Shown here piece after piece: positions 1 to 64,000 of a stretch of 64,000 nucleotides of DNA; the stretch's first letter is position 1; every line of letters starts with the position of its first letter. Made by a program: the position numbers and the translations under genes. The notes beneath the pieces are model-generated. The model worked only from the letters and a program-made list of their open reading frames with translations, was not told where the DNA came from and searched no databases. The stretch is from Fibrobacter sp. Lineage in GTDB: Bacteria; Fibrobacterota; Fibrobacteria; Fibrobacterales; Fibrobacteraceae. The stretch spans positions 434,001 to 498,000 of the forward strand of contig JAKSIC010000001.1 in assembly GCA_024399015.1 (NCBI GenBank). The letters run 5' to 3'.

Positions 1-2240
1 ACCAATTTTTCTTCCGGGGTCAAGACTGAGTGGAACTCCAGTTCCTCATTGTCGTCAACAAATGTTTCTGTTGATTTTTTCGTAGACTTCTTCTTGACTT
101 TAGCCTGGGGGAATTCCAGCAAGTCATCTCGAGTCAACACCAAGTCCTTGGGCAAATACCAGGCAAGCATCCTCTTCAGGTCCTGTTCCTGGTAGGGCTT
201 TGAAATAAAGTCCGTCAAACCAAGCTTCAAGTAGGAATCGCTAAAGTCAATGGTTTTCGCCGTACCCATGATGACCGGAGTCTCCTTATTGGGAGAATCC
301 TGGATTTTCTTCATTCGTTCAAACGTCTTGATGCCATCCATTACCGGCAGGGAATAATCCAGAAGAATCAAGTCGTAGCGTCTGATGGCCACTAGCTCCA
401 GGCATTGTGTCGCATTGACCGCAGTATCGATCTGGATCTTGGTGTCCTTCAGCAAACCGCAAACCACCTTCAGGTTGATGTCAACATCATCCACCACCAG
501 GATTCTTGCAGAAGGAGCAAACAACGTATCGTAAGCCTTCGATTCTGTAAATTCAGACTCGTTGTACCTTGTGAGGAAATCGCCCATAGGCTCCACATTC
601 AGGACAACCTGCGGGATTGTAATCATGACGGTGGTACTTTCGCCATATCTGCTCTTGATTACCAGATCGCCACCACAGGCCGCAATCAGCAACCTCGCAA
701 GGCATAGCTCAGCACTGGTACCATCCCAGCCACGGTCCTCGGAATCGTAGTCAACGCTGACCGATTCACCAGTATCACGAATTGAAATTTTCAGGACAAC
801 CGTATCCTCTGAGGAATTCTTGGACTTGGCCAAGGAATCAAAACCAACGGAAATCAAAATGCCGCCGGCATCAGTGCGCTTGACTGCGTCAGTCAATAGG
901 TTGTTAATCGCCTGACGAATCCTCTTAAGGTCGCCCCACAGGCTCGACGGGAGGTCAGGATCACATTCCACAGAAACCTGCAGGTTCTTCATCGTGGCCT
1001 TGGGAAGCACGTTCTTATAGCACTCGGAAAACAGAACAAACACATCGTATGCTTCCGATTCCTGCACAGAGTTTCCCCTTTCAAAATCAGAGAAGTCCCT
1101 GGCATCGCTAATCAAGGAATTCAATTCCTTCACGGCCGAGCCCACGCTGTCAACGAACTTTCTCGTACTCGCATCGCGGATGCTCTTCGCAAGCACCGCA
1201 TTCATGCCGAGAATTCCGTTGATGGAAGCCAGCATCTCATGATTCATCTTACGCTGGATGATTTTTTTCGTCCTCATGATTCTTGCAACTTTACGATGAC
1301 GGAAAAATCCAAAGATTGCAACTAGAATCATGACAACAAACAGCAGCAGAATGATCATAATGTTGCGAGCCATGATCCAACGGAGATCTTCCGTGGCGGT
1401 GGCTTTGTCTACGATGGACACGAGCAGCCAATTTCGTTGAAGAGGAGCCACAAAGGCAAAGGATTCCTTGCCGGCGTGAATAATTTCCACCATACCGGAC
1501 CTTGTGCGGGTCACCTTACGAGCAAGGCTTTCCTTTTCAGTACCCCAGAACGCATCAGACAGATAGTTCTGGCCGATTTCAATTTCATCATGATGGTCAA
1601 TTACCGTTCCGTTCACGTCCAGGATTACCCAATGGCAATCCTGGTTCTTTACCAACTTGGAGAATTTTCTCAGATTCTTAAAAGGAATGTTCAGTGCCGC
1701 AACGCTACGCTTACTGTCAAAAGCCCTGCTTATGGAAACAGCATGAACACCATTTGCAATATCGTTATAGGCAACAAACTGGGCGCTATCATCCCTTGCC
1801 TGGATGGCGCTCTTGTACCAAGGGCGTTCCTGGACATTATAACCCTCAGGAGGAACCCAATGACCTCCATCAATATAATGGCCATTGATATAACCATAGA
1901 CACCCGAAAATTCAGACTCCGTCGCAATACGGAAACGAGAAGTTTCCTCACGGAACAATGAATCTACGTCGGCAATAGAAGCACCATCCTTAATAAGATG
2001 CTCCGTTACACGGATAACAACTTGCAAGCGGCCCTTACCATCGTCCAAGACATTGTTAATAATCTCGGCGTCTTTTTCGACAGCCCTTATTCCCGCACGA
2101 ATGCTTTCTTCACTAGCTAGGCTAGAATAGGAATAAAAGGAGAAAATGGATACGGCAACAAGACTTACAAAAAAGAAAAAGATGACAATAACATACTGAA
2201 GCCAGATATGTCCCCCTTTCATCTTTCGTTCAAAAGCCAT
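1..2240 (-). CDS. hybrid sensor histidine kinase/response regulator (3' part missing)
   Basis: The frame opens at an ATG at 2238-2240 and runs off the left edge (about 746 codons visible). Order of domains: a transmembrane helix near residues 12-33; a periplasmic dCache-like sensor with the typical RPWYKSA motif near residue 150; a second helix near 290-312; an H-box with NHEMLASINGILG near residue 331; an HATPase region with N- and G-box remnants (INNLLTDAVKRT, IRDTGES); and a receiver domain from about 578 with VVDD and the phosphoacceptor Asp in LLDYSLPVMDG. It is a membrane-bound phosphorelay kinase of unknown stimulus. An Hpt or output domain could follow beyond the edge. Confidence 0.9.
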   Translation of the reverse strand, partial: MAFERKMKGGHIWLQYVIVIFFFFVSLVAVSIFSFYSYSSLASEESIRAGIRAVEKDAEIINNVLDDGKGRLQVVIRVTEHLIKDGASIADVDSLFREETSRFRIATESEFSGVYGYINGHYIDGGHWVPPEGYNVQERPWYKSAIQARDDSAQFVAYNDIANGVHAVSISRAFDSKRSVAALNIPFKNLRKFSKLVKNQDCHWVILDVNGTVIDHHDEIEIGQNYLSDAFWGTEKESLARKVTRTRSGMVEIIHAGKESFAFVAPLQRNWLLVSIVDKATATEDLRWIMARNIMIILLLFVVMILVAIFGFFRHRKVARIMRTKKIIQRKMNHEMLASINGILGMNAVLAKSIRDASTRKFVDSVGSAVKELNSLISDARDFSDFERGNSVQESEAYDVFVLFSECYKNVLPKATMKNLQVSVECDPDLPSSLWGDLKRIRQAINNLLTDAVKRTDAGGILISVGFDSLAKSKNSSEDTVVLKISIRDTGESVSVDYDSEDRGWDGTSAELCLARLLIAACGGDLVIKSRYGESTTVMITIPQVVLNVEPMGDFLTRYNESEFTESKAYDTLFAPSARILVVDDVDINLKVVCGLLKDTKIQIDTAVNATQCLELVAIRRYDLILLDYSLPVMDGIKTFERMKKIQDSPNKETPVIMGTAKTIDFSDSYLKLGLTDFISKPYQEQDLKRMLAWYLPKDLVLTRDDLLEFPQAKVKKKSTKKSTETFVDDNEELEFHSVLTPEEKL

Positions 2241-2319
2241 AAGTACGTAACCTTTATTATATCCGAAACCTATTGTGATAAATATAAGATATTACAAAAA
2301 AGATTTCTATTTTCGGAAT

Positions 2320-3435
2320 ATGAAATTCATGGAAGAAGAAATTCAAAGTCTTTTAAAGCAGGCAGAAACCGAAGGTGTATTCGGCAGAGCCGTGGCAGGC
2401 TTTATTTTGCCCGATGGAAGCCAACAGGTTGTCACCTTGAACACCGCGCAAGATACCGTATTCGACATTGCGTCGCTGACAAAGGTTTGTCCCACATCGA
2501 CCCTCGCCCTCAGTTACATTCTCGAGGGAAAACTCTCCGTGGATGCGAAGGTCGTCGATTTCATCCCGGAGTTGCAAACAAACTATCGTGAGGATGTCCG
2601 AGTTTTTCACCTGCTGACCCACAGCCTGGATTACCGCGTTCCCATGAAGACCTTGAGGGAGCTTCCGCCCGAGGGAATTCTTGACGCGCTTTACAGGTAC
2701 CAGTTTGCGGCAGCGCCTGGGGCCCAGTTCAATTACGGAAACCCTGCCAGCGTGCTGCTGGGCATGATCCTGTGTCGCCTTACGGGAAAGTCCCTGCAGG
2801 AACAGGGGGCGGAACGTTTCTTTAGGCCGCTGAAGATGACCCGCTCCGGATGGGATCCGCTGACGCGCCCCGAAAACCCCATCCCGAAGGAACAGATATC
2901 TCCTACGGAAATCTGCAGTTTTCGTGGCAGGGAGATCCAAGGTGAAATTCACGACGAAAGCGCCTGGGTACTGCGTAAACTTTTCCCCGTGGGAAGCGCA
3001 GGCATGTTCAGCTGCGTCCCCGACTTGCTGAACTTTGTACAGATGATGCTGAATGACGGCGTGGACGTGCATAGCAACGTTCAAAACAGCGGCGCCCCAA
3101 ACGGAATCGCCCGCATCGCTCCCGCAGGCATCCTCAAGCTGGCAAGCACCAACGCATTTACCAATCCCGCCTACGGCAACTGCCCCGCTGGCGCAGCCGG
3201 TGACTGTACCGCCCTGGGCTGGGAACTTAACGCAGCCAAGTTCATGGGAACCAAGGTCTCCCCCCGTACTTTCGGCAAAACAGGCTTCACTGGTGCAAGC
3301 ATCGTGGCCGATCCCGACAAGGGCGCCGCCGTGGTACTCCTCAGCAACTTCACGTACCCGCACCGCGAACCCAACGCCGACCGCATCCACGCCTTCCGTG
3401 CCAAGCTGGCCGACACCTTCTTCCCTATGATATAA
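2320..3435 (+). CDS. serine hydrolase, beta-lactamase/class C PBP-like family
   Basis: About 371 residues with the three catalytic motifs of the family: SLTK (Ser52/Lys55), YGN near residue 137, and KTG followed by FTG near residue 318. No signal peptide is visible, so a cytoplasmic esterase or D-aminopeptidase-like hydrolase is as likely as a cell-wall enzyme. The frame is open from 2275, but that extension starts without a ribosome site. ATG 2320 or ATG 2329 (GGA about 11 bases upstream of the second) are the better starts. It is transcribed away from the sensor kinase gene and ends before a strong terminator at 3481. Confidence 0.85.
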   Translation: MKFMEEEIQSLLKQAETEGVFGRAVAGFILPDGSQQVVTLNTAQDTVFDIASLTKVCPTSTLALSYILEGKLSVDAKVVDFIPELQTNYREDVRVFHLLTHSLDYRVPMKTLRELPPEGILDALYRYQFAAAPGAQFNYGNPASVLLGMILCRLTGKSLQEQGAERFFRPLKMTRSGWDPLTRPENPIPKEQISPTEICSFRGREIQGEIHDESAWVLRKLFPVGSAGMFSCVPDLLNFVQMMLNDGVDVHSNVQNSGAPNGIARIAPAGILKLASTNAFTNPAYGNCPAGAAGDCTALGWELNAAKFMGTKVSPRTFGKTGFTGASIVADPDKGAAVVLLSNFTYPHREPNADRIHAFRAKLADTFFPMI

Positions 3436-3480
3436 TATGCAAGGGAGACTTAGTCCCCCTTGCGTCTATAAACCAAAAAA

Positions 3481-3511
3481 AGACCTCGGATTTGATCCGA
3501 GGTCTTTTTCG
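3481..3511. terminator. bidirectional intrinsic terminator
   Basis: A perfect inverted repeat (AGACCTCGGA / TCCGAGGTCT) is flanked by A-run and T-run. It can stop both the serine hydrolase transcript (+) and the dksA-like transcript (-). Confidence 0.9.
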
Positions 3512-3542
3512 CTGCACACTCCTGGCAGCTCCACCCTAAATT

Positions 3543-4010
3543 TTACTTCTTGGAACGAGCCATCAATTCTCGGCGCTGTTCTTCAGCCAGCAAGCGGGCC
3601 ATTTCCAGACGGCTGTCTTCGCGTTCCTTGCGCTTGGTTTCTTCCTTGCAGTTCACGCACTTGGTTGCAGTGGGCACTGCCATCAGGCGGGGCTTGGGAA
3701 TAAGTTCGCCACAAACTTTACAAATACCGAAGGTACCCTTCTTGATGCGCTTGAGAGCTTCTTCAAGATAGACAAGGTACTTGCCTTCGCGGGCAGCAAG
3801 TTCAAAGTTGGTTTCCAGAGCATTGTAGTCAGTAGCAAGGTCGGCGCTATTGGATTCGCCACCATCGCCAGCCTGCATCTGGCTCTTGAAAGTTTCAGCC
3901 TTGTCGGATTCCGTCTGGGCCGTCACCAGCTCACGACGTTTTTCAATAAGCATATCTTCAAAAAACTTGAGGTCAGCGTCGCTCATTTTTACAGGTTTCT
4001 TTTCAGCCAT
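3543..4010 (-). CDS. TraR/DksA-type zinc-finger transcription regulator
   Basis: 155 residues. A long N-terminal coiled-coil region is followed by a four-Cys zinc finger: Cys97, Cys100 (CKVC), Cys118, Cys121 (CVNC). This is the DksA/TraR C4 architecture; family members bind the RNA polymerase secondary channel and adjust promoter response. The start is supported by AAGGAG seven bases upstream of ATG. The acidic DxxDA tip motif of E. coli DksA is not obvious, so the name dksA is not assigned. Confidence 0.88.
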   Translation of the reverse strand: MAEKKPVKMSDADLKFFEDMLIEKRRELVTAQTESDKAETFKSQMQAGDGGESNSADLATDYNALETNFELAAREGKYLVYLEEALKRIKKGTFGICKVCGELIPKPRLMAVPTATKCVNCKEETKRKEREDSRLEMARLLAEEQRRELMARSKK

Positions 4011-4088
4011 GGTAATGCTCCTTGGTTGTGAGTGGCTCTATCATCTACTAATAGAGTGAAACTAATCTTTTTTTTACAAAAGGGTAAA

Positions 4089-5018
4089 TTATTTTCTAAA
4101 AAAATCAAAATCGATGTTGACTCGAATGCCCTGCTTCTTGACATCGGCCACCAAGTTGCTGGCATCAAGGATTATTTTATCCACTTCCTTGAGGAACTTG
4201 CTGTCGTCGGCAAGGATCAAGGCTGCCGTATTATCTTGTTTGGAAAGGTCATCAAACAAGTTCTTACTCTGGTTCTTTATACCATCCAACTGTTTCAAAA
4301 GGACTTCTGCACGGGAAATCAACTTCTGGGCATCATCAACCCTAAGTTTTCCCTGGTCCACAGCTTCATTCAACATAGGTTTCACCTTATCCAAGGCTCC
4401 ACCCAACTGATCAAACAACTGGTTAGCTTCGCCAATCCAGGACTTGATATCAGCCTTGCCCACCTTAATCAGGCGATCACCCTTATTGATGATTCGCTTG
4501 ATGCGCTTTCCGGTGGAACCGACTGTTACAGAATCTGCAAAAGCATACAAAGTATCAAGAACTTCGTCCAAATCGTCCAAAGCAGCAAGAAGACTCTTTA
4601 CCACGCCGGAAGTACCTTCGTCGTAATGACCCTTCAAGGTATCACCGTCATTGACCATGATCGGACTATCGCCGGTCAGAACGCACATTTCGCGTTCGCC
4701 CATCAAGCCGGAGTTGATCAGGCGGAATTCAGAGTTCACCGGGATCCTGGTATCTGCCAAAACTCGGGCAGTCACGTAGACGGCGTCTTCAGTCAATTCC
4801 ACCTTGGTGATTTCGCCCTTGGAAATACCGCGGACCTCCACACGGTTGCCCGGAGAAAGGGTACCGATGGCATCGTAGGCCACCACAAAGGAATATCTGC
4901 TGTGGTAGGGGCTAGCCGGATGAAGAGTGTACCAGGCCAAAATGCAGGACACCGCGATAATGGTAAACACTATCGAGGGAATCACGTTTTCTTTGACAAG
5001 CCTGACGAATCTATTCAT
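4089..5018 (-). CDS. MlaD/MCE family lipid-transport protein
   Basis: 309 residues: an N-terminal membrane anchor (about residues 12-32), then a single MCE domain (about 38-115, with SPGNRVEVRGISKGEI and GLMGEREM) and a long helical tail that would extend into the periplasm. MCE proteins carry phospholipids between the membranes with an ABC permease/ATPase pair, which is not present in this window. It overlaps the end of hprK by 8 bp, so the two are probably cotranscribed and translationally coupled. Confidence 0.85.
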   Translation of the reverse strand: MNRFVRLVKENVIPSIVFTIIAVSCILAWYTLHPASPYHSRYSFVVAYDAIGTLSPGNRVEVRGISKGEITKVELTEDAVYVTARVLADTRIPVNSEFRLINSGLMGEREMCVLTGDSPIMVNDGDTLKGHYDEGTSGVVKSLLAALDDLDEVLDTLYAFADSVTVGSTGKRIKRIINKGDRLIKVGKADIKSWIGEANQLFDQLGGALDKVKPMLNEAVDQGKLRVDDAQKLISRAEVLLKQLDGIKNQSKNLFDDLSKQDNTAALILADDSKFLKEVDKIILDASNLVADVKKQGIRVNIDFDFFRK

Positions 5019-6042
5019 AGTAGGACCAGTTCTGTGGATCGAAATCTAGTAAATCATCCACGAATTCGCCCTTGGCCTTGGCCTTAATCTTCTGCATAAG
5101 GGCTTCGTTGAAGTCCTCGGCCACATTCTGGCCGTTCATTTTCATCAAGGTATTCATGGCGATGACTTCAGAAATCACCGTCAGGTTCTTACCCGGGGCC
5201 ACAGGAATCACCACCTTGGGAATCTTGATGCCCATGACGATTTCTTCCTGTTCGTTGAGACCCGTACGGTCGTAACCGCCATCCTGGCGCCACTGCTGCA
5301 GTTCCACGATGGTTTCAATCTTCTTCTGCTTGCGGATTGCGTGGATACCGAACATGGAGCGGATATCCAGAATGCCAACACCGCGAATTTCCATATGATG
5401 CTTAATCAGCGGGTCCGGGCGGCCGATAATGGACTTACCCACATTACTGATATGGACCACGTCGTCAGCCACCATACGGTGGCCACTTTCCACAAGGTCA
5501 AGCACACATTCGGACTTACCCACATTGCTGTCGCCTACGAACAGCATACCGATGCCGTACACGTCCACAAGGCTTCCGTGGATAATGGCGTGGGGCGCGA
5601 AGAACTCTTCGAGAATTCGCTGGGCCAGCTTGATAAATTCATATGTATGAAGCGTTGTGGAGAACAGAGGGATGCCCTTCTTCTCGCACATATCGCGAAG
5701 TTCCCTGTGAGGCTGCTGGGCGTGGGTTACCACCCACATGGGGGCCTTGAACACAGACAAGTTCTCAAAGACCTTGGCACGGCCCTGGGAGCCGATAGAT
5801 TCCAGGTAGTTCCATTCGGTGTGACCGATAACCTGAATCTGCTGGGAGCTATAAACCGATGTGTATCCGGCCATGGCGAGACCAGGACGATGAATACCAC
5901 TTTCGGCAATGGGAGTATCTAAACATTCTTCTGCAGAATGGTTTGCCATCTGCAGGTCTTTTCCGTAACGACAAAAAAAGTCCCGCACAAGGAAGCGTTC
6001 CCTGTGCAGGATCTTAATATCTTTCAATCTTGATTCAGCCAT
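5011..6042 (-). CDS. hprK: HPr(Ser) kinase/phosphorylase
   Basis: 343 residues with the HprK N-terminal domain and a C-terminal kinase. The P-loop is GDSNVGKS (170-177) and the family signature EIRGVGILDI lies at 218-227. The enzyme phosphorylates and dephosphorylates HPr on serine; in Gram-negatives it often sits near rpoN and hpf, as here. It lies upstream of the MCE gene in the same direction. Confidence 0.95.
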   Translation of the reverse strand: MAESRLKDIKILHRERFLVRDFFCRYGKDLQMANHSAEECLDTPIAESGIHRPGLAMAGYTSVYSSQQIQVIGHTEWNYLESIGSQGRAKVFENLSVFKAPMWVVTHAQQPHRELRDMCEKKGIPLFSTTLHTYEFIKLAQRILEEFFAPHAIIHGSLVDVYGIGMLFVGDSNVGKSECVLDLVESGHRMVADDVVHISNVGKSIIGRPDPLIKHHMEIRGVGILDIRSMFGIHAIRKQKKIETIVELQQWRQDGGYDRTGLNEQEEIVMGIKIPKVVIPVAPGKNLTVISEVIAMNTLMKMNGQNVAEDFNEALMQKIKAKAKGEFVDDLLDFDPQNWSYYE

Positions 6043-6076
6043 ATTCCAAAATTATACAATTTTTGGAGAGACCGAA

Positions 6077-6394
6077 TTAAACAACATCAGATACGGGCTG
6101 TGCTCGATGATCATTCTGCTTGTCGTTTGCCTTCTTGAGCTGGATTTTTACGCGATCAAGAGCAACATCAACAGCCTTGCCCATGTTTTCTTCATCGGCG
6201 GAAGCGACAACCTGGGAACCGGTAATGTTCACGGTGATTTCGCAGTGACGCTGATGTTCTACTTCATGGTCCAAAACGACGGAGGCGCTGGTAATGTTCG
6301 GATAGAACTTGGCGAGTTTGTCCATTTCTTCCTGGATACGATCCTGAAGACCAGCAGATGCATTAAAATGACGAGCAGAAAACTGAATATCCAT
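6077..6394 (-). CDS. hpf: ribosome hibernation-promoting factor, short HPF/YfiA type
   Basis: 105 residues beginning MDIQFSARHF, with the conserved segment LDHEVEHQRHCEITVNI; no C-terminal dimerisation domain, so the short form. The frame is open 14 codons further upstream, but GGAGG lies seven bases before ATG 6394, which fixes the start. It binds the ribosome in stationary phase. Position between rpoN and hprK matches a gene order seen in many proteobacteria. Confidence 0.93.
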   Translation of the reverse strand: MDIQFSARHFNASAGLQDRIQEEMDKLAKFYPNITSASVVLDHEVEHQRHCEITVNITGSQVVASADEENMGKAVDVALDRVKIQLKKANDKQNDHRAQPVSDVV

Positions 6395-6499
6395 TGTTAA
6401 ACCTCCGTAGAAAAAAAGTGAATATCGGCGAGACATTTCGTTGTCTCACGTTTAGAGTATATACATCTTTTTTCCAGGAAAAAACACCCTTGGCTGTTT

Positions 6500-6906
6500 T
6501 TTTGGTAAAAACCATATTCCAAGTTGGAACAAAAATTTTCAAAAAATTAAAAAACGTTTTTTATGCGGGAGGGGCCCCTTGAGGAGCGGGTTTACTCGTC
6601 CCCATTCGGGGACCGGCCACACTAAGGAATAAATTCCTAAGTGTGTTTCCGCCCCTCAAACACGAGAAAAAGTCCGTGTTAGCGGACTTTTGTGAGTGGG
6701 GATTCCAAAGGTAAATGAACACTTAGGGCTTTAGCCCTTAGTGAGAATTATCCCCATAGGGGACAAGTCTTTGTAAGTGCTAAAGCACTAACAAATGCTT
6801 CATCCACTATGTGGACGTGTGATAACCCCTTTGCATCTCATAAACGCTGAGGTAAACAGAGCTTCGATTGCCACGCCCTACGGGCTCGCAATGACAGAAA
6901 GAAACT
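6500..6906. repeat. intergenic cluster of hairpins, no gene
   Basis: About 400 bases between hpf and rpoN hold at least four hairpins and no convincing gene. One is CACACTAAGGAA / TTCCTAAGTGTG at 6620-6647, which recurs near 54.75 kb. Others are AAAGTCCG / CGGACTTT (6669-6690), CACTTAGGGC / GCCCTTAGTG (near 6719-6742) and AGTGCTAAAGCACT (near 6777-6790). The last part (near 6870-6900) resembles short low-information repeats seen in other gaps of this genome. Confidence 0.7.
6669..6692. terminator. likely intrinsic terminator of the lptC-rpoN operon
   Basis: Perfect 8-bp stem AAAGTCCG / CGGACTTT with a 6-base loop and short T-tracts on both strands, about 215 bases past the rpoN stop. Confidence 0.6.
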
Positions 6907-8550
6907 TTATTTAATTTGCTTGCGCTGGCTTGCGGTGAGGATGTGAAGGGAGTTCTCGCGATACTTTGCAACGGTACGGCGGGCAACCTTCATCCCCATT
7001 TCTGCAAGTTTGTCTGAAATAGCCTGATCGGAAAGAGGTTTCTTCTTGTCCTCTTCGTCGATCATCTTCTTCATGGCGTCGAGAATTTGTGCGGAACCCA
7101 CCTCCTCCGCGTCGGGAGAGGCGCCCTGCTTCACGCCGGAAGTAAAGAAGCGCTTAAGCTCGTAGACTCCGTAGGGAGTGTCCACGTACTTGCCGTTGGT
7201 CACGCGGTTCACGGTGCTCACGTCGCGCTTTACGTCGTCTGCAATGTCCTGCAGGATCATGGGCTTGAGGAAAGCCGGACCCTGGGTGAAGAATTCCTTT
7301 TGACGCTTAAGGATTGCGCGCATCACCAACTCCATGGTGGAGTAGCGGTTGTCCAAGGACTTCATAAATTCCACAGCCTTGTTCAGATGGGTCTTCACGA
7401 AATCACGTGCATCCTTGGAAGCACTCTTATCATCAAGAATAGACTTGTAGGTCTGATTAATGCGGAGGCGCTTCTGGGTGGAGGAACGGGTCACTTCCAC
7501 ATCAAACTTGCCACGCTTTTCCACAATCTTCATGTCGGCGGCAATGGTCTGCACGCGGGCGTTGGAAAGCTGGAATCCCGGGTGCGGATTCAGCTTCGCA
7601 AAGCTGGCCACAGCCTTCTGCACATCTTCGGTGGAGGCACCAAGAGTCTTGCCGATTTTTGCATAACGCAAGGCGAGCAAGTCCTCATAGCAGTTTTCAA
7701 GAATCTTGATTCCCAGTTCGGGGAACTTGGGGATTGCGTAAGCCTGAATCAAGAAACATTCACGCTGATCGCGGGCACCGATACCGCGGGGATTGAAGCC
7801 CTGCAGCACATGGACTGCTTCGCGCACAGGCACGCTGGTTTCCTCAAGAGGAATCTCGCGGCGAAGCATCTTCTCGATTTCGTTGACGTACTCGTCAGAA
7901 GATTCGCTGACGGGGGCGTGTTCTGCATCGCCACTCAGCAAGAAACCTTCTTCGCTGACAGAGTCAATCAGGTACTCCACCAAGGCGCGGAAACGCTTTT
8001 CAGTGCAGCCGCATTCCTTAAGCTGGCCAAACAATTCGCGGGTACCGGACCAGAGCATCAGCTGATCACGCAACTGTTCCTGCAGGCTCTTTCCGTTATC
8101 CTTAATGGGGCGATCCCATTCCTCGTCGGCATCCTTCGAAGCGGCATTCAAATCCTTGAAGGGCGCGTCTTCATCAGAAGAACCATCACCGAGGTAACGT
8201 TCATAATTCAGGTCGCCTGCATTAGGATCGTCAAGCATACCGCGGTCCATCATGGCGCTATCGTCCAAGGAACCGTTATCAAAGCTATTGTCTGGATCGT
8301 AGTCAGAGCCTGCGTCATCCACAAGTTCTGCACCCGACTCCGGAAGTTCATCATCACGAACTTCGCGTTCTTCTTCGGGAACGCTATCATCCAATTCCAG
8401 AAGAGGATTGCTTTCCACCTCTTCCTTGATGGCGGTTTCAATTTCCAGAGATGTCTTTTGAAGAATATTGATAGACTGCAGAAGCTGCGGCGACAGCGTC
8501 TGCTCCAATCGTTGGCCCTGGGCCAAGTTCATTCCTAAATCCAAAGCCAT
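6907..8550 (-). CDS. rpoN: RNA polymerase sigma-54 factor
   Basis: 547 residues. The N-terminal Q-rich region I (LSPQLLQSINILQ) is followed by an acidic linker, the core-binding domain, an HTH and the RpoN box ARRTVAKYRE at 523-532, which reads the -24 element. It is the last gene of the lptC-ostA-lptB-rpoN run, 7 bp after lptB. Confidence 0.97.
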   Translation of the reverse strand: MALDLGMNLAQGQRLEQTLSPQLLQSINILQKTSLEIETAIKEEVESNPLLELDDSVPEEEREVRDDELPESGAELVDDAGSDYDPDNSFDNGSLDDSAMMDRGMLDDPNAGDLNYERYLGDGSSDEDAPFKDLNAASKDADEEWDRPIKDNGKSLQEQLRDQLMLWSGTRELFGQLKECGCTEKRFRALVEYLIDSVSEEGFLLSGDAEHAPVSESSDEYVNEIEKMLRREIPLEETSVPVREAVHVLQGFNPRGIGARDQRECFLIQAYAIPKFPELGIKILENCYEDLLALRYAKIGKTLGASTEDVQKAVASFAKLNPHPGFQLSNARVQTIAADMKIVEKRGKFDVEVTRSSTQKRLRINQTYKSILDDKSASKDARDFVKTHLNKAVEFMKSLDNRYSTMELVMRAILKRQKEFFTQGPAFLKPMILQDIADDVKRDVSTVNRVTNGKYVDTPYGVYELKRFFTSGVKQGASPDAEEVGSAQILDAMKKMIDEEDKKKPLSDQAISDKLAEMGMKVARRTVAKYRENSLHILTASQRKQIK

Positions 8551-8557
8551 CTAATAC

Positions 8558-9295
8558 CTAATCCAATCTAAAGCTATCACCAAGATAAATTCTACGAGCC
8601 TCAGGATCGTTTGCCAAATATTCTGAGGAACCTTCGGTCAAAACCTGGCTCTTGTACATAATGTAGGCGCGGTCCGTAATGGACAAAGTCTCGCGCACGT
8701 TGTGGTCCGTAATCAGCACACCCATGCCCTTGTCCTTGAGGCCCGAGATAATGGACTGGATGTCGGCCACGGCAATGGGGTCGATACCTGCGAAAGGTTC
8801 GTCCAGAAGCAGGAAGGACGGATCGCTGGCCAAGGCGCGAGCAATTTCCAGGCGGCGGCGTTCACCACCGGAACAGCTCATGGACTTGGTCTTACGAATA
8901 TGGGTAATCTTGAATTCTTCCAGAAGTTCTTCCAGGCGCTTCTTGCGCTGGGCACGCTTCATGTCCTGGGTTTCAAGAATAGCCATGATGTTGTCTTCAA
9001 CGCTGAGCTTGCGGAAGATGGAAGCTTCCTGCGGGAGATAGCCAACACCCAGGCGGGCACGCTTGTACATAGGCTTGTCCGTCATCTCAATATCATCCAA
9101 GAAGATGTGGCCGGATTCCGGGCGAACCATTCCCACGATCATGTAGAAAGACGTTGTCTTGCCGGCACCGTTGGGGCCCAGCAATCCAACAATCTCACCC
9201 TGGGAAACGCGGATGGAAACATCGCTCACCACTTGGCGACCGCCGTACACCTTACGGAGCTTTTCTGTACGAATAGTGCTGACTAGGTTTTTCAA
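8558..9295 (-). CDS. lptB: LPS export ABC transporter ATP-binding protein
   Basis: 245 residues with Walker A GPNGAGKT (40-47), signature [10 protein letters not shown] (141-150) and Walker [12 protein letters not shown] (162-172). LptB powers lipopolysaccharide extraction with LptFG. It overlaps the upstream OstA-like gene by 4 bp (ATGA) and precedes rpoN, the classic lptAB-rpoN order. Confidence 0.96.
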
Positions 9296-10734
9296 TGTTT
9301 TTCCTCCACAGGGGACTCGTTCTTGTATTCGCGACGACGTCCTCTTCTAATGACCGGAACTTCGTCCTTCTTAATATCGCTTTTTTCTTTCGGTTGTGTC
9401 AAAGAATCTTTTTGTGCCGCAGCCTTATTGCGGTTTTCCTTTTCCATATCCACATATCGGCCACTTGCAGCGGAGCTTCTGCCCAGCAAACGGAGGGATT
9501 TCACCGCATTTTTCTGGGCATCGAAAGTAATATGGATGGTATCACCGGTGGCTTCGTTCTTTCCAGAAACGGAACGATCGTTCTTGACATAAAAATAAGT
9601 GCTCTGAGCCTTACCCGATACAACGGCGTGATCCATCTTGCCTCTCTTGAAGAACATGTCAAGACGGTCCCCATCCATCAAGTTGCGGTAATCCTTCAGG
9701 TCAGTTTCGTAGAAAGTTCCGTGAGCATTCAAGTTCACATACAGATGCTCGATCTTGTTGTTTTCAAACTGGGCAAACAGTGTATCACCAGTAGCTTCCG
9801 TGACGCGGCCCGGGGTACGTCCCTTGGCCTCTTCCTGCTGAACACCATGAGCATTGCGAATCACCAATGCGGACTTCAAGGAATTTCCTGTAGAATCCAA
9901 AACCAAGAAAATGGAATCACCTGTCAGATGGTAATTCTTCAAGTCGCAGGTGGGATGCCCCTTCATGGAAACCCAGTTGTTCTTTCGATCAAAGTAACCC
10001 GTATCGCAAGTGACCACCATGTCCTTCTGAGTCATCTTCACATGGTCAAAAGCTTCGGCAAAATCATCTTTCTTATTGTAGTTCATCTTGTCGGCAAAAA
10101 TGGTCACATCCTTCTGCGTCAAGGTCACATGGTCGTAGGCCTCGGCAAGATCAGTTTCCCTGTTGTACTTCATGTGGTCCGCAGAAATTGTGACATCCTG
10201 CTGCATGATCACCACCTTGTCGTGAGCCTGGGCAATACCATCCTTCTTATTATAGATGATGTGTTCAGCCACCACAGAAAGGGTGTCCTCGGTTCCGTCC
10301 TTCTTCTTTTCAAACTGCCACAGGTGCGGTTCCTTGGGCATGTCCAGAATTTCATCTTCGCGGTTGTAGACAAGATGTTCGCCTTTCAGCAAATAGGTGT
10401 GGGCGGAGTCGCCAGCATTTACCTTACCTGTAGCAATAGCGATGTTTTCCTTTTTCTGGTAAATACCCTTGTCGGCGTTCACGTAACCGTTGGGATGCGT
10501 AAACTTGAAACCGCCATCGCATTGAACCACTTCGTTGTCCTTGTTCCACACGGCGCGCTGGGTGCGGAACTGAACGCTATCGTGAACAAAGTGTACGCGA
10601 CCATGCAGAATCAAGGTACCGCGTTTGCGGGCAACGGCGAGGCTGTCCGCATGTTTCATGATCAGCGGAGACGTCTGGGAAAATGCGATTGCCGGAAGCA
10701 ACAGCACCAGCAGGAAAATCAGGGAACGACGCAT
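9292..10734 (-). CDS. OstA/LptA-like periplasmic protein
   Basis: 480 residues with a signal peptide (about 1-20, cut near AIAFS-QT). Then come repeated beta-jellyroll type segments in which short strands with [26 protein letters not shown] and NKKDDFAEA recur, typical of the OstA/LptA/LptD-N fold. It is more than twice the length of E. coli LptA, like the OstA-like proteins of Bacteroidetes and Fibrobacteres. It probably forms part of the LPS bridge. Its start overlaps the lptC-like stop by 1 bp. Confidence 0.85.
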
Positions 10735-11483
10735 TAGCGGTTCCCCCTTGCAGGTCCATGCGGACGCGGAGCCGGTTTTGCAGGAGCAGTCTGGCCCGGT
10801 GCAGGTTTCATCGGAACACCAGGAGAACCCTTGATGGGAGCATTGGTGCGAGCATGAGGATGAGCGGCATCGTTTGCATTGTCCCTGCTTTCGATGGCGT
10901 CTGCTTCCTTCTTGTCTTCATCCTTCAGGCGCTTTGCTGCGTCCTGGAAAATACCGGTGACGTTGGCAAGAATACGCCAGTTGTCCATGTGGGCGTCGCT
11001 GACAAATCCCTTGCCTTGCAGCACGTCGCCATCTTCGCTGACCACACGCACGTAGCTTTCGGTACGGACAAGGTTGTCCTTCTTGTTCCAGAGCAAGGAG
11101 TCGGAGCGGACCGAGGCTCCCTTTGGCGTCAAAGCATACACATGACCGTAGGCGTAAACATAGGAGAAGCTCATATCCAGACGACCGGAGTCGGCACGCA
11201 AAAATGCTGTTCGCTCTCCCACGGAATCATAAATATCCACCAGCACAGGGCGCACAAAAACAAGGTCCTTGTTTCCCCAACGTTCCAGGTAAGCCGTCTT
11301 CAATTTCCAGGCAAGCACACCCTTGTCGTAACTATCCATGAGGGTGGTATCGGTGAAAAGCATGTCCGGGCGTTCCACCTGGATCCAGGGCTTTTCTTCC
11401 TCGATTTCTTCGCAGCCCGAAAACACCAGTAGCGAGACCGCCACCAGAGCCATCAAATAGGTCTGCAAAGGATTAATTTTCAA
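10734..11483 (-). CDS. lptC: LptC-like LPS export lipoprotein
   Basis: The region after the lipobox (LLVFSGC) matches the LptC pattern of a short periplasmic beta-jellyroll protein; the C-terminal tail is Lys/Asp then Pro/Ala rich. The open frame reaches 11561, but that stretch encodes the hairpin of a terminator, so a start inside is likely. TTG 11483 gives a signal peptide beginning with a Lys; ATG 11453 gives one with no charge. First gene of the operon, followed without gap by the OstA-like gene. The lipobox suggests the protein is lipid-anchored rather than held by a helix as in E. coli. Confidence 0.75.
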   Translation of the reverse strand: MKINPLQTYLMALVAVSLLVFSGCEEIEEEKPWIQVERPDMLFTDTTLMDSYDKGVLAWKLKTAYLERWGNKDLVFVRPVLVDIYDSVGERTAFLRADSGRLDMSFSYVYAYGHVYALTPKGASVRSDSLLWNKKDNLVRTESYVRVVSEDGDVLQGKGFVSDAHMDNWRILANVTGIFQDAAKRLKDEDKKEADAIESRDNANDAAHPHARTNAPIKGSPGVPMKPAPGQTAPAKPAPRPHGPARGNR

Positions 11484-11533
11484 AGGAAGTTCTCGCAAAA
11501 TTCGTGCCACAACTACAATGTACAAATAAAAAA

Positions 11534-11554
11534 GCCCCCTAAAGGGGGCCTTTT
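11534..11554. terminator. intrinsic terminator between the coiled-coil gene and lptC
   Basis: Stem GCCCCCT / AGGGGGC with A- and T-runs on either side. It would end the 11582-11914 transcript and separate it from the lpt operon. Confidence 0.8.
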
Positions 11555-11581
11555 GCAGCAAAAAGCGGCTAAAAAGCGAAA

Positions 11582-11914
11582 TTACGGTTCAAGTTTGCGG
11601 ATCTGGCCGGCCTGCTTGTCACAGACATTCTTGAGGTTGTTGATTTCGGCTTCCTTCTTGGCAACTTCACCCTTAAGCTCTTCGCACTGGGAGGCGTAGG
11701 TCTGTTCGGACTCGATGCGGGCATTGAGTTCCTTGCGGAGACTGTCCACGGAACTGCGGAGGTTTTCTACGGCTTCTTCAGCTTCCTTGACGGCAGGATT
11801 TGCTTCGCCTTCGGCAGATTCAACGCCACAGGAGCAAACCTTGAACTTCTTAATGGCAACGATAGCGGCTGCAGCACCAAGAGCAACACCAGCGATAAAA
11901 TTAAGACTCTTCAT
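11582..11914 (-). CDS. small membrane-anchored coiled-coil protein
   Basis: 110 residues: one N-terminal hydrophobic segment (about 5-22), a short Cys pair (CSC), then a continuous heptad-like coiled coil from about 40 to the end. It resembles YtxH-type small proteins in layout but no clear family motif is seen. AGGAG precedes the ATG. It stands alone between terminators; function unknown. Confidence 0.7.
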   Translation of the reverse strand: MKSLNFIAGVALGAAAAIVAIKKFKVCSCGVESAEGEANPAVKEAEEAVENLRSSVDSLRKELNARIESEQTYASQCEELKGEVAKKEAEINNLKNVCDKQAGQIRKLEP

Positions 11915-12028
11915 TTGAAATCTCCTTTTTTAATTTCGACCGGTTATAATATCCGTTTTTTGCTGTCGAAAGTCAAGACAAATTATAAAAAACATCGCAA
12001 TGGGGAGATAAAATCGGAAAAAGTTCCT

Positions 12029-12073
12029 TTTTTACGGGAATAAAAGGCAAAATCAGGGCGTTTTTCCCGTAAA
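12029..12073. repeat. 45-bp inverted-repeat unit TTTACGGGAA ... TTTTCCCGTAAA (copy 1)
   Basis: Arms TTTACGGGAA and TTTTCCCGTAAA flank a loop of about 22 bases. Same arms and spacing recur at 12218-12262, 62409-62453 and 62609-62654. Confidence 0.75.
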
Positions 12074-12217
12074 ACACCAGGTTGTCCCTAAAAATCCGCC
12101 CTATTTCAGCACAAAAATTGACAGAATCGGTGAATCCTTGGGGGATTCATATAAAAATCAGTGCATTTCCAAGCAAAAAGCGCCATTTTCAAGAAAATCC
12201 CATTACTTTGTTCATGA

Positions 12218-12262
12218 AATTACGGGAAAACCGGCCTTTTCGGCACCATTTTTCCCGTAAAT
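12218..12262. repeat. 45-bp inverted-repeat unit (copy 2)
   Basis: Arms ATTACGGGAAAA and TTTTTCCCGTAAAT with a different loop sequence (GGCCTTTTCGGC-type core). The arms are conserved, the loop is not. Confidence 0.75.
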
Positions 12263-12338
12263 CAAGCCATTTTTACAAAATTATCCCTCAAAAAGAGAAA
12301 AAGGGGGGCTCCGCCCCATGCAACTTATAAAGAAAAAA

Positions 12339-12365
12339 CCCCGAGCATCGCTGCTCGGGGCTTTT
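12339..12365 (-). terminator. terminator of the tRNA-Ser transcript
   Basis: Perfect 9-bp stem CCCCGAGCA / TGCTCGGGG with TCGC loop; on the minus strand it is followed by six T. It lies directly after the tRNA 3' end. Confidence 0.88.
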
Positions 12366-12368
12366 CAG

Positions 12369-12457
12369 CGGGAAGAGCGAGATTCGAACTCGCGATAGGA
12401 TTTAGTCCTATACGTCCTTAGCAGGGACGCGCCTTCGGCCAGCTCGGCCATCTTCCC
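12369..12457 (-). tRNA. tRNA-Ser (anticodon GCT)
   Basis: 89 nt with a 7-bp acceptor stem (GGGAAGA / TCTTCCC), a D-arm with GG, anticodon loop CTGCTAAGG reading AGC/AGT, a long class II variable arm, a T-arm with TTCGAAT, and discriminator G. CCA is not encoded. tRNA-Ser genes are frequent integration targets, but no integrase or attachment repeat is seen here. Confidence 0.95.
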
Positions 12458-12597
12458 ATCTTGGGGACACAGATTTTAGAAAAAAAGCAGTGGTTTTTCA
12501 AGGGGAGCGTCCCATAATTCATTAAAAACACCCCAAAACCCCCATTTTTTTTACATGCCAAATCCCTAAAAATCAAAAATTCTACATTTAAAATGGT

Positions 12598-15500
12598 ATG
12601 AAGCGTCTACTTTCCAAACTTTTCAAGATTGTGGCAGCATTCGCCCTCGTCGGCATTATTTGCTGCATCCCGGTGTACATTCTGGTGTTCAAGGTTCTTC
12701 CCGAAAAGGATCCCGACAACCAGTTCAATCGCAAGACCATTCTCCAGGTTCTCTCTGGCGAAACACGCGTCTACTATAATGATGGCGAAGAACTGCTCGG
12801 CGCATTCTTCGATGCGAACCACCGCGTGTACGTGCCCTATGGCGACATCCCCAAGAACATCGTGAACGCCTTGATCGCCGCCGAAGACGCCGGCTACTGG
12901 CACCACAACGGTTTCAGCGTGTATGGTTTCACCCGCGCCATGGTTTCCAACATCAAGGCGGGCCACATGCGTCAGGGCGGTTCCACTCTGACCCAGCAGA
13001 CCGTGAAGAACATCTTCGGACGCGAAGAACGCTCCATCAAGGAAAAGGGCAAGGAACTCATCAACTCCCTGCGCATGGAAAAGCACTTCAGCAAGGAAGA
13101 CATTCTTGAATTCTATCTGAACCAGTTCCACGTTTCCGGTACCGGCAAGGGCGTGGCCATTGCAGCACAGTATTTCTTCAATAAGGAACTGAAGGACCTG
13201 ACCCTCGCCGAATGCGCATTCATCGCAGGCTCCGTGAAAGGACCCTTCAACTACGACCCGTTCATTCAGCGCAGCACCGAACGTCGCGAACGCGCCATCG
13301 CCCGCGGCCAGGAACGTTTGAGATACGTACTTGGTCGAATGGTGGAAGAAGAATATATCTCCAAGGACGAAATGGATGAAGCACTTTCCGAACCGTTGGC
13401 ATTCAACCACGGAAACTTCCGCTTCACCATGAGCACCATCCTGGAACGCATCGAAGAAAAGTTGGACAACGACTACTTCACTGCTGAATTCGAAAAGGAA
13501 GGCATCGAAGACTGGCGCAAGGCTCAGCTCTCCATTACTACCACCCTGGATGCAAAATCCCAGAACGCAGCAAAGCGCGCTTTGCAGACAAACATCAGTA
13601 ATCTGCAGATGCAGCTGGGCGGTTTCGTTTTGCCCAAGTCCCAGTTTGCAAGCAAGGCACAGAGCGCTCGCAAGGGCGACTACCTCTACGGCGCCGTGGA
13701 CAGCGTCTATCTGGATACCTTGGGACGCCTCAAGGCACTCACCCTCAGCTTCGGACAGTTGAAGGGCATGGTCTCCGAGGAAGCCGTGAAGGACTTCGCC
13801 AAGAAAGCAAGTTCCGATCCCAAGAAGCCTATCGATGTAAGCAAGCTTTTGGGTAGCCAGCTGAAGAAAGGCGCCATCCTTTTGGTGAGCGTCTCCAGCG
13901 AGGAACTGGTGAACGGTTTCGCTCCCTGCCAGATTGAAACGGAACCTGTTTTGCAGGGCGGCTTGTTCGCCATCCAGAACGGCAACGTCCTTGCAACCCA
14001 GGGCGGTTTCCACAACACCGGTTTTGACCGTAGCTTCAAGGCATTGCGTCAGCTGGGTTCCAGCTGGAAGCCGCTGCTTTACGCCCTGGCACTTCAGCAT
14101 CATTGGAACTACCTTGACCCGCTGGAGAACAACTTCAACGTATTCCAGTTCGTGAACCAGTTCTACTTCCCTCGCCCGGACCACAAGAACAAGGGTGACG
14201 TGGTGAGCATCGCCTGGGCAACCACCCGTTCCGAAAACATTGCAAGTATCTGGCTCCTTGAACATTTGCTGGACAAGCTGAACAGCGACGAGTTCGCCGA
14301 AGTGGCCGCACAGAACGGCTACGCACGCCAGGCCGACGAAGAATACAAGGCCTACTTCGCAAGACTCCGCGACAAGTTCGGCCTGACCTTGAAGGATGAA
14401 ACCAAGAAGGAAATCGAATTCACCAAGGCCAAGGAAGCTTTGGTTGAAATCTTGAAGAACGAAGGCCGCGAAGGCGCCGCCCGCGCCTTGCTGAACATGC
14501 GCTACGGCACCTACAACGACGTCGCTGTAAAGCAGGCCAAGAAGGATGCGCAGACAATCCAGTTCATCAAGCACAACTACAAGAACTACTCTGACATTTT
14601 GCGCCTTCGCGAAGCTAGCGAACTTGATCCGGACTTGGCCGCAACATTGCCGCCCACCGAAAGCTTCAAGCTTTTCGAAGACTTCACCTTGGCAGACCTG
14701 AAGCGTTTGAGCCACATGATCGAACCGGTGGACGCCTCTACCGACTACCTGGACGCAGACCACATCCGCTACTGGCCCGACTTCAAGCGTTCCCTCTCCA
14801 TGGCGGAATACGCACGCTTCGCCAAGGAAATCGGTATCCACCAGAAGTTGCAGAAAGTGTTCAGTATGCCTCTCGGCGTAAACGAAATTACCTTGGCTGA
14901 AATCTCCACCGCCTACCAAACACTGCTTACCGGAAAGGTGTTCAAGTGCAAGGATGGCGACTGGACCGATCCCTGCTTCATCAAGGAAATCAGAAACCGC
15001 GACGGCAAGGTGATCTTCAAGAACAAGGTCGAAGAAAAGGTTGTATTGGACGACACCGTTACCACCCAGATGGCCGTGATGCTCCACTCCGTATTCACCA
15101 ACGGTACCGCTCGCAGCCAGTTCAGCAACATGACCGTTTCCTCCCCGGATAAGGGAACCAAGCTCCGCTACCCCACCTTGGGTAAGACCGGTACCACCAA
15201 CGATTACCGCAACGTGGCATTCCTCGGTGCATTGCCGACTTACGTAAGTGAAAAGAACGGACTTGCATTGGATTCCGTGGTGGCCATCGGTAGCTACGTG
15301 GGCTTCGATGACAACAAGCCTTTGAAATCCGGACGCACCCGTATCGCAGGCGCCAGCGGTGGCCTTCCCCAGTGGGCTGCCTTTGCCAAGGAAGAAATTG
15401 AAATCCTCGGCACTCCCAACAAGCTGGACTTCCTGGACATTTCCATGATTGCGGCCGGCGAAGTTCCCCTGAATTTCCGTAACGAACGTGGCCAGCTTAT

Positions 15501-16008
15501 CGTTGACCCCATGACGGGTCTTGCACTCGCCGGCGCAGACGCTTCTCAAGGACGCCCGCTGCCCTGGCTGGATGTGCCCGGCTTTACTCCGCCCCAAGTT
15601 CAGGAACGCGCTGCAGAATCTGCTGCAGAAAGCGGTATCATGATCAGCTTGCCCATGCCTAGCAGCGAACCTGTTGCACAGCCTGCAACCGCCGAAGGTA
15701 CTGCACAGGCCGCAACTTCTGAAGCCGCACCGACTACAACCGCAGAAGCACAGGCACAGCCCGCTGACGCATCTCAGCCTGCAACTCCGGCTGTCGCACA
15801 ACCTGCAACTCCTGCTGTCGCTCAGCCTGCTGCTCAACCAGCCGCAGCACCCTCTGCAGAAACCGCAGCACCGGCAACAACTCCTGCCGCAACTGCAGCA
15901 CCTGCAAGCAACACTCCGAAGGCAATGCCTAAGGACGACGACTGGGATCTGCCTTCTGAATTCAACAGCCAGAACGCATTTGTTCCTATCGAAGCCGATA
16001 TGGAATAA
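12598..16008 (+). CDS. class A penicillin-binding protein (glycosyltransferase and transpeptidase)
   Basis: 1136 residues: one N-terminal membrane anchor, a GT51 glycosyltransferase domain (about 60-250, catalytic Glu in AAEDAGYW, QGGSTLTQQ motif) and a transpeptidase domain with SSWK (near 487), SEN (near 544) and KTGTT (near 862). About 130 residues of low-complexity Ala/Pro/Thr/Gln tail and an acidic end follow. It polymerises and crosslinks peptidoglycan. Unusually long: the transpeptidase carries inserts and the tail resembles that of the next gene's protein. The start lacks a strong ribosome site. The following lipoprotein starts 41 bp downstream. Confidence 0.93.
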   Translation: MKRLLSKLFKIVAAFALVGIICCIPVYILVFKVLPEKDPDNQFNRKTILQVLSGETRVYYNDGEELLGAFFDANHRVYVPYGDIPKNIVNALIAAEDAGYWHHNGFSVYGFTRAMVSNIKAGHMRQGGSTLTQQTVKNIFGREERSIKEKGKELINSLRMEKHFSKEDILEFYLNQFHVSGTGKGVAIAAQYFFNKELKDLTLAECAFIAGSVKGPFNYDPFIQRSTERRERAIARGQERLRYVLGRMVEEEYISKDEMDEALSEPLAFNHGNFRFTMSTILERIEEKLDNDYFTAEFEKEGIEDWRKAQLSITTTLDAKSQNAAKRALQTNISNLQMQLGGFVLPKSQFASKAQSARKGDYLYGAVDSVYLDTLGRLKALTLSFGQLKGMVSEEAVKDFAKKASSDPKKPIDVSKLLGSQLKKGAILLVSVSSEELVNGFAPCQIETEPVLQGGLFAIQNGNVLATQGGFHNTGFDRSFKALRQLGSSWKPLLYALALQHHWNYLDPLENNFNVFQFVNQFYFPRPDHKNKGDVVSIAWATTRSENIASIWLLEHLLDKLNSDEFAEVAAQNGYARQADEEYKAYFARLRDKFGLTLKDETKKEIEFTKAKEALVEILKNEGREGAARALLNMRYGTYNDVAVKQAKKDAQTIQFIKHNYKNYSDILRLREASELDPDLAATLPPTESFKLFEDFTLADLKRLSHMIEPVDASTDYLDADHIRYWPDFKRSLSMAEYARFAKEIGIHQKLQKVFSMPLGVNEITLAEISTAYQTLLTGKVFKCKDGDWTDPCFIKEIRNRDGKVIFKNKVEEKVVLDDTVTTQMAVMLHSVFTNGTARSQFSNMTVSSPDKGTKLRYPTLGKTGTTNDYRNVAFLGALPTYVSEKNGLALDSVVAIGSYVGFDDNKPLKSGRTRIAGASGGLPQWAAFAKEEIEILGTPNKLDFLDISMIAAGEVPLNFRNERGQLIVDPMTGLALAGADASQGRPLPWLDVPGFTPPQVQERAAESAAESGIMISLPMPSSEPVAQPATAEGTAQAATSEAAPTTTAEAQAQPADASQPATPAVAQPATPAVAQPAAQPAAAPSAETAAPATTPAATAAPASNTPKAMPKDDDWDLPSEFNSQNAFVPIEADME

Positions 16009-16049
16009 GCTCGACCGACCACGCGCAAGCAAGAAAAGGATTTTAAGAA

Positions 16050-17372
16050 ATGAACAAGAAGTTTGTTAAGATTTTGACTGCCGCTTCCGCAGCAACTATG
16101 TTGGGCGCTTGCGCCGTGCAGCAGCCCTGTCCGGTTGTAGAAACCGCACCTGCCGTCCCCGCAACAACTGAAGCCCAGGCACAAGCAACAGCGCCCGCAA
16201 CAAACGCTAGCAACACTGCAAGTGGTCCGGTAGCACAGACCGAAGCCATCGTGGCACAAGCTACCGTTGCACAGTCATCTTCTTCTCAAGCATCTGTTCA
16301 GAGCAGTTCTTCTGAAATCATTGCAAGCTCTTCCGACAATGCAAGCGCAAAAACAACTATTTCGGCAGCAAGTTCCTCCAGCGCAGCACAGCCGGCAGTT
16401 CAGCAAACCGTTCCACAACAGAAAAGCCAGCAGCCTGAGGAACAGCCCAGCCTGATCGCAGACCCTGTAGATCCCTACACAGCCATTCCAAGTATCGTAG
16501 ACGAGGTGTTTGATTTCGCAAATACCTTGTTCCAAGCCAACGCCGTAGATGAAGCCGTAGCCTACTTGCAGAAGTTCCGCATCATGAAGCCTTTGTGGAA
16601 CGAATGGCAGATTCGCGCCGACTCCCTGCTGAATGTTTTCGGCATGACCAACGCCGAACGCGCCAAGCAGTACGAGCCCATGGTCCTTGAAATCAGGAAC
16701 ATGAACCGCGTGAACGCAGCCTACAGCCTTGTGGCCGCCGCTGCCGATAGCCTCATCGCTCTGGCCCCGGGCGATTCCCTCACCAATTTTGCTAATGAAC
16801 AAAAGCAAATCGCCTTCAAGAATACTCTTGCAAAGGGACTCAAGGAAAAGACACAGATTCTTGAACTGGCCGAGGCAAAGGCCCGCTTTGAAGAAGCCTT
16901 GAAGCAGGCAACCGAATTCCAGATGCGCTACCGCGACTTCGAAAACGAACTTCAGATCGAAAAGATGATTGCCTACATCCAGAGACTTCAGAATTCCATC
17001 AATTCCGAAGACCAGAAGTACTGGGAAAAGAACGACCCGGAAAAGGCTCTCGCCGAAGTAGACGGTCTCATTGAAAAGAAGTCCTACGAAAAAGCCAAGG
17101 TTCTTGTAGAACGTTTGAAGGCAAGCAAACTCCGTCAGCAGGCTGCAGAAAAGTACCAGAAGTTGGCCGACGCAGTTTGCACCGACAAGCGCAAGACCGC
17201 ATCTCAGCTGTACTCTCAGGCCACCAAGCAGAAGAAACCCGAAAAGAAGAAGGAACTTCTGTTGAAGGCTATTGGCGCCCTGAACAACTGCAGCGACGAA
17301 TATCCGGAATACGAAAAGATCAAGACCGTTACCGACAACATCATCTTCTTGAAGAAGGAACTGGATCGCTAA
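16050..17372 (+). CDS. lipoprotein with Ser/Ala-rich linker and helical domain
   Basis: 440 residues. The signal peptide ends in lipobox LGAC (Cys near 21). About 120 residues of Ala/Gln/Thr/Ser low-complexity linker are followed by an alpha-helical, repeat-like region (about 145-440) that resembles TPR-type scaffolds without a clear motif. AAAAGGA precedes the ATG. It probably shares a transcript with the PBP gene, so a role as a PBP partner at the outer membrane is a reasonable guess only. Confidence 0.8.
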   Translation: MNKKFVKILTAASAATMLGACAVQQPCPVVETAPAVPATTEAQAQATAPATNASNTASGPVAQTEAIVAQATVAQSSSSQASVQSSSSEIIASSSDNASAKTTISAASSSSAAQPAVQQTVPQQKSQQPEEQPSLIADPVDPYTAIPSIVDEVFDFANTLFQANAVDEAVAYLQKFRIMKPLWNEWQIRADSLLNVFGMTNAERAKQYEPMVLEIRNMNRVNAAYSLVAAAADSLIALAPGDSLTNFANEQKQIAFKNTLAKGLKEKTQILELAEAKARFEEALKQATEFQMRYRDFENELQIEKMIAYIQRLQNSINSEDQKYWEKNDPEKALAEVDGLIEKKSYEKAKVLVERLKASKLRQQAAEKYQKLADAVCTDKRKTASQLYSQATKQKKPEKKKELLLKAIGALNNCSDEYPEYEKIKTVTDNIIFLKKELDR

Positions 17373-17428
17373 TGCCGCGACGCAACCTCACAATGCGACG
17401 CGACCTTTCACTCGCGGAGGTTCTCTAG

Positions 17429-18214
17429 ATGGACGCCGCCACACTTGGAAGCTGGTGGGAGTACGGCCAGTACCCTGCATTCTTTCTGCTAGGCGCCATC
17501 GTCAGCCTCATCAACAGCATCGCTGGAGGCGGCAGCACCTTGAGCCTTCCCATCATGATCTTTTTGGGGATGCCGCCGACAGTGGCTAACGGCACCAACC
17601 GAATCGGCCTGATTATCGGAAACCTCAGTAGCGTCCATAACCTGGCGAAGCACGGCTACCTGAACGTCAAACTCTTCAAGCAACTGTTCTGGCCTTCGAT
17701 TGTGGGCACATTCATCGGTCTTGGATTCCTGATGAATACCAACGACAAAGTCTTCCAGGCAATCATCGCAGTCGCCATCTGCCTCGTGGTCATTATGGGG
17801 CGCTTGCGCAAAGACATTCTTGGAAAGCCGCCTGCCAACCCGCCTGAAAAATTGACTCTGGGCGGCGCCATCGGATTCGCGCTGGTTTCTGTCTACGGAT
17901 GCATTGTTCAGGTTGGCGTGGGCTTTGTGCAGATCTTCAGCCTTACGCGTTACACAGGCCTAGACCCCATTCACGTAAACGCCCTCAAGAACTGCCTCAC
18001 CACCGTGTTCCTGGTGATCAGCACCATCGCTCTCGGAATTGCGGGAAAGATTATCTGGCCCATCGCTATCGTGATGTCCGCCGGCGCTTGGTGCGGCGGC
18101 TACTTCGGCAGCGCCCTCCAGCGAAAGAAGGGCAACAAGTTCATCGAGAACTTTATCAGCGTGTGCAGTATCGCTATGGCGATCTACCTGATTGTGGACC
18201 TGATTGCCCACTAG
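17429..18214 (+). CDS. TSUP (TauE/SafE) family permease
   Basis: 261 residues with about eight hydrophobic helices and the family's N-terminal motif GGGSTLSLP near residue 30 and NGTNRIG. TSUP proteins move sulfite, sulfonates or other organic anions; the substrate here is unknown. It follows the lipoprotein after 56 bp. Its 3' end overlaps the convergent GIY-YIG gene by 41 bp. Confidence 0.9.
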   Translation: MDAATLGSWWEYGQYPAFFLLGAIVSLINSIAGGGSTLSLPIMIFLGMPPTVANGTNRIGLIIGNLSSVHNLAKHGYLNVKLFKQLFWPSIVGTFIGLGFLMNTNDKVFQAIIAVAICLVVIMGRLRKDILGKPPANPPEKLTLGGAIGFALVSVYGCIVQVGVGFVQIFSLTRYTGLDPIHVNALKNCLTTVFLVISTIALGIAGKIIWPIAIVMSAGAWCGGYFGSALQRKKGNKFIENFISVCSIAMAIYLIVDLIAH

Positions 18215-18527
18215 CCTTTTTCTTGCGAGGCTTTTTCAAGGTTTCGTCCAAACCGGCAAGCAATTTTTCCAGAAGTTCAGCCGCGGCACCCCCGGCAAGC
18301 AGTTCCTTTTGCGGGCGGCTCAATTTCTTTATACGAGCCTCCAGGCGCAAGGCCTGTCCCTTAGTCTCCAGCTCAAAAAAGCGGAGCACACATTCCGGCG
18401 GAAAAGCCTTGGTAAACCGCGCCCCCTTGCCCGACACGTGCTGCTTAAAACGGGCCTCCACATCCACGGCGTAACCCGTGTAGATGCGGTTCCCGGCACA
18501 ACGTAACATGTAGACAAAATGAGGCAC
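18174..18527 (-). CDS. GIY-YIG endonuclease domain protein (UPF0213-like)
   Basis: The core has VYMLRC and IYTGYAVDVEARFKQH, the GIY-YIG motif in its VYM/YTGY form, with a basic C-terminal tail. GTG 18527 gives MPHFVYML, the usual start; the frame is open to 18557 but that part overlaps a terminator. Family members are small single-domain proteins of uncertain role, possibly in DNA repair. The 3' end runs antisense over the TSUP gene end. Confidence 0.82.
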   Translation of the reverse strand: MPHFVYMLRCAGNRIYTGYAVDVEARFKQHVSGKGARFTKAFPPECVLRFFELETKGQALRLEARIKKLSRPQKELLAGGAAAELLEKLLAGLDETLKKPRKKKASGQSGPQSGRSP

Positions 18528-18555
18528 GAGGTTCGAGGCTCCAGGCGCGAGGTAC

Positions 18556-18587
18556 AAAAAAAGCGGGCCGAGGCCCGCAATTCTTTT
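18556..18587. terminator. intrinsic terminator downstream of nhaA
   Basis: Perfect stem GCGGGCC / GGCCCGC with A-run on one side and T-run on the other, directly after the nhaA stop on the minus strand. Confidence 0.85.
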
Positions 18588-19948
18588 TAGTGGTGAGCTT
18601 CCTCAGGTTCGTCCTTCGAAGGCTTGGAGACCAAGCTCATGTAGATGGTACCGAGGATTGCTGCGCTAAAGCTTCCCAGCAAAATGCCAAGCTTTGCGGA
18701 GTCCTGACGGTCACCCACGTCGAAGGCCAGGCTAGCCACGAACAGAGCCATGGTAAAGCCGATACCGGCCAGCATGCCACCGCCCCAGAGGATCTTCCAG
18801 CTGTAGCTGGGCTTCTTGGAAATGCCGAGCTTCACGGAGAGCAAGCTGAAGAGGAAAATACCGATAGGCTTACCGAAGACAAGAGCGAGAGCCACAGCAC
18901 CCATTACCGGAACTTCCACACCGCCAAGCTTGATTTCCACACCTGCGTTGGAAAGAGCGAAAAGGGGCATAATGAAGAAGTTGATCCAGGGGGTCAAGGG
19001 CTTGAAGAGGCGTTCCTGCATGGAAATACTTTCGCTGGAAGCCTTGGTGAGCATAGAGAATACACGGTACTTTTCGTGTTCATCCTTGGATTCGCCGGAG
19101 AGAACATGGTCTGCACCGGCCACAAAGTTACGGATCTTGCCGCTGGTAACCACCGGCTTGGCAGGCACAGAAAGACCCAGGAGCACGCCGGCGATAGTCG
19201 GGTGTACACCAGACTTCACGAAGAATGCCCAGACAGCCACACCGATGATACCGTGGAGGAACAGGTTGCGGACGCCGATATGGAACAGCACGTTGATCAG
19301 CACCAGAAGGCCGATACCTGCGCCCAGGGCTGCAAAGTTCAGGCCGTCGCCGCTGGGGTAGCCGATGGCAATCACGAGGATGGCGCCAATATCGTCGGCA
19401 ATGGCGAGGGTAAGGATCATGACGCGGAGGGCGTGGGGCACCTTCTTGCCAAGGATAGCCATACAGCCCACAACGAAAGCAATATCAGTAGCAGTGGGGA
19501 TACCCCAACCGCGGGCGGCGTCGGTACCGGTAAGGCCGTTCACAGCCAAGTAGATCAAAGCCGGGAAAAGCATACCGCCGGCAGCCGCAATAATGGGCAA
19601 ACTGGCTGCCTTGGGGTCACGCAGTTCGCCGTAGGTCATTTCGCCCTTCACTTCAAGACCAATATTGAAGAAGAAGATGGTCATGAGGGCGTCATTAATG
19701 AGCCAGTGCAAGTCGCCTGCGCCAACCCAGCCCGCAATGGACAACGAGAAGGGCAAGTGCCAAACATGGTGGTATGACTCCGGGGAAAGGTTGGCCCAAA
19801 GGAGGGCGGCAATGGTCATAATGATAAGAACGATACCACCGGTGGTTTCCACCTGCATGAGACGTTCGATAGGGGTAAGGATCTTGCGGACCGGGGTTTC
19901 CGGGAACAGATCTTCGACGCGATCGCTGCTAGTTACCTTTGCGGACAT
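18587..19948 (-). CDS. nhaA: Na+/H+ antiporter NhaA
   Basis: 453 residues, about 12 helices. The ion-binding pair of aspartates is present in LAIADDIGAILVIA, as is TPTATDIAFV-type helix IV (GIPTATDIAFVVG). Slightly longer than E. coli NhaA because of an insertion with a charged loop (HVLSGESKDEHEKY). It expels sodium in exchange for protons. Confidence 0.95.
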   Translation of the reverse strand: MSAKVTSSDRVEDLFPETPVRKILTPIERLMQVETTGGIVLIIMTIAALLWANLSPESYHHVWHLPFSLSIAGWVGAGDLHWLINDALMTIFFFNIGLEVKGEMTYGELRDPKAASLPIIAAAGGMLFPALIYLAVNGLTGTDAARGWGIPTATDIAFVVGCMAILGKKVPHALRVMILTLAIADDIGAILVIAIGYPSGDGLNFAALGAGIGLLVLINVLFHIGVRNLFLHGIIGVAVWAFFVKSGVHPTIAGVLLGLSVPAKPVVTSGKIRNFVAGADHVLSGESKDEHEKYRVFSMLTKASSESISMQERLFKPLTPWINFFIMPLFALSNAGVEIKLGGVEVPVMGAVALALVFGKPIGIFLFSLLSVKLGISKKPSYSWKILWGGGMLAGIGFTMALFVASLAFDVGDRQDSAKLGILLGSFSAAILGTIYMSLVSKPSKDEPEEAHH

Positions 19949-20084
19949 ATTTACCTATGGTTAATAGTGTTTATCAGCCTTTCATATTACAAAATAATCT
20001 ATTTCCAGAAAAAAGTTGAGACTATTGCGCAAAGATTAGGCTAAATGCAAGGTGGTTAAAGCAATTTTTTCTAACTATTCCCCT

Positions 20085-21653
20085 ATGGACTATACCAAAA
20101 TCAAGCAGTATCCCACCCAACTTTCCAACGTTTTCAAGCGCTTTCCCCTGCCCATGGGTTTTGGAATCTTTTCGGCGCTCTACTCCATGTTCCTCGCCAG
20201 GACCATCGACATCCAAGGCTTCGTCCATGACCATCCCAAGTTCTTCATCTGGGTCATCACCTTCTCCGCCCTCTCCATATTCCTTACCACGACCTGCAAA
20301 CTAATGCAAGAGGCCAAGGACATCTCCCCCAAGACCGGCTGGATCATTACCGGCGTCTCCGAGGCCGTACTGCTGGCACTAACCGCAGGCTATATCGCCA
20401 ACGGCGACCTGGACAACCTGCATTTTATCGCCCAGTCAGTGGTTTGGAGCGCCATTGTGGTGCTGAGCCCCCTCATCGTGCCCTTCTTCAAAGACAAAGA
20501 CGACTTTCCCCTGTGGAACTTCATCGGGAAATCGACCAAATCCTTCCTGACTTCCACGATCATCACCCTGCTGTTCTACGGAGCAATGGCAGCCCTTGCC
20601 GCTTGCGCCAGCATTCTGCTACTTCCCTTTCATGAGTTGTTCTTCTTCGACATGGGCGCCATCAGCATCTGCATCGTGTTCCCCATCCTGTACTTCGCAA
20701 GCCTCCCCAACCTGAATGAGCCCAACGAGAACAGCGAGGTCAGCAGGTACTTCAGCAACACCATCCACTTCCTGTTCATACCGGTGCTGATAGTGTACAT
20801 ATTCTTCGTGTACGCTTACGCTATTCAAGTCCGTGACCTTGAAACCCTTGGATTCATGGCCCTTGCCGCAGTCATCAGCACCATCCTCATCTGCGGCATT
20901 CTGTATCCCGGCCATTTCAAGGACAACTTCGACAAGGCATTCCTGAAATCGGTCCCCTGGGTCACCATCCCCCTGACATTCATTTCCGCGTGGGGCATTA
21001 GCGATATCTTTACCGACGCCGGCCCCAACGCACACTGTGTCACGTTCTACATCATTACAGCCCTCATTTGGCTCCTCGCCTCACTGATTATCCTGCTGGT
21101 GGACCGAATAAAAAAGAAGATCTGGTGGACCCTGGCAAGCCTTGTCATTACCGCCGTGATTTTCACCTTCTCCCCCCTCAACGCCTTTAAACTGAGCCAA
21201 TACACCTACCTTCACTACAACTCCCACAAAAATGTTCAGTGGGTGCAAGATTCCATTGCTAGGGCTCAGAGCCTCGAAGAAGAGGCCTTGATAACAAATA
21301 GCATCAAGTACTTTGAATTTGGCAAGTCATATGTCAATACCGTTGCCGTGCCCCCCAACCGCAGCACCATGGCAATGCTTGACACCTACCTGAACTACGA
21401 ACAGGTTGCATTGCAGGGCGACACTATTTTCTTCAAGGAACTCCCCGACGGAAACGGCGACACCTTGCACATCACCTTCGGCATTCCCCTGAGCCTACTG
21501 AAAGGCGAAGACGAAGAAAAGGAAACGCCCAAGTTCATTACGTTGGACAACGGCTTCCAAACGCTGGTCCTCACCCACGCATACTTCAAGATCTGCGAAC
21601 TCGACAGCATCAGGAGCCGCGGAAGCCTCAAGGGCTACTGGTTCTTTAAGTAA
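20085..21653 (+). CDS. DUF4153 family integral membrane protein
   Basis: About 522 residues, roughly ten hydrophobic helices in the first 370 residues, then a soluble C-terminal domain. The helix pattern and the IDIQGFVHDHPKFF start region fit DUF4153. The frame is open from GTG 20052; ATG 20085 (MDYTKIKQ) looks more natural, but neither has a clear ribosome site. Function unknown. Confidence 0.75.
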   Translation: MDYTKIKQYPTQLSNVFKRFPLPMGFGIFSALYSMFLARTIDIQGFVHDHPKFFIWVITFSALSIFLTTTCKLMQEAKDISPKTGWIITGVSEAVLLALTAGYIANGDLDNLHFIAQSVVWSAIVVLSPLIVPFFKDKDDFPLWNFIGKSTKSFLTSTIITLLFYGAMAALAACASILLLPFHELFFFDMGAISICIVFPILYFASLPNLNEPNENSEVSRYFSNTIHFLFIPVLIVYIFFVYAYAIQVRDLETLGFMALAAVISTILICGILYPGHFKDNFDKAFLKSVPWVTIPLTFISAWGISDIFTDAGPNAHCVTFYIITALIWLLASLIILLVDRIKKKIWWTLASLVITAVIFTFSPLNAFKLSQYTYLHYNSHKNVQWVQDSIARAQSLEEEALITNSIKYFEFGKSYVNTVAVPPNRSTMAMLDTYLNYEQVALQGDTIFFKELPDGNGDTLHITFGIPLSLLKGEDEEKETPKFITLDNGFQTLVLTHAYFKICELDSIRSRGSLKGYWFFK

Positions 21654-21684
21654 TTACATATATATACTTATATACTTGAACGTC

Positions 21685-21711
21685 TCCCCGGCACAGCCCG
21701 GGGATTTTTTT
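21685..21711 (+). terminator. intrinsic terminator
   Basis: Perfect stem TCCCCGG / CCGGGGA with a 6-base loop followed by seven T, 32 bases past the DUF4153 stop. Confidence 0.9.
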
Positions 21712-21731
21712 GACCCGAAGGCAAAATTTTT

Positions 21732-21762
21732 TTGACAAAGTGGCGAAATTTCACGATATATA
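21732..21762 (+). promoter_or_regulatory. possible promoter ahead of structured leader
   Basis: TTGACA at 21732-21737 followed by GATATA (spacing 17) or TATATA (spacing 19). A second -10-like TATATT lies at 21868-21873 just before the structured region, without a good -35. Confidence 0.5.
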
Positions 21763-21877
21763 TATCGCCTCTTTTATAGTAAAAGGTAACTAGCCATCAG
21801 TCCACAACTAGTTCACACGAAAATTTTTTGTGACACGTTTTGGCACAGAATCGGTATTGCGTTTTACTATATTTGTA

Positions 21878-22265
21878 GTGTAGGGTAATGATGCCCTGCA
21901 CAATCCACTAAATCCCCGGGATTATTTGGAGTCCCGGCAGTAAGGCCCTTGAGCCCGCTGGCTGTTGCAAAGCATGCGCAAGCATGTTGGAGGTTAACGC
22001 GTAGAAGAGCGCGTGTTTCGTAGTCTTGTCGACGCACTGACAAGACGACGGGGCGTCTCGTCCCCAAACCACCCTGGTCCCACCCCACACGGAGGCCACC
22101 GAGTCGGTTCGACAGGAGAGACAAATAGACTGGGAAACCCGGCGACGGGCAACCAGGTTTTTGAGTGCGTCCGTTTCTCGCCGCGCAGGGCGACCCAGCC
22201 GCAAGGCATCACATTACCGCAAGGCACAACTCGCCGTGAGGCGACAACAACAAGAGAGAAACTCT
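21878..22265 (+). ncRNA. highly structured ~390-nt leader of unknown class
   Basis: No gene fits this stretch. On the plus strand it is a chain of hairpins: a 5' hairpin with GGG / CCC near 21880-21902, CCGGGA...TCCCGG near 21917-21936, CATGC-GCAA-GCATG, ACGCG / CGCGT, perfect GTCTTGTC / GACAAGAC near 22022-22045, GGGG / CCCC, CTGGG-AAA-CCCGG, GCC-GCAA-GGC and TCGCC-GTGA-GGCGA just before the start codon. Several loops are GNRA tetraloops. I do not recognise it as tmRNA, RNase P RNA, 6S RNA or a known riboswitch. Confidence 0.6.
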
Positions 22266-23060
22266 ATGACTTACATGTTGAATCTTAAGTTCGAGCAGAT
22301 GAACAAGCACTTCGAGGGCGCTTTCGTGAACGGAGTCAAAAAGACAGGCCGCCGAGACGTCGCCGACATCCTTTTCGGCATCTACAGGGATGAAATCGAA
22401 AAGATGTACAACTTCTGCCCCCTGGGAAAGACTCCCACCAGACTGAGCTATCAGTGGAACAAGAACCACCGTCCCTTCTGTCTCGAACTCACGGACATCC
22501 ACGAGGCCTTCTACCAGGCCTTCTTCACCTACGATCCCAGCGAAGCCTCCCCCAAGGCCAAGCTCCCCTTCCTCGCCTATTTCCGTGGCAAGATGGGCTA
22601 CTACGGCCTGGACTCCCTTGACAAGGAAAAGGAAGAAAAGGAGCTTTTCGTGACCTTCAGCGACCTGGAGAAGGACTCCGGCAGCGAGGACAAGCGCCGC
22701 GCCGAGGAAATCGCCGACAGCCGCGTGGACTACTCCCGCGTCTTCAACAGCGAACTGGAGGAAAAGAAGCTGAACGCCCTGAGAGATGTCATCAACGACA
22801 TCGACGAAAAGGCCAAGAAGAACCTGAAGTCCGCCAACTCCAAGAAGGCCCGCGACGCCATGAGAGGCCACAACTATATCGACAAGTACAAGGAAGTTGT
22901 CAACGAACCCGGTGGCGACAAGCACACCATGGAAAAGGTGGGCGAACGCCTGGGAGGCGTAAAACGCACCAACGCCTACAACTACGAAAAGAGCCTCCGC
23001 ACGTTCGCAACCCGCGAAGACGAGGAAAACTTCTACGACGCCCTCGGCCTCACCGAATAA
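22266..23060 (+). CDS. divergent sigma-70-like protein
   Basis: 264 residues. The segment LTDIHEAFYQAFFTYDPSEA followed by KLPFLAYFRGKMGYYGLDSL aligns by eye with sigma-70 region 2 (helix with acidic residues, then FDPxxG and FxTYxxRxIRGAxxDxL). The segment TMEKVGERLGGVKRTNAYNY resembles the region 4 HTH (TLxEIGExLGVSxxRVxQI). Region 3 is replaced by a charged linker. ATG 22266 follows GAGAG and ends the structured leader. A phage-type or alternative sigma factor is the best guess; a regulator with only an HTH is the alternative. Confidence 0.55.
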   Translation: MTYMLNLKFEQMNKHFEGAFVNGVKKTGRRDVADILFGIYRDEIEKMYNFCPLGKTPTRLSYQWNKNHRPFCLELTDIHEAFYQAFFTYDPSEASPKAKLPFLAYFRGKMGYYGLDSLDKEKEEKELFVTFSDLEKDSGSEDKRRAEEIADSRVDYSRVFNSELEEKKLNALRDVINDIDEKAKKNLKSANSKKARDAMRGHNYIDKYKEVVNEPGGDKHTMEKVGERLGGVKRTNAYNYEKSLRTFATREDEENFYDALGLTE

Positions 23061-23111
23061 GATAAGCCCTCACCGAATAACGTTCCCGGCCAAAGCCATG
23101 GATACGAAAAT

Positions 23112-23147
23112 GCCCCGGAAGTTCACAAGGAACCCGGGGCGTTTTTT
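23112..23147 (+). terminator. intrinsic terminator of the sigma-like gene
   Basis: Stem GCCCCGG / CCGGGGC with 15-base loop and six T. Confidence 0.8.
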
Positions 23148-23163
23148 ATATACCGAACAGAAT

Positions 23164-24471
23164 CTACTCGCCAACCACGTACAGGCGGGCGAGATCCCTG
23201 ACAGCCTCCACACTGCTATCCATGTAGTCCGCAGGCGAAAGCTTCACCTTTTCTTGCACAACGTTTCCAATGTTCACCCTTATGGCCTTGGAACCATTTT
23301 GCGCCACATTGCTGCTATCGCCCATGAAAAGTTCCACCAAATCCGCCACGGCGCCCAGGAACTTGATGACGAAATTAAAGAAGTCCACGGCCCTGCCCAG
23401 AATCTCCGTCTGGGAAATTTGCTTGCTCTTGGCGCCGATTGTTCCCATATGGAAATTCCCGATCTGGATTGTCGCATCACCAAAACGCCCATCGGCAATC
23501 CACTTGCTAACGAGATTTTCGCAGGCGGCAATCCCGGCGCGCACATGTTCCACGAAAAGCCAGGGAGCCAATTCTGTTCGCGGCAGGCGGAACAACGCCC
23601 CCGCGTAACGGGACTCCAAGCCGCCAAAAGTTCCGAGAATAATGTATAGCCCGCCATGCACAGGTAAATTAAATCGCTTAAGCCCCTCCGCCAAAACGCG
23701 GCGTGCGTCGGCGGAGTCGGCAAACTCCACGCCAAGCTTGATAAGCCTTACCAGCTCCGAGGAACATTCCGCGGCAAGCTCGCTCTTGATCACGTCAACA
23801 CGATCCTCCAGGCTCTGGGGCGCAGGCGCAATGAAGGCCTCCAGCTTGCTGACATATATGCCATCCACATCCTTTATGTAAGCCTTGAGGGCCCGAATAT
23901 TTTTTCCCGCTACGTCGGCCTTGCCGCTGGAATTGATCCAGAAATACTTGGCAAGACTCGCCGGGCTAATGTCGCGTACAGCCTTGCATAAGCGCACCTT
24001 TGTGGAAAAGCCTACCACAATCTTGCGGTAGTCGCCGTACCGTTGGGTATGACCCTCGAACACTTTTATAATCCTGCCGGAACCGGGCACAATCTTCACC
24101 GTAATATCCAAGTCGTTCACATTAGACACAACCTGGAAATCGGCGTTGTTGAAGAACAAGAAATCCAGCAGCATTCCGTCGGAATCGCCTTCGCTGTAAC
24201 CCGGAATATCGCGGCCCCTATTGGGTAAAATAAACTCCACGAAGTTCTTGTCGCAAACAACCTCGTTGCCATCCAGGAACCGTAACAAAGTCTCGCGATC
24301 CTGCGCAACCTCCTGCCTACGCCACGTCTCGAAATCCAGGGAAAAAGGCACAAGATGACACAAGACCTTCGGCCCACCAACAGCCCTGCGGAACAGCGAG
24401 GCGGAGCAAAGCACCGATTCCGCCACGCAAAGCATAGCTGGACGAGGATTCCTTCGCATTGAACTTGACAT
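23164..24471 (-). CDS. unknown ~430-residue protein, paralogue A
   Basis: 435 residues, no family recognised. It is clearly paralogous to 29942-31237: shared blocks are LLDFLFFNNADFQVV, AFIAPAPQSLEDRV, KSELAAECS, KLGVEFA, APWLFVEHVRAG and the C-terminal LSPADYMDSS ... ARLYVVGE. No signal peptide; mostly mixed alpha/beta with a hydrophobic helix near 355-375 (FFNFVIKFLGAVADLVELFMG). The C terminus is the most conserved part, which suggests a contact or membrane-associated role. Neighbour 24501-25508 is read in the same direction just upstream. Confidence 0.8.
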   Translation of the reverse strand: MSSSMRRNPRPAMLCVAESVLCSASLFRRAVGGPKVLCHLVPFSLDFETWRRQEVAQDRETLLRFLDGNEVVCDKNFVEFILPNRGRDIPGYSEGDSDGMLLDFLFFNNADFQVVSNVNDLDITVKIVPGSGRIIKVFEGHTQRYGDYRKIVVGFSTKVRLCKAVRDISPASLAKYFWINSSGKADVAGKNIRALKAYIKDVDGIYVSKLEAFIAPAPQSLEDRVDVIKSELAAECSSELVRLIKLGVEFADSADARRVLAEGLKRFNLPVHGGLYIILGTFGGLESRYAGALFRLPRTELAPWLFVEHVRAGIAACENLVSKWIADGRFGDATIQIGNFHMGTIGAKSKQISQTEILGRAVDFFNFVIKFLGAVADLVELFMGDSSNVAQNGSKAIRVNIGNVVQEKVKLSPADYMDSSVEAVRDLARLYVVGE

Positions 24472-24500
24472 AAATCACCTCTTGCATAAGTATCAATTAC

Positions 24501-25460
24501 CTATCCAAGGATTTTACCATGATTGTCAAAAAATTTTTTACCGACCTCCTTTTGAGCAATCCGAGCGATGCATTCATTTTCGCTATCCACGTAGTGCTGG
24601 GGATTGTCAAGAATCGCCTTGATGAACTTTTCTTTGAAATGTTCGTCTATATCCGCCAAGCCATTGTCTAAAAAAAACTGCAATACAAGGCTAAAGGGGG
24701 CCCCCATACGGTCGCGTTCATATTTGTAAGTCTCATACCAATTCTCCGAAGTAGTCCTTACGTTAGCACTCAAGATATGATTCGATTCACCCATAGGCAC
24801 AAAGCAAGATAAGGCCTCGCTTGATTCGCTGATAAAAAAATTATTCTCTAGACCATAGTAATCCTCGATAATCTTGTATCCCTCCTTAAGATAAAGTGCA
24901 AAATGAAAAAAATTGTTGAAAACAAAGTCCAAAGGATTAGCAGTCTTGAACCTCATTTTCAACTGTTCAAGGTACTGTTCGTCAATGGATTCGGCAGATA
25001 CCAAGTACCTTGCAATTTGGTGCAGCCTCTTCATTGCATCGGACTGGGCAAACTCGGGAATTTCCAGAAACGAAATTGGATCGAACCGAACCCATTCAAG
25101 AACATTGTCGATAAGAGACTTACCGCTGGAATTCAATCGCCTTTGGAAAGGGAGAAATACGTGATAAAACTCGGCCACCGTGTCAATCGTTGCAAGGCAA
25201 TCTTTTACACTGTAGCTTGGATTGATTGATTTATCACAACCCCTATAATCGCAAGCAAAGGAGTACACCCCCAAACGAGCGCCGCCTAGCAAGCGATTAT
25301 GGCAAATTTTCACAATGGCAGGAATAGATTCAGCCTCTTTCAAGTCGGAAACATCCTTTACCGCAACGCCCATGTCCATAAGCAAGATAAGGTACTCGCG
25401 TAGGGGCAACTCTTCCACTTCGTTCAAAAACAAGCTTTTCCTCCACATATCAATAGACAT
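24501..25460 (-). CDS. unknown protein (~319-335 residues)
   Basis: No family recognised; mainly helical with aromatic-rich segments (FNNFFHFALYLKEGYKIIEDYY). Two starts are possible. ATG 25460 (MSIDMWRKSL) follows a terminator hairpin and has no ribosome site. ATG 25508 overlaps the stop of the upstream 19-residue gene as TAATG and would be translated by coupling through the hairpin. The gene ends 29 bases before paralogue A starts, so the two may form one transcript. Confidence 0.7.
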   Translation of the reverse strand: MSIDMWRKSLFLNEVEELPLREYLILLMDMGVAVKDVSDLKEAESIPAIVKICHNRLLGGARLGVYSFACDYRGCDKSINPSYSVKDCLATIDTVAEFYHVFLPFQRRLNSSGKSLIDNVLEWVRFDPISFLEIPEFAQSDAMKRLHQIARYLVSAESIDEQYLEQLKMRFKTANPLDFVFNNFFHFALYLKEGYKIIEDYYGLENNFFISESSEALSCFVPMGESNHILSANVRTTSENWYETYKYERDRMGAPFSLVLQFFLDNGLADIDEHFKEKFIKAILDNPQHYVDSENECIARIAQKEVGKKFFDNHGKILG

Positions 25461-25467
25461 TTTCAAG

Positions 25468-25497
25468 AAAAAAGCCCTGTTCAGACAGAACAGGACT
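25468..25497 (-). terminator. intrinsic terminator/attenuator after the 19-residue gene
   Basis: On the minus strand, stem GTCCTGTTC / GAACAGGGC with four-base loop is followed by six T. It sits between the small gene and the likely start of 24501-25460. Confidence 0.8.
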
Positions 25498-25507
25498 TTG
25501 AAGTACA

Positions 25508-25567
25508 TTACTTCAGTATTTCTTTAGCAACGGCTGTTGCTACGGCGACCAGAATGCTTTCAAACAT
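25508..25567 (-). CDS. 19-residue small peptide
   Basis: The peptide is MFESILVAVATAVAKEILK. AAAAGGAG stands at good distance upstream of the ATG (25565-25567). The stop TAA overlaps an ATG of the next frame (TAATG), and a strong terminator follows 12 bases later. The peptide is a short amphipathic/hydrophobic helix. It could be a leader peptide of an attenuator, a type I toxin-like membrane peptide, or a short regulatory gene; nothing in the sequence decides between these. Confidence 0.55.
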   Translation of the reverse strand: MFESILVAVATAVAKEILK

Positions 25568-25789
25568 CTGACTCTCCTTTTGGATGTGCAGGAAATCCCT
25601 GCGGGTGGATGTGTTGTTAGTGCTCCCCTAAGTTCTAGTTCTACCACGGAAATGGAAAATGGCGAGGGAACGGAAAAGGCCAACGTTCCGAATCGTCATC
25701 ACTCGGAAATGGGATGCGAGGGAAAGGGCTATTGGTTGGGTCCGGGAAAATGAATGCCATATTTTTCTTCCTTATTTTGATTGTAATGG
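25568..25789. other. gap with one small hairpin
   Basis: A GCAGG / CCTGC hairpin lies at 25588-25602 upstream of the small peptide gene. No gene or clear promoter is seen in the rest. Confidence 0.4.
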
Positions 25790-26206
25790 TTAGGACATCT
25801 TAAGACCGTAAGAAATCTTGCCGTTCAACCAGGATTCACTAGGAACTGCGAAGCCTGAGTTGATAACGTCGTAATACGCTTGGCCCAAGGTCAAAATCGT
25901 CTTGCTGCGATAGACACCGTCAACATCCTTGGCAACCACGAGAGACGCAGAGACGCAAGCTCCCTGGTCATAGCCCTGGAACGAAATGGGCAGCAATAGG
26001 GATACTTCAAATCTGCGACGATTCCAGAAGTAGAGCGGTTCAACTTCACCTGTTTCTACCTTGTTGCGCAATTCCTTGAGTGAGGAGCCAAGCATCATTG
26101 CGAACTTCATTTCGCTCATGCCAGAGCAGATATCACCAAGACGATCCTTACGTTCCACAAGATGGCGTAAGTTCGGGACTTCAAATACAAACTGATCTCT
26201 ATACAT
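25790..26206 (-). CDS. DUF3825-like protein
   Basis: 138 residues. FNRRRFEVSLLLPISF-type strand (WNRRRFEVSLLLPISF), SASLVVAKDVDGVYRSKTIL and TLGQAYYD ... SWL follow the order seen in DUF3825, a domain often attached to OST-HTH/NYN-type RNA-binding proteins. Here it stands alone and is short. AAAGGA precedes the ATG. The match is from memory of the family pattern. Confidence 0.55.
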   Translation of the reverse strand: MYRDQFVFEVPNLRHLVERKDRLGDICSGMSEMKFAMMLGSSLKELRNKVETGEVEPLYFWNRRRFEVSLLLPISFQGYDQGACVSASLVVAKDVDGVYRSKTILTLGQAYYDVINSGFAVPSESWLNGKISYGLKMS

Positions 26207-26300
26207 TCTGTTTTTTCCTTTTTTAGCCTGATCAAGTATTTTGCGTCAGGCAAGTTTTTTCTTGTTGTTGGCAAATTTAGAAGTCACTCCAAAAACACCA

Positions 26301-26326
26301 AAGGGGCCATGCCCCTTGATTTTTAT
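26301..26326. terminator. intrinsic terminator
   Basis: Perfect 7-bp stem AAGGGGC / GCCCCTT with three-base loop and T-rich tail on the plus strand; A-rich flank allows use on both strands. Confidence 0.6.
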
Positions 26327-26422
26327 TGAACCATTTGAAGTTTTTTCCAAAAAAAATGCTAATGAATGGCTTTTTTATTGAAAAAACGCCACTTTTATGA
26401 TATTTTAGTGAAAGAGGTTTTT

Positions 26423-26833
26423 ATGAAAAAATTGTCTAGCAATTCAACGGCAAGCAATGACTCGGATAATAGTGTCAAATGCCTGGAGCACTTAAATAAG
26501 TTTTTAGAGGCAGCGGATGATATACTATCCATTAACAAACGAATCTCACCCCATTTTTTTGATGAGCTAAATGATAGTTTGTTGAAAATTTGTAATCCAC
26601 ACCCTTTTTCAGCGCCAATTAAAAACCTTAAATCTGCGAGCGAAAATTTGGCTCAATATAACAAGCACATCGAAGAATTGCTTTACATATGCAACGAACA
26701 GTTTGTGAAAATAACAGATAGACTAAAAAAAGAAGAAAAAGACAATAACGCATGTTCTCCCAAAAAAATTGCCTCTGCTAAAAATCTAGAAAAGGCACGA
26801 GCAGCGAAATTAAAAATGGCAAAACAGGAATAG
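26423..26833 (+). CDS. unknown protein, first gene of an AT-rich pair
   Basis: 136 residues from ATG 26423 (AGAGG upstream); the longer frame from 26366 lacks a ribosome site. Largely helical with a lysine-rich end (RAAKLKMAKQE). No family recognised. Composition is markedly more AT-rich than the core genes, pointing to acquisition from elsewhere. The next gene starts one base after the stop. Confidence 0.7.
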   Translation: MKKLSSNSTASNDSDNSVKCLEHLNKFLEAADDILSINKRISPHFFDELNDSLLKICNPHPFSAPIKNLKSASENLAQYNKHIEELLYICNEQFVKITDRLKKEEKDNNACSPKKIASAKNLEKARAAKLKMAKQE

Positions 26834-26834
26834 C

Positions 26835-28070
26835 ATGAAAAAGAATAGCCCAAAACCATTCGTAGGTAAATCCTACAAAAGTCAAAATCGTGCTAAGCTG
26901 CTTATCGTTGACTGGTGCCGAGAAAGGAAAAGCCAAAAGTCGCTCTGCGACCTGGAAAAAATTCTTTCTGAATTAAAAGCAGGCTTGGCACTAGAAGACA
27001 TTGCGCACCATAGTTTTCTCAACTGCTTGATGGACTCAAGCTTTGCAAAAAAGGTAAATAGCGACAAAACCCAGGACATTAATGCATTATGCGAAAAATA
27101 CCTTAACGACGACATTATTTATGAATCAAGGAAAAACTTTGAAACTGTCGTAACAAAACTTGCACCAAATGCAATTCTCTTTGTAGGTAATTCTCTTACA
27201 GATGTTATTAATAATGCAATGAGAGGACTTGTTAACCCTGAAAACAATTGGACAAGATTTTTACAAAAGCAAAATATTCAACTTTTTGATTACAATTCTG
27301 TTGCTGACTTAAAAGATCTACGTAACTTCATCAATTTTCAAACAAGTTGTAACGTACGATTGATTCTTGATAACCTTATGGCAACGGTCCATCAACTAGA
27401 ACATTATTATTTAGAAAATATTTCATCTCCATTATTTTACGACATCAACGGAAGTGAAGAGTATACTCCATGTTTTCGTTATAGGGGAACAGATCTATTC
27501 GACGATAAAGTCTGCCATCCAAATAACTACATCGAATACGTAGTATGGGCTGGCCAAAAAATGAATGACACGATTCTAGAAATGGAAGAACATTACAATA
27601 AGTTTTTAATGTATTATCACTCAATTGAGTCTTTAAAAACAAATCTAATTGTTTTCAAGAAAAACCCCAAAAAAAACGAAGCCGCAAGAAACGCATCCCA
27701 CGCAGCCAGCATCAAAGGGAAAATAAAAAAATACATAAAGGAATTAAACTTTATTTTAAGTGATAAAACAAAGAACTGTTATAAAAGCTGTTTTTTCCTT
27801 GTCATTAAAGAGATTTTAACTTATTTGAAAGAGAAAAAATTTGAAACGGCACTTACTCTAAGTGATTACAAATCCTATTCGAAATTTAACGAGTTGATTA
27901 TTGGTCACAAAGTCAAAGATCAACAACAAATTGTAACTTTTTTAAGTCTTTGTCGCGAGAGTTATTATCAAAACAAAAACAATCCACAAGACTTTGAAAT
28001 CATAATAAATGCTCTAGAAATATTCGTCAGTCTTCCTATGAAAATAAAAAAGAAAGATAATGAAGACTAG
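26835..28070 (+). CDS. unknown protein, second gene of the AT-rich pair
   Basis: 411 residues, no recognised family. The basic N-terminus (KPFVGKSYKSQNRAKLL) is followed by a helical body with LFVGNSLTDVINNAMRG, a mid region with paired aromatic residues (HQLEHYYLENI) and a lysine-rich C-terminal third. AGGA precedes the ATG, overlapping the end of the previous gene; the two are surely cotranscribed. The tight two-gene layout and foreign composition resemble small defence or toxin systems, but no catalytic motif is visible. Confidence 0.75.
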   Translation: MKKNSPKPFVGKSYKSQNRAKLLIVDWCRERKSQKSLCDLEKILSELKAGLALEDIAHHSFLNCLMDSSFAKKVNSDKTQDINALCEKYLNDDIIYESRKNFETVVTKLAPNAILFVGNSLTDVINNAMRGLVNPENNWTRFLQKQNIQLFDYNSVADLKDLRNFINFQTSCNVRLILDNLMATVHQLEHYYLENISSPLFYDINGSEEYTPCFRYRGTDLFDDKVCHPNNYIEYVVWAGQKMNDTILEMEEHYNKFLMYYHSIESLKTNLIVFKKNPKKNEAARNASHAASIKGKIKKYIKELNFILSDKTKNCYKSCFFLVIKEILTYLKEKKFETALTLSDYKSYSKFNELIIGHKVKDQQQIVTFLSLCRESYYQNKNNPQDFEIIINALEIFVSLPMKIKKKDNED

Positions 28071-28113
28071 AAGAAATGGCCTCCTAGACTTGCTATTTTT
28101 GACAACACTCAAG

Positions 28114-28260
28114 TTACTTTATTTCTAGCTCTTTTGGATGAGCCGGCTTTTTTTCTCCATCTAAAGTCAGCGTTACTCGATAAACTCCACTTTGTTCATG
28201 TTGACCAATTTTAAAGCTTAGAGTATGGGTAAACTTAGAATTATTTTTGGCTATGTTCTT
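28114..28260 (-). pseudogene. C-terminal remnant of a lost gene
   Basis: A 48-codon open stretch ending in TAA reads as a beta-strand type C-terminus (SFKIGQHEQSGVYRVTLTL) and has no start. It resembles the end of small DUF6941-like proteins. The remaining gap up to 28425 contains only a terminator. Confidence 0.35.
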
Positions 28261-28352
28261 TCAAATAGTAGACCTAATATAACTATCTAAAAATCACACC
28301 CTATTATAGTCTGAGATTTACCTACCTAAAAACTGTATCTTAGATACTTGAT

Positions 28353-28386
28353 CTAACCTAATTTTTGTTGGGTTAGGCAATTTTTT
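28353..28386 (+). terminator. intrinsic terminator
   Basis: Stem CTAACC / GGGTTAG with AT-rich loop followed by six T. It can end the AT-rich two-gene transcript about 300 bases downstream of its stop. Confidence 0.65.
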
Positions 28387-28425
28387 AGTATTTTTTCAGT
28401 AAATTCAACATAAAAAAAGGCCATA

Positions 28426-28842
28426 CTACATCCAATCTGCCAGCCGCAATCTCCTAATAAGTTTCACCGCAAAATGAAGCGCCAGGAGCGACACCGCCGT
28501 GATGAACAGGATTGAATAATCGCTGTAAATGGAAAAATGGCGCGGATAGCGCCCCAGGAACGGCACGCCGAAACGATAAAGCCAGCAGCACACAAAAGTG
28601 CCGGCGTATACAAGCGATACCCCCAAAAGATTCTGGCCCCTCTTCAGGTATACGCGGAAAGCCGCCACCAAGAACGCAGCCGAGAAACCGAACACGAGAG
28701 AAGTCGCGATCCCATGGCCAGCCATCCTTTCTGTAGTGAACCAGAACATGCGATAGAGCACATGCACGCCATAGAAGCCATAGCACATCATGGCGTAAAA
28801 CAAAAGGAAGTACACCGGCACTGTCTTGAAATACTTGAGCAT
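28426..28842 (-). CDS. small membrane protein, four helices, paralogue of 31478-31810
   Basis: 138 residues with four hydrophobic helices and a basic C-terminus. The N-terminus (MLKYF ... MMCYGFYGVHVLYRMFWF) is similar to the protein at 31478-31810 (MLKKF ... MACFGYYSVRIAYRFFCF). Both share a late YSDYSILFI / GSDYSTLLI block. Function unknown. AGGAG precedes the ATG. Confidence 0.75.
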   Translation of the reverse strand: MLKYFKTVPVYFLLFYAMMCYGFYGVHVLYRMFWFTTERMAGHGIATSLVFGFSAAFLVAAFRVYLKRGQNLLGVSLVYAGTFVCCWLYRFGVPFLGRYPRHFSIYSDYSILFITAVSLLALHFAVKLIRRLRLADWM

Positions 28843-28940
28843 AGATTCTCCTTTATGAACCTATACTTTATCGGTTCAGCAAAGGGTTTTTGTCAAATTA
28901 TTTTTCAAGAGACGCCTTAGAGATTATACGTAAAAAAAAT

Positions 28941-28961
28941 CCCCACCGTGGTCCGCTCTTA
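28941..28961 (+). repeat. 55-bp hairpin repeat, truncated copy 1
   Basis: Only the left arm, CCCCACCGTGGTCCGCTC followed by TTA, is present. Its last three bases supply the stop codon of the RhuM fragment on the minus strand. Confidence 0.8.
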
Positions 28962-29457
28962 CCTTCGCCCTTTATTCGTTTTTTTCACAAGCTTGTCAAA
29001 GTCAGATTCAATCTTTTGCGTCTTGTTGAAAACGTCATACTCAGCGAAGGCCTTGCGTTCCGCCTGCTCGTGAGAAATTTTTCCTTTGCCATCAAGAACT
29101 TGGTACTTACGGAACTCCAAGAATTCATTCACGGCACCGGCAAACTGTTGCATAGTAAACGGGATTTCTCTTTCGATCAGGTCTTCCACATAGTCAAAGA
29201 AGCCGCTCACAAGACGCTCCAACCTTCTGATTTCCTTTTCGTTCAGGTAGTTCTTGGCAACAACGACATCACTTTTCAGCACACGACCGTCAGGTGAGTT
29301 TTTCCATGTCTGAAGTCCCATATGTTCCTTGGTTGCATCAGCGTTTGCGGCGACAATTTCTGCAGCGGTCCGCCCAGTAATTGCAAAGTGGAACTTATTC
29401 TGTACAGTCGCATAGAATTCCTGAGTAACCTCGGAATCCTTATTGTAGTCAAAACTG
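28959..29457 (-). pseudogene. RhuM family protein, C-terminal fragment
   Basis: The open stretch reads FDYNKDSEVTQEFYATVQNK, then the RhuM core (FHFAITGRTAAEIVAANADA ... KSDVVVAKNYLNEKEIRRLE) to the C-terminus. There is no start codon before the join at about 29457, where sequence switches to an unrelated gene in the opposite direction. ATG 29321 is internal. The end overlaps the hairpin repeat. The N-terminal part of a RhuM gene lies in the same orientation at 33833-34099. Confidence 0.8.
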
Positions 29458-29459
29458 CA

Positions 29460-29918
29460 CTAGAAAAGGACAACACCAAGCAGGCCCAGGAAATCCGTCA
29501 GTTAAAAACTGAACTGCAGCAGGCCTACGAAAAGTTGCACATGGAAAAAATCGCAAGAGAATGCGCCGAGTACAACCTGGAACAGGCTAGGGCCCAGGCA
29601 GGCAACCAGCTGAACCTGAACGCACCTACCGACCAGGAAATGTACCCGGGCGAATACATGGGCTACATCATTTGTGCACTCAAGGTCATGCTCAAGGGCA
29701 CAAACAAGTCCGCCAACTCCACCCGAATCAGATCCGCAGACGTTCTCAAGGCCATTCTCGAAGCCAACCCGCAGGCAGATGATTCCTACAACGAACTTAC
29801 CGGCAAGCTCAAGGACCTTCGCCAGTTTGCAAACCAACAAGCTTTGGCTACACCCAAGGGCAAGAACGAAACCTCGTACCTGCTCCACGCCCTGTTCCCC
29901 TCCGAGAACAAGGTATAG
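29460..29918 (+). pseudogene. 5'-truncated coiled-coil protein
   Basis: From the join at about 29457 the plus strand reads LEKDNTKQAQEIRQLKTELQ (coiled coil), then a compact domain (EYMGYIICALKVMLKG ... RQFANQQALATPKGKNETSY). No credible start lies after the join, and the frame upstream is merely antisense to the RhuM fragment. So this gene has lost its 5' end at the same breakpoint. ATG 29541 with no ribosome site could give a 125-residue product. Confidence 0.6.
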
Positions 29919-29941
29919 AGTTCAACGGCATCGAAGACCTG

Positions 29942-31237
29942 TCACTCACCGATCATGTATTGCCGGGCGAAAACGCTGATGGCCTTGATATCGCTGTCCA
30001 CGTAGTCCGCCGGCGAGAGCATGATCTTGTCGAGGACGATGTTTCCGATGTTCGCCTCCAAGGCATTGGAACCGTTCATCGCCACGTTACGGATTCCGCC
30101 CATGAGCAGTTCCACGAAGTTCACCGCGGCCTCCAGGAACTTGGCGACCCCATTAAGGTGTTTCACGATGCTATTCAGGATCTGGGCGTGGGGCGCCGCC
30201 ATCGACGTAGGCGCCACAACCGTTATCTGGAACTCGCCAAACTTGATCACGGCATCGCTCACCTTGCCCGCGGCAATCCACTTGTTTATATGGGTGGCGC
30301 AAGTCGCAAGACCCTGTCGCACAAGTTCCACAAACAGCCAAGGATTCTTATCCGCTCGCGGCAACCGGATCGATACGTGGGAACAACGGGAATGGGGGCC
30401 ACTGCCGAACATACAGTTAATGTGGGCAACCCGGCCATACTCCAGAATCTGGTAATTTTCCAGGCCCTCCGCCAGAACCTTGCGATCCTCGGCGGCGGCG
30501 AACTCCACTCCGAACTTGACCAGCGGCACAAAGTCCAGGGAGCATTCGGCGGCAAGCTCGCTCTTGAAAATCGCGACTCGGTCATCGAATGTCTGGGGAG
30601 CCGGCGCAATGAAGGCGCCCTGCCTACTGACATACACGCCATCCATATCGGCGACAAAGGCCTTGATGGCGCGCAGGCTTTTTTCGACATTGAACCTTTC
30701 ATTCACGCGCTTGACCCAGTAAAACTTGGCAAGCTCCGCCTTGCCAATGTCCCGCACAGACTTAAGCAGGCGCACCTTGGAGGTAAAAGCGATCACGAAC
30801 TTCTGGTATTTTCCGAACCGCTTGGTGCAACCCTTGAAAGTCCTTACCAGTCGGGCAGAGTCCGGCTCCATCTGCACCAGGATCTCCTGGTCGTACATAC
30901 TAGGCACAATCTGGAAATGGGGATTCCGGAAGAACAGGTAATCCAGCAGCTTTTCCTCGGAATCGCAGGAGAAGCCCTCCAGGGCGACGAGGGACTCGTC
31001 CGGGACAATGAACTCCACGTAGTTGTTTTCGCAGGTGATTTCCTCCCCGTTCAGAAAACGCCACAAGGTCTTCCGTTCCAATTCCGTACTACCCGCACAC
31101 CATTCCCTGCAATCCAGGGAAAAGTGGACAAGGCGGCAGATGACCATCGGCCCGCTGGGAAACCGGCGGAACAACCGTTCCCTGCAAACCACGGTCTCGG
31201 CCACGTTTAAAAAAGTTGGCTTAGGAGTTTTCTGCAT
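29942..31237 (-). CDS. unknown ~430-residue protein, paralogue B
   Basis: 431 residues, same unknown family as 23164-24471 (shared LLDYLFFRNPHFQIV, AFIAPAPQTFDDRV, KSELAAECS, NPWLFVELVRQG, LSPADYVDSD and ARQYMIGE). A hydrophobic helix near 350-372 is kept. Its start overlaps the end of the small coiled-coil gene 31221-31454 by 17 bp, and a small membrane protein gene lies further upstream. This looks like a three-gene operon: membrane protein, coiled coil, 430-residue protein. Confidence 0.82.
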   Translation of the reverse strand: MQKTPKPTFLNVAETVVCRERLFRRFPSGPMVICRLVHFSLDCREWCAGSTELERKTLWRFLNGEEITCENNYVEFIVPDESLVALEGFSCDSEEKLLDYLFFRNPHFQIVPSMYDQEILVQMEPDSARLVRTFKGCTKRFGKYQKFVIAFTSKVRLLKSVRDIGKAELAKFYWVKRVNERFNVEKSLRAIKAFVADMDGVYVSRQGAFIAPAPQTFDDRVAIFKSELAAECSLDFVPLVKFGVEFAAAEDRKVLAEGLENYQILEYGRVAHINCMFGSGPHSRCSHVSIRLPRADKNPWLFVELVRQGLATCATHINKWIAAGKVSDAVIKFGEFQITVVAPTSMAAPHAQILNSIVKHLNGVAKFLEAAVNFVELLMGGIRNVAMNGSNALEANIGNIVLDKIMLSPADYVDSDIKAISVFARQYMIGE

Positions 31238-31454
31238 TGTACTTTTCGAGTTCCTTCAGCAGGCGGTTGTACTGATCCATGGCGCAGGCGAGATTTTCCT
31301 GGCAGCAGTTCATTTCCTGCATGCATCTTTCCATATCGAAATGAAGGTGTTCAATGCGGCGCTTCAGCTCGTTGACGCGGCACTCCATATTCTTCACGTT
31401 GCATTGCAATCGAATCTTCTCGATTTCCTTTTGTTCCTGTCCGATATTCTTCAT
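31221..31454 (-). CDS. 77-residue coiled-coil protein
   Basis: Almost entirely heptad-like helix (KNMECRVNELKRRIEHLHFD), with several cysteines. It overlaps the start of paralogue B and follows the membrane protein gene after 23 bases, so it is translated from the same message. AGAGGTAGAATC precedes the ATG. No counterpart is found beside paralogue A. Confidence 0.7.
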   Translation of the reverse strand: MKNIGQEQKEIEKIRLQCNVKNMECRVNELKRRIEHLHFDMERCMQEMNCCQENLACAMDQYNRLLKELEKYNAENS

Positions 31455-31477
31455 GATTCTACCTCTAACATTTACTC

Positions 31478-31810
31478 CTATCTATCCGGATTTTTCCCGC
31501 ATTTGTCAGGAATTTCTCTTTTCGATACCACATACACCACAAGGTGCAGCACCAATAGCGACAGCGAGATGATGAGCAGCGTGGAATAGTCGCTACCCCA
31601 GCGCAAACGGCTAGGAACGTGTTCGATAAAACGCCAACTGATCGCCACGGAACAACCATAGATAAGGGAATCTGCAAACAGCGAGCCTACAAACCCGTCA
31701 TCCACAAAGCAGAAGAACCTATATGCGATCCTTACGGAATAGTATCCAAAACATGCCATGGCCATGATGTATGCGGAAAACAACGGTGCCGCACTAAACT
31801 TCTTGAGCAT
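31478..31810 (-). CDS. small membrane protein, paralogue of 28426-28842
   Basis: 110 residues with three or four hydrophobic helices; shorter loop between helices 2 and 3 than its paralogue. GGAGG seven bases before ATG 31810 sets the start (frame open to 31822). First gene of the presumed operon with 31221-31454 and 29942-31237. Confidence 0.75.
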   Translation of the reverse strand: MLKKFSAAPLFSAYIMAMACFGYYSVRIAYRFFCFVDDGFVGSLFADSLIYGCSVAISWRFIEHVPSRLRWGSDYSTLLIISLSLLVLHLVVYVVSKREIPDKCGKNPDR

Positions 31811-31909
31811 AAAAACCTCCATAGCGCTCTATCGGAAGGTTTTTCGCGGCTTGTCAAAAATTTCACGCTTTTTTTGACAATCTTTTCGTAACAGGCAGAT
31901 AGGAGTGTC

Positions 31910-32662
31910 ATGAACATCTCCTTTCACCTGAATACAAGCGCCACGGTCTTCAAGGATATCTGGGGCTACAAAAGCGACACACCCTACCCGGGATTCCGCG
32001 TGGATTCCCTCAGGACAAACTGCAGCCTTCTACCGCAGCCGCCCTTGAAATCAGAATACACGGAACAGGACAACATCATCTGCGACCTGGTCAACGGCAG
32101 GCCAGCCACCATATCTGTAGATGTAAACACAAGCGGTTGCGCCAATGTGCAGCTCCTTAGCACCCCGGGCGCCCTCACCCTGGGATTCATGGGTATGGAA
32201 CTCCCCATTACATCGGAGCTGCTGGATTTCGAACCCGCCGGCAGGAGCTATCCCTGGGCACGAGTGAATTTCAATACCAGGAAAGGTACCGCCACCTGCA
32301 AGGTCCAAATACAGCTGGACGCCGCGGAACACGCCCCGCCCAATGGCAAGCCGCTCCTGTTCAATCCGAACCATCAGCCCTACGGCAGGATCCCTACAAC
32401 CGAACTGCTGGGCATCATCAAGCACCTGGTAAACAATCCCGGCAAGTACTATATATCACGGAACCTGGGCTTCTATGTGGAGGCCCCCAAGGACATCGAC
32501 GACCTGACGAAAATCTACGGATGGGAACGCACCGCGACAAGCCCCGCCCCGGAGCAGGTGCTGATGGACCCATGCATTTACGCCGACTGCGACGACGAAA
32601 CCACACGCAAGTTCGCCCGCGCCCTCATCAGCGGCAACATGGAGATGTACATGAGAGGGTAG
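31910..32662 (+). CDS. unknown 250-residue protein
   Basis: No family recognised. The sequence is rich in beta-type segments and prolines (FNPNHQPYGRIPTTELLGII) with a C-terminal acidic/Cys segment (DPCIYADCDDETTRKFARAL). No signal peptide. AGGAG precedes the ATG. It runs divergently from the membrane protein operon and converges on the HigA-ImmA gene. Confidence 0.7.
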   Translation: MNISFHLNTSATVFKDIWGYKSDTPYPGFRVDSLRTNCSLLPQPPLKSEYTEQDNIICDLVNGRPATISVDVNTSGCANVQLLSTPGALTLGFMGMELPITSELLDFEPAGRSYPWARVNFNTRKGTATCKVQIQLDAAEHAPPNGKPLLFNPNHQPYGRIPTTELLGIIKHLVNNPGKYYISRNLGFYVEAPKDIDDLTKIYGWERTATSPAPEQVLMDPCIYADCDDETTRKFARALISGNMEMYMRG

Positions 32663-32683
32663 CTAACCTTCGCTTACAATTTC

Positions 32684-33691
32684 CTACACGTTCACGAACT
32701 TCTTGAGCTTTGCGTCCATGATGAGGCCAGCATCGGCCATGCACTTCTGGGCGAACATGTCGGCTTCCTCTTCCTTTTGCGGATTCTTGTTGCCGTGGTA
32801 CATGTTCTTGATGAAGATGTCCTTTTTGCCGTGGAGGATAATGTGCGAAAGCTCGTGGAAGAACGTGAACCAGAATGCCCTGCGGTCCTTGAAACGGTCA
32901 TGGAGCTGGATAACGGGAATATGGCGGTACCAGCGGGACATACCGTGGATTGGCGCACTCTTGAAATTCTGCACATAGAGAATCTTGATACCAAGCGTCA
33001 GGCCGAACTCGTGAAGGGCCTGCATGCCCTCGTCGATTTCGCCGGGTTCGCCCATGGTGGACTGGTCACCGTACTTTTTTGCAAGCTCGATGAACTGGGG
33101 CAGGGCCTTCTTGATGGCGGAACGCAGCTTCTTCTCGTCCTGTTTTTCCATGGGGATCGCCTCGGCAAGGATCTCGCCACGGCGAAGCCAAACAGATGCG
33201 GCATAAGGGTCCTGGGCCTCCGCAAGCGAAATGCGGAACGCAGTCTTCAAGGTAGCGTTGAAATAGTAGTTTTCCCAGGCCTTGGGCGAAGACACCCTGA
33301 AGAACCGGAGAATCGGCGAAACGTTATCTTCCTTGTTATTGAGATCCTCGATCCAGTTACGGGGATTGAGTTCCGGGAGCGGGAAATCTGAACGCCACAG
33401 GGGAGCATCATTTACTGTTTCTTTTATTCGCTGACGTATAAGTTCTTCTTCATAACCACGCTGCGCATTCATCCAAAAGGCAACAGATATTCCCGTTACA
33501 TATTCCAGATTGAAGGCCATTTCAGTAGTAACGGCACACTTTCCCTTCAAAAGTTCATTTACCGTCTTGGGCGTATACCCGATACGATTGGCAAACTCAA
33601 CCACATCCATTCCCATTTCCTCAAGCTTTTCCTCAAGGAATTCTCCGGGAGGGGTTACACCCCAAAACACTAGTTTTTCTTCTTCAGCCAT
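32684..33691 (-). CDS. HigA-type antitoxin fused to ImmA/IrrE metallopeptidase domain
   Basis: 335 residues. The N-terminal HTH of the HigA/VapI type (PPGEFLEEKLEEMGMDVVEF, then RIGYTPKTVNELLKGK) covers about 12-75. The C-terminal ImmA/IrrE domain has the zinc motif HELSH near residue 275. Such fusions act as autoregulating antitoxins next to a HigB/RelE-type toxin. GGAGG before the ATG overlaps the stop of the upstream toxin remnant. The toxin itself is reduced to a fragment, so this antitoxin is an orphan. Confidence 0.88.
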   Translation of the reverse strand: MAEEEKLVFWGVTPPGEFLEEKLEEMGMDVVEFANRIGYTPKTVNELLKGKCAVTTEMAFNLEYVTGISVAFWMNAQRGYEEELIRQRIKETVNDAPLWRSDFPLPELNPRNWIEDLNNKEDNVSPILRFFRVSSPKAWENYYFNATLKTAFRISLAEAQDPYAASVWLRRGEILAEAIPMEKQDEKKLRSAIKKALPQFIELAKKYGDQSTMGEPGEIDEGMQALHEFGLTLGIKILYVQNFKSAPIHGMSRWYRHIPVIQLHDRFKDRRAFWFTFFHELSHIILHGKKDIFIKNMYHGNKNPQKEEEADMFAQKCMADAGLIMDAKLKKFVNV

Positions 33692-33700
33692 ATAAACCTC

Positions 33701-33832
33701 CTAATGATAATCCACAATTTCAAGAACCGTCGCCTCGGTCACATCGGACCAAACAACAGTCTCGTTCGGCTCAGCACCTTTCGAAATCAATCGATAAGGC
33801 TGATCCAGGCTACAGCACAACGTTTCAAACCA
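33701..33832 (-). pseudogene. HigB/RelE-type toxin, C-terminal remnant
   Basis: 43 open codons end in VTEATVLEIVDYH then TAG. The pattern SLDQPYRLISKG ... VWSDVT ... EIVDYH matches the C-terminus of HigB-like toxins that precede HigA-ImmA genes. There is no start; a stop codon and the RhuM remnant lie immediately upstream. Confidence 0.6.
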
Positions 33833-34099
33833 TCATCGTAGAACAAAACTTTCATATAACCCCAAACGTTTGTAATTTTCCATAATATAGCAAAGACTTT
33901 TATGGAACGCAAGAGGTTCGTAATTTTTCCCATCCGCGGCAGTTGTTTCCAAAATGGAAATAACTGAATTTTCCTGAAGTTCACCTTCGTCAAAGATGTT
34001 TTTCAAATGCTTTGAAATTGCCGGAACATTAACGTTGAACAGTTCCCCCATGGCCTTTTGCGTAAGCCAAATAGTTTCATCCTTCACCAAGGCACTCAC
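33833..34099 (-). pseudogene. RhuM family protein, N-terminal remnant
   Basis: About the first 60 residues (DETIWLTQKAMGELFNVNVP, then SKHLKNIFDEGELQENSVIS and TAADGKNY) are typical RhuM/Fic-associated HTH sequence. After NYEPLAF the frame is unrelated and stops. The middle and C-terminal parts are missing here; a C-terminal piece in the same orientation lies at 28959-29457. Confidence 0.75.
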
Positions 34100-34103
34100 T
34101 TTG

Positions 34104-34240
34104 ACATCGTCGCTTCCCCTATGTCGGGAGGACCTCGTTATGGATCTATTGAACTATTTACGCAGAGAATACATTTATTGACAAAGGTTTTGTCAAGCGT
34201 TCTTTCTATTGGACTACATTTTGCAAACAACTGTTGACAA
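34104..34240. repeat. 137-bp direct repeat, copy 1
   Basis: Near-identical to 35798-35936. It contains, read on the minus strand: a palindromic upstream box (GTCAACAGTTGTTTGC), the inverted repeat TTGACAAA / TTTGTCAA, a promoter TTGACA-17-TGTATT, and a GC-rich stem-loop segment. The match stops abruptly in the arm of the hairpin that makes a terminator in copy 2. Confidence 0.85.
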
Positions 34241-34249
34241 CCCCACCCC

Positions 34250-34278
34250 TTGCACAGGTAAAAAGTTTTGTGTATCTT
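34250..34278 (+). promoter_or_regulatory. promoter of the GNAT toxin-antitoxin module
   Basis: TTGCAC (34250-34255), 17-base spacer, TATCTT (34273-34278). The predicted RNA starts near 34285. Confidence 0.55.
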
Positions 34279-34284
34279 TTATGG

Positions 34285-34436
34285 CGAATGAGTAATCCCC
34301 ATGCGTGGGGCAAGTAAAACTCTCTGCTTGACGTTCGCGGCACAGAATCAATCTGCACAAGGCCGCAGGGTACCTGGGTAAGCGCTATCTGGACGATCAA
34401 CGTAGGGCACCAAAGGCACAAAGTCAGGGAGAAATT
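34285..34436 (+). ncRNA. structured 5' leader of the GNAT module
   Basis: About 150 untranslated bases hold CCCCA-TGCG-TGGGG (UNCG-type loop), a long-range GCGAA / TTCGC pairing around it, and GCGGC ... GCCGC. GGGAG precedes the antitoxin ATG. No known riboswitch class recognised. Confidence 0.45.
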
Positions 34437-34619
34437 ATGGCAACCTCTAGCATTTCGCACAATTTCGTGTTTGACGCCGAAAGCACTCAGCGGTTCGCTG
34501 ACCAGCTCGAAGCCGCCGAACGCGACGCCCAGAAACCCATTCCCCAAATCGCAAGATTTGTGACGGACCCCAAGGAAATCCTTGAACTGACTGCCAAGTT
34601 ATTGGCAGATGCAAAATAA
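34437..34619 (+). CDS. antitoxin-like small protein
   Basis: 60 residues. The N-terminal half (VFDAESTQRFADQLEAAERD) resembles a DNA-binding or dimerising antitoxin; the C-terminal half (DPKEILELTAKLLADAK) is an amphipathic helix suited to wrap a partner. It overlaps the toxin gene start by 11 bp, the usual antitoxin-first layout of GNAT toxin-antitoxin modules. Confidence 0.7.
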   Translation: MATSSISHNFVFDAESTQRFADQLEAAERDAQKPIPQIARFVTDPKEILELTAKLLADAK

Positions 34620-35166
34620 TTATTCAGTTACAAGTCTAAATTCCTATTTCAACAATAAAAACGGTGTTGATGAAGATCAATTGAAGGAAATTCTAAATTC
34701 CTTCAGTTCTCCTGTCAATCCAGATGTTGAACACTTTCTACAAAAGAATTCGATTCTTTTTACGAAAAAGAAACAGTCTATCTCGTATATTGTGAGCACG
34801 GGCGGGCATCTTGTCGGCTATTTCGCTCTTGCCGTAAAGCCAGTCACATTCCGTAGCGAAGTTCTTAGCAAAACCGCCCAAAAGGTGGTTGAACGTGTCA
34901 GCAAGTACAACGCAAATACAAAGGAGTATAGCGCCAGCGGGTATCTCATTGCTCAGTTGGGAAAGAACTTTCGTATTGCGAAGGAACTGCAGATTTCCGG
35001 TTCTCACTTGTTGAACATTGCGATAAACTCGATTCAGCAAGCCCAGAACCTTGTGGGCGGCACCATCGTATTTCTGGAATGTGAAAACCATCCGAAATTA
35101 AGGCAATTGGAAAAATCCCCACCGTGGTCCGCTCTTATCGCTAAGATCGCGTGGTGGGTACTATAG
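34609..35166 (+). CDS. GNAT-type acetyltransferase toxin, C-terminus altered
   Basis: 185 residues. The GNAT core has VGYFALAVKPVTF and GYLIAQLGKNFRI ... GSHLLNIAINSI; the last natural block is GGTIVFLECENHPKL. The usual final motif (FYEKNGF and following strand) is replaced by residues read from the hairpin repeat at 35117 (SPPWSALIAKIAWWVL). Such toxins acetylate aminoacyl-tRNA. The lost end suggests an inactive or changed product; the antitoxin gene is intact. Confidence 0.75.
   Translation: MQNNYSVTSLNSYFNNKNGVDEDQLKEILNSFSSPVNPDVEHFLQKNSILFTKKKQSISYIVSTGGHLVGYFALAVKPVTFRSEVLSKTAQKVVERVSKYNANTKEYSASGYLIAQLGKNFRIAKELQISGSHLLNIAINSIQQAQNLVGGTIVFLECENHPKLRQLEKSPPWSALIAKIAWWVL
35117..35161 (+). 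repeat. 55-bp hairpin repeat, copy 2
   Basis: Arms CCCCACC / GGTGGG with inner CTTA-TCGC-TAAG hairpin. It is read through by the GNAT toxin gene and lacks the last ~12 bases of copies 3-5. Confidence 0.85.
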
Positions 35167-35170
35167 CGAA

Positions 35171-35772
35171 TTAGCACTCCTCATTCATCAAGTCCACAGC
35201 CATCCTTGAATGATAGGATCGAACTCCATCAACATGTTCCAATAAAAAGTCATTTACCGGATGTCCCATCGGATCTAAAATAAAATCTATTCCTTCCTGA
35301 CGAGCGAGTTTTGCAGCGGGAGTAAAATCGCTGTCTCCAGAAACAAGTACGATTTGATCCGCTTGATGCTTATAAGCTAAAGAGGCTATGTCTAAGCCTA
35401 TTTTCATATCAACGCCTTTTTGCAACATTGACAGTGAGAAATCCGATTCCGTCAAATTCGAAAGTCCCTTCGAACCATTCAACAGTTTTTTGACAACGTC
35501 GGGTTTCAAGTTGTAGACAGCTTCATCCGCAGCAAGAAAACCTAATCGCAAAGCAAGTTTTCTCTTCGTTTTTAAAGTCTCTAAGAACTCTCTCATCCAC
35601 AAATATGTAGGATGCTTCTTAAAATTCACCGACGTTCTTTTTAAAGGATGAAATACATTTTTATCCACTGGCGGACAGTCATAGTAGAAAATTCTATACA
35701 AGGAACAAGGCCGACATAATGAGTAGCCATTTTTCTGTAGAATCCACCATCAACAAGAATTGCCGTCCGCAT
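35171..35772 (-). pseudogene. NYN domain ribonuclease, frameshifted
   Basis: Two pieces are visible. From ATG 35772 (GAGGAAAT upstream) the frame reads MRTAILVDGGFYRKMATHYV with the first catalytic Asp of NYN/PIN-like nucleases. From about 35704 another frame continues with LYRIFYYDCPPVDKN to the end, including GVDMKIGLDIASLAY and VLVSGDSDFTPAAKLARQEG (further catalytic Asp). About 30 residues between the pieces are missing compared with related proteins. So the gene is probably dead, although TTG 35701 could give a 176-residue product without the first Asp. Confidence 0.75.
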
Positions 35773-35780
35773 ATTTCCTC

Positions 35781-35857
35781 AAAAAAAAAGATCCATAACA
35801 TCGTCGCTTCCCCTATGTCGGGAGGACCTCGTTATGGATCTATTAAACTATTTACGT
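35781..35857 (-). ncRNA. short leader RNA ending in a terminator before the NYN gene
   Basis: On the minus strand a promoter (35864-35892) is followed by about 75 bases ending in a perfect 10-bp stem GATCCATAAC / GTTATGGATC (35790-35840) and nine T (35789-35781). GAGGAAAT and the NYN start codon follow directly. The inner loop repeats a GGTCCTCCC ... GGGGAAGC hairpin. Confidence 0.65.
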
Positions 35858-35936
35858 AGTAAGAATATATTTATTGACAAAGGTTTTGTCAAGCGTTCTT
35901 TCTATTGGACCACATTTTGCAAACAACTGTTGACAA
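35798..35936. repeat. 139-bp direct repeat, copy 2
   Basis: Near-identical to 34104-34240 and lies upstream of the NYN gene. The pair brackets the GNAT module and NYN gene. Confidence 0.85.
35864..35892 (-). promoter_or_regulatory. strong sigma-70-type promoter, minus strand
   Basis: TTGACA (35887-35892) and TATATT (35864-35869) with exactly 17 bases between. The -35 is part of the inverted repeat TTGACAAA / TTTGTCAA, which could be an operator. A palindromic box (AACAGTTGTT) lies about 40 bases further upstream. Confidence 0.8.
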
Positions 35937-35982
35937 ATACCCCAATCGCGCATAATGGACGCCTGCAAGTGAAAAAAAGAGG

Positions 35983-36096
35983 ATGACCCTCAAAATGTCA
36001 CCCATAATGAACCTCAAAATGAACCCCAAAATGAGCCTCAAAATCCTCGGTTACAAATGGAAAGGCCCCTCTAAAACAGGTCACTGGGAAAGATAA
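35983..36096 (+). CDS. 37-residue basic peptide with internal repeats
   Basis: ATG 35983 follows AAAGAGG closely. The peptide starts MTLKMSPIMNLKMNPKMSLK, built of four-residue steps from 12-base tandem repeats (ATGAACCTCAAA type), and ends with ILGYKWKGPSKTGHWER. A TTGACA at 35929-35934 with TAATGG 17 bases on could drive it. It lies between the NYN promoter region and the 3' end of the PDDEXK gene. Real gene status is uncertain. Confidence 0.4.
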   Translation: MTLKMSPIMNLKMNPKMSLKILGYKWKGPSKTGHWER

Positions 36097-36122
36097 ACTC
36101 TCACCACTGGAGAGAGAAAAAT

Positions 36123-37265
36123 TTAGGATCTTGCCGATTTTTCAAAGATTTCTTTTTGCATTTCTATTTCGCGGGCAAGGACTTCTTTAGACGGCATGTA
36201 AGTCAAATACTTGGCTGCATACATTCTTTTATTCGTCGCCAATGTGGAGAATTTCGCCACATCCCCGTTCGTTTCGGAACAAAGAATAACGCCAATGGTA
36301 GGGTTGTCACCTTCGGAACGCTTGTGGGTGTCATAAAGTTTCAAGTACATATCCATCTGCCCAACATCTTCGTAACAAATTTTGCGGGTCTTGAGATCTA
36401 CAAGCACAAAGCATTTGAGCATGTAGTTATAAAACACCAGATCTATATAATAGTCGTCTTCTTCTGTATGAATATGCTGCTGGCGACTTACCAGCGCGTA
36501 GCCCTTGCCCATTTCCATGAGGAATTTTTGCAGATGGTTCAAGATGGCATTCTCAAGTGTTGTCTCTGTAAATGCAGCATCTTGATTCAAACCAAGAAAT
36601 TCCACGATCATGGGATTCTTGATGAACTGGGATTTTTCGCTCTGGTAATCGGCGGTCAGGGTTTCCATCTCCTTGACGACTGCAGATCTTTTGCCCTCTG
36701 GAGTCTGCACCAGGCGATAATAATACTGCGAGGCAATATTACGTTTCAACGTGCGATAATCCCACTGCTCGGCGGCAGCCTCCTGCATATACCACAGGCG
36801 GGCCTTTTCATCGGCGACACGGATCAGGCATTCGTAATGACTCCAGGACAATTGGATAGGCAAAGCCTGCCCAATTTCATCGTTTTTCAAAAGGGCAGGC
36901 AATGCCTGCCCTTTTTCAGACAGCGAATTAACGAACGAAACTGGCAGAGCATGGGACATTCGAGCATTCTTAAAAATCAAATAGAATTTTCGGAAACCTT
37001 TCAACGAGGGAACAGAAAACCCCTTCCCGAATTTCTCGGTCAGCGACTCCGACGCCAACTGGATAACACGCTTTCCGTAACCCGCGCGGGCCTTTCCCTG
37101 CTGCTCCTGCTCCACAATGCGCCAGCCGATAAGCCAGTTGCACGCCACCTGCATAAGGTTCGCCGCACGGAAACTCATGTCGCGAGCAGTGGAAACGATG
37201 GTTCCTAAATCATTGACGAACAACTTGTCGTCAGACTTTTTCAAAGCCGAGTTCTCTCTGGGCAT
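36123..37265 (-). CDS. PDDEXK nuclease domain protein, DUF1016/YhcG family
   Basis: 380 residues. The N-terminal DUF1016-N domain contains ARDMSFRAANLMQVACNWLI and GWRIVEQEQQGKARAGYGKR. The C-terminal PD-(D/E)XK domain has DYYIDLVFYNYMLKCFVLVD then LKTRKICYEDVGQMDMYL (D-x(n)-D-x-K pattern). AAGGAG before ATG 37265 sets the start. Family members are candidate defence nucleases, often beside toxin-antitoxin or restriction genes. A hairpin plus nine T ends only 16 bases before the start codon. Confidence 0.9.
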   Translation of the reverse strand: MPRENSALKKSDDKLFVNDLGTIVSTARDMSFRAANLMQVACNWLIGWRIVEQEQQGKARAGYGKRVIQLASESLTEKFGKGFSVPSLKGFRKFYLIFKNARMSHALPVSFVNSLSEKGQALPALLKNDEIGQALPIQLSWSHYECLIRVADEKARLWYMQEAAAEQWDYRTLKRNIASQYYYRLVQTPEGKRSAVVKEMETLTADYQSEKSQFIKNPMIVEFLGLNQDAAFTETTLENAILNHLQKFLMEMGKGYALVSRQQHIHTEEDDYYIDLVFYNYMLKCFVLVDLKTRKICYEDVGQMDMYLKLYDTHKRSEGDNPTIGVILCSETNGDVAKFSTLATNKRMYAAKYLTYMPSKEVLAREIEMQKEIFEKSARS

Positions 37266-37281
37266 AGTATCTCCTTTGGAT

Positions 37282-37310
37282 AAAAAAAAACACCTGTTTT
37301 TCACAGATGT
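37282..37310 (-). terminator. terminator directly upstream of the DUF1016 gene
   Basis: On the minus strand ACATCTG / CAGGTGT (one wobble) with a 7-base loop is followed by nine T, then AAAGGAG and the start codon. It stops or attenuates transcription entering the gene. Confidence 0.7.
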
Positions 37311-37403
37311 CATAGAGATACTTTTCGTACGTCAGGCAGAATGTTAGCTATTTATAAAACGCTGGCAAGGGTCATTTTGTAATTTATACGTAAAATATCA
37401 AGA

Positions 37404-37458
37404 CCCACCGTGGTCCGCTCTTATCGCTAAGATCGCGTGGTGAGTACGATTGCCGGGA
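37404..37458 (+). repeat. 55-bp hairpin repeat, copy 3
   Basis: Complete copy (one base change in the right arm) ending ACGATTGCCGGGAA. Preceded by TTATACGTAAAA, as is copy 1. Confidence 0.85.
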
Positions 37459-37487
37459 ATCTACTCTCCATCAAAAAAACTAAGGTC

Positions 37488-38489
37488 TTAATGCGTTAAA
37501 TGTTTAACTTCTTTAAAAGACTTGATTTCGTCAGCCAGAACCTTCTGCAGTTCTTCCTTGGGCAACAACAACAGGTAATCGGCAACCCCAATAGGCTTAC
37601 CAACACCATCGAGCGAAAGTTCAACTTCAACATTATCTTTTGTTGCACAGAGAATAATACCGACTGAACGATTTTCACCTTCCCCACGTTCCAAACGGTC
37701 AAGCAATGAAAGATAATAGTTCATCTTGCCTACATATTCCGGCTTAAATTCACCCACTTTCAAATCAATTGCCACCAAACATTTCAGTTGCCTATGGAAG
37801 AAAAGCATATCTACCCTGCTTGCCTTCCCATTGAATTCCAGTTCATGCTGGTTTCCAATAAAGGCAAAACCCTTTCCAAGTTCCAAAAGGAACTGCCTAA
37901 CCTTTTCAACAAGTTTTCGTTCCAGTTCCAACTCCATTACCGGCTCTGTAATTCCAAGGAAGCCCAGGTTATAAGTGCTACGGAACGCTTCGTTCGCAAA
38001 CGCCGCCTGACCTTCGGGCAATGTGGCCTTGAAGTTGTTTTGTGGGCGATTAAGAGCGGCATGTTCATACATCTGCATTTTCACGGCATTCGTCAGCAAA
38101 TCACGCGTCCATCCCTTGGCAACGCACTCCGAGGAGTAAAAAAGGATTTGGTTGTCGTCATCTGTAATCCGCATCAATTGCAAAATATGTCCCCATGGCA
38201 AAAGTGCAACAGCCTGTTGCACTTTTGAATTGCTTTTAGAAAAACGTTCGTAAAATTTTTTCATATTCCAAAGGTTTCTCGGGGCCACCCCCATATCCGG
38301 GAAATGTCCCTTTAAATCTACAGAAAGGCGACGAACAACAGAATTTCCATGTTTACTATCGAGTTTGCGTTCATGCAGCACTTTCCCGATTTCCCAATAA
38401 GCGGCATTTTCGCCAATATTTAGTTGACGAGCAACGTTTACACGAGCCCGTTTAATTACTGCAACAGCCTGTGTAAGCTTCCCCGTAAT
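37488..38489 (-). pseudogene. second DUF1016/PDDEXK nuclease, main part (interrupted by IS)
   Basis: From the IS border the frame reads ITGKLTQAVAVIKRARVNVA, then AAYWEIGKVLHERKLDSKHG and the PDDEXK domain (ASRVDMLFFHRQLKCLVAID, then LKVGEFKPEYVGKMNYYL) to the stop at 37488. GTG 38381 is an internal start. The first 25 codons lie beyond the insertion at 39669-39743. The C-terminal nuclease domain is intact, so a shortened product is conceivable, but the gene is broken. Confidence 0.8.
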
Positions 38490-38564
38490 TAGGACTGTTC
38501 ATAACTAGACAAAAGGCGATTCAGCCTGCGTCAAAATGCTACCTTTGGTAGCGAAGGAACAGCC

Positions 38565-38831
38565 ATGAAAAAACTGACTCACTCCGAATCGGAAATCATC
38601 AAAAGCGTTAACGAACTTGAAGCAGGCGTCTCTGCCGATGAAATCTGCAGAAGGCTAAGCATTTCCAGGGCCACTCTTTATCAGTGGAAAAGAAAGTACG
38701 GAGGCCTTGAAATCAGCCAGTTAAAGAGACTCAAGGAACTAGAAGAAGAAAACGCCAAACTCAAGAAAATGTACGCAAATCTGGCACTGGACAACGAAAT
38801 TCTCCGCGAGGTCATCGAAAAAAAACTCTGA
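38565..38831 (+). CDS. IS3 family transposase OrfA
   Basis: 88 residues: HTH (AGVSADEICRRLSISRATLY) followed by a leucine-zipper coiled coil (LKRLKELEEENAKLKKMY). The frame ends just after a run of eight A (38818-38825). Confidence 0.92.
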   Translation: MKKLTHSESEIIKSVNELEAGVSADEICRRLSISRATLYQWKRKYGGLEISQLKRLKELEEENAKLKKMYANLALDNEILREVIEKKL

Positions 38832-38863
38832 CGCCCGAGGCCCGCAAGGAAATTGCCGGCGAG

Positions 38864-39643
38864 ATGTCAGATGAATACGACATCAGCATTACTCGGGCGT
38901 GCAAATTGATGGGTATCCACAAGTCGTTCTTCTACTACGAATCAAAGAAAGACGATTCGGAAGTTGAGGCTGTAATTCGTCAAAAGGCTGAGATTACCAA
39001 CGAAGGCTTCTGGAAGATTTTTCGCTTGATCCGCAAGGATGGCTACCCGTGGAATCATAAGAAGGTCTATCGCGTCTACGAAGCGATTCATTTCAACAAG
39101 CGCAAGCCTCTGCGCAAGCGCCTGCCTGCCAGGGTCAAGAATCCGCTAGTGACGCCAACCCACGAAAACGTAACGTGGTCCATGGATTTCGTGACGGACG
39201 TCTTGCAAAGCAACCGTAAGTTTCGTGTGTTCAATGTCATCGATGACAGCGACCGTGTCGCCGTGGCACAAAAGGTCGCCCATTCCATTCCAGCATCCCG
39301 TCTGATTCGCTTTATGGAAGAAATCATTTGGGAGAACGGAAAACCGAACAACATTCGCTGCGACAACGGGCCGGAATTTATCTCGCATGAATTCCAAAGC
39401 TGGTGCAAGGGAAACGACATCAACATCCTGTATACTCAACCCGGATGTCCGACGCAGAATAGCTACATAGAACGGTTTAACGGATCATACCGAAGGGCAA
39501 TTCTTGATGCATACATTTTCAGGACTTTAGACGAGGTCAGGGAACTCACTGAGAAATGGATGGACTACTACAACAACGAAAGACCGCACAATTCACTAAA
39601 CAATCTTGCCCCAATGGAATATCGGTTGGCAAGAACTGGGTGA
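38864..39643 (+). CDS. IS3 family transposase OrfB (made as OrfAB by frameshift)
   Basis: 259 residues from ATG 38864, with an HTH_21-like start and the rve/DDE domain: Asp in SMDFVTDV, Asp in CDNGPEFI and Glu in SYIERFNGSYRR. In the -1 frame the sequence runs continuously from the A-run of orfA (KTLTPEARKEIAGEMSDEYD), so the active transposase is probably the OrfAB fusion 38565-39643. All catalytic residues are present. Confidence 0.92.
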   Translation: MSDEYDISITRACKLMGIHKSFFYYESKKDDSEVEAVIRQKAEITNEGFWKIFRLIRKDGYPWNHKKVYRVYEAIHFNKRKPLRKRLPARVKNPLVTPTHENVTWSMDFVTDVLQSNRKFRVFNVIDDSDRVAVAQKVAHSIPASRLIRFMEEIIWENGKPNNIRCDNGPEFISHEFQSWCKGNDINILYTQPGCPTQNSYIERFNGSYRRAILDAYIFRTLDEVRELTEKWMDYYNNERPHNSLNNLAPMEYRLARTG

Positions 39644-39668
39644 TTTTGTATACTTTAAACCAGTCCTA

Positions 39669-39743
39669 AAAATGGGTAGCTGACACCTGTTGCAGAATTT
39701 CACCATATTCAGATTCTACCTGCAAAACAATCTTTTTTGTCAT
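39669..39743 (-). pseudogene. 5' end of the interrupted DUF1016 gene
   Basis: GGAGA then ATG 39743 opens MTKKIVLQVESEYGEILQQV and SATHF, the usual N-terminus of this family, and is cut by the IS end. Confidence 0.7.
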
Positions 39744-40044
39744 AATATTCTCCGTACGTTTAAACCACCATTTTCCCCTCGCCGGGAAAATGGTCGATAG
39801 CATTCTTTTTGATTATAAAGATGTTCCAGCAACATTGTTGGCGAGGGTCTTCCTCGGCGTTACCTGGCGCAATTTCGCCTTGCGGCGATCTCACGCGCTC
39901 GAGCAGGTCGTGTTCCTGCCAGCTATCCAACAACATCAACCAGATGGTTAATGAACCTTGCCGCGAATGCACGTACGGACTTTTGCAAGTCTATGTCGAC
40001 TGTCGCAAGGAGTGATGAATTATGGGATAAATATAATTAAAGAT
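39744..40044 (-). ncRNA. structured leader of the interrupted DUF1016 gene
   Basis: About 300 gene-free bases on the minus strand with many hairpins: perfect CCATTTTCCC / GGGAAAATGG (39769-39794), TCGCC-GCAA-GGCGA, GCAGG / CCTGC, AACC-ATCT-GGTT and others. The TCGCC-GNRA-GGCGA hairpin also occurs in the leader of the sigma-like gene. A promoter-like TTGACA lies in the palindrome at 40045-40064. Confidence 0.45.
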
Positions 40045-40064
40045 TTTGACAGTAAAGTGTCAAA
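40045..40064. promoter_or_regulatory. palindrome TTTGACA / TGTCAAA
   Basis: Seven-base perfect arms around GTAAAG. A closely related palindrome (TTTGACACT / AGTGTCAAA) is at 58611-58630. Possible operator or hairpin. Confidence 0.5.
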
Positions 40065-40092
40065 AAACTCTCGACAGTGTTGAGAGAAAAAT

Positions 40093-40150
40093 CCCCGCCG
40101 TGGTCCGCTCTTATCGCTAAGATTGCGTGGTGGGTACGATTGCCGGGAAG
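40093..40150 (+). repeat. 55-bp hairpin repeat, copy 4
   Basis: Complete copy with compensating-type changes in the arm, directly downstream of the antitoxin stop at 40153 (minus strand). Confidence 0.85.
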
Positions 40151-40152
40151 TT

Positions 40153-40356
40153 TCAGATTTTTCCGGTTTTCTTGGCGTAGTCTACTGCGGCGGAGTTCAG
40201 CTCGTTTAGGGACATTCCGTCAAAATGTTCGCGTTGCCATTTCGTGTAGTCAAAACGTTCACGCAACACAGTCGCAATGAATTGTTCAGCATCGACAACT
40301 CCCAAGTGTTCGCGCAAGCAGCGCATGCCCTTGTCCAAAAGTTCCGCAGAAGTCAT
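40153..40356 (-). CDS. putative partner (antitoxin) of the PIN protein
   Basis: 67 residues, helical, with AEQFIATVLRERFDYTKWQR. It overlaps the PIN gene end by 4 bp (ATGA). Small proteins in this position after a PIN gene are usually its antitoxin, though most PIN pairs have the antitoxin first; the order here is reversed. No ribbon-helix-helix or AbrB motif is certain. Confidence 0.6.
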   Translation of the reverse strand: MTSAELLDKGMRCLREHLGVVDAEQFIATVLRERFDYTKWQREHFDGMSLNELNSAAVDYAKKTGKI

Positions 40357-40814
40357 AGTGAATCCCTCAACTCATATTCCAGGACAAATCGTATAGGATC
40401 AATAATCCTAATGTCATCCGACTTGTACTTTAGCAACCGATAATCAGTGGTTATAAAATAATCACTTTTTGCAAAAATCGCACACGCAACGTGAAGACTA
40501 TCCTTCTCTTTTACGCCAGTCTCCATTATTTGTTCCGCATATTCCTGAATTTGCTTGGCATGATCCGCCCCAACAAATGTTTCCGCCAATGTGAGAAAGC
40601 TGGATATTGAGGTTCTTCTGTTTGCGAACGGATTACAGCTGTTTTCATAGTCAAGAATATACGATGAAACCATATCCAAGCACCCGTCTCGAATTTGTCC
40701 TTGAACAAAAAGTTTCGCCTGTGTTTCCAAAGACACCGTCAAGTTGGACTGATCGTCATACGGCCTATTATAACAACAATTATCCAAATAAACCTTAAGT
40801 TTTCGCCTGCTCAC
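40353..40814 (-). CDS. PIN domain ribonuclease toxin-like protein
   Basis: About 153 residues. First catalytic Asp in VYLDNCCYNRPYDD, Glu in DYENSCNP, later acids in KDSLHVACAIFAKSDYFITT and TTDYRLLKY. This is the VapC-like PIN subclass with YLDNCxxNRP. The start is unclear: GTG 40814 or TTG 40829. It follows a strong promoter at 41048-41076 and a ~230-base leader. Confidence 0.8.
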   Translation of the reverse strand: MSRRKLKVYLDNCCYNRPYDDQSNLTVSLETQAKLFVQGQIRDGCLDMVSSYILDYENSCNPFANRRTSISSFLTLAETFVGADHAKQIQEYAEQIMETGVKEKDSLHVACAIFAKSDYFITTDYRLLKYKSDDIRIIDPIRFVLEYELRDSL

Positions 40815-41040
40815 GAATACCCCAATCAATACACGAAGATAGCCCCTAAAAAAAGGAGCGAATTAACGTTTCGAGAGATTTTGGGAGTTGTTCCTAGGGG
40901 CATGCTGGCGGTTGTATCCCCTCACTCCAGCTGATTCCTTAAGAGTTTCTGACCTCCCCGTTGTGCGACGCCCGCTTTACAGGTCAACAGCAGATTCCCA
41001 GTCCGCTGCCAGCAACTCTGACGGGAGGTTTAATTCTTTT
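40815..41040 (-). ncRNA. structured leader of the PIN module
   Basis: On the minus strand an outer stem ACCTCCC / GGGAGGT encloses a hairpin CAGCGGA / TCTGCTG. GGGG / CCCC and GCCCCTA ... TAGGGGC pairings follow, with seven T in the loop of the last. No gene fits in either direction. Confidence 0.45.
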
Positions 41041-41047
41041 CGTTACA

Positions 41048-41076
41048 AATATATGTGTACGAAAGCTTTCTGTCAA
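41048..41076 (-). promoter_or_regulatory. strong sigma-70-type promoter of the PIN module
   Basis: TTGACA (41071-41076), 17 bases, TATATT (41048-41053). About 20-45 bases upstream is the box GTCAACAGTTGTTTGCAAAA (41097-41121 region) shared with the repeats at 34.2 and 35.9 kb. Confidence 0.8.
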
Positions 41077-41158
41077 GGTCCGCAATCAGGGACCACTCAT
41101 TTTGCAAACAACTGTTGACAAGCCCTTCAAAATGTCAGAATATGGCATGCGAAATTAG

Positions 41159-41548
41159 GTAGATTATGGGGAATACAAAAAAGGCAAGGACCTGTACGGA
41201 ATCCCCGGACGTGTATCCTACTTCATCGTACCCATCGGGACCCGCGAAAAGGCAAGCTTCACCGAGTACGACGACAAGAAAGTCTGCGAAAGGGACGCTG
41301 CACAAATGGGAAAACAGGGAAATGCACACAAGAAAAAGGCAATGCCGAAAGATGACGAAAGCGACGACGCAAGCGGCTTCGTAGAAACCCTGGTCGGTCT
41401 GGTGAACGAAATGAAAACAGAACAGGGCTGGCGCCAAAGCGACGGAACCCTGCTCTGGGAAAAGCTTAGCGAAGGCGGCTACTACTGCTACGACAAAAAC
41501 GGCATGAATGCCGTTAAGCGAGTCAAGGAAGCGAAATGGTGTAAGTAA
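41159..41548 (+). pseudogene. 5'-truncated gene fragment
   Basis: An open frame without start reads YGEYKKGKDLYGIPGRVSYF ... EKLSEGGYYCYDKNGMNAVK and stops at 41548. The start is lost at a join directly after the shared upstream box. The surviving part has an acidic, lysine-rich middle and no known domain. Confidence 0.5.
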
Positions 41549-41554
41549 AAAAGA

Positions 41555-41611
41555 CCCACCGTGGTCCGCTCTTATTGCTAAGATCGCGTGGTGGGTACGA
41601 TTGCCGGGAAG
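41555..41611 (+). repeat. 55-bp hairpin repeat, copy 5
   Basis: Complete copy followed by the same bases as copy 4 (GTTTCAGATTTTT), which are the end of the PIN-module antitoxin gene. After that comes a piece of the PIN gene at 41641-41676. Confidence 0.85.
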
Positions 41612-41640
41612 TTTCAGATTTTTGTTCAGTATTGACAAGT

Positions 41641-41676
41641 TGTGTCCTTGAACAAAAAGCTTCGCCTGTGTTTCCT
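41641..41676 (-). pseudogene. remnant of a second PIN gene
   Basis: The minus strand reads ETQAKLFVQGQ, identical to part of the PIN protein at 40353. Together with copy 5 and the antitoxin end it shows that a second PIN module was present and mostly deleted. Confidence 0.7.
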
Positions 41677-43091
41677 TAGTCCATTACACAGCGAACAGAA
41701 CCTGCCACCAAATTGGCTTTATAGAAGTCAATTTCGCTATAAATGGTGGCGAACAGGTAGTCCTGACCAATGATTTCGACATTGTCATCATCCCATTCCA
41801 AAACTTCGGAGCTGGTCATGAAGACTGCACCACCAAGAAAACCATAGCCATCGCTAATACTGCCTGCCGGGAGAGCGGTGAACCCTAGAGCATCCGTTCC
41901 GTTTTCATCCCAGCCCTGCGTGGACCTCAGTGCTGTTGCACCTGCGGGGCCTGCAGCAGCAAGAAGGGCTTCAAATTCTTCTTTCGACGGAACATGCCAA
42001 CCGGCAGGGCACGGCTTTTCACCTCCATAATAGAGAGCTCCGCCAATGAGGCAGTTAACATCGATGTCGGACATGCATTCGCGGCGCCCATCAACTCCAG
42101 CGTATCGCAAATTCTCGGCCATCCATGTTTTGCCACCGATGACCACGGTTCTATAGACGTTGCCGTCGCGAGGGTCGGTCAACGAACCATACTTAATGGC
42201 AGGATTACCGATGTTCTGGAAGATATAGACCTTGCCCTCCCCATAATGGTTGGCATTGGTCCATTTGCCACCATCGCACACATAGGTATTCCCAAGGACC
42301 GAGGCAACACTGCCAGCACCTATTGCACCGTTACAGGTACCCGCATTGAAGGAAGCGCAACGAATTGCGTAATGGTCCTTAGCTGTGGCACCATCCAAAA
42401 CAGCCAGGCTATTCTGGTCGTAGTATGCCGCCACATAGTTTGCATCACCAGCCCAGAAACGGCCTTCATACTCGATGGCGCTGCAGTTGTCATAGCTGGT
42501 GCAATATCCCGTCGGGTCCAAAGAAAGACCCTTGGAGTTGGTGGGATTGATGGCATCGTTCCAATAGGTCCAACCTGTGGTTGATTTCAGGACCTGGCCC
42601 ATATAGTTCGAAGTCAGATAATTCCACATACCTGCATCTATCACAGTAAAGTTCTCGGGGCAAATATTGGGAAGGTTCGCTGCCGCGCGGGAGTACAGAC
42701 GGCCATACTTCTTGCAATTTGCCTCGTCAGCGCCATAGCACTTACTGTCAACAGAATCCGTATTGGCAATAGCGTAGTTCAGATTCTGCGCAAACCAGGT
42801 AACACCATCGAAGGTTACAGTAGAATAAGTCTTTCCGTCGCGAGAGTCCTTTACAGAGCCTTTCTTGACAACGCCAGCAGAATTTACAATACCAGCCTGA
42901 TTTTCCACCTTCCATTCGCCCATGGAGCAGATGTAGCCCTTATTCTCTGTTTCAAGCCATACCACCGCGCCCTCGTTCACTGCTGAACAAACGCCCAATT
43001 CTTCCTTGGGAACAGCCTCCGTCGAAGAACCTCCACAAGCAACAAAAGCCGTAGAAGCAAAAGACATGCAAACTAAAATTCTTTTCTTCAT
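41676..43091 (-). CDS. lipoprotein with two FISUMP domains
   Basis: About 471 residues. Signal peptide with lipobox FVAC then a Gly/Ser/Glu linker. FISUMP domain 1 (about 80-255: DSRDGKTYSTVTFDGVTWFA then QNLNYA) and domain 2 (about 300-471: DPRDGNVYRTVVIGGKTWMA then ENLRYAG ... CPAGWHVPSKEEFEALL). Between them is a segment with CDGGKW. FISUMP proteins are a large paralogous surface family in Fibrobacter. ATG 43091 fits the signal peptide better than ATG 43097. Function not established. Confidence 0.92.
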   Translation of the reverse strand: MKKRILVCMSFASTAFVACGGSSTEAVPKEELGVCSAVNEGAVVWLETENKGYICSMGEWKVENQAGIVNSAGVVKKGSVKDSRDGKTYSTVTFDGVTWFAQNLNYAIANTDSVDSKCYGADEANCKKYGRLYSRAAANLPNICPENFTVIDAGMWNYLTSNYMGQVLKSTTGWTYWNDAINPTNSKGLSLDPTGYCTSYDNCSAIEYEGRFWAGDANYVAAYYDQNSLAVLDGATAKDHYAIRCASFNAGTCNGAIGAGSVASVLGNTYVCDGGKWTNANHYGEGKVYIFQNIGNPAIKYGSLTDPRDGNVYRTVVIGGKTWMAENLRYAGVDGRRECMSDIDVNCLIGGALYYGGEKPCPAGWHVPSKEEFEALLAAAGPAGATALRSTQGWDENGTDALGFTALPAGSISDGYGFLGGAVFMTSSEVLEWDDDNVEIIGQDYLFATIYSEIDFYKANLVAGSVRCVMD

Positions 43092-43187
43092 GATCATACA
43101 CCTTTTTCACCAAATCTATATCTTTTTGATTTTTCCGATTTTCTTGTCCAAATATTCTGGTGCTATTATAAGTGACATATAATAAGC

Positions 43188-43628
43188 CTAGAACATGGAA
43201 TCTAACTGTTTTTTGGATTCTAGCCACATATCCAGCAGGGTCAAAAGATCCTTGTTATTCGACCATCCGCCAGGAATGCCATCCGTATCTGGTAAGCGAA
43301 CCTCGAAGCTGTCAAAGAACAATCCGGCAGAGGCGTTAGCATGGCTGTACTGTTTCGAAGACTCCTTCAATTTCATTTTGGCCTTCCGTATGCTTTCCTC
43401 GGTAATCGGGCCATCAAAGATCGTATCACGTCTGATGTCTGTATAGCCCCATTCCTTTTTTACATCATCATCGGTCCACAAATACAGATGCCCCTCTGCT
43501 TTCACAATTTTAACTTGATCTACGTTAACGTAACCGCCGTCAAATTCATACCAGCAGGAAGAGCTCTTTTTGCAGCCGATAAATACAAGAGAGCAGGCTA
43601 AAAGCAGGAACAATGCCAATTTTTTCAT
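43188..43628 (-). CDS. small lipoprotein
   Basis: 146 residues from ATG 43628 (AAGGAG upstream): signal peptide with lipobox FIGC, then a soluble domain with SCWYEFDGGYVNVDQVKIV. No family recognised. It lies upstream of the FISUMP gene in the same direction and may share its message. Confidence 0.75.
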   Translation of the reverse strand: MKKLALFLLLACSLVFIGCKKSSSCWYEFDGGYVNVDQVKIVKAEGHLYLWTDDDVKKEWGYTDIRRDTIFDGPITEESIRKAKMKLKESSKQYSHANASAGLFFDSFEVRLPDTDGIPGGWSNNKDLLTLLDMWLESKKQLDSMF

Positions 43629-43867
43629 GTTTTCTCCTTTCAATTTTTACACAATATACGTCTCTTTTCGAACAAACGATAAGAGGCATACAAAAAACAA
43701 CTAGTCCAAAAAAGAATAACAAAAAGGGAAGCAACGGCATGACCGCGATTCGAGTAACTCTTTTTAATACCAAGTATTATAACCTGTAAGTGAGATCAAA
43801 ACATTCATTGAAGGCAATCATGCCAAAACCGCACAATGAAAACGTGATTCTTTATTATACTTTATTC

Positions 43868-44452
43868 ATGCTCTCAACAATCGAATACTACAATCAAAAC
43901 GCGAACAGCTTTTCTAAAAGCACAGTTTCCGTAGATTTTTCGGAAACTCAGCAGCGTTTCCTGAAGTATTTACCTCCCAAAGCCAAGATCCTTGATTTTG
44001 GTTGCGGCGCAGGTCGCGACACAAAATCCTTCTTGGAAAAAGGATTCTTTGTTGACGCAATTGACGGTTCTGAAGAACTCTGCAAAATAGCCAGCGCTTA
44101 TACCGGCATTCACGTAAAGCACATGTTCTTTCAAGATTTGAATTCCATTGAAGAATATGACGGAATTTGGGCATGCGCATCCCTACTTCATTTGCCCTGG
44201 GATAAAATAAGTTCTGTTCTAAAGAAAATGTCACGCGCACTGAAAACAGATGGAACAATCTACGCATCCTTCAAATACGGATCATTCACCGGAGAAAGAA
44301 ATGGAAGGTTCTTTACAGACCTTAATGAAAATCAATTTGAAGAACTCTTGGTTTGCATCCCCGAACTGAAACAGAAAGAATCCTGGGTTTCGTCAGATGT
44401 TAGACCCGGAAAGGAAAATGAGAAATGGTTGAATGTAATCCTTTCCAAATAA
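43868..44452 (+). CDS. class I SAM-dependent methyltransferase
   Basis: 194 residues from ATG 43868 (alternative 43820). Motif I ILDFGCGAGRDTKSF, motif post-I VDAIDGSEELCKIA, and ASLLHLPWDKISSVLKKM followed by RALKTDGTIYASFKYG are typical of methyltransferase type 11/25 domains. It overlaps the next gene by 28 bp. In this context it may act in a defence or stress module; the substrate is unknown. Confidence 0.85.
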   Translation: MLSTIEYYNQNANSFSKSTVSVDFSETQQRFLKYLPPKAKILDFGCGAGRDTKSFLEKGFFVDAIDGSEELCKIASAYTGIHVKHMFFQDLNSIEEYDGIWACASLLHLPWDKISSVLKKMSRALKTDGTIYASFKYGSFTGERNGRFFTDLNENQFEELLVCIPELKQKESWVSSDVRPGKENEKWLNVILSK

Positions 44453-45588
44453 GACAATTTGAAGCCGATCGCGCTTACTATAATCAGCTGGACATAGAGA
44501 ACTTCTCTCTAATGCTGAAAGACCCAACCTTTTGCTATAAGTTCTATTGGCTAGAAGCAATCGTCATGCTGATTGACGAAAATGTGGAACAAACCTCATT
44601 CGACGCTGTCATTAACGAAATGATTGCTAACGCCTGGTACACCGTTCTGGAATACCACATACATCTAAGTGGCATGAGATTGGGTCGCATTGACGACAGC
44701 CTTGAAAAAGCAGTTCTTTTATTAAGCCAACTCAGTCAGTTGCCATCTAACGCATCAAAAGAAGAAATTAGAAACGCAATTAAAACTCACGATGAAGCTT
44801 TAAAGAAATTTAAGGAACAGCTGACAAAAATGGTTCCTTATCGCGCTCTGGCTGGATTTTTCAAAACACATGGTAAAGAAGTAAACTGGAACAGTACGAC
44901 AAGCATCATCAAGCTGATGGATGAAGTTAACGAATCAAACTTGTTACCATACATTTTTGATTCAGGGAGTAGTCTTAGCAAAAAGATTTTCTTCAGCCCT
45001 ATTTGGATTCGATTCATTCAAGAGAATTCCGTTTCTATCCTTGGCTGGATCCAGTACGAAAAGAGCAAGTGGTTGCAAACCAATAATCCTGAAGTTCCCA
45101 GCATTGTCAATAAATTGACTCCACTTAATGAAAAAGCACGAAAGCTCGATAAAGTCAGGACACTTTGGAATCACATTTTAAAATCAAGACCTATTCTTGA
45201 TATTTACTCCCATCAGGAAATTCAGCTAAACAATTATGATATGGACCATTTTGTTCCTTGGTCCTTTGTGATGAATGATGAACTGTGGAATCTCACTCCC
45301 ATGGATCCATCCCTGAATTCATCAAAGAACAATCGCCTTCCTAAATGGGAATTTTTCAAAGACTTCGCACAGAATCAGTTCATTCTATACCAAACCATTC
45401 ATGAAGAATCCGCCGCATGGAATCTCTTTGAGAAATGTTTCCGAGATAATCTGCACTCCATCTGGGCGGGGCAGGAATTATTCCGTCCAGGCAATTCCAA
45501 GGAAGACTTCATGAACATTCTGAGCAAGAATATGCAGCCCCTTTATGACTCCGCCAGAAGGCAGGGATATGAAGTGTGGGGGTATTGA
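44425..45588 (+). CDS. HNH endonuclease domain protein
   Basis: 387 residues. The N-terminal 300 residues are helical without known domain. The C-terminal part has DMDHFVPWSFVMNDELWNLT, then SKNNRLP, the HNH core (DHxxPWS ... N ... N). Overlap with the methyltransferase gene implies coupling. It precedes the helicase gene by 150 bp. Confidence 0.85.
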   Translation: MVECNPFQIRQFEADRAYYNQLDIENFSLMLKDPTFCYKFYWLEAIVMLIDENVEQTSFDAVINEMIANAWYTVLEYHIHLSGMRLGRIDDSLEKAVLLLSQLSQLPSNASKEEIRNAIKTHDEALKKFKEQLTKMVPYRALAGFFKTHGKEVNWNSTTSIIKLMDEVNESNLLPYIFDSGSSLSKKIFFSPIWIRFIQENSVSILGWIQYEKSKWLQTNNPEVPSIVNKLTPLNEKARKLDKVRTLWNHILKSRPILDIYSHQEIQLNNYDMDHFVPWSFVMNDELWNLTPMDPSLNSSKNNRLPKWEFFKDFAQNQFILYQTIHEESAAWNLFEKCFRDNLHSIWAGQELFRPGNSKEDFMNILSKNMQPLYDSARRQGYEVWGY

Positions 45589-45738
45589 TAATACTATTCT
45601 TCACGTCTCTTTAATTCTAGCTATGTTCTCGATCATACAAAATACTACCTTTTGCAATACGCCTTCATCTCTTTAAAACGCATTACCGGTAAACAATTTC
45701 ACTCCTGTCTTTAATTTTAAAGCATTTCTGAGGTAAAT

Positions 45739-48672
45739 ATGGCTCTTCCAAATTATTCCGAATTCGAAAAAGCAAGCAAAACAGCATATTGGGACGGAAC
45801 CTTAGAGTCAGACACTAAATATAGGCCTCATTTTATATCCAATAAAGCCGGCAACACCATGCAGGTGTTTTTGGACCGTTCATTTTCTGAATGCAATAGA
45901 TTCATCATCAGTGTAGCATTTATCACACGAAGCGGTCTAGCCCCATTTATGCAAACACTCCTGGAATTGGAGGCTCGTGGAGTTGAAGGACAAATCATCA
46001 CAACGGACTATCTATCCTTTACGGAACCAGAAGCATTAAAAATACTTTTGAGTTTTAAAAAAATAAGACTTAAAATGTTTCGTTGTAACGGTGACACAAA
46101 AGGTTTCCACACAAAAGGGTATTTATTCTATAAAGACGACAACGTCGTCAGCATTTCCATTGGCAGTTCAAATCTAACTCAAAATGCGATTTCAACAAAT
46201 AAAGAATGGAATACAAGTTTTTGCTCCTTAGAAAACGGACAAATCTACAAACATATCATCGACGACTTTAATGAATTATGGAATTGCGATAATTCTGTAG
46301 AGATAACAGAAAAGACTTTAAATGACTACACCATTTATTATCACGAAAATAAACGTCTTGAGTCCGAAAAAAATAGAATTCTACGTAACTCTAAGATTAT
46401 CTCTATTGATCAGATAAAACTACAGCCAAACTCCATGCAAGCTGCTTTTATCAAAAAACTTAATGAAATGCGAAGTCATAATGCCAAACGAGCACTTCTA
46501 ATATCTGCCACCGGTACAGGAAAAACATATGCTGCAGCCTTTGCACTTCGCGACATGAATCCCCAAAGAGCATTATTCCTCGTGCATAGGGAAATTATTT
46601 TAAAACAAGCCATGGAAACTTTCAAAAATGTTTTTGGAACAACAAAAACATTCGGACTCTATGTCGGAAGTACTAATGATTCTAATCGTGATTTTGTTTT
46701 TGCAACCAGACAAACAATGACAAAACACTATCTAGAATTTGAAAAAAAAGACTTTGATGTCATAGTAATTGACGAAGCGCATCATTCAGGAGCTAATAGC
46801 TACCAAACAATTCTCGACTACTTCACCCCAAATTTCTGGCTAGGCATGACAGCAACGCCTGATAGAACAGATGGGTTCGACGTTTACAGAACGTTCGATT
46901 ACAATATTGCTCATGAAATTCGTCTGCAAGAGGCAATGAAGCTTAACCTACTTTGCCCCTTCCATTACTATGGAATTACAGACATCTATGTAGACGGGGA
47001 ACAGAAAGAAAAACAGGATTTTAATCGTTTAACTTGCGACGCAAGGGTAAACAATATTATAAAAAAAGCAAAATTCTTCGGTCACAGCGGCAAACGTTTA
47101 AAGGGGTTGATATTCTGCAGTAGTGCAGAAGAAGCAGATAAGCTTTCCGATCTATTCAATCAAAAAGAGTTCTATGGAAGAAACTACCATACAGTGGCCA
47201 TCCATAGTAAAATGAAAGCAAATGATAAAGAAAAAGCAAAAGAAGAAGCCATTGAAAAGCTTGAGTCTGACGATTTTGATAACGGTTTGGACTACATCTT
47301 TACAGTAGATATGTTCAACGAAGGTGTCGATATTCCTCAGGTGAACCAAGTCATAATGCTTAGACGAACCCAATCTCCTATCGTTTTCATCCAGCAGTTG
47401 GGCCGAGGTCTTCGCAAAGCTGACGACAAGGAATATGTGATGGTCCTAGATTTCATAGGAAACTATGATAACAACTACATGATTCCGGTGGCTCTTTCTG
47501 GTGACAGAACATACAACAAGGACAACATAAGACGTTTCGTACGTGAGGGACATAAGTTTATTGAAGGAGCATCATCTATCCACTTCGATGAAGTTGCTAA
47601 GGAAAAAATTTTTAAGTCCATCGATGAAATTTCAAACATTTCAAAAATCATCAAAGCAAGCTACACGACCCTAAAAACACGCCTCGGAAGAATTCCAACA
47701 CTATTTGATTTCCAAGAAAATGGTGAAGTTGATCCACTGTTAATTTTATCGAAACATGACAATTATTATGACTTTCTTCAGAAAATGGAGGAAAATCCGT
47801 TTGGCCAGAAAATTTTAACAAAACAAGATAAAAACATTCTTTCTTATCTGTCTAAAGTACTCGCCAAGGGACTTATCATAGACGCATCTAACGTATTAAA
47901 TGACGTAATGAATAATGGATTTGCCATAAACGGAAATCACTTAACAAAAAATACTTTAGAGATTTTACATGGAAGTTTTCTAAGAAGAGATGACGAAAAT
48001 AACCGTTTCAATGATATCGATTTAATTAACATTAACGGGGGCAAAATCGTTGCTAGCGAATCCTTTCAAAGCGCACTAAACAATGATATTTTTCCATCTC
48101 TACTTCAAGATGTAATAAATCTTAGCATCAACAGGTTTGAGTCCATCTATCAAAAGAATAAATCCTTCGTTCTATACGAAAAATATTCTCGTCAGGATGT
48201 AAGTCTTATTCTTGACTCAGATAGAGATATGGCATCCATAATGTATGGAAAATGGAGATACAATAATCATGTTTGTATATTCGTCACATACAACAAAGAA
48301 AAACTATCAGAAAAGAAAAAATTGGCGAACGGAAAGCCTGATTACGGCGATGAATTCATCGACTCCCAAACATTCATGTGGGATACAAAAATTGGACAAG
48401 ATGAAAATAGTGAGTACATGCGCAGTGTAGAAACAGCATTGCACAAGCATCTCTTTGTAAAAAAAGACGATGGAGAAGGAACTGACTTTTATTACATGGG
48501 CCAATTTGATATAGTAAACAAACAACATGCAACAAAAAAACACACAACACAAAAACATGGCGAAAGAATTTACGACATAGCAAAGGTAACCTTCAAAATG
48601 AAACACCCTGTAAAACAGGACTTACTCCAATATTTCGAAGCGGAAAAAGGTAAAAAAAATGAAGACAATTGA
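45739..48672 (+). CDS. PLD nuclease - DEAD/DEAH helicase - DUF3427 protein
   Basis: 977 residues. PLD-like nuclease domain (about 25-185) with a single HxK motif FHTKGYLFYK (His near 123) and GSSNLT. SF2 helicase: Walker A ATGTGKT (near 257), DEAH in VIDEAHHSG (near 345), MTATPDRTDG, and motif VI QQLGRGLRK (near 554). The C-terminal DUF3427-type region has FMWDTKIGQD. Proteins of this layout occur in defence islands and are often paired with a NUDIX gene, as here (14-bp overlap). GAGG precedes the ATG. Confidence 0.93.
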   Translation: MALPNYSEFEKASKTAYWDGTLESDTKYRPHFISNKAGNTMQVFLDRSFSECNRFIISVAFITRSGLAPFMQTLLELEARGVEGQIITTDYLSFTEPEALKILLSFKKIRLKMFRCNGDTKGFHTKGYLFYKDDNVVSISIGSSNLTQNAISTNKEWNTSFCSLENGQIYKHIIDDFNELWNCDNSVEITEKTLNDYTIYYHENKRLESEKNRILRNSKIISIDQIKLQPNSMQAAFIKKLNEMRSHNAKRALLISATGTGKTYAAAFALRDMNPQRALFLVHREIILKQAMETFKNVFGTTKTFGLYVGSTNDSNRDFVFATRQTMTKHYLEFEKKDFDVIVIDEAHHSGANSYQTILDYFTPNFWLGMTATPDRTDGFDVYRTFDYNIAHEIRLQEAMKLNLLCPFHYYGITDIYVDGEQKEKQDFNRLTCDARVNNIIKKAKFFGHSGKRLKGLIFCSSAEEADKLSDLFNQKEFYGRNYHTVAIHSKMKANDKEKAKEEAIEKLESDDFDNGLDYIFTVDMFNEGVDIPQVNQVIMLRRTQSPIVFIQQLGRGLRKADDKEYVMVLDFIGNYDNNYMIPVALSGDRTYNKDNIRRFVREGHKFIEGASSIHFDEVAKEKIFKSIDEISNISKIIKASYTTLKTRLGRIPTLFDFQENGEVDPLLILSKHDNYYDFLQKMEENPFGQKILTKQDKNILSYLSKVLAKGLIIDASNVLNDVMNNGFAINGNHLTKNTLEILHGSFLRRDDENNRFNDIDLININGGKIVASESFQSALNNDIFPSLLQDVINLSINRFESIYQKNKSFVLYEKYSRQDVSLILDSDRDMASIMYGKWRYNNHVCIFVTYNKEKLSEKKKLANGKPDYGDEFIDSQTFMWDTKIGQDENSEYMRSVETALHKHLFVKKDDGEGTDFYYMGQFDIVNKQHATKKHTTQKHGERIYDIAKVTFKMKHPVKQDLLQYFEAEKGKKNEDN

Positions 48673-49042
48673 AGTTGTTGCAGGCGTTATTAAAGACGGT
48701 AATAAGATTTTCGCAACCCAGCGCGGTTACGGTGATTTCAAGGGCGGTTGGGAATTCCCCGGCGGCAAAATGGAACCCGGTGAAACTCCGCAGCAAGCTC
48801 TCGCCCGCGAACTGAAGGAAGAACTGACCGTAGACGTTTCTGTAGAAGATTTCATCTGCACTGTGGAATACGACTACCCCAACTTCCACCTAACCATGCA
48901 TTGCTTCTACTGCACCGTAATCGGCGGCGAATTAAAGTTGCTGGAACACGAAGCAGCCAAATGGTTAGAAAAAGAAAATATCCGCTCAGTAGACTGGCTA
49001 CCTGCGGATATTGCAGTTGTAGAAACTCTGGAAAAAACGTAA
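48659..49042 (+). CDS. NUDIX hydrolase (MutT-like)
   Basis: 127 residues with the NUDIX box GGKMEPGETPQQALARELKE then EL (G-x5-E-x7-REUxEE-x2-G pattern with the last Gly changed). Resembles 8-oxo-dGTP or nucleotide diphosphatases. It overlaps the helicase gene by 14 bp, so it is part of the same operon. Confidence 0.92.
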   Translation: MKTIEVVAGVIKDGNKIFATQRGYGDFKGGWEFPGGKMEPGETPQQALARELKEELTVDVSVEDFICTVEYDYPNFHLTMHCFYCTVIGGELKLLEHEAAKWLEKENIRSVDWLPADIAVVETLEKT

Positions 49043-49097
49043 AGCGTCATTTGAACCAGAAAGGTCGTTTTTTTTAAACACACCAATTATACGTGAT

Positions 49098-49421
49098 CTA
49101 CTTCAAAGCTTTCAGTGCAGCCGCCCCCAAAGGGCCATTTAGGAAACCTTCAATTGCAGCAATGATTTGATTCTCGTACCGCAGGGCACTCATACACTTC
49201 AAACTAAAACGAGCAATCAGCAAAAACGGTTTAGAGGGCTTACTATCCGCCGTTATTAACGTTTCTGAATTCCAGCTTCTAAGAAACTTATCTGCAAGCA
49301 ACGAATTTGTGCAGAAATTCTTCAGAATCTTAGACCTAGAATCAGCAGGAAAGCCCACACGCGGATCAGCGGAGAGTCTTTGAAACTCAAGTCCAATGAA
49401 GCATTCATTCCCTTTTTTCAA
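49098..49421 (-). CDS. unknown 107-residue protein
   Basis: No family recognised; basic N-terminal half, Ala/Leu-rich C-terminal helix (AAIEGFLNGPLGAAALKALK). GGTTCTTGAAAAAAGGGA lies upstream, giving AAGGGA as a possible ribosome site. Could equally be part of a decayed gene, since a 30-codon remnant lies just upstream (ending about 49415). Confidence 0.35.
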   Translation of the reverse strand: MKKGNECFIGLEFQRLSADPRVGFPADSRSKILKNFCTNSLLADKFLRSWNSETLITADSKPSKPFLLIARFSLKCMSALRYENQIIAAIEGFLNGPLGAAALKALK

Positions 49422-49685
49422 GAACCTCTATTCGACAGCGATTCTTGTTATTAGGGATTTTTCCAAAAGCCGTGTTAACCCGATCAATCGCAGCCAGCTA
49501 TAATGCCTTATTAGGAATTACATGAATATAGTCGCTATTTATCGGAGTGTAGTTTTCCACAGCATTTTTTGTTATCAAACGGAAGAAAGCTACACTTAAG
49601 CGACAGAATTCTTTCGGTCAAACGACCGATTTTTCAACATCGCTTGTAATGACATTTTACACCATTTTATACTATAGTTAAACCA
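49422..49685. other. gap with small gene remnants
   Basis: On the minus strand a short open piece reads LAAIDRVNTAFGKIPNNKNR, resembling the end of a longer protein. CGGTCAAACGACCG near 49616 is a small palindrome. Nothing else is supported. Confidence 0.3.
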
Positions 49686-51785
49686 TCAATCATTAAGAAG
49701 GCTACTTCTTACAGGACCAAAGGCTTCATCAAATATCTGTTTACGGATCTTGAACATTTCGTCATAGTGATCAATCGAAGAGTATTTTTCGAAGTCTTCC
49801 TCAGGAATAAATTCATACTGGACAACCATGTTTCGTAGCCATTTATCCCTAATTTCGTTTAGAGGCTTATTAGATTTTGAGATATTCTCACCCTTCGGTA
49901 ACAATCCTAAATTATATAAGCTATCCTGTAACACTTCAGCATTCTTTTTGCCTCTAGCAAGATCAAGGGCATTTTTAAACTTATATTGAGGAATCACATG
50001 ATCCACCTCAAACCCATATTCACTTATAGTAGGCATGATCATTTTCATACAATACATATGATAAAGGATAGGTTTCATACCGTCAATCCAAATCTTTGAG
50101 GAACCAACTTCCAAATCACTATATATCTTATCCAGCAAGTTTTTCCACAAGTCAGATGAAATCGGCTTAAAGATTTCATCATGATTCTTTTCAAAATCAG
50201 AAATGTTTTGTGCAATTGCAGAATCACTTGATCCTCGCCACATTCTCTGTACGTACTCATATATAAGCTTATCCCATAACGCAAATGCGTTCTTTCGGAA
50301 TGGTTTTACATCCTTTAATGATTTTGAATAAGGACGTCCAACTTTCTCCCATTCACGATACATTATCAAAATAAAATTCAAGGCAACCGCATCACTCGTA
50401 AGTTCCATAATAGAAGTTTTCCAATGCATCAAATGCTTAAAATACGAATGACCTTGAATCAATTCAAGTACTTTATTCAAATGTTCAACTTCAATTTCGC
50501 CACCATTATCCCAATTGATGTTTTTTGACGTTGCTAAAGACTCAACATTTTCCCTTTTAATTCCACCGGAGTAAATTCCAGACAAAGTCTTAAAGCCCAA
50601 TGTGAGTCTTTTTTCAAACTCAGCTTTCTTTTCATCAACCTTCCAAGACAAGTCTTTAAAAACAACATTCGTTCCCAAACGGGGAAGTAACGTTGCAGGA
50701 ACGTCCCAACGGGCTACATCGGATACATCAATGCCCATCGCCTTATACAATTCTTTGACAGACTTCTGCAATTCGTCACTGGGATTCTTAACCTTAATAT
50801 TCCAGGTCTTTTTAGCAGACAAGATTTCAACCGCGGTGAGCTTAACTCCTTCCGAATTAATAATGTTGAAGATCTTCTGTGTATCGGAAGAGTCAATATC
50901 CCAAACGAGAATGATTCCAATTTCAGTAGAATCAAAAAGTAAGTCTATTCGTTTGAGAATATTTATCATCATCAGCATTTTCGTCCAAGCAGACTTTAAA
51001 TGCTTTTCTAGAGCCGATTTCTCTTTTTCAGCCAATTTCATTCTTGCAGCGAAATAATTCAAGAACGAGACCGAATCACTGTAATCAACTTGCTGGAAGT
51101 CGCAATCCTTACAATAGTCTGCAATAAACAACTTGAGAGCATATCCTGACAACAAACTGTCGCCTTTCTTGTTTGTCCTTTTACGGTCTATATATGGCAG
51201 ATCTTCACAAAATTTACGCAAATCAAACGTACGAGTATAGTTTGTATTTCCGTTTCTTACATCATGAAAAGACTTAATAACAAAAAGAAGAAAATCTAAT
51301 CCTTGAATATGAGCAAATGGTTCAACATCTTTTTGTTCATCAGCGTCCAAAGACTCTACAGAAGCTTCTTCCTCCGTGGATTCCAAGATAACATCACCGC
51401 CATTCTCATCTTCGTCATCGTCTTCAACATCACTTTCAAAATACTCGCGCATCTTGGCTTCAAATTTTGATTCAATGTCTTCATCTTTATCAGAATTCTT
51501 TAAGCCAAGAAATTTTACAGCCCATGAATAGATGTGATCGGGATCCTGATACATCTGTAAAAGAGCGTTACGACGTTGGCGGCCATCCAATATTTCCTTT
51601 GTAACAGAAGGCTTGTTATCATCCTTATATTCAATGCAAACTCCGATTGGATAGTTTTTAAACAAACTTATGCACAACTTAAAATTCTTGCATTCATCCC
51701 AAGTCTGCTTTCTTTGAAAGCGAGGCATCTTGATTCGTTCAGTAACAAATGCAGTAGCGGACTGCGGAGTAATTTTATAAGCCAT
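49686..51785 (-). CDS. DUF262 and HNH domain protein (GmrSD-like)
   Basis: 699 residues. The N-terminal DUF262/ParB-like domain has the motif EILDGRQRRNALL (DGQQR variant, near 65-75). A strongly acidic insert (about 115-150) follows, then a long helical middle and a C-terminal DUF1524/HNH-like region with EVDHVIPQYKF (near 593) and NLGLLPKGEN. This is the layout of GmrSD-type modification-dependent restriction proteins. AAGGAG precedes the ATG. Single gene, no methylase beside it. Confidence 0.88.
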   Translation of the reverse strand: MAYKITPQSATAFVTERIKMPRFQRKQTWDECKNFKLCISLFKNYPIGVCIEYKDDNKPSVTKEILDGRQRRNALLQMYQDPDHIYSWAVKFLGLKNSDKDEDIESKFEAKMREYFESDVEDDDEDENGGDVILESTEEEASVESLDADEQKDVEPFAHIQGLDFLLFVIKSFHDVRNGNTNYTRTFDLRKFCEDLPYIDRKRTNKKGDSLLSGYALKLFIADYCKDCDFQQVDYSDSVSFLNYFAARMKLAEKEKSALEKHLKSAWTKMLMMINILKRIDLLFDSTEIGIILVWDIDSSDTQKIFNIINSEGVKLTAVEILSAKKTWNIKVKNPSDELQKSVKELYKAMGIDVSDVARWDVPATLLPRLGTNVVFKDLSWKVDEKKAEFEKRLTLGFKTLSGIYSGGIKRENVESLATSKNINWDNGGEIEVEHLNKVLELIQGHSYFKHLMHWKTSIMELTSDAVALNFILIMYREWEKVGRPYSKSLKDVKPFRKNAFALWDKLIYEYVQRMWRGSSDSAIAQNISDFEKNHDEIFKPISSDLWKNLLDKIYSDLEVGSSKIWIDGMKPILYHMYCMKMIMPTISEYGFEVDHVIPQYKFKNALDLARGKKNAEVLQDSLYNLGLLPKGENISKSNKPLNEIRDKWLRNMVVQYEFIPEEDFEKYSSIDHYDEMFKIRKQIFDEAFGPVRSSLLND

Positions 51786-51878
51786 CGTAGCTCCTTCAAA
51801 AAGATCTATTCATTAATATAACACAAAAAAAATAAATTTATTTGTTCTTTTTACTAAATTTCTCTAATCAAACATTCA

Positions 51879-52007
51879 CTAGAGGACATTGCCGAGGGCT
51901 ATACCGATTATGTAATCTGGAACCGGTTCCGGCCAGAGAGCCTCGATATCGACGGGGACTTGCCCATGGAATGCCTGGATGGCGGGATACTAATAATAAA
52001 GGAATAA
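51879..52007 (+). pseudogene. fragment of a small repeated gene (copy 1)
   Basis: The open stretch reads LEDIAEGYTDYVIWNRFRPE then SLDIDGDLPMEC and stops; no start. Very similar at protein and DNA level to 54790-55053. Confidence 0.65.
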
Positions 52008-52040
52008 CACCACCATTGAAGCAATCTTACTTATGTAAAG

Positions 52041-53015
52041 CTAAACCATCAGCTCCTTGATCATCTGGAACTGCTCCATGTACTCCTTGCTTCGGGCAGT
52101 CACACCTTCAGAGGATAACGGCCAATTTTCCATGGCATCTTCAACATCGTGGCGATTCAGGTTCCTGAAATTCGAGGAATAGTTCCTCAACATGGCGCAG
52201 GTCAGGTACGTAATATCGTGGCCTCTGCAATAGTTAATCAAAGTCTCCTTATCTGCAGACTTGAGCGTATCCTGTATTTTGTGAGCTTCATCCACGACAA
52301 ATTCATAACTGTAGTTAGACTTGATCAAGGACTCCATCTTTCTTTCAAACTTCGACCAGTCAACAACAAAACGGCCTTTCTTGATCTTTGCGAGATTTTC
52401 CTGGAAAAGGAATGCAGGGTTGACCTCGTGCCTTCCATATTCCTTCTCATCCACAATGGTATCATTAGGGTCCAAGTTGCAGCAAAACTCACTCTTGCCG
52501 CATTTCGCCTGCCAAATTCTATTGGCAACACGGTAGCTACCCATCCAGGCTGCAAAAGTAAGGATCTCTTCACGGATCGTAGCAACGTCTTCAGATTTTA
52601 CGCCATACTTGCTTTTCAGGGTATAGTCGAATATGGGCGACATAAACAAGAAACATTCCAGATCGTTGTAGCCACCCGTTCGTCCCTGCAAGCACATCTG
52701 GTAATACAGGGCCTTTTCGGCATCCTGCTGCAAGGTCGCCCCCAAAATTTCGTCATAGTCACGATCGATGCAAAAATAGCAGTTGATGCCATTGGTCGGA
52801 AAACGATTGTTGATGTAGTCATTTCTGACTTCAATGACATTTTCCTTGCCATTCAGGCCGCTCCAACTGTACCTAGAGCCAATAACCTTCTTGAAAAAAT
52901 CAGCATCAGAAGATCCTTCAACAAATACGGTATCCATGTAGGTCATGTGACCTACACCGATCTTTGCCTGGTTGTTATAGTAGCCGGCAACGTATTTTGC
53001 ATCAAGTTCAGCCAC
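52041..53015 (-). CDS. DUF4435 (TOPRIM-like) protein, AriB-like
   Basis: 324 residues. The TOPRIM-like core has VFVEGSSDADFFKKVI (catalytic Glu, near 30-45) and NCYFCIDRDYDEI (DxD near 84-86), followed by LECFLF, typical of DUF4435. GTG start at 53015 overlaps the stop of the ATPase gene by one base (TAGTG), so translation is coupled. The AAA15 plus DUF4435 pairing is that of the PARIS anti-phage system. Confidence 0.82.
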   Translation of the reverse strand: MAELDAKYVAGYYNNQAKIGVGHMTYMDTVFVEGSSDADFFKKVIGSRYSWSGLNGKENVIEVRNDYINNRFPTNGINCYFCIDRDYDEILGATLQQDAEKALYYQMCLQGRTGGYNDLECFLFMSPIFDYTLKSKYGVKSEDVATIREEILTFAAWMGSYRVANRIWQAKCGKSEFCCNLDPNDTIVDEKEYGRHEVNPAFLFQENLAKIKKGRFVVDWSKFERKMESLIKSNYSYEFVVDEAHKIQDTLKSADKETLINYCRGHDITYLTCAMLRNYSSNFRNLNRHDVEDAMENWPLSSEGVTARSKEYMEQFQMIKELMV

Positions 53016-54397
53016 TAGGCACCCATCCCCTGCTTGTACAGGTCAATCACCTGGCTCCAACGATTTCCAATGAAAATGGGGGAATGGCTGGCAAATACGA
53101 ATCGCTTATTGAACTTGACACGACATTCGTAGAAGAAGTCCGCCAAGATTTCTTGCCAAGCCGGATGCAAGGAAATTTCCGGTTCATCGGAAATGACTAG
53201 CATAGGCTTATTATCATAAACACCATCAAAAAGCAAAAATCCAATCAAGATGGCAACCTGCGTTTCACCAGAAGAAAGATCCTTGTAGTTCAGAATCTTT
53301 CCATCGTTTTCTGTAATAAACTCAATAGTGTCTTTTTTTACACGGACCTTCTTGAAGAAAAGCATCTTGTTTAATGTTGACTCAAAAAGTTCCATTCGAT
53401 CTAGATACTTTGAAAACGGACTATAACTATCTAAAAAATACCTTGCCTTCTTGTACACGTTAATTAATGCCTTAGAATCCATAGATTGATCCAAAGACAA
53501 CGCTTTGATTAATGAATCCGTAGACGCAGGGAGATCTTTATTGAAAAAGTCAATTTTCTCTAGCCTGGATTCTAATTGTTTTGCCTGATCCAGGCAAGAT
53601 TTCGTTTTTGCGAAGATATCGTCATCCTCATTAAAATCGAGAATAGTGTCGTTTGTTTCTGTGGCTTGTAACATAGCAAACGAGAATTCACTACTTATTA
53701 TTTCCTGAAGATTGGCAATATCCAAGGATTTGTATCGTATGGACTTTTCCATTCGAGACACATCAAATAAGCCATTATACACAATATCCATTTCATCCTT
53801 GGTGCGAACACTTCTAGAATCAATGTATCGGTTAGAAGCTACATACGTTTTTACACTAACAAACAACTCGCGAAAACGTTTATACCAAGAGAATCGTTTA
53901 GACAAATATGAACGAAGTTTATACGACGAACTATATTCACTAAGAATTTTTATTTTTTCAAACAAATCCTTTGTAGCCCGCACTTTCTTGATTAACTTTT
54001 TTTCTTCATCAGGCGAACGGCTCACTACATAAGCAAGATTATCCACAATTTCACTAATATCCGCATCCGTCACAGAATGGTTTTCTCCTTCAAAGGAAAA
54101 GACCAATCCATCACTCCGGGAAATTTCAATTTCGTAGTTTTGATCAAAGTACGAATTATACACCTTGAAATTCATCTTTGAAAATTCAAAAAGTCTAAAG
54201 AAAAAGAAGTCGCCCGAAAATAGAGCATTGATAGAGTTAAGAATCGTCGACTTGCCAAAACTGTTGGGCGCCGCAATAATGGAGAAGCCATCATTACGTT
54301 CAAAATCCAGTTCGTAGTTCAGGTGACCAAACAGTCCCCTTACGGACATATGTAGAATATCGTTCATATAAATACCCAACAGTATGGAATTTTCCAT
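53015..54397 (-). CDS. AAA15-type ATPase, AriA-like
   Basis: 460 residues from ATG 54397 (AAAAGGA upstream; frame open to 54460). Walker A AAPNSFGKST (42-51), ABC signature LSSGETQVAIL, Walker B LVISDEPEISLHP, and a SMC/OLD-like layout with a central helical region rather than a long coiled coil. It is the upstream partner of the DUF4435 gene. In PARIS the ATPase senses phage proteins and releases the TOPRIM nuclease. Confidence 0.85.
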   Translation of the reverse strand: MENSILLGIYMNDILHMSVRGLFGHLNYELDFERNDGFSIIAAPNSFGKSTILNSINALFSGDFFFFRLFEFSKMNFKVYNSYFDQNYEIEISRSDGLVFSFEGENHSVTDADISEIVDNLAYVVSRSPDEEKKLIKKVRATKDLFEKIKILSEYSSSYKLRSYLSKRFSWYKRFRELFVSVKTYVASNRYIDSRSVRTKDEMDIVYNGLFDVSRMEKSIRYKSLDIANLQEIISSEFSFAMLQATETNDTILDFNEDDDIFAKTKSCLDQAKQLESRLEKIDFFNKDLPASTDSLIKALSLDQSMDSKALINVYKKARYFLDSYSPFSKYLDRMELFESTLNKMLFFKKVRVKKDTIEFITENDGKILNYKDLSSGETQVAILIGFLLFDGVYDNKPMLVISDEPEISLHPAWQEILADFFYECRVKFNKRFVFASHSPIFIGNRWSQVIDLYKQGMGA

Positions 54398-54460
54398 AAT
54401 ATAATCCTTTTCTACTAACCCTTCGTACGGTCGAACCACCAATTCAACCATTTCGCACAC

Positions 54461-54489
54461 AATATAAGGTCAGCAGCCTCCACACCCAA
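54461..54489 (-). promoter_or_regulatory. promoter of the AAA15/DUF4435 operon
   Basis: On the minus strand TTGGGT, 17 bases, TATATT (-10 at 54461-54466). About 25-50 bases upstream is the palindrome at 54511-54536, in the same relative place as the box at the PIN and NYN promoters. Confidence 0.6.
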
Positions 54490-54510
54490 CCTTTTTCTGT
54501 TTCCATCCTC

Positions 54511-54536
54511 ATTTTGCAAACAGTTGTTTGCAAAAT
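54511..54536. promoter_or_regulatory. perfect palindrome upstream of the AAA15 promoter
   Basis: ATTTTGCAAACA / TGTTTGCAAAAT around GT. It shares the core TTTTGCAAACA with the boxes at 34.2, 35.9 and 41.1 kb. Confidence 0.65.
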
Positions 54537-54540
54537 AAAA

Positions 54541-54567
54541 AAGAAACCTTGCCAAAACATGGCAAGG
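54541..54567 (-). terminator. intrinsic terminator, minus strand
   Basis: CCTTGCC / GGCAAGG with 7-base loop followed on the minus strand by a T-rich tract. It would insulate the AAA15 operon from transcription coming from the right. Confidence 0.65.
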
Positions 54568-54720
54568 CCTCTATTATATCGGATTATTTTTTGAGATTGT
54601 CAGAAAATAAAAGATCTTTTTTCCCACACAGTTCCCTTGCCACTCCTCTAAACGATCTCTAGATTGCAGCGCATGTTAGATCATGCAATGCTTTATTTTA
54701 TACCTGAAAAAGGAGATCCT

Positions 54721-54768
54721 CCCCCTACGGGGACCAGCCACACTAAGGAACAAGTTCCTAAGTGTGTT
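54721..54768. repeat. hairpin repeat CACACTAAGGAA / TTCCTAAGTGTG (copy 2)
   Basis: Same hairpin and same flanking GGGGACC as at 6606-6650, 48 kb away. Confidence 0.75.
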
Positions 54769-54789
54769 GCAGCCGGCTCGGGGGCCGGG

Positions 54790-55053
54790 ATGACATGTAG
54801 CGGGGAATTCCTCAAGATTCAGCCGGGCACGGGCGACAACCTCTCTCCCGAAGACATTGCCCAGGGGTATACCGATTACGTGATTTGGAACAGGCTCGCG
54901 CCGGAGAGTCTGGATATCGACGGGGACCTGCCCATGGAATGTATCGACAGCGGGATGATTTTGCTGAAGGAAGATTCTTTCGATGTCCTGGGAACGGTGA
55001 TGCGCTACGCCTACGGGGAGAACGCCTCAGGCGCCATACCGCTTCTATGGTGA
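54790..55053 (+). CDS. small repeated gene (copy 2), probably incomplete
   Basis: 87 residues from ATG 54790, no ribosome site. The core SPEDIAQGYTDYVIWNRLAP then ESLDIDGDLPMEC matches the fragment at 51879. The end ASGAIPLLW lies in a 33-bp sequence repeated at 56228. Unknown function; the natural start may be lost in the hairpin repeat just upstream. Confidence 0.45.
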   Translation: MTCSGEFLKIQPGTGDNLSPEDIAQGYTDYVIWNRLAPESLDIDGDLPMECIDSGMILLKEDSFDVLGTVMRYAYGENASGAIPLLW

Positions 55054-55060
55054 GGATGCG
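55028..55060. repeat. 33-bp direct repeat (copy 1; copy 2 at 56228-56260)
   Basis: Both copies contain GCGCCATACCGCTTCTATGG and following GTGAGGATGCG. The second copy lies at the 3' end of the GNAT gene. Confidence 0.75.
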
Positions 55061-55074
55061 CCGCCATTTGCAAA

Positions 55075-55096
55075 AAAGGACCCACAAGGGTCCTTT
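55075..55096. terminator. bidirectional terminator
   Basis: AAAGGACCC / GGGTCCTTT with ACAA loop, between the convergent small gene and the Rpn gene. A copy with flanks lies at 57120-57145. Confidence 0.8.
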
Positions 55097-55100
55097 CGTT

Positions 55101-55973
55101 CTATTTCTGCATTTCAGCGAGCTTCGCCTTGAGTTCGGCAATCTCGCGGTCCTTTTCGGCAATTTTTGCATCTTTCGCCTTACTTGCCGACTCCATCCTG
55201 CGAACCTTGCGTTCAAGGGCGCGGTATTCGTCTCCGGCGCTCACAAAGCCAAGCCTTTGTCCAATACTCTGGAATGCCATTTTCAGAACCTCCAATGCCT
55301 CTGGGCTAATGTACTCCCTCAAATATAACTCAATCTTGCCGACAAGGCAAGCGCTTTCGCTGCTAGGCAACGTCCGCAACTTTTTCTCCATTTCAGGCAG
55401 CAGTGACTCGTACTTTACCATATCGAAGGCGTACTTCATGGTAATGGCACCGATGACTGCCTCGGCGTTGCCGTGGGCAAGGCAAATTTCATCGTCAATT
55501 TCCGCCAGGTTCACGAAGGCGAACTCGAAATGCGGAATGCGTCCGTTGTACATGGCATGGATGTTCTTGTACTGTGCGAGAGGGTCCCAAGGGTCGGTTC
55601 CGTTATAGATAACGATGGCCTTGGTCGGAAGCCATCCATATTCAGCATTGCTCTTGTCAACCATCACGTTGATGGCGTACTTGCCTATCTGCGACATAAT
55701 CCCGTTACTGGGCGAAGACTTGTGCTCCAGCAGCAGACCAAAGCGCATTTCACTACCGTCAAGAGCCTTCACCTTGAAGGCAAGATCCGCCTCGCCCCGC
55801 TCGCCAACTTCGTCGAAGGCCTCGGGGATTTCCTCCAATGTGTCCAGGTCCACCTCTGCAAGGATATCGGCAAGATTCTGGTTTGTCTTTGACGCAATCT
55901 CAAAAAGTGCCTTCGTGTTCACGGGTTTCGAGTAGACGTATTTCAGGAATCCGTCATGTTTTCGTTTGTTCAT
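55101..55973 (-). CDS. Rpn family PD-(D/E)XK nuclease/transposase-like protein
   Basis: 290 residues from ATG 55973 (MNKRKHDGFLKYVYSKPVNT). The PDDEXK core has GERGEADLAFKV (Asp) and RFGLLLEHKSS (E-x-K). The C-terminal end is a coiled coil (AKDAKIAEKDREIAELKAKL). Rpn proteins promote recombination and some act in phage defence. The frame is open to 56063 without ribosome site. Confidence 0.88.
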   Translation of the reverse strand: MNKRKHDGFLKYVYSKPVNTKALFEIASKTNQNLADILAEVDLDTLEEIPEAFDEVGERGEADLAFKVKALDGSEMRFGLLLEHKSSPSNGIMSQIGKYAINVMVDKSNAEYGWLPTKAIVIYNGTDPWDPLAQYKNIHAMYNGRIPHFEFAFVNLAEIDDEICLAHGNAEAVIGAITMKYAFDMVKYESLLPEMEKKLRTLPSSESACLVGKIELYLREYISPEALEVLKMAFQSIGQRLGFVSAGDEYRALERKVRRMESASKAKDAKIAEKDREIAELKAKLAEMQK

Positions 55974-56244
55974 GTATTGTTCTTTTATTCCGGCGACGCG
56001 GCCGGCTCGCAGGCAGAACGTTTCTACCTGCTTATATACACGCAGCAAACTTCCCTTTTGCACAAGAAATCTTTGTAAAAATTACTTTTCCCCATTTCAG
56101 CACAGGGAACCTGTCATTCATTTCTGACATGGCATTTTTATTTGCGGGAAAACGAATTTATTCTGCATTGCGTTAGGGCGTGAAGCCGCGAAGCGGGGCG
56201 GACTCGCGCGGCACTTGCGCCACATCCCAGGCGCCATACCGCTT

Positions 56245-56829
56245 CTATGGTGAGGATGCGGTGCAGAAGCCTGAATCACAATTCCAGATATCCAATACCA
56301 TTGACTCTACTTCCAGGCCTTCTTCGTCATAAAAAGGCTTACAGCCCCTGTCAATATAAAATGGAATTGCATCTGGCAACGGATGGAGGGTCAAAAGCCT
56401 CACTCCCGCAAAAGAATGCTCTCGAATATTTTGCAACAGTAATTTAAAAGCCCTTTTACCAATGCCATTCCTTTGAAGGCCGAACCTCACACCAAAAGCA
56501 GAGAGCATAACGGCAGGAAACGCCTCGTTATATCCCGAATTCTGCAAAGTGTCCGGAGTGCTTTCGTATGTGTCAAAGGTTATGCTTGAATTCGCCAAGC
56601 TAGCCAGGGCAAGGATATCATCTTCCCTTCCCTTTTCTACAAACTTGTAAGTTTTGAAGAAATGATCCTCTTTTTCGTATGGGACGACCTTGCAAAAAAA
56701 TGAATCTAGAGAAACAGGATCATCATCCTGTGTAGGGTCTAGAGGAGGGAAACTGAAACTTCCTTTTTGTGAGATGCGCAAAAAATCTTCCCCTTCGCAG
56801 GGAAGCATCACGATAGATTCTATATCCAT
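56245..56829 (-). CDS. GNAT family acetyltransferase, toxin-like
   Basis: 194 residues; acetyl-CoA loop FGLQRNGIGKRAFKLL (R/Q-x-x-G-x-G/A), final strand IPFYIDRGCKPFYDEEGLEV. The N-terminal 60 residues resemble no known domain. The 41-codon gene just upstream makes a toxin-antitoxin pair plausible. The 3' end lies in the 33-bp repeat. Confidence 0.8.
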   Translation of the reverse strand: MDIESIVMLPCEGEDFLRISQKGSFSFPPLDPTQDDDPVSLDSFFCKVVPYEKEDHFFKTYKFVEKGREDDILALASLANSSITFDTYESTPDTLQNSGYNEAFPAVMLSAFGVRFGLQRNGIGKRAFKLLLQNIREHSFAGVRLLTLHPLPDAIPFYIDRGCKPFYDEEGLEVESMVLDIWNCDSGFCTASSP

Positions 56830-56833
56830 GAAT

Positions 56834-56959
56834 TTATTTGGACGCAGGCTTTGCAGAACGGTTCACGTCTTCCTGGGTCTTTTTGCCTTCAGAAAGATAT
56901 TTTAGGAACTCGTCTACCTGAGACCGACGGATTACCACAGGTTTCATGTTGAGAGCCAT
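56834..56959 (-). CDS. 41-residue antitoxin-like protein
   Basis: Starts MALNMKPVVIRRSQVDEFLK and ends basic (NRSAKPASK). AGGAAAAGG precedes the ATG. The stop is 5 bases before the GNAT start codon, an antitoxin-first layout. Confidence 0.6.
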   Translation of the reverse strand: MALNMKPVVIRRSQVDEFLKYLSEGKKTQEDVNRSAKPASK

Positions 56960-57257
56960 TGCCTTTTCCTTTCGCTAAATGTCCATATATTAACTCTAGG
57001 ACGAAACTAAACAGGTCTACGCCCGGCAACACACTCAACGGTGGTACAGACAAATATACCTAAATTCCGCAACATAGTCAACTCTAGACAATATTGCCCA
57101 TGGAATGCGCCGACTTTTGCAAAAAAGGACCCGCAGGGGTCCTTTCGTTCTATTTCTGCATTTCAGCGAAATTCAAAGATTTAAGCCGATCTCCACGCAC
57201 TAATCTTCTGTTCACAGATCTGCCTTGGCAATCTCGGATTTTCGTCCATCAAGGCTT
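56960..57257. other. gap holding remnants of an Rpn gene end
   Basis: 57113-57165 repeats the terminator and last codons of the Rpn gene at 55057-55120 almost exactly. 57095-57111 shares TTGCCCATGGAATGC with the small repeated gene. No intact gene is seen. Confidence 0.6.
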
Positions 57258-58328
57258 CTAGATTATCAGCATTTCCTTCCGGATAGTCATGACATCAGTG
57301 CGAAGCAGGCTCGCCGCTTTGGACATGGTAATCAGTTCGTTTTCAAGAGCCTTATATACCAGGGACTCAAAACGATGTGAGGTTTCTGCAGGAGAATCGG
57401 ATCTTTCAACGAACGACTTGTATTCTGGACTTTGGTTTTTCCTTATGCAATAGCCCCTATGAAGCGCTGCAGATACAATTCCACATTCCTTGGCCTTGTA
57501 CATAATGGCATCGCAGGAAATACCGAATCGCATCTGAATCGGTCGAAGTTCCTTAACGGAGACCTTCTTCCTGCAATTGCCAAGGATACGCCTAAGTTCA
57601 GTTTCAGGAAGCAGCATTTCGTTTGCAAACAGGTTACAAAGGGATTCCTGCTCCTTGTCAGAAATATGGTCTTCAAAACTCAGCAGCAAATGGCCAAGTT
57701 CGTGCAACGCGGTAAAACGCTTTCGTTCGTACAAAAAGTTTTTTCCAAGGACAATCACCGGGATAACATCGTTGACCTTGGTACTTACGCCATCGAATCC
57801 GTCGGGAGCATCAATCTCCACAACTTTTACGCCGTGTTCTTCAAGCATTTCTATCACATTGACAATGCCGTCCTTGCCCAGGCACCAACGTTCACGAAGC
57901 TTGACTGCGGCGGCCTTGACCTGTTCTGCAGAGGCGACAGGAACGGAGGCAAAATCAACGTCGATGTTTACGTCATTGCAGATTTCTTCGATATTGACAT
58001 AGCGCTCCACGAAATCCGCAATGTTCATTTTCACGCTTTCAATTTGCTTGGCCCCTAGGTTCTGCTTTTTTCTAAAGCGCATGGATTCCAGTTTGAAAGT
58101 GAACGGGCGGAAAAAATAATCGGGAGTTTGATCCAACGCGTCTGCCAAGGAAATCAGAACTTCGCTGTCAGGGTCCATTTTCCCAGATTCGTACTTGGAA
58201 ATTGCCATTTTGGAGACCTTCGGTTCCATTCTTTCACAAAGGTCGTCCATGGAGAACCCCTTCATAAGGCGGGCGCTCTTCAATCGCAAAGCAAAAGTGG
58301 AAACTTCGGACATATTCGCAAACTCCAT
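57258..58328 (-). CDS. XRE-family HTH and ImmA/IrrE metallopeptidase regulator
   Basis: 356 residues. XRE HTH (about 10-65: RLKSARLMKGFSMDDLCERM then KVSKMAISKYESGK) and an ImmA/IrrE domain with zinc motif HELGH (near 205) and a second acidic site (LFANEMLLPE). Such proteins control mobile elements or toxin genes. An autoregulatory operator lies directly upstream of the start. Confidence 0.92.
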   Translation of the reverse strand: MEFANMSEVSTFALRLKSARLMKGFSMDDLCERMEPKVSKMAISKYESGKMDPDSEVLISLADALDQTPDYFFRPFTFKLESMRFRKKQNLGAKQIESVKMNIADFVERYVNIEEICNDVNIDVDFASVPVASAEQVKAAAVKLRERWCLGKDGIVNVIEMLEEHGVKVVEIDAPDGFDGVSTKVNDVIPVIVLGKNFLYERKRFTALHELGHLLLSFEDHISDKEQESLCNLFANEMLLPETELRRILGNCRKKVSVKELRPIQMRFGISCDAIMYKAKECGIVSAALHRGYCIRKNQSPEYKSFVERSDSPAETSHRFESLVYKALENELITMSKAASLLRTDVMTIRKEMLII

Positions 58329-58330
58329 TG

Positions 58331-58371
58331 TTGTTTACAAATATACAATATATTATACAAAATGTAAACAA
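58331..58371. promoter_or_regulatory. operator of the XRE-ImmA gene
   Basis: Perfect 9-bp arms TTGTTTACA / TGTAAACAA separated by 23 AT-rich bases that contain TATAC / GTATA-like steps and a likely -10. It begins two bases before the start codon. Confidence 0.7.
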
Positions 58372-58411
58372 TGAAGTTTTTACTTTTTGTGAGATGCGGA
58401 CTTTACAAATC

Positions 58412-58588
58412 CTATTCACTAAAATCGAACGGTATTGTCACCGTGGTGTTTCCGCTTTTAACCTTATTTACGCACTTGTTAGGGTTGCGTTTTGCACCTT
58501 GCAAAAAGTCATTCAGTTCATAGTAAACCGGCTCTGCCGCCATCGACAGGGTCACCAAGCCAAATAACGCAAGAATACAGTACTTCAT
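58412..58588 (-). CDS. 58-residue exported protein
   Basis: From ATG 58588: signal peptide (MKYCILALFGLVTLSMAA, cut before EPVYY) and a short mature part with one Cys and a TVTIPFDFSE end. Function unknown. Confidence 0.6.
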   Translation of the reverse strand: MKYCILALFGLVTLSMAAEPVYYELNDFLQGAKRNPNKCVNKVKSGNTTVTIPFDFSE

Positions 58589-58610
58589 ACCTATTAAAAT
58601 AGTTTTGAAT

Positions 58611-58630
58611 TTTGACACTTTAGTGTCAAA
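58611..58630. promoter_or_regulatory. palindrome TTTGACACT / AGTGTCAAA
   Basis: Perfect 9-bp arms; related palindrome at 40045-40064. It lies between the exported-protein gene and the terminator of the transposase-like gene. Confidence 0.55.
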
Positions 58631-58650
58631 AAAAAGGACCCCGTGGGTCC
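58628..58650 (-). terminator. terminator of the PDDEXK transposase-like gene
   Basis: GGACCC / GGGTCC followed on the minus strand by eight T, about 30 bases past the stop at 58679. Confidence 0.85.
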
Positions 58651-58678
58651 CTTGTGTCGCGGAGATTGTCCGCAAAAG

Positions 58679-59719
58679 TTACTTGGCAGCCTTAAGGCGT
58701 TCTATTTCCGCCCGGAGAGCAGCCAATTCAGCAGCCTGCTTGTCCAATTCAGCAGCCTGCACGGCGATGGTATTCTCGAGGCGTTCGCGTTCCATCCTGG
58801 CGTTGTACTGGATGCTGGCGATAGTGCATTCGCGTTCCTCTTTGGTAATCATGTCAGACTCCTTCTCGGTTTTCCTGATGCGGTCCAGCGCCTCGGCAAC
58901 GGCGTCGTTCTTGATCTTAATTTCCGCCTTGCTTGTGAAAGCGTGCTTCAGAACATAGCTCCACTGGTCTTCAACAGATTCCAGTTCATCGGCCTGCTTC
59001 TTGAAGTTCGGCAGCTGAAGGAAAATATACTTTAAGCGATTGCTGATTGGCAACGGTTTTCCGTTTTTCAAGTCATTTTCGCTGTAGAGCATCCAACTGT
59101 CCCAAGGTTCTATCGAACCGGTGGGTACCGCGAAGTTGCAGACCCAGATGCTCACGGTGTCGGGCAGTTCGTAGGCTCGCTGGCGGCGCTCCTCCTTTTC
59201 CTTGCTGGTGAGCTCGGGCGGAGTGCGGGTCGCAACCATCTTCTTGTCGTCATCGGCACGGGTCGCATCCAGTTCGGCCTTGGCCTTGAGCATAAGGGCC
59301 GAACCGTAGGTCAGCACACGGTCCTCGAAAAAGTTGTGCTGCAAATTCTGCACTTCCACATCGATATTCCTGCCGTCGTTTGTCTGGGCACGGATATCAA
59401 AACACCAGGTCTTCTTCTCGGCACCCTCAGCGTCGGAGGTCTGGTACGAGATGCGCTTGGTCTTGAAGCTGAGCTTCGTGATTTCGCGCTCCTTGTCGAG
59501 GCGCATAACACCATTCAGAAAGTTTGTCAACGAGTTCGTGCTGGCCAGCAGCTTCTTGAAGCCGCTATCGCTCAAGGGGTTCTCGTATACTCCTCCGGCA
59601 ACGGCATTGCCATCGGTGGGGGCTTCGATGTCTACGCTTGTGAGATCAAAATCTGCGTTTACAACGTCAAGATCTGTATTCGCCACTTTAATGTCGGCAT
59701 TCGTGTTTTTCTTGTTCAC
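58679..59719 (-). CDS. PD-(D/E)XK nuclease family transposase-like protein
   Basis: About 346 residues from GTG 59719 (frame open to 59806). Core: SDSGFKKLLASTNSLTNFLN, then TWCFDIRAQTNDGRNIDVEV (D ... E-V-Q), and HNFFEDRVLTYGSALM, the PDDEXK_2 family pattern. C-terminal coiled coil (AAELDKQAAELAALRAEIER). The N-terminus holds a beta-solenoid-like run of short DxxN repeats (NADIKVANTDLDVVNADFDL), unusual for the family. Confidence 0.82.
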   Translation of the reverse strand: MNKKNTNADIKVANTDLDVVNADFDLTSVDIEAPTDGNAVAGGVYENPLSDSGFKKLLASTNSLTNFLNGVMRLDKEREITKLSFKTKRISYQTSDAEGAEKKTWCFDIRAQTNDGRNIDVEVQNLQHNFFEDRVLTYGSALMLKAKAELDATRADDDKKMVATRTPPELTSKEKEERRQRAYELPDTVSIWVCNFAVPTGSIEPWDSWMLYSENDLKNGKPLPISNRLKYIFLQLPNFKKQADELESVEDQWSYVLKHAFTSKAEIKIKNDAVAEALDRIRKTEKESDMITKEERECTIASIQYNARMERERLENTIAVQAAELDKQAAELAALRAEIERLKAAK

Positions 59720-59806
59720 GTGTAACTTTTTCCGGGTGTTGCGCACACCTTTGCGGAAAGGCGAAATCGCCTCCGTCTCTATACACGCTTTTTTGCCGCA
59801 GTTCAA

Positions 59807-60302
59807 TCCGGAAATTTTGAAAAACGATTGTAAAAATTTTCAATTGTACGTTTTTGCGGTAGGGATGGAGGGGGCCAAGGCCCCAAGATTCCACCTCTAG
59901 TCCTTCTTCGTCATAGCTTCACTTGTTCAATAGTTTCAGGCTCAATAGTATTTGCAAATCTACATTGTGAGATCCGCCCCAGCCAAATTTGCCTTCGAGC
60001 CTGTTGAGACGATAAGAAGGAACGATATTGATTTGATTGTCGCGCTTTTCCTTTGTACTTTCAGAAGGCACATCTCTTTTTATAAAGGACATCGAAAGTT
60101 TATGAATGCAGTTGAATTTCATGATGTTACCTCACTCTATTCATTTATCGGGAATTTCATGAAATTTGTCAGAAAAAAACATCTGGGGAGATAATTTTTG
60201 AAAACAGGGCTTTGTGTTTTTTCAATTGTCATCTTCTGACATCGGGCTCCTACTATATTTAATAAGATAAAAATTGAAGGCTATCTTCGTAAGGGGCATT
60301 AT
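59807..60302. other. gap with GNAT fragment and weak frames
   Basis: 59888-59920 (minus strand) reads YDEEGLEVES, the same as the end of the GNAT gene at 56.3 kb, so it is a remnant. Short overlapping frames at 59919-60194 on both strands have no ribosome site and are not called. 60183-60213 repeats GGGGAGATAATTTTTGAAAA as at 62380. Confidence 0.5.
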
Positions 60303-60581
60303 ATGTTCAGCAAGGTAAACGGGCAGTTTGGCAATACTGAACATTGTTACGCCATTGCAGGCCTTTCGCCTGCTGAAGCAGAGACTCTCTCCACGCGATT
60401 TGGCCAGCAGTCTTCCATCAATTGCAAATTAGACCCGGAACTCATGCAGAATGCAATCAACTTGATCGATGCAAAGTATAAATGCATGGACCAGGCCAAG
60501 CAAGCGCATTTCAACAAAAGCCTAACCGAAGGCATGACCGGAAGGGGCCGCTACCAGGAAAGAATCATGGCGGGGCTATAA
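60303..60581 (+). CDS. 92-residue protein of unknown function
   Basis: AAGGGG lies ahead of the ATG. The sequence has AIAGLSPAEAETLSTRFGQQ and a helical C-terminal half. No family recognised. It precedes the 43-bp tandem array by about 40 bases. Confidence 0.6.
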   Translation: MFSKVNGQFGNTEHCYAIAGLSPAEAETLSTRFGQQSSINCKLDPELMQNAINLIDAKYKCMDQAKQAHFNKSLTEGMTGRGRYQERIMAGL

Positions 60582-60623
60582 TTAAGACAGAAGGGATGCT
60601 TTCAAAAGGCACTCGCACCATCA

Positions 60624-61265
60624 TGCGCAAAAGATTTCGTTTGGCAAAATTTCGTTGCCGTATTTTGCGCATAGGATTGCCCGTAGGTAAAAAGCCGATG
60701 GTACTTAATACACATAGAATCATCCACCATAAAAAAGTTGTCGCAGGATAATGCACGTAAAATATACCGTAGGTAAAATTCTGTCGCTACATTTTGCACG
60801 TAAGATACACCGCAGGTAAAATTCTGTCGCTACATTTTGCACGTAAGATACACCGCAGGTAAAATTCTGTCGCTACATTTTGCACGTAAGATACACCGTA
60901 GATGAAAATCGGTTGCCGTATATTGCACGTAAAAAGCCCCATAGGAAAAAATTTCCCTAGAAAAATGCGCAAATGTTACGCCATGCGCCAAAGACGGACG
61001 CTATATAATGCGCGTAGAATTGCCCGCTGACATAAGGCGGGCGATATATATTGCGTGCATTATGGACCAACTGCAAAAATAGGCGGTACAGATTACGCGC
61101 AGAATCATCCATGGGTAAAAAATTGTCGCAGGATAATGCGCACAAGATAGCCCAGGCACCAAAAGATGCCCCATGATTTTGCACACAAAATTCACCGCCG
61201 AAAAATTACCGAGCATTTTCTTACGCGCATGATGGCCCACCCTAAAACAAATGAATGACAACAAA
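60624..61265. repeat. degenerate tandem array, exact 43-bp period, about 15 units
   Basis: The anchor TGCACGTA/TGCGCGTA starts at 60624, 60666, 60709, 60752, 60795, 60838, 60881, 60924, 60966, 61009, 61052, about 61095, 61137, 61180 and 61223, so steps are 42-43 bases throughout. Within a unit, CCG..GGTAAAA and TTGTCGC are further conserved blocks. The three central units (60752-60880) are nearly identical; the others are diverged but hold the register. Since 43 is not a multiple of three and stops occur, it is not a protein repeat. Confidence 0.9.
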
Positions 61266-61292
61266 AATACAGTGTCATACAATGGTCAAAAC

Positions 61293-61360
61293 GTGACACA
61301 AATGTGACAAAACTAGCATAAACTTTTACACAATCGTGACGTTCTGTGACCATCCGTGAC
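61293..61360. promoter_or_regulatory. helically phased GTGAC boxes
   Basis: GTGAC at 61293, 61304, 61336, 61346 and 61356: spacings 11, 32, 10 and 10, close to whole turns of DNA. They lie between the tandem array and the DUF6261 gene. Confidence 0.6.
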
Positions 61361-61460
61361 ATTCAAACTTCGTAGTTTAAGAGCAAGGCCGACGCGGAGC
61401 ACCCAAGCGGTGAACACGAAGGCCGAAACATCAAACAACTCTCAAAACGAGGTTACAAAT

Positions 61461-62291
61461 ATGAAAAACATGACTATTATCAACTTCCCCTCTCTCCGCA
61501 ACGACGAGTTCCTTGGCCTTCACACCGAAGGCGTAAAATACGCCAAGGCGGTTACCGACACGGAAATCCAGCAGGCCGCTACCGACTACGAAACAGCGGT
61601 GCAGAACCTGGGCGACTTCCTGAAAGCCAGCATCACCGAAACAGCGGCGAGCCTGGCGAAGAACCTGGACGAGGAACGCAACAAGATCTATGTGGCATGC
61701 CGCAACGTGGCCAAGGCTGCAGCCCGCATCCCCGACGCAAGCGCTGCCGAAACAGGAGCCTTGATCTGCAAGATTTTCAGCGAAAGCCCCTCCCCCCTCA
61801 ATAACAACCAGGTGCAATCCACAGGTATCATCCTGAACATCATCCAGGGCATCAAGGATATCGAAGCCGAAAAGCTGGAGGCCTGCGGATTCAAGGAATG
61901 GCTCGAAAGGCTGGAAAGCGTAAACAACAAGTTCGTCGAGGCCGACATGGCCAGGTTCTCGGAAAGCGGTTCCAGAGAACTGGAACACTGCAAGAAGCTG
62001 CGTGCCGCCTGTGTCGAGGCGTACAATGTCATGGTCGGCGCCGCAACATTCAAGGCTGCAGCCGGAAGCGAATCCTGCAAGGTATTCCTCGAAAGCATGG
62101 ACGCGGCCGTTGTCGCCAAGAAGCAGCAGGTGAAAATCCGCCGAGAACGAAAGAACAACGAACAGGGAGAAAACGGAAAACCGGCGAACAATGCGACCGA
62201 CAACGCGGCGGTCAATACCGAGAACGCGGCGGACAACGCTGCCCCCACCACGGACAATGCTTCCACGGTGGGTGTAGAAAATGCAGCATGA
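61461..62291 (+). CDS. DUF6261 family protein
   Basis: 276 residues from ATG 61461 (GAGG upstream; frame open to 61356). Opening MTIINFPSLRNDEFLGLHTE and the helical body fit DUF6261, a Bacteroidetes/Fibrobacteres family of unknown function. The C-terminal 50 residues are a low-complexity Asn/Ala/Thr tail. The leader contains AAGGCCGACGCGGAGC ... GAAGGCCG. A terminator follows. Confidence 0.7.
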   Translation: MKNMTIINFPSLRNDEFLGLHTEGVKYAKAVTDTEIQQAATDYETAVQNLGDFLKASITETAASLAKNLDEERNKIYVACRNVAKAAARIPDASAAETGALICKIFSESPSPLNNNQVQSTGIILNIIQGIKDIEAEKLEACGFKEWLERLESVNNKFVEADMARFSESGSRELEHCKKLRAACVEAYNVMVGAATFKAAAGSESCKVFLESMDAAVVAKKQQVKIRRERKNNEQGENGKPANNATDNAAVNTENAADNAAPTTDNASTVGVENAA

Positions 62292-62330
62292 TCTACACTA
62301 TACACATAAGGAAATAGGAGAAAATAAAAG

Positions 62331-62363
62331 TCCCGGCATCGCAATGATGTCGGGATGTTTTTT
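62331..62363 (+). terminator. terminator of the DUF6261 gene
   Basis: TCCCGGCATC / GATGTCGGGA (one wobble) with five-base loop followed by a T-run. Confidence 0.88.
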
Positions 62364-62408
62364 ATGCCAGAAAGCCTTCTGGGGAGATAATTTTTGAAAA
62401 TAGGGCTT

Positions 62409-62453
62409 TTTTACGGGAAAAACCATTTTTTTAGATACCCATTTCCCGTAATT
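62409..62453. repeat. 45-bp inverted-repeat unit (copy 3)
   Basis: Arms TTTACGGGAAAAA and ATTTCCCGTAAT around an AT-rich loop; same family as 12029-12073. Confidence 0.75.
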
Positions 62454-62608
62454 TATTAGGCTATTTGTAATAAATTGGTGGTTTGGGCTCATTTTTCCAT
62501 CGCAGCCTGGCCTAAAAGTGGGCCAAGACAATGAAAATGACTATGAAAATGGGCTGACCGGGGCTGTTTTCCCTTTTCAATGAGGTTTTTGGCATAGTTT
62601 GTCTGTAA

Positions 62609-62654
62609 AATTACGGGAAAAACTAGCCAAATCGAAGCCTTCTTCCCATAATTT
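62609..62654. repeat. 45-bp inverted-repeat unit (copy 4)
   Basis: Arms ATTACGGGAAAAA and TTCTTCCCATAAT; right arm has one change. Copies 3 and 4 are about 200 bases apart, as are copies 1 and 2. Confidence 0.7.
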
Positions 62655-62717
62655 TGGCACTTTTCCCAAAAAGATCTCCCGACGCGTTCCAAACCAGCGA
62701 TTTTCTGGGCGCGTTTT

Positions 62718-64000
62718 CTAGGCAAGCGACTTGCCGATTTCGTTGGCCTGCTTTTCCAGGAACTCGTCGATGGAAGTGGCCACCACGTCGGAACCGAAGT
62801 AGTTGATGTTGCGCTTGGCAAGTTCGTTGCAGGAGATAATCTGTGCCTGCTTGATCTTCAGAGCCTTGGGCAGGTGGGCAAAGAATTCCGTGTAGAACGG
62901 GTGTTCCACATTGATGTAGATGGTGCACACATTGTTGACCGTTTCGGCATAGTGCATTTCACCGCTCTTTCCGCCCTTGTATTCGCAGAATCCGCCCAGC
63001 CACTTGTTCTTGCGTTCGCGGGTGGGGTTCGGGTTTGCCTGGGGGCCACGGTGTTCGTGCTCCTTCCTGGGCTCGTTGGACTTGTTGTTTTCGCCATGGC
63101 GGTTTGCAGAGAGCAGCAGGTTGCTGTTCTGCTTGACGGTGGCGTCGTCGTAGGCCTTGGTGGTTTCGGGATCGTCCGGCTTGCCCATTTCCATTTCCTT
63201 GGTGCCGCGGTGGGCAACAAGCTTAATGGTAGGGCCAAGTTCATTCACCAGCTTGTCGCGAAGTTCCTGGTCCACCAATTCCTTGTCGCGGTCGCTGAGC
63301 ATCTTGGTGAAGCTGGAACCGAACAGGTAGTCGCAAGTGCCATCCACAAAGATTTCGGCACGGAAGCCGTTCAAACGGTTATGCTTGTGTTCCTCGAGGC
63401 CAAGCCATACGCCCTGACCCACAAGGCGGTGCTGGCGGTAGATATAAAGGCCCTGGGTACGCTGGTTACGGGCGCGGGCACCGTTGCGGTTTTCGGTAAG
63501 GTCGTCGGGAATCCAGTAGCACTTATACTTGATGGTGTGACCGTCCACATCGATTACGCCATCGTTCAGGAGTTCGCATTCGCCCATGCTGTTGGGCATG
63601 GGGTCCACAGGCACAACTTCGGCACCATCCACCTTGATGGTCACATTCTTGGAGAAGATGTACTTGTTAAAGATAAGGCCAAGGTCCGCCTTGATGCGGC
63701 CACAGAAATTGTCGTGGTTCTTGTTGACCAGCTTGTCCAACTTGGAAATGCGCACAAGGGTTCCGCTGACGGTCTGCTGGCCATCCACGGTGTTGCCGGC
63801 GAACATGGAAAGGTCCACATAGTCCGGCAAGTTTGCGATATCGAATTCCTGGAAATCCACCTGGATTTCGCTGCCGGTTTCGATGGCGTCGGTCAGGTCA
63901 ATCGATGCATAGGAAACGGTATCGGAGTCGGCACGCTTGGTGAACACTTCGAACATGCGGCCAATGCTGAAAGATGCGGTCTTGAGGCCGGCACCATACA
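62718..64000 (-). CDS. GHKL (Hsp90/MORC-like) ATPase, 5' part missing
   Basis: The frame enters from the right edge with YGAGLKTASFSIGRMF, the ATP-lid glycine motif (G-x-G-x-K-T-A) of GHKL ATPases. It continues for about 427 codons through a transducer-like domain (GLYIYRQHRLVGQGVWLGLE and HNRLNGFRAEIF) to the stop. The Asn and DxGxG motifs lie outside the window. Large stand-alone ATPases of this type occur beside restriction-like genes, but no partner is visible here. Confidence 0.85.
   Translation of the reverse strand, partial: YGAGLKTASFSIGRMFEVFTKRADSDTVSYASIDLTDAIETGSEIQVDFQEFDIANLPDYVDLSMFAGNTVDGQQTVSGTLVRISKLDKLVNKNHDNFCGRIKADLGLIFNKYIFSKNVTIKVDGAEVVPVDPMPNSMGECELLNDGVIDVDGHTIKYKCYWIPDDLTENRNGARARNQRTQGLYIYRQHRLVGQGVWLGLEEHKHNRLNGFRAEIFVDGTCDYLFGSSFTKMLSDRDKELVDQELRDKLVNELGPTIKLVAHRGTKEMEMGKPDDPETTKAYDDATVKQNSNLLLSANRHGENNKSNEPRKEHEHRGPQANPNPTRERKNKWLGGFCEYKGGKSGEMHYAETVNNVCTIYINVEHPFYTEFFAHLPKALKIKQAQIISCNELAKRNINYFGSDVVATSIDEFLEKQANEIGKSLA

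Follow-up and report, generated by a model that had tools for sequence, protein, structure and literature searches.

Genes of the DUF6261 family are usually accompanied, on either side of the gene, by tandem DNA arrays whose units keep a 41-43 bp step and dyad symmetry while their sequence turns over. Such arrays, variable in letters and fixed in step, point to an undescribed gene-plus-DNA-array system. In searchable open-access papers, where DUF6261 is mentioned only in an unrelated context, we did not find this association described, and the DUF6261-linked DNA array itself seems new to the literature. An uncharacterised family of Fibrobacterota and of oral and gut Bacteroidota is now tied to a DNA element.

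A degenerate array precedes the DUF6261 gene of the window

The window, i.e. the whole 64,000-nt stretch of Fibrobacter DNA that was analysed, carries a degenerate tandem array at 60605-61245 (+ strand), delimited by autocorrelation, a unit walk and a pooled-column motif. The walk gives 15 units of 42-43 bp, separated by ten steps of 43 and four steps of 42. The original prediction of a degenerate array in a register of about 43 bp was thus borne out; the register is real, but the start of the array lies about 20 bp ahead of the predicted one and its step is 42 at four places. Autocorrelation at lag 43, proposed as a check of that prediction, reached 0.539 over 60624-61265, far above the values of 1000 dinucleotide shuffles (0.260 ± 0.018, with a maximum of 0.317 at this lag and a highest value of 0.374 at any lag up to 300). 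Lag 43 was still the top lag, at 0.448, when pairs within the homogenised core (60752-60898, + strand) were masked, and the array is the strongest periodicity in the whole window. Tandem Repeats Finder detects only this core, as 3.4 copies with 97% matches. Two units in the centre of the array are identical and a third is nearly so, in agreement with the recent local amplification that had been proposed there. The units follow one another head to tail with no unique spacers between them, which sets them apart from a CRISPR array, and Rfam 15 covariance models gave no match at E ≤ 1 over positions 58000-64000. The window also holds another tandem repeat, at 10022-10204, with a period of 87 bp, 2.1 copies and 77% matches.

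Open reading frame positions and Pfam confirmed the flanks that had been assigned to the array. A 92-residue ORF without Pfam match over cut-off precedes it (60303-60581), and a DUF6261 (PF19775) gene follows it on the + strand (61461-62291), encoding a protein of 276 aa that is all-helical with a disordered Ala-rich tail according to Pfam and a structure model. The placement between two genes was right but missed the association with DUF6261: the array belongs to the adjoining DUF6261 gene and is not just set between two genes. Several TGACA/GTGACA boxes, identified by sequence comparison, lie in a block between array and gene (61250-61365, + strand) that is conserved among Fibrobacter DUF6261 paralogues despite their differing arrays. 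They are followed on the same strand by TCGTAGTTTA, a promoter-like element probably of the -10 type that is conserved across paralogues (61370-61379), and by a possible, weakly supported leader hairpin GGCC...GGCC (61387-61424), which is common to Fibrobacter DUF6261 paralogues with differing arrays and missing from the closest orthologue (L053). At the Fibrobacter loci, a 200-bp promoter-like block stands between array and gene. An intrinsic terminator with a 12-pair stem and a T-run follows the DUF6261 gene (62330-62356, + strand), and none was found on the gene strand between array and gene (61245-61461).

Around this locus, a 412-aa ORF (62718-63956, - strand) matches the MZA anti-phage ATPase MzaB only in part and at a level well below the cut-off (NCBIfam, E = 1.4e-9). 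The window further contains a gene for an XRE/M78 regulator (57258-58328) and one of Rpn type (58679-59806), and the region with these three genes looks like a variable island. The source genome has 82 Fib_succ_major domain matches, in agreement with its assignment to Fibrobacter.

Arrays with the same step go with DUF6261 in two phyla

Ten DUF6261 matches were found in the source genome, most of them with a 42- or 43-bp array directly upstream and each array with a unit sequence of its own. In the 464 kb of this genome that were scanned, no further 41-43-bp arrays turned up. Related strains were checked for the array of the window and carry it, as the original prediction implied. In order to survey the family, 101 DUF6261 loci of Fibrobacterota and Bacteroidota were scanned blindly over 1.2 kb upstream (lags 20-109, 250-bp windows, cut-off 0.5), with runs of N masked in the counts, which affects loci L094, L121 and L153. 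Strong periodicity (>0.5) was present upstream of 68 of the 101 loci, with a best lag of 41-43 in 45 of them, 82-86 in 22 and 61 in one; a period of 41-43 or its double was thus seen at 67 of the 68 strongly periodic loci versus none of 108 control tiles. When any period from 36 to 48 was allowed, 67 of the 68 arrays fell at 41 (25 arrays), 42 (25) or 43 (17). The same values were obtained from 582 unit steps (162 of 41, 248 of 42, 162 of 43 and 10 of 40 or 44) and from 47 non-redundant unit families (periods of 41 in 19, 42 in 18 and 43 in 10); the surveyed loci overlap in ancestry and the counts are not all independent.

The array lies upstream of the gene in 62 of 67 cases and downstream in five. 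Clear downstream arrays occur at L097, G097_C90 and G097_C681, and none was called upstream of these genes (for G097_C681 within an upstream sequence of only 239 bp). Since some arrays are downstream, the array is unlikely to be a promoter element only. In Prevotella, Segatella, Hoylesella and Phocaeicola the arrays likewise stand ahead of the DUF6261 gene, and at several Prevotella loci 28-48 bp separate the end of the array from the ATG. A clear array is lacking at about one third of the DUF6261 loci, including those of one orthologous group (G059, G056, G010 and others): an array beside DUF6261 is common, not universal. Two DUF6261 copies interrupted by stop codons (G000_C27 and G080_C16) also have no clear array.

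Seven unit types were searched through their own genome. The hits were DUF6261 arrays, two contig ends with one such array and one orphan array, the rest being at chance level. We therefore rejected the idea that the units are sites dispersed elsewhere in the genome, as matches outside arrays were essentially at chance. The orphan array consists of about three 42-bp units resembling those of G000_C10 (L163, 2960-3086; contig C16 of G000, about 10,450-10,590); it is flanked by the terminator of an aspartate-semialdehyde dehydrogenase-like gene and that of an aminopeptidase-like gene, and there is no DUF6261 gene in its vicinity. Three contigs of G000 end inside one DUF6261 array type (L164 1-220, contig C36; L165 1-120, contig C7; the end of L050, contig C3), so that this array is probably present at two loci of the source genome. 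Short-read assemblies probably undercount DUF6261-array modules.

At one Prevotella nigrescens locus (L099, 4812-5765), the annotated start of the DUF6261 protein WP_004367630.1 falls within a 41-bp array, and its annotated N terminus is therefore probably too long. Immediately behind a GxxExxY (PDDEXK_3) gene, the same locus contains a 120-bp unit that bears inverted repeats and is present in 3.3 near-identical copies (4162-4557), annotated as a hypothetical protein; the GxxExxY gene and these repeats are possibly another gene-plus-array pair.

The sequence of the units turns over within a fixed geometry

Unit sequence is locus-specific and evolves faster than the gene. Units resemble each other only where the proteins share more than about 60% identity, and at lower identity the likeness drops to near chance. 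When orthologous loci were compared between two related genomes, identity was 92-99% for the genes, 91-99% for the leaders and 75-93% for the arrays, with a random level of 63% for the aligner. One pair of loci within a single genome (G055_C55 and G055_C25) has DUF6261 genes that are 98.9% identical, encoding proteins that differ only by N167K and Q201R, with leaders that are 98% identical and matching DNA directly before the arrays. The arrays themselves show 62% identity, which is the random level, and have periods of 43 and 42. Flanks that are alike around arrays that are unrelated but in register indicate a block replacement of the array in which the step was retained. As the two proteins differ at two residues only, DUF6261 would not be the sole reader of the sequence, unless what it recognises is shape or a short core. 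Such a core, CAAATWATG, seen by eye at the same offset from the last unit that both arrays have in common, may be shared by the two.

A step of 41-43 bp corresponds to four turns of 10.25-10.75 bp. In arrays of unrelated sequence from two phyla, the spacing is conserved at a 41-43 bp step centred on four turns of B-DNA, and these results support the earlier claim that the spacing itself is selected. A geometry retained while the sequence turns over is unusual in bacteria.

The units carry dyad symmetry

Dyad symmetry was detected in 30 of the 47 non-redundant unit families at P<0.05 and in 24 at P<0.01. The same procedure applied to control symmetries on the 47 families gave 4 for mirror and 6 for half-shift symmetry; the column-permutation nulls ignore shared ancestry within an array, and the control symmetries still stay near chance. 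In related Prevotella-type loci, both arms of the dyad change together (TTGCCGA/TCGGCAA, TTTGCTGA/TCAGCAAA). Mismatches between arms are G:T in 83 cases and A:C in 90, and the lack of a G:T excess gives no sign of RNA pairing.

For the array of the window, a first dyad test based on the consensus was negative because the homogenised core hid the motif, which was revealed by pooling the drifted units. The 15 units of the window pooled with 17 orthologue units give AAA-N4-G-N-CGC-N3-AT-N2-TRCRCRYA-N2-AT-N3-CC, with columns very unequal in conservation (chi2 248, 42 df) and free columns between the boxes. Dyads are centred on column 23.5 and on the A-tract 21.5 bp away (P=0.003), i.e. two helical turns apart. 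The element TGCGCGTA, which each unit had been proposed to present on the same DNA face, is conserved but is not the sole conserved part, since the A-tract two turns off, the AT boxes and the CC are conserved too; it is merely the version, at this locus, of a motif that varies from locus to locus. The protein-bound array of the original prediction fits these data, as the conserved columns form a dyad motif of the kind expected of protein sites; the data gave no indication of the partition, origin or silencing roles that had been suggested for it. The bend calculated with a wedge model gave mixed results against column-permuted arrays (mean z 0.73, sd 1.7, window -1.1), and intrinsic curvature as a selected property was discarded as not general.

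DUF6261 proteins are helical and patchily distributed

The protein encoded in the window matches DUF6261 (PF19775) with 67 bits and E=2.3e-18, over the gathering cut-off of 27 bits. This is its sole match in Pfam, with none to the StbA/TraK family, and the defence-system models of PADLOC gave no match. Two confident models (pLDDT 85 and 92) show an all-helical protein of about 240 residues, with a disordered tail in the member from the window. Fold searches with these models returned only generic helical bundles with Z up to 9.7, below the level that indicates a relationship for bundles, and a profile search of PDB sequences only weak scattered matches. Most members have a neutral or acidic N-terminal part (first 190 residues) and no known DNA-binding fold; many members, including the protein of the window, have a basic region around the last helix. 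DUF6261 does not look like a classical DNA-binding protein.

Among 168 genomes of Fibrobacterota, 38 carry the family; in the class of Phocaeicola faecalis it was detected in 7 of the 296 genomes sampled. The number of matches per genome ranges from none to eleven. No neighbour gene is common to the DUF6261 loci, and recurrence of Rpn/PDDEXK_2 genes is limited to a few loci of Fibrobacter. In P. nigrescens, the DUF6261 gene has topB/helicase genes on one side and mobC/mobB on the other, surroundings that look like a conjugative element.

Discussion

We propose, with a confidence that falls just short of even, that the array and DUF6261 form a module in which dyad sites for a dimeric DNA-binding protein recur every four turns and DUF6261 is the likeliest binder. 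The gene and the array would be the two parts of one module, a protein gene and its DNA platform. The platform would be a row of dyad sites with a four-turn repeat and dyads every two turns, placing all bound molecules on one DNA face, from which an ordered nucleoprotein assembly could arise. Selection would keep the step and the dyad, and the recognised letters would drift or be replaced. From the constant adjacency of gene and array, we infer that a protein binds the array as DNA and that this protein is DUF6261, either by itself or as an adaptor for another protein; it would act on the array next to its gene, by analogy with single-protein partition or auto-regulatory systems that act on repeats beside their own gene. 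Its purpose could be self-regulation, anchoring, maintenance of a horizontally moving cassette, or restraint of the protein by its array. The neutral or acidic members, the third of loci without clear array and a slightly better folding of the gene strand speak against this model, as does the G055 pair.

This last point bears on the main rival, namely that the array is transcribed, as the original prediction had also allowed, and acts as RNA, a string of hairpins of about 42 nt beside the DUF6261 mRNA that would be bound by protein or processed, in a layout like that of type III toxin-antitoxin systems. The repeats indeed stand in tandem directly upstream of the gene and on its strand, and their unit length is near that of type III antitoxin repeats. 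Arrays outfold column-permuted ones on both strands, with z of -3.0 on the gene strand versus -2.5 on the other (difference -0.50 ± 0.19), and transcription may cross the Prevotella arrays that end so close to the ATG. However, the dyad stems have no wobble excess, the window dyad is too weak for a stable hairpin (four pairs at its centre), no terminator separates array and gene in the window, a promoter-like block parts them in Fibrobacter, and Rfam gave no match. The Bacteroidota promoter motif TAnnTTTG gave no decision on the side of the array where transcription starts. We favour DNA sites over RNA, which we regard as unlikely. An array read by its shape, as cruciforms or single-strand hairpins, would explain free letters with kept palindromes; dyads retained under sequence replacement and near-identical proteins beside unrelated arrays agree with it. 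It is nevertheless quite improbable, as the window dyads are only weak with free columns between them, conserved columns within an array mean that sequence matters locally, and hairpins need no strict four-turn step.

The predominance of upstream arrays, followed in Fibrobacter by a conserved promoter-like block, would suit a row of operators for a host regulator of DUF6261, with DUF6261 playing no role in binding. We judge this very unlikely given the downstream arrays and the dozens of unrelated unit sequences, which one regulator could not read. A homogenised centre with decayed edges is typical of slippage and unequal exchange, and the array changes faster than the gene, as would a neutral minisatellite without function. 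Such an origin is hardly credible for a step of 41-43 bp that is found with unrelated sequences next to a single gene family in both phyla but is absent from the controls, and for units with conserved columns and dyads. Phage-derived or decoy sequence was also rejected, as exact searches of viral contigs with three unit patterns of 21, 21 and 23 bases gave no match, which leaves diverged targets possible.

The function of DUF6261 can be approached via whatever occupies the array, and the period, not the sequence, can be used as a search signature of a functional DNA element.

Comparison with known systems

Iterons and centromere-like plasmid sites are repeats in helical register bound by an adjacently encoded protein; each protein has its own fixed motif, and the sites function in replication or partition. 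DUF6261 arrays, in contrast, keep geometry and not sequence, and up to eleven DUF6261 matches occur per chromosome. BrickBuilt of Porphyromonas gingivalis consists of repeats of 23 nt contained in a transposable element that has a leader and a tail (PMC4596501). It shares with our arrays the intergenic tandem repeats in a Bacteroidota genome but differs in repeat length, and a link to DUF6261 is not reported (PMC4596501); judged by their period of 41-43 against that description, the DUF6261 arrays are not MITEs of this type.

In type III toxin-antitoxin systems (ToxIN, CptIN, TenpIN), a terminator stands between the repeats and the gene for the toxin, an endoribonuclease, and the repeats function at the RNA level (PMC5086642). 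DUF6261 loci resemble them by tandem repeats directly upstream of one gene and by their patchy spread. They differ by the absence of a terminator (at the window locus), the all-helical protein, the arrays that also occur downstream and the near-identical proteins with unrelated arrays. DUF6261 has no match of ToxN/CptN/TenpN type in Pfam, NCBIfam or PADLOC, and its models contain helices only; the fold searches leave that family possible.

StbA/stbDRs of plasmid R388 is a single-protein stability system in which StbA binds repeats and acts in cis on DNA; the stbDRs are two sets of five 9-bp repeats with two-nucleotide spacing in the promoter region (PMC3098194). Here again one gene adjoins a row of repeats, the row being present at DUF6261 loci and its binding putative. 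StbA/stbDRs differs by its one fixed sequence, its plasmid location and its other protein family, and neither a 42-bp step nor turnover is reported for it (PMC3098194). By analogy, the DUF6261 array is comparable to StbA/stbDRs in its putative working, and is not a member of that family. The DUF6261 module may instead represent a separate class of gene-and-DNA-array module, which we consider nearly as likely as its contrary, in which geometry (four turns per unit, dyads every two) is fixed by selection and sequence is free, repeatedly rewritten even between near-identical copies of one genome. It would then be either a bacterial counterpart of fast-evolving centromere-like DNA or an array whose content must differ between copies, as in incompatibility or self/non-self distinction.
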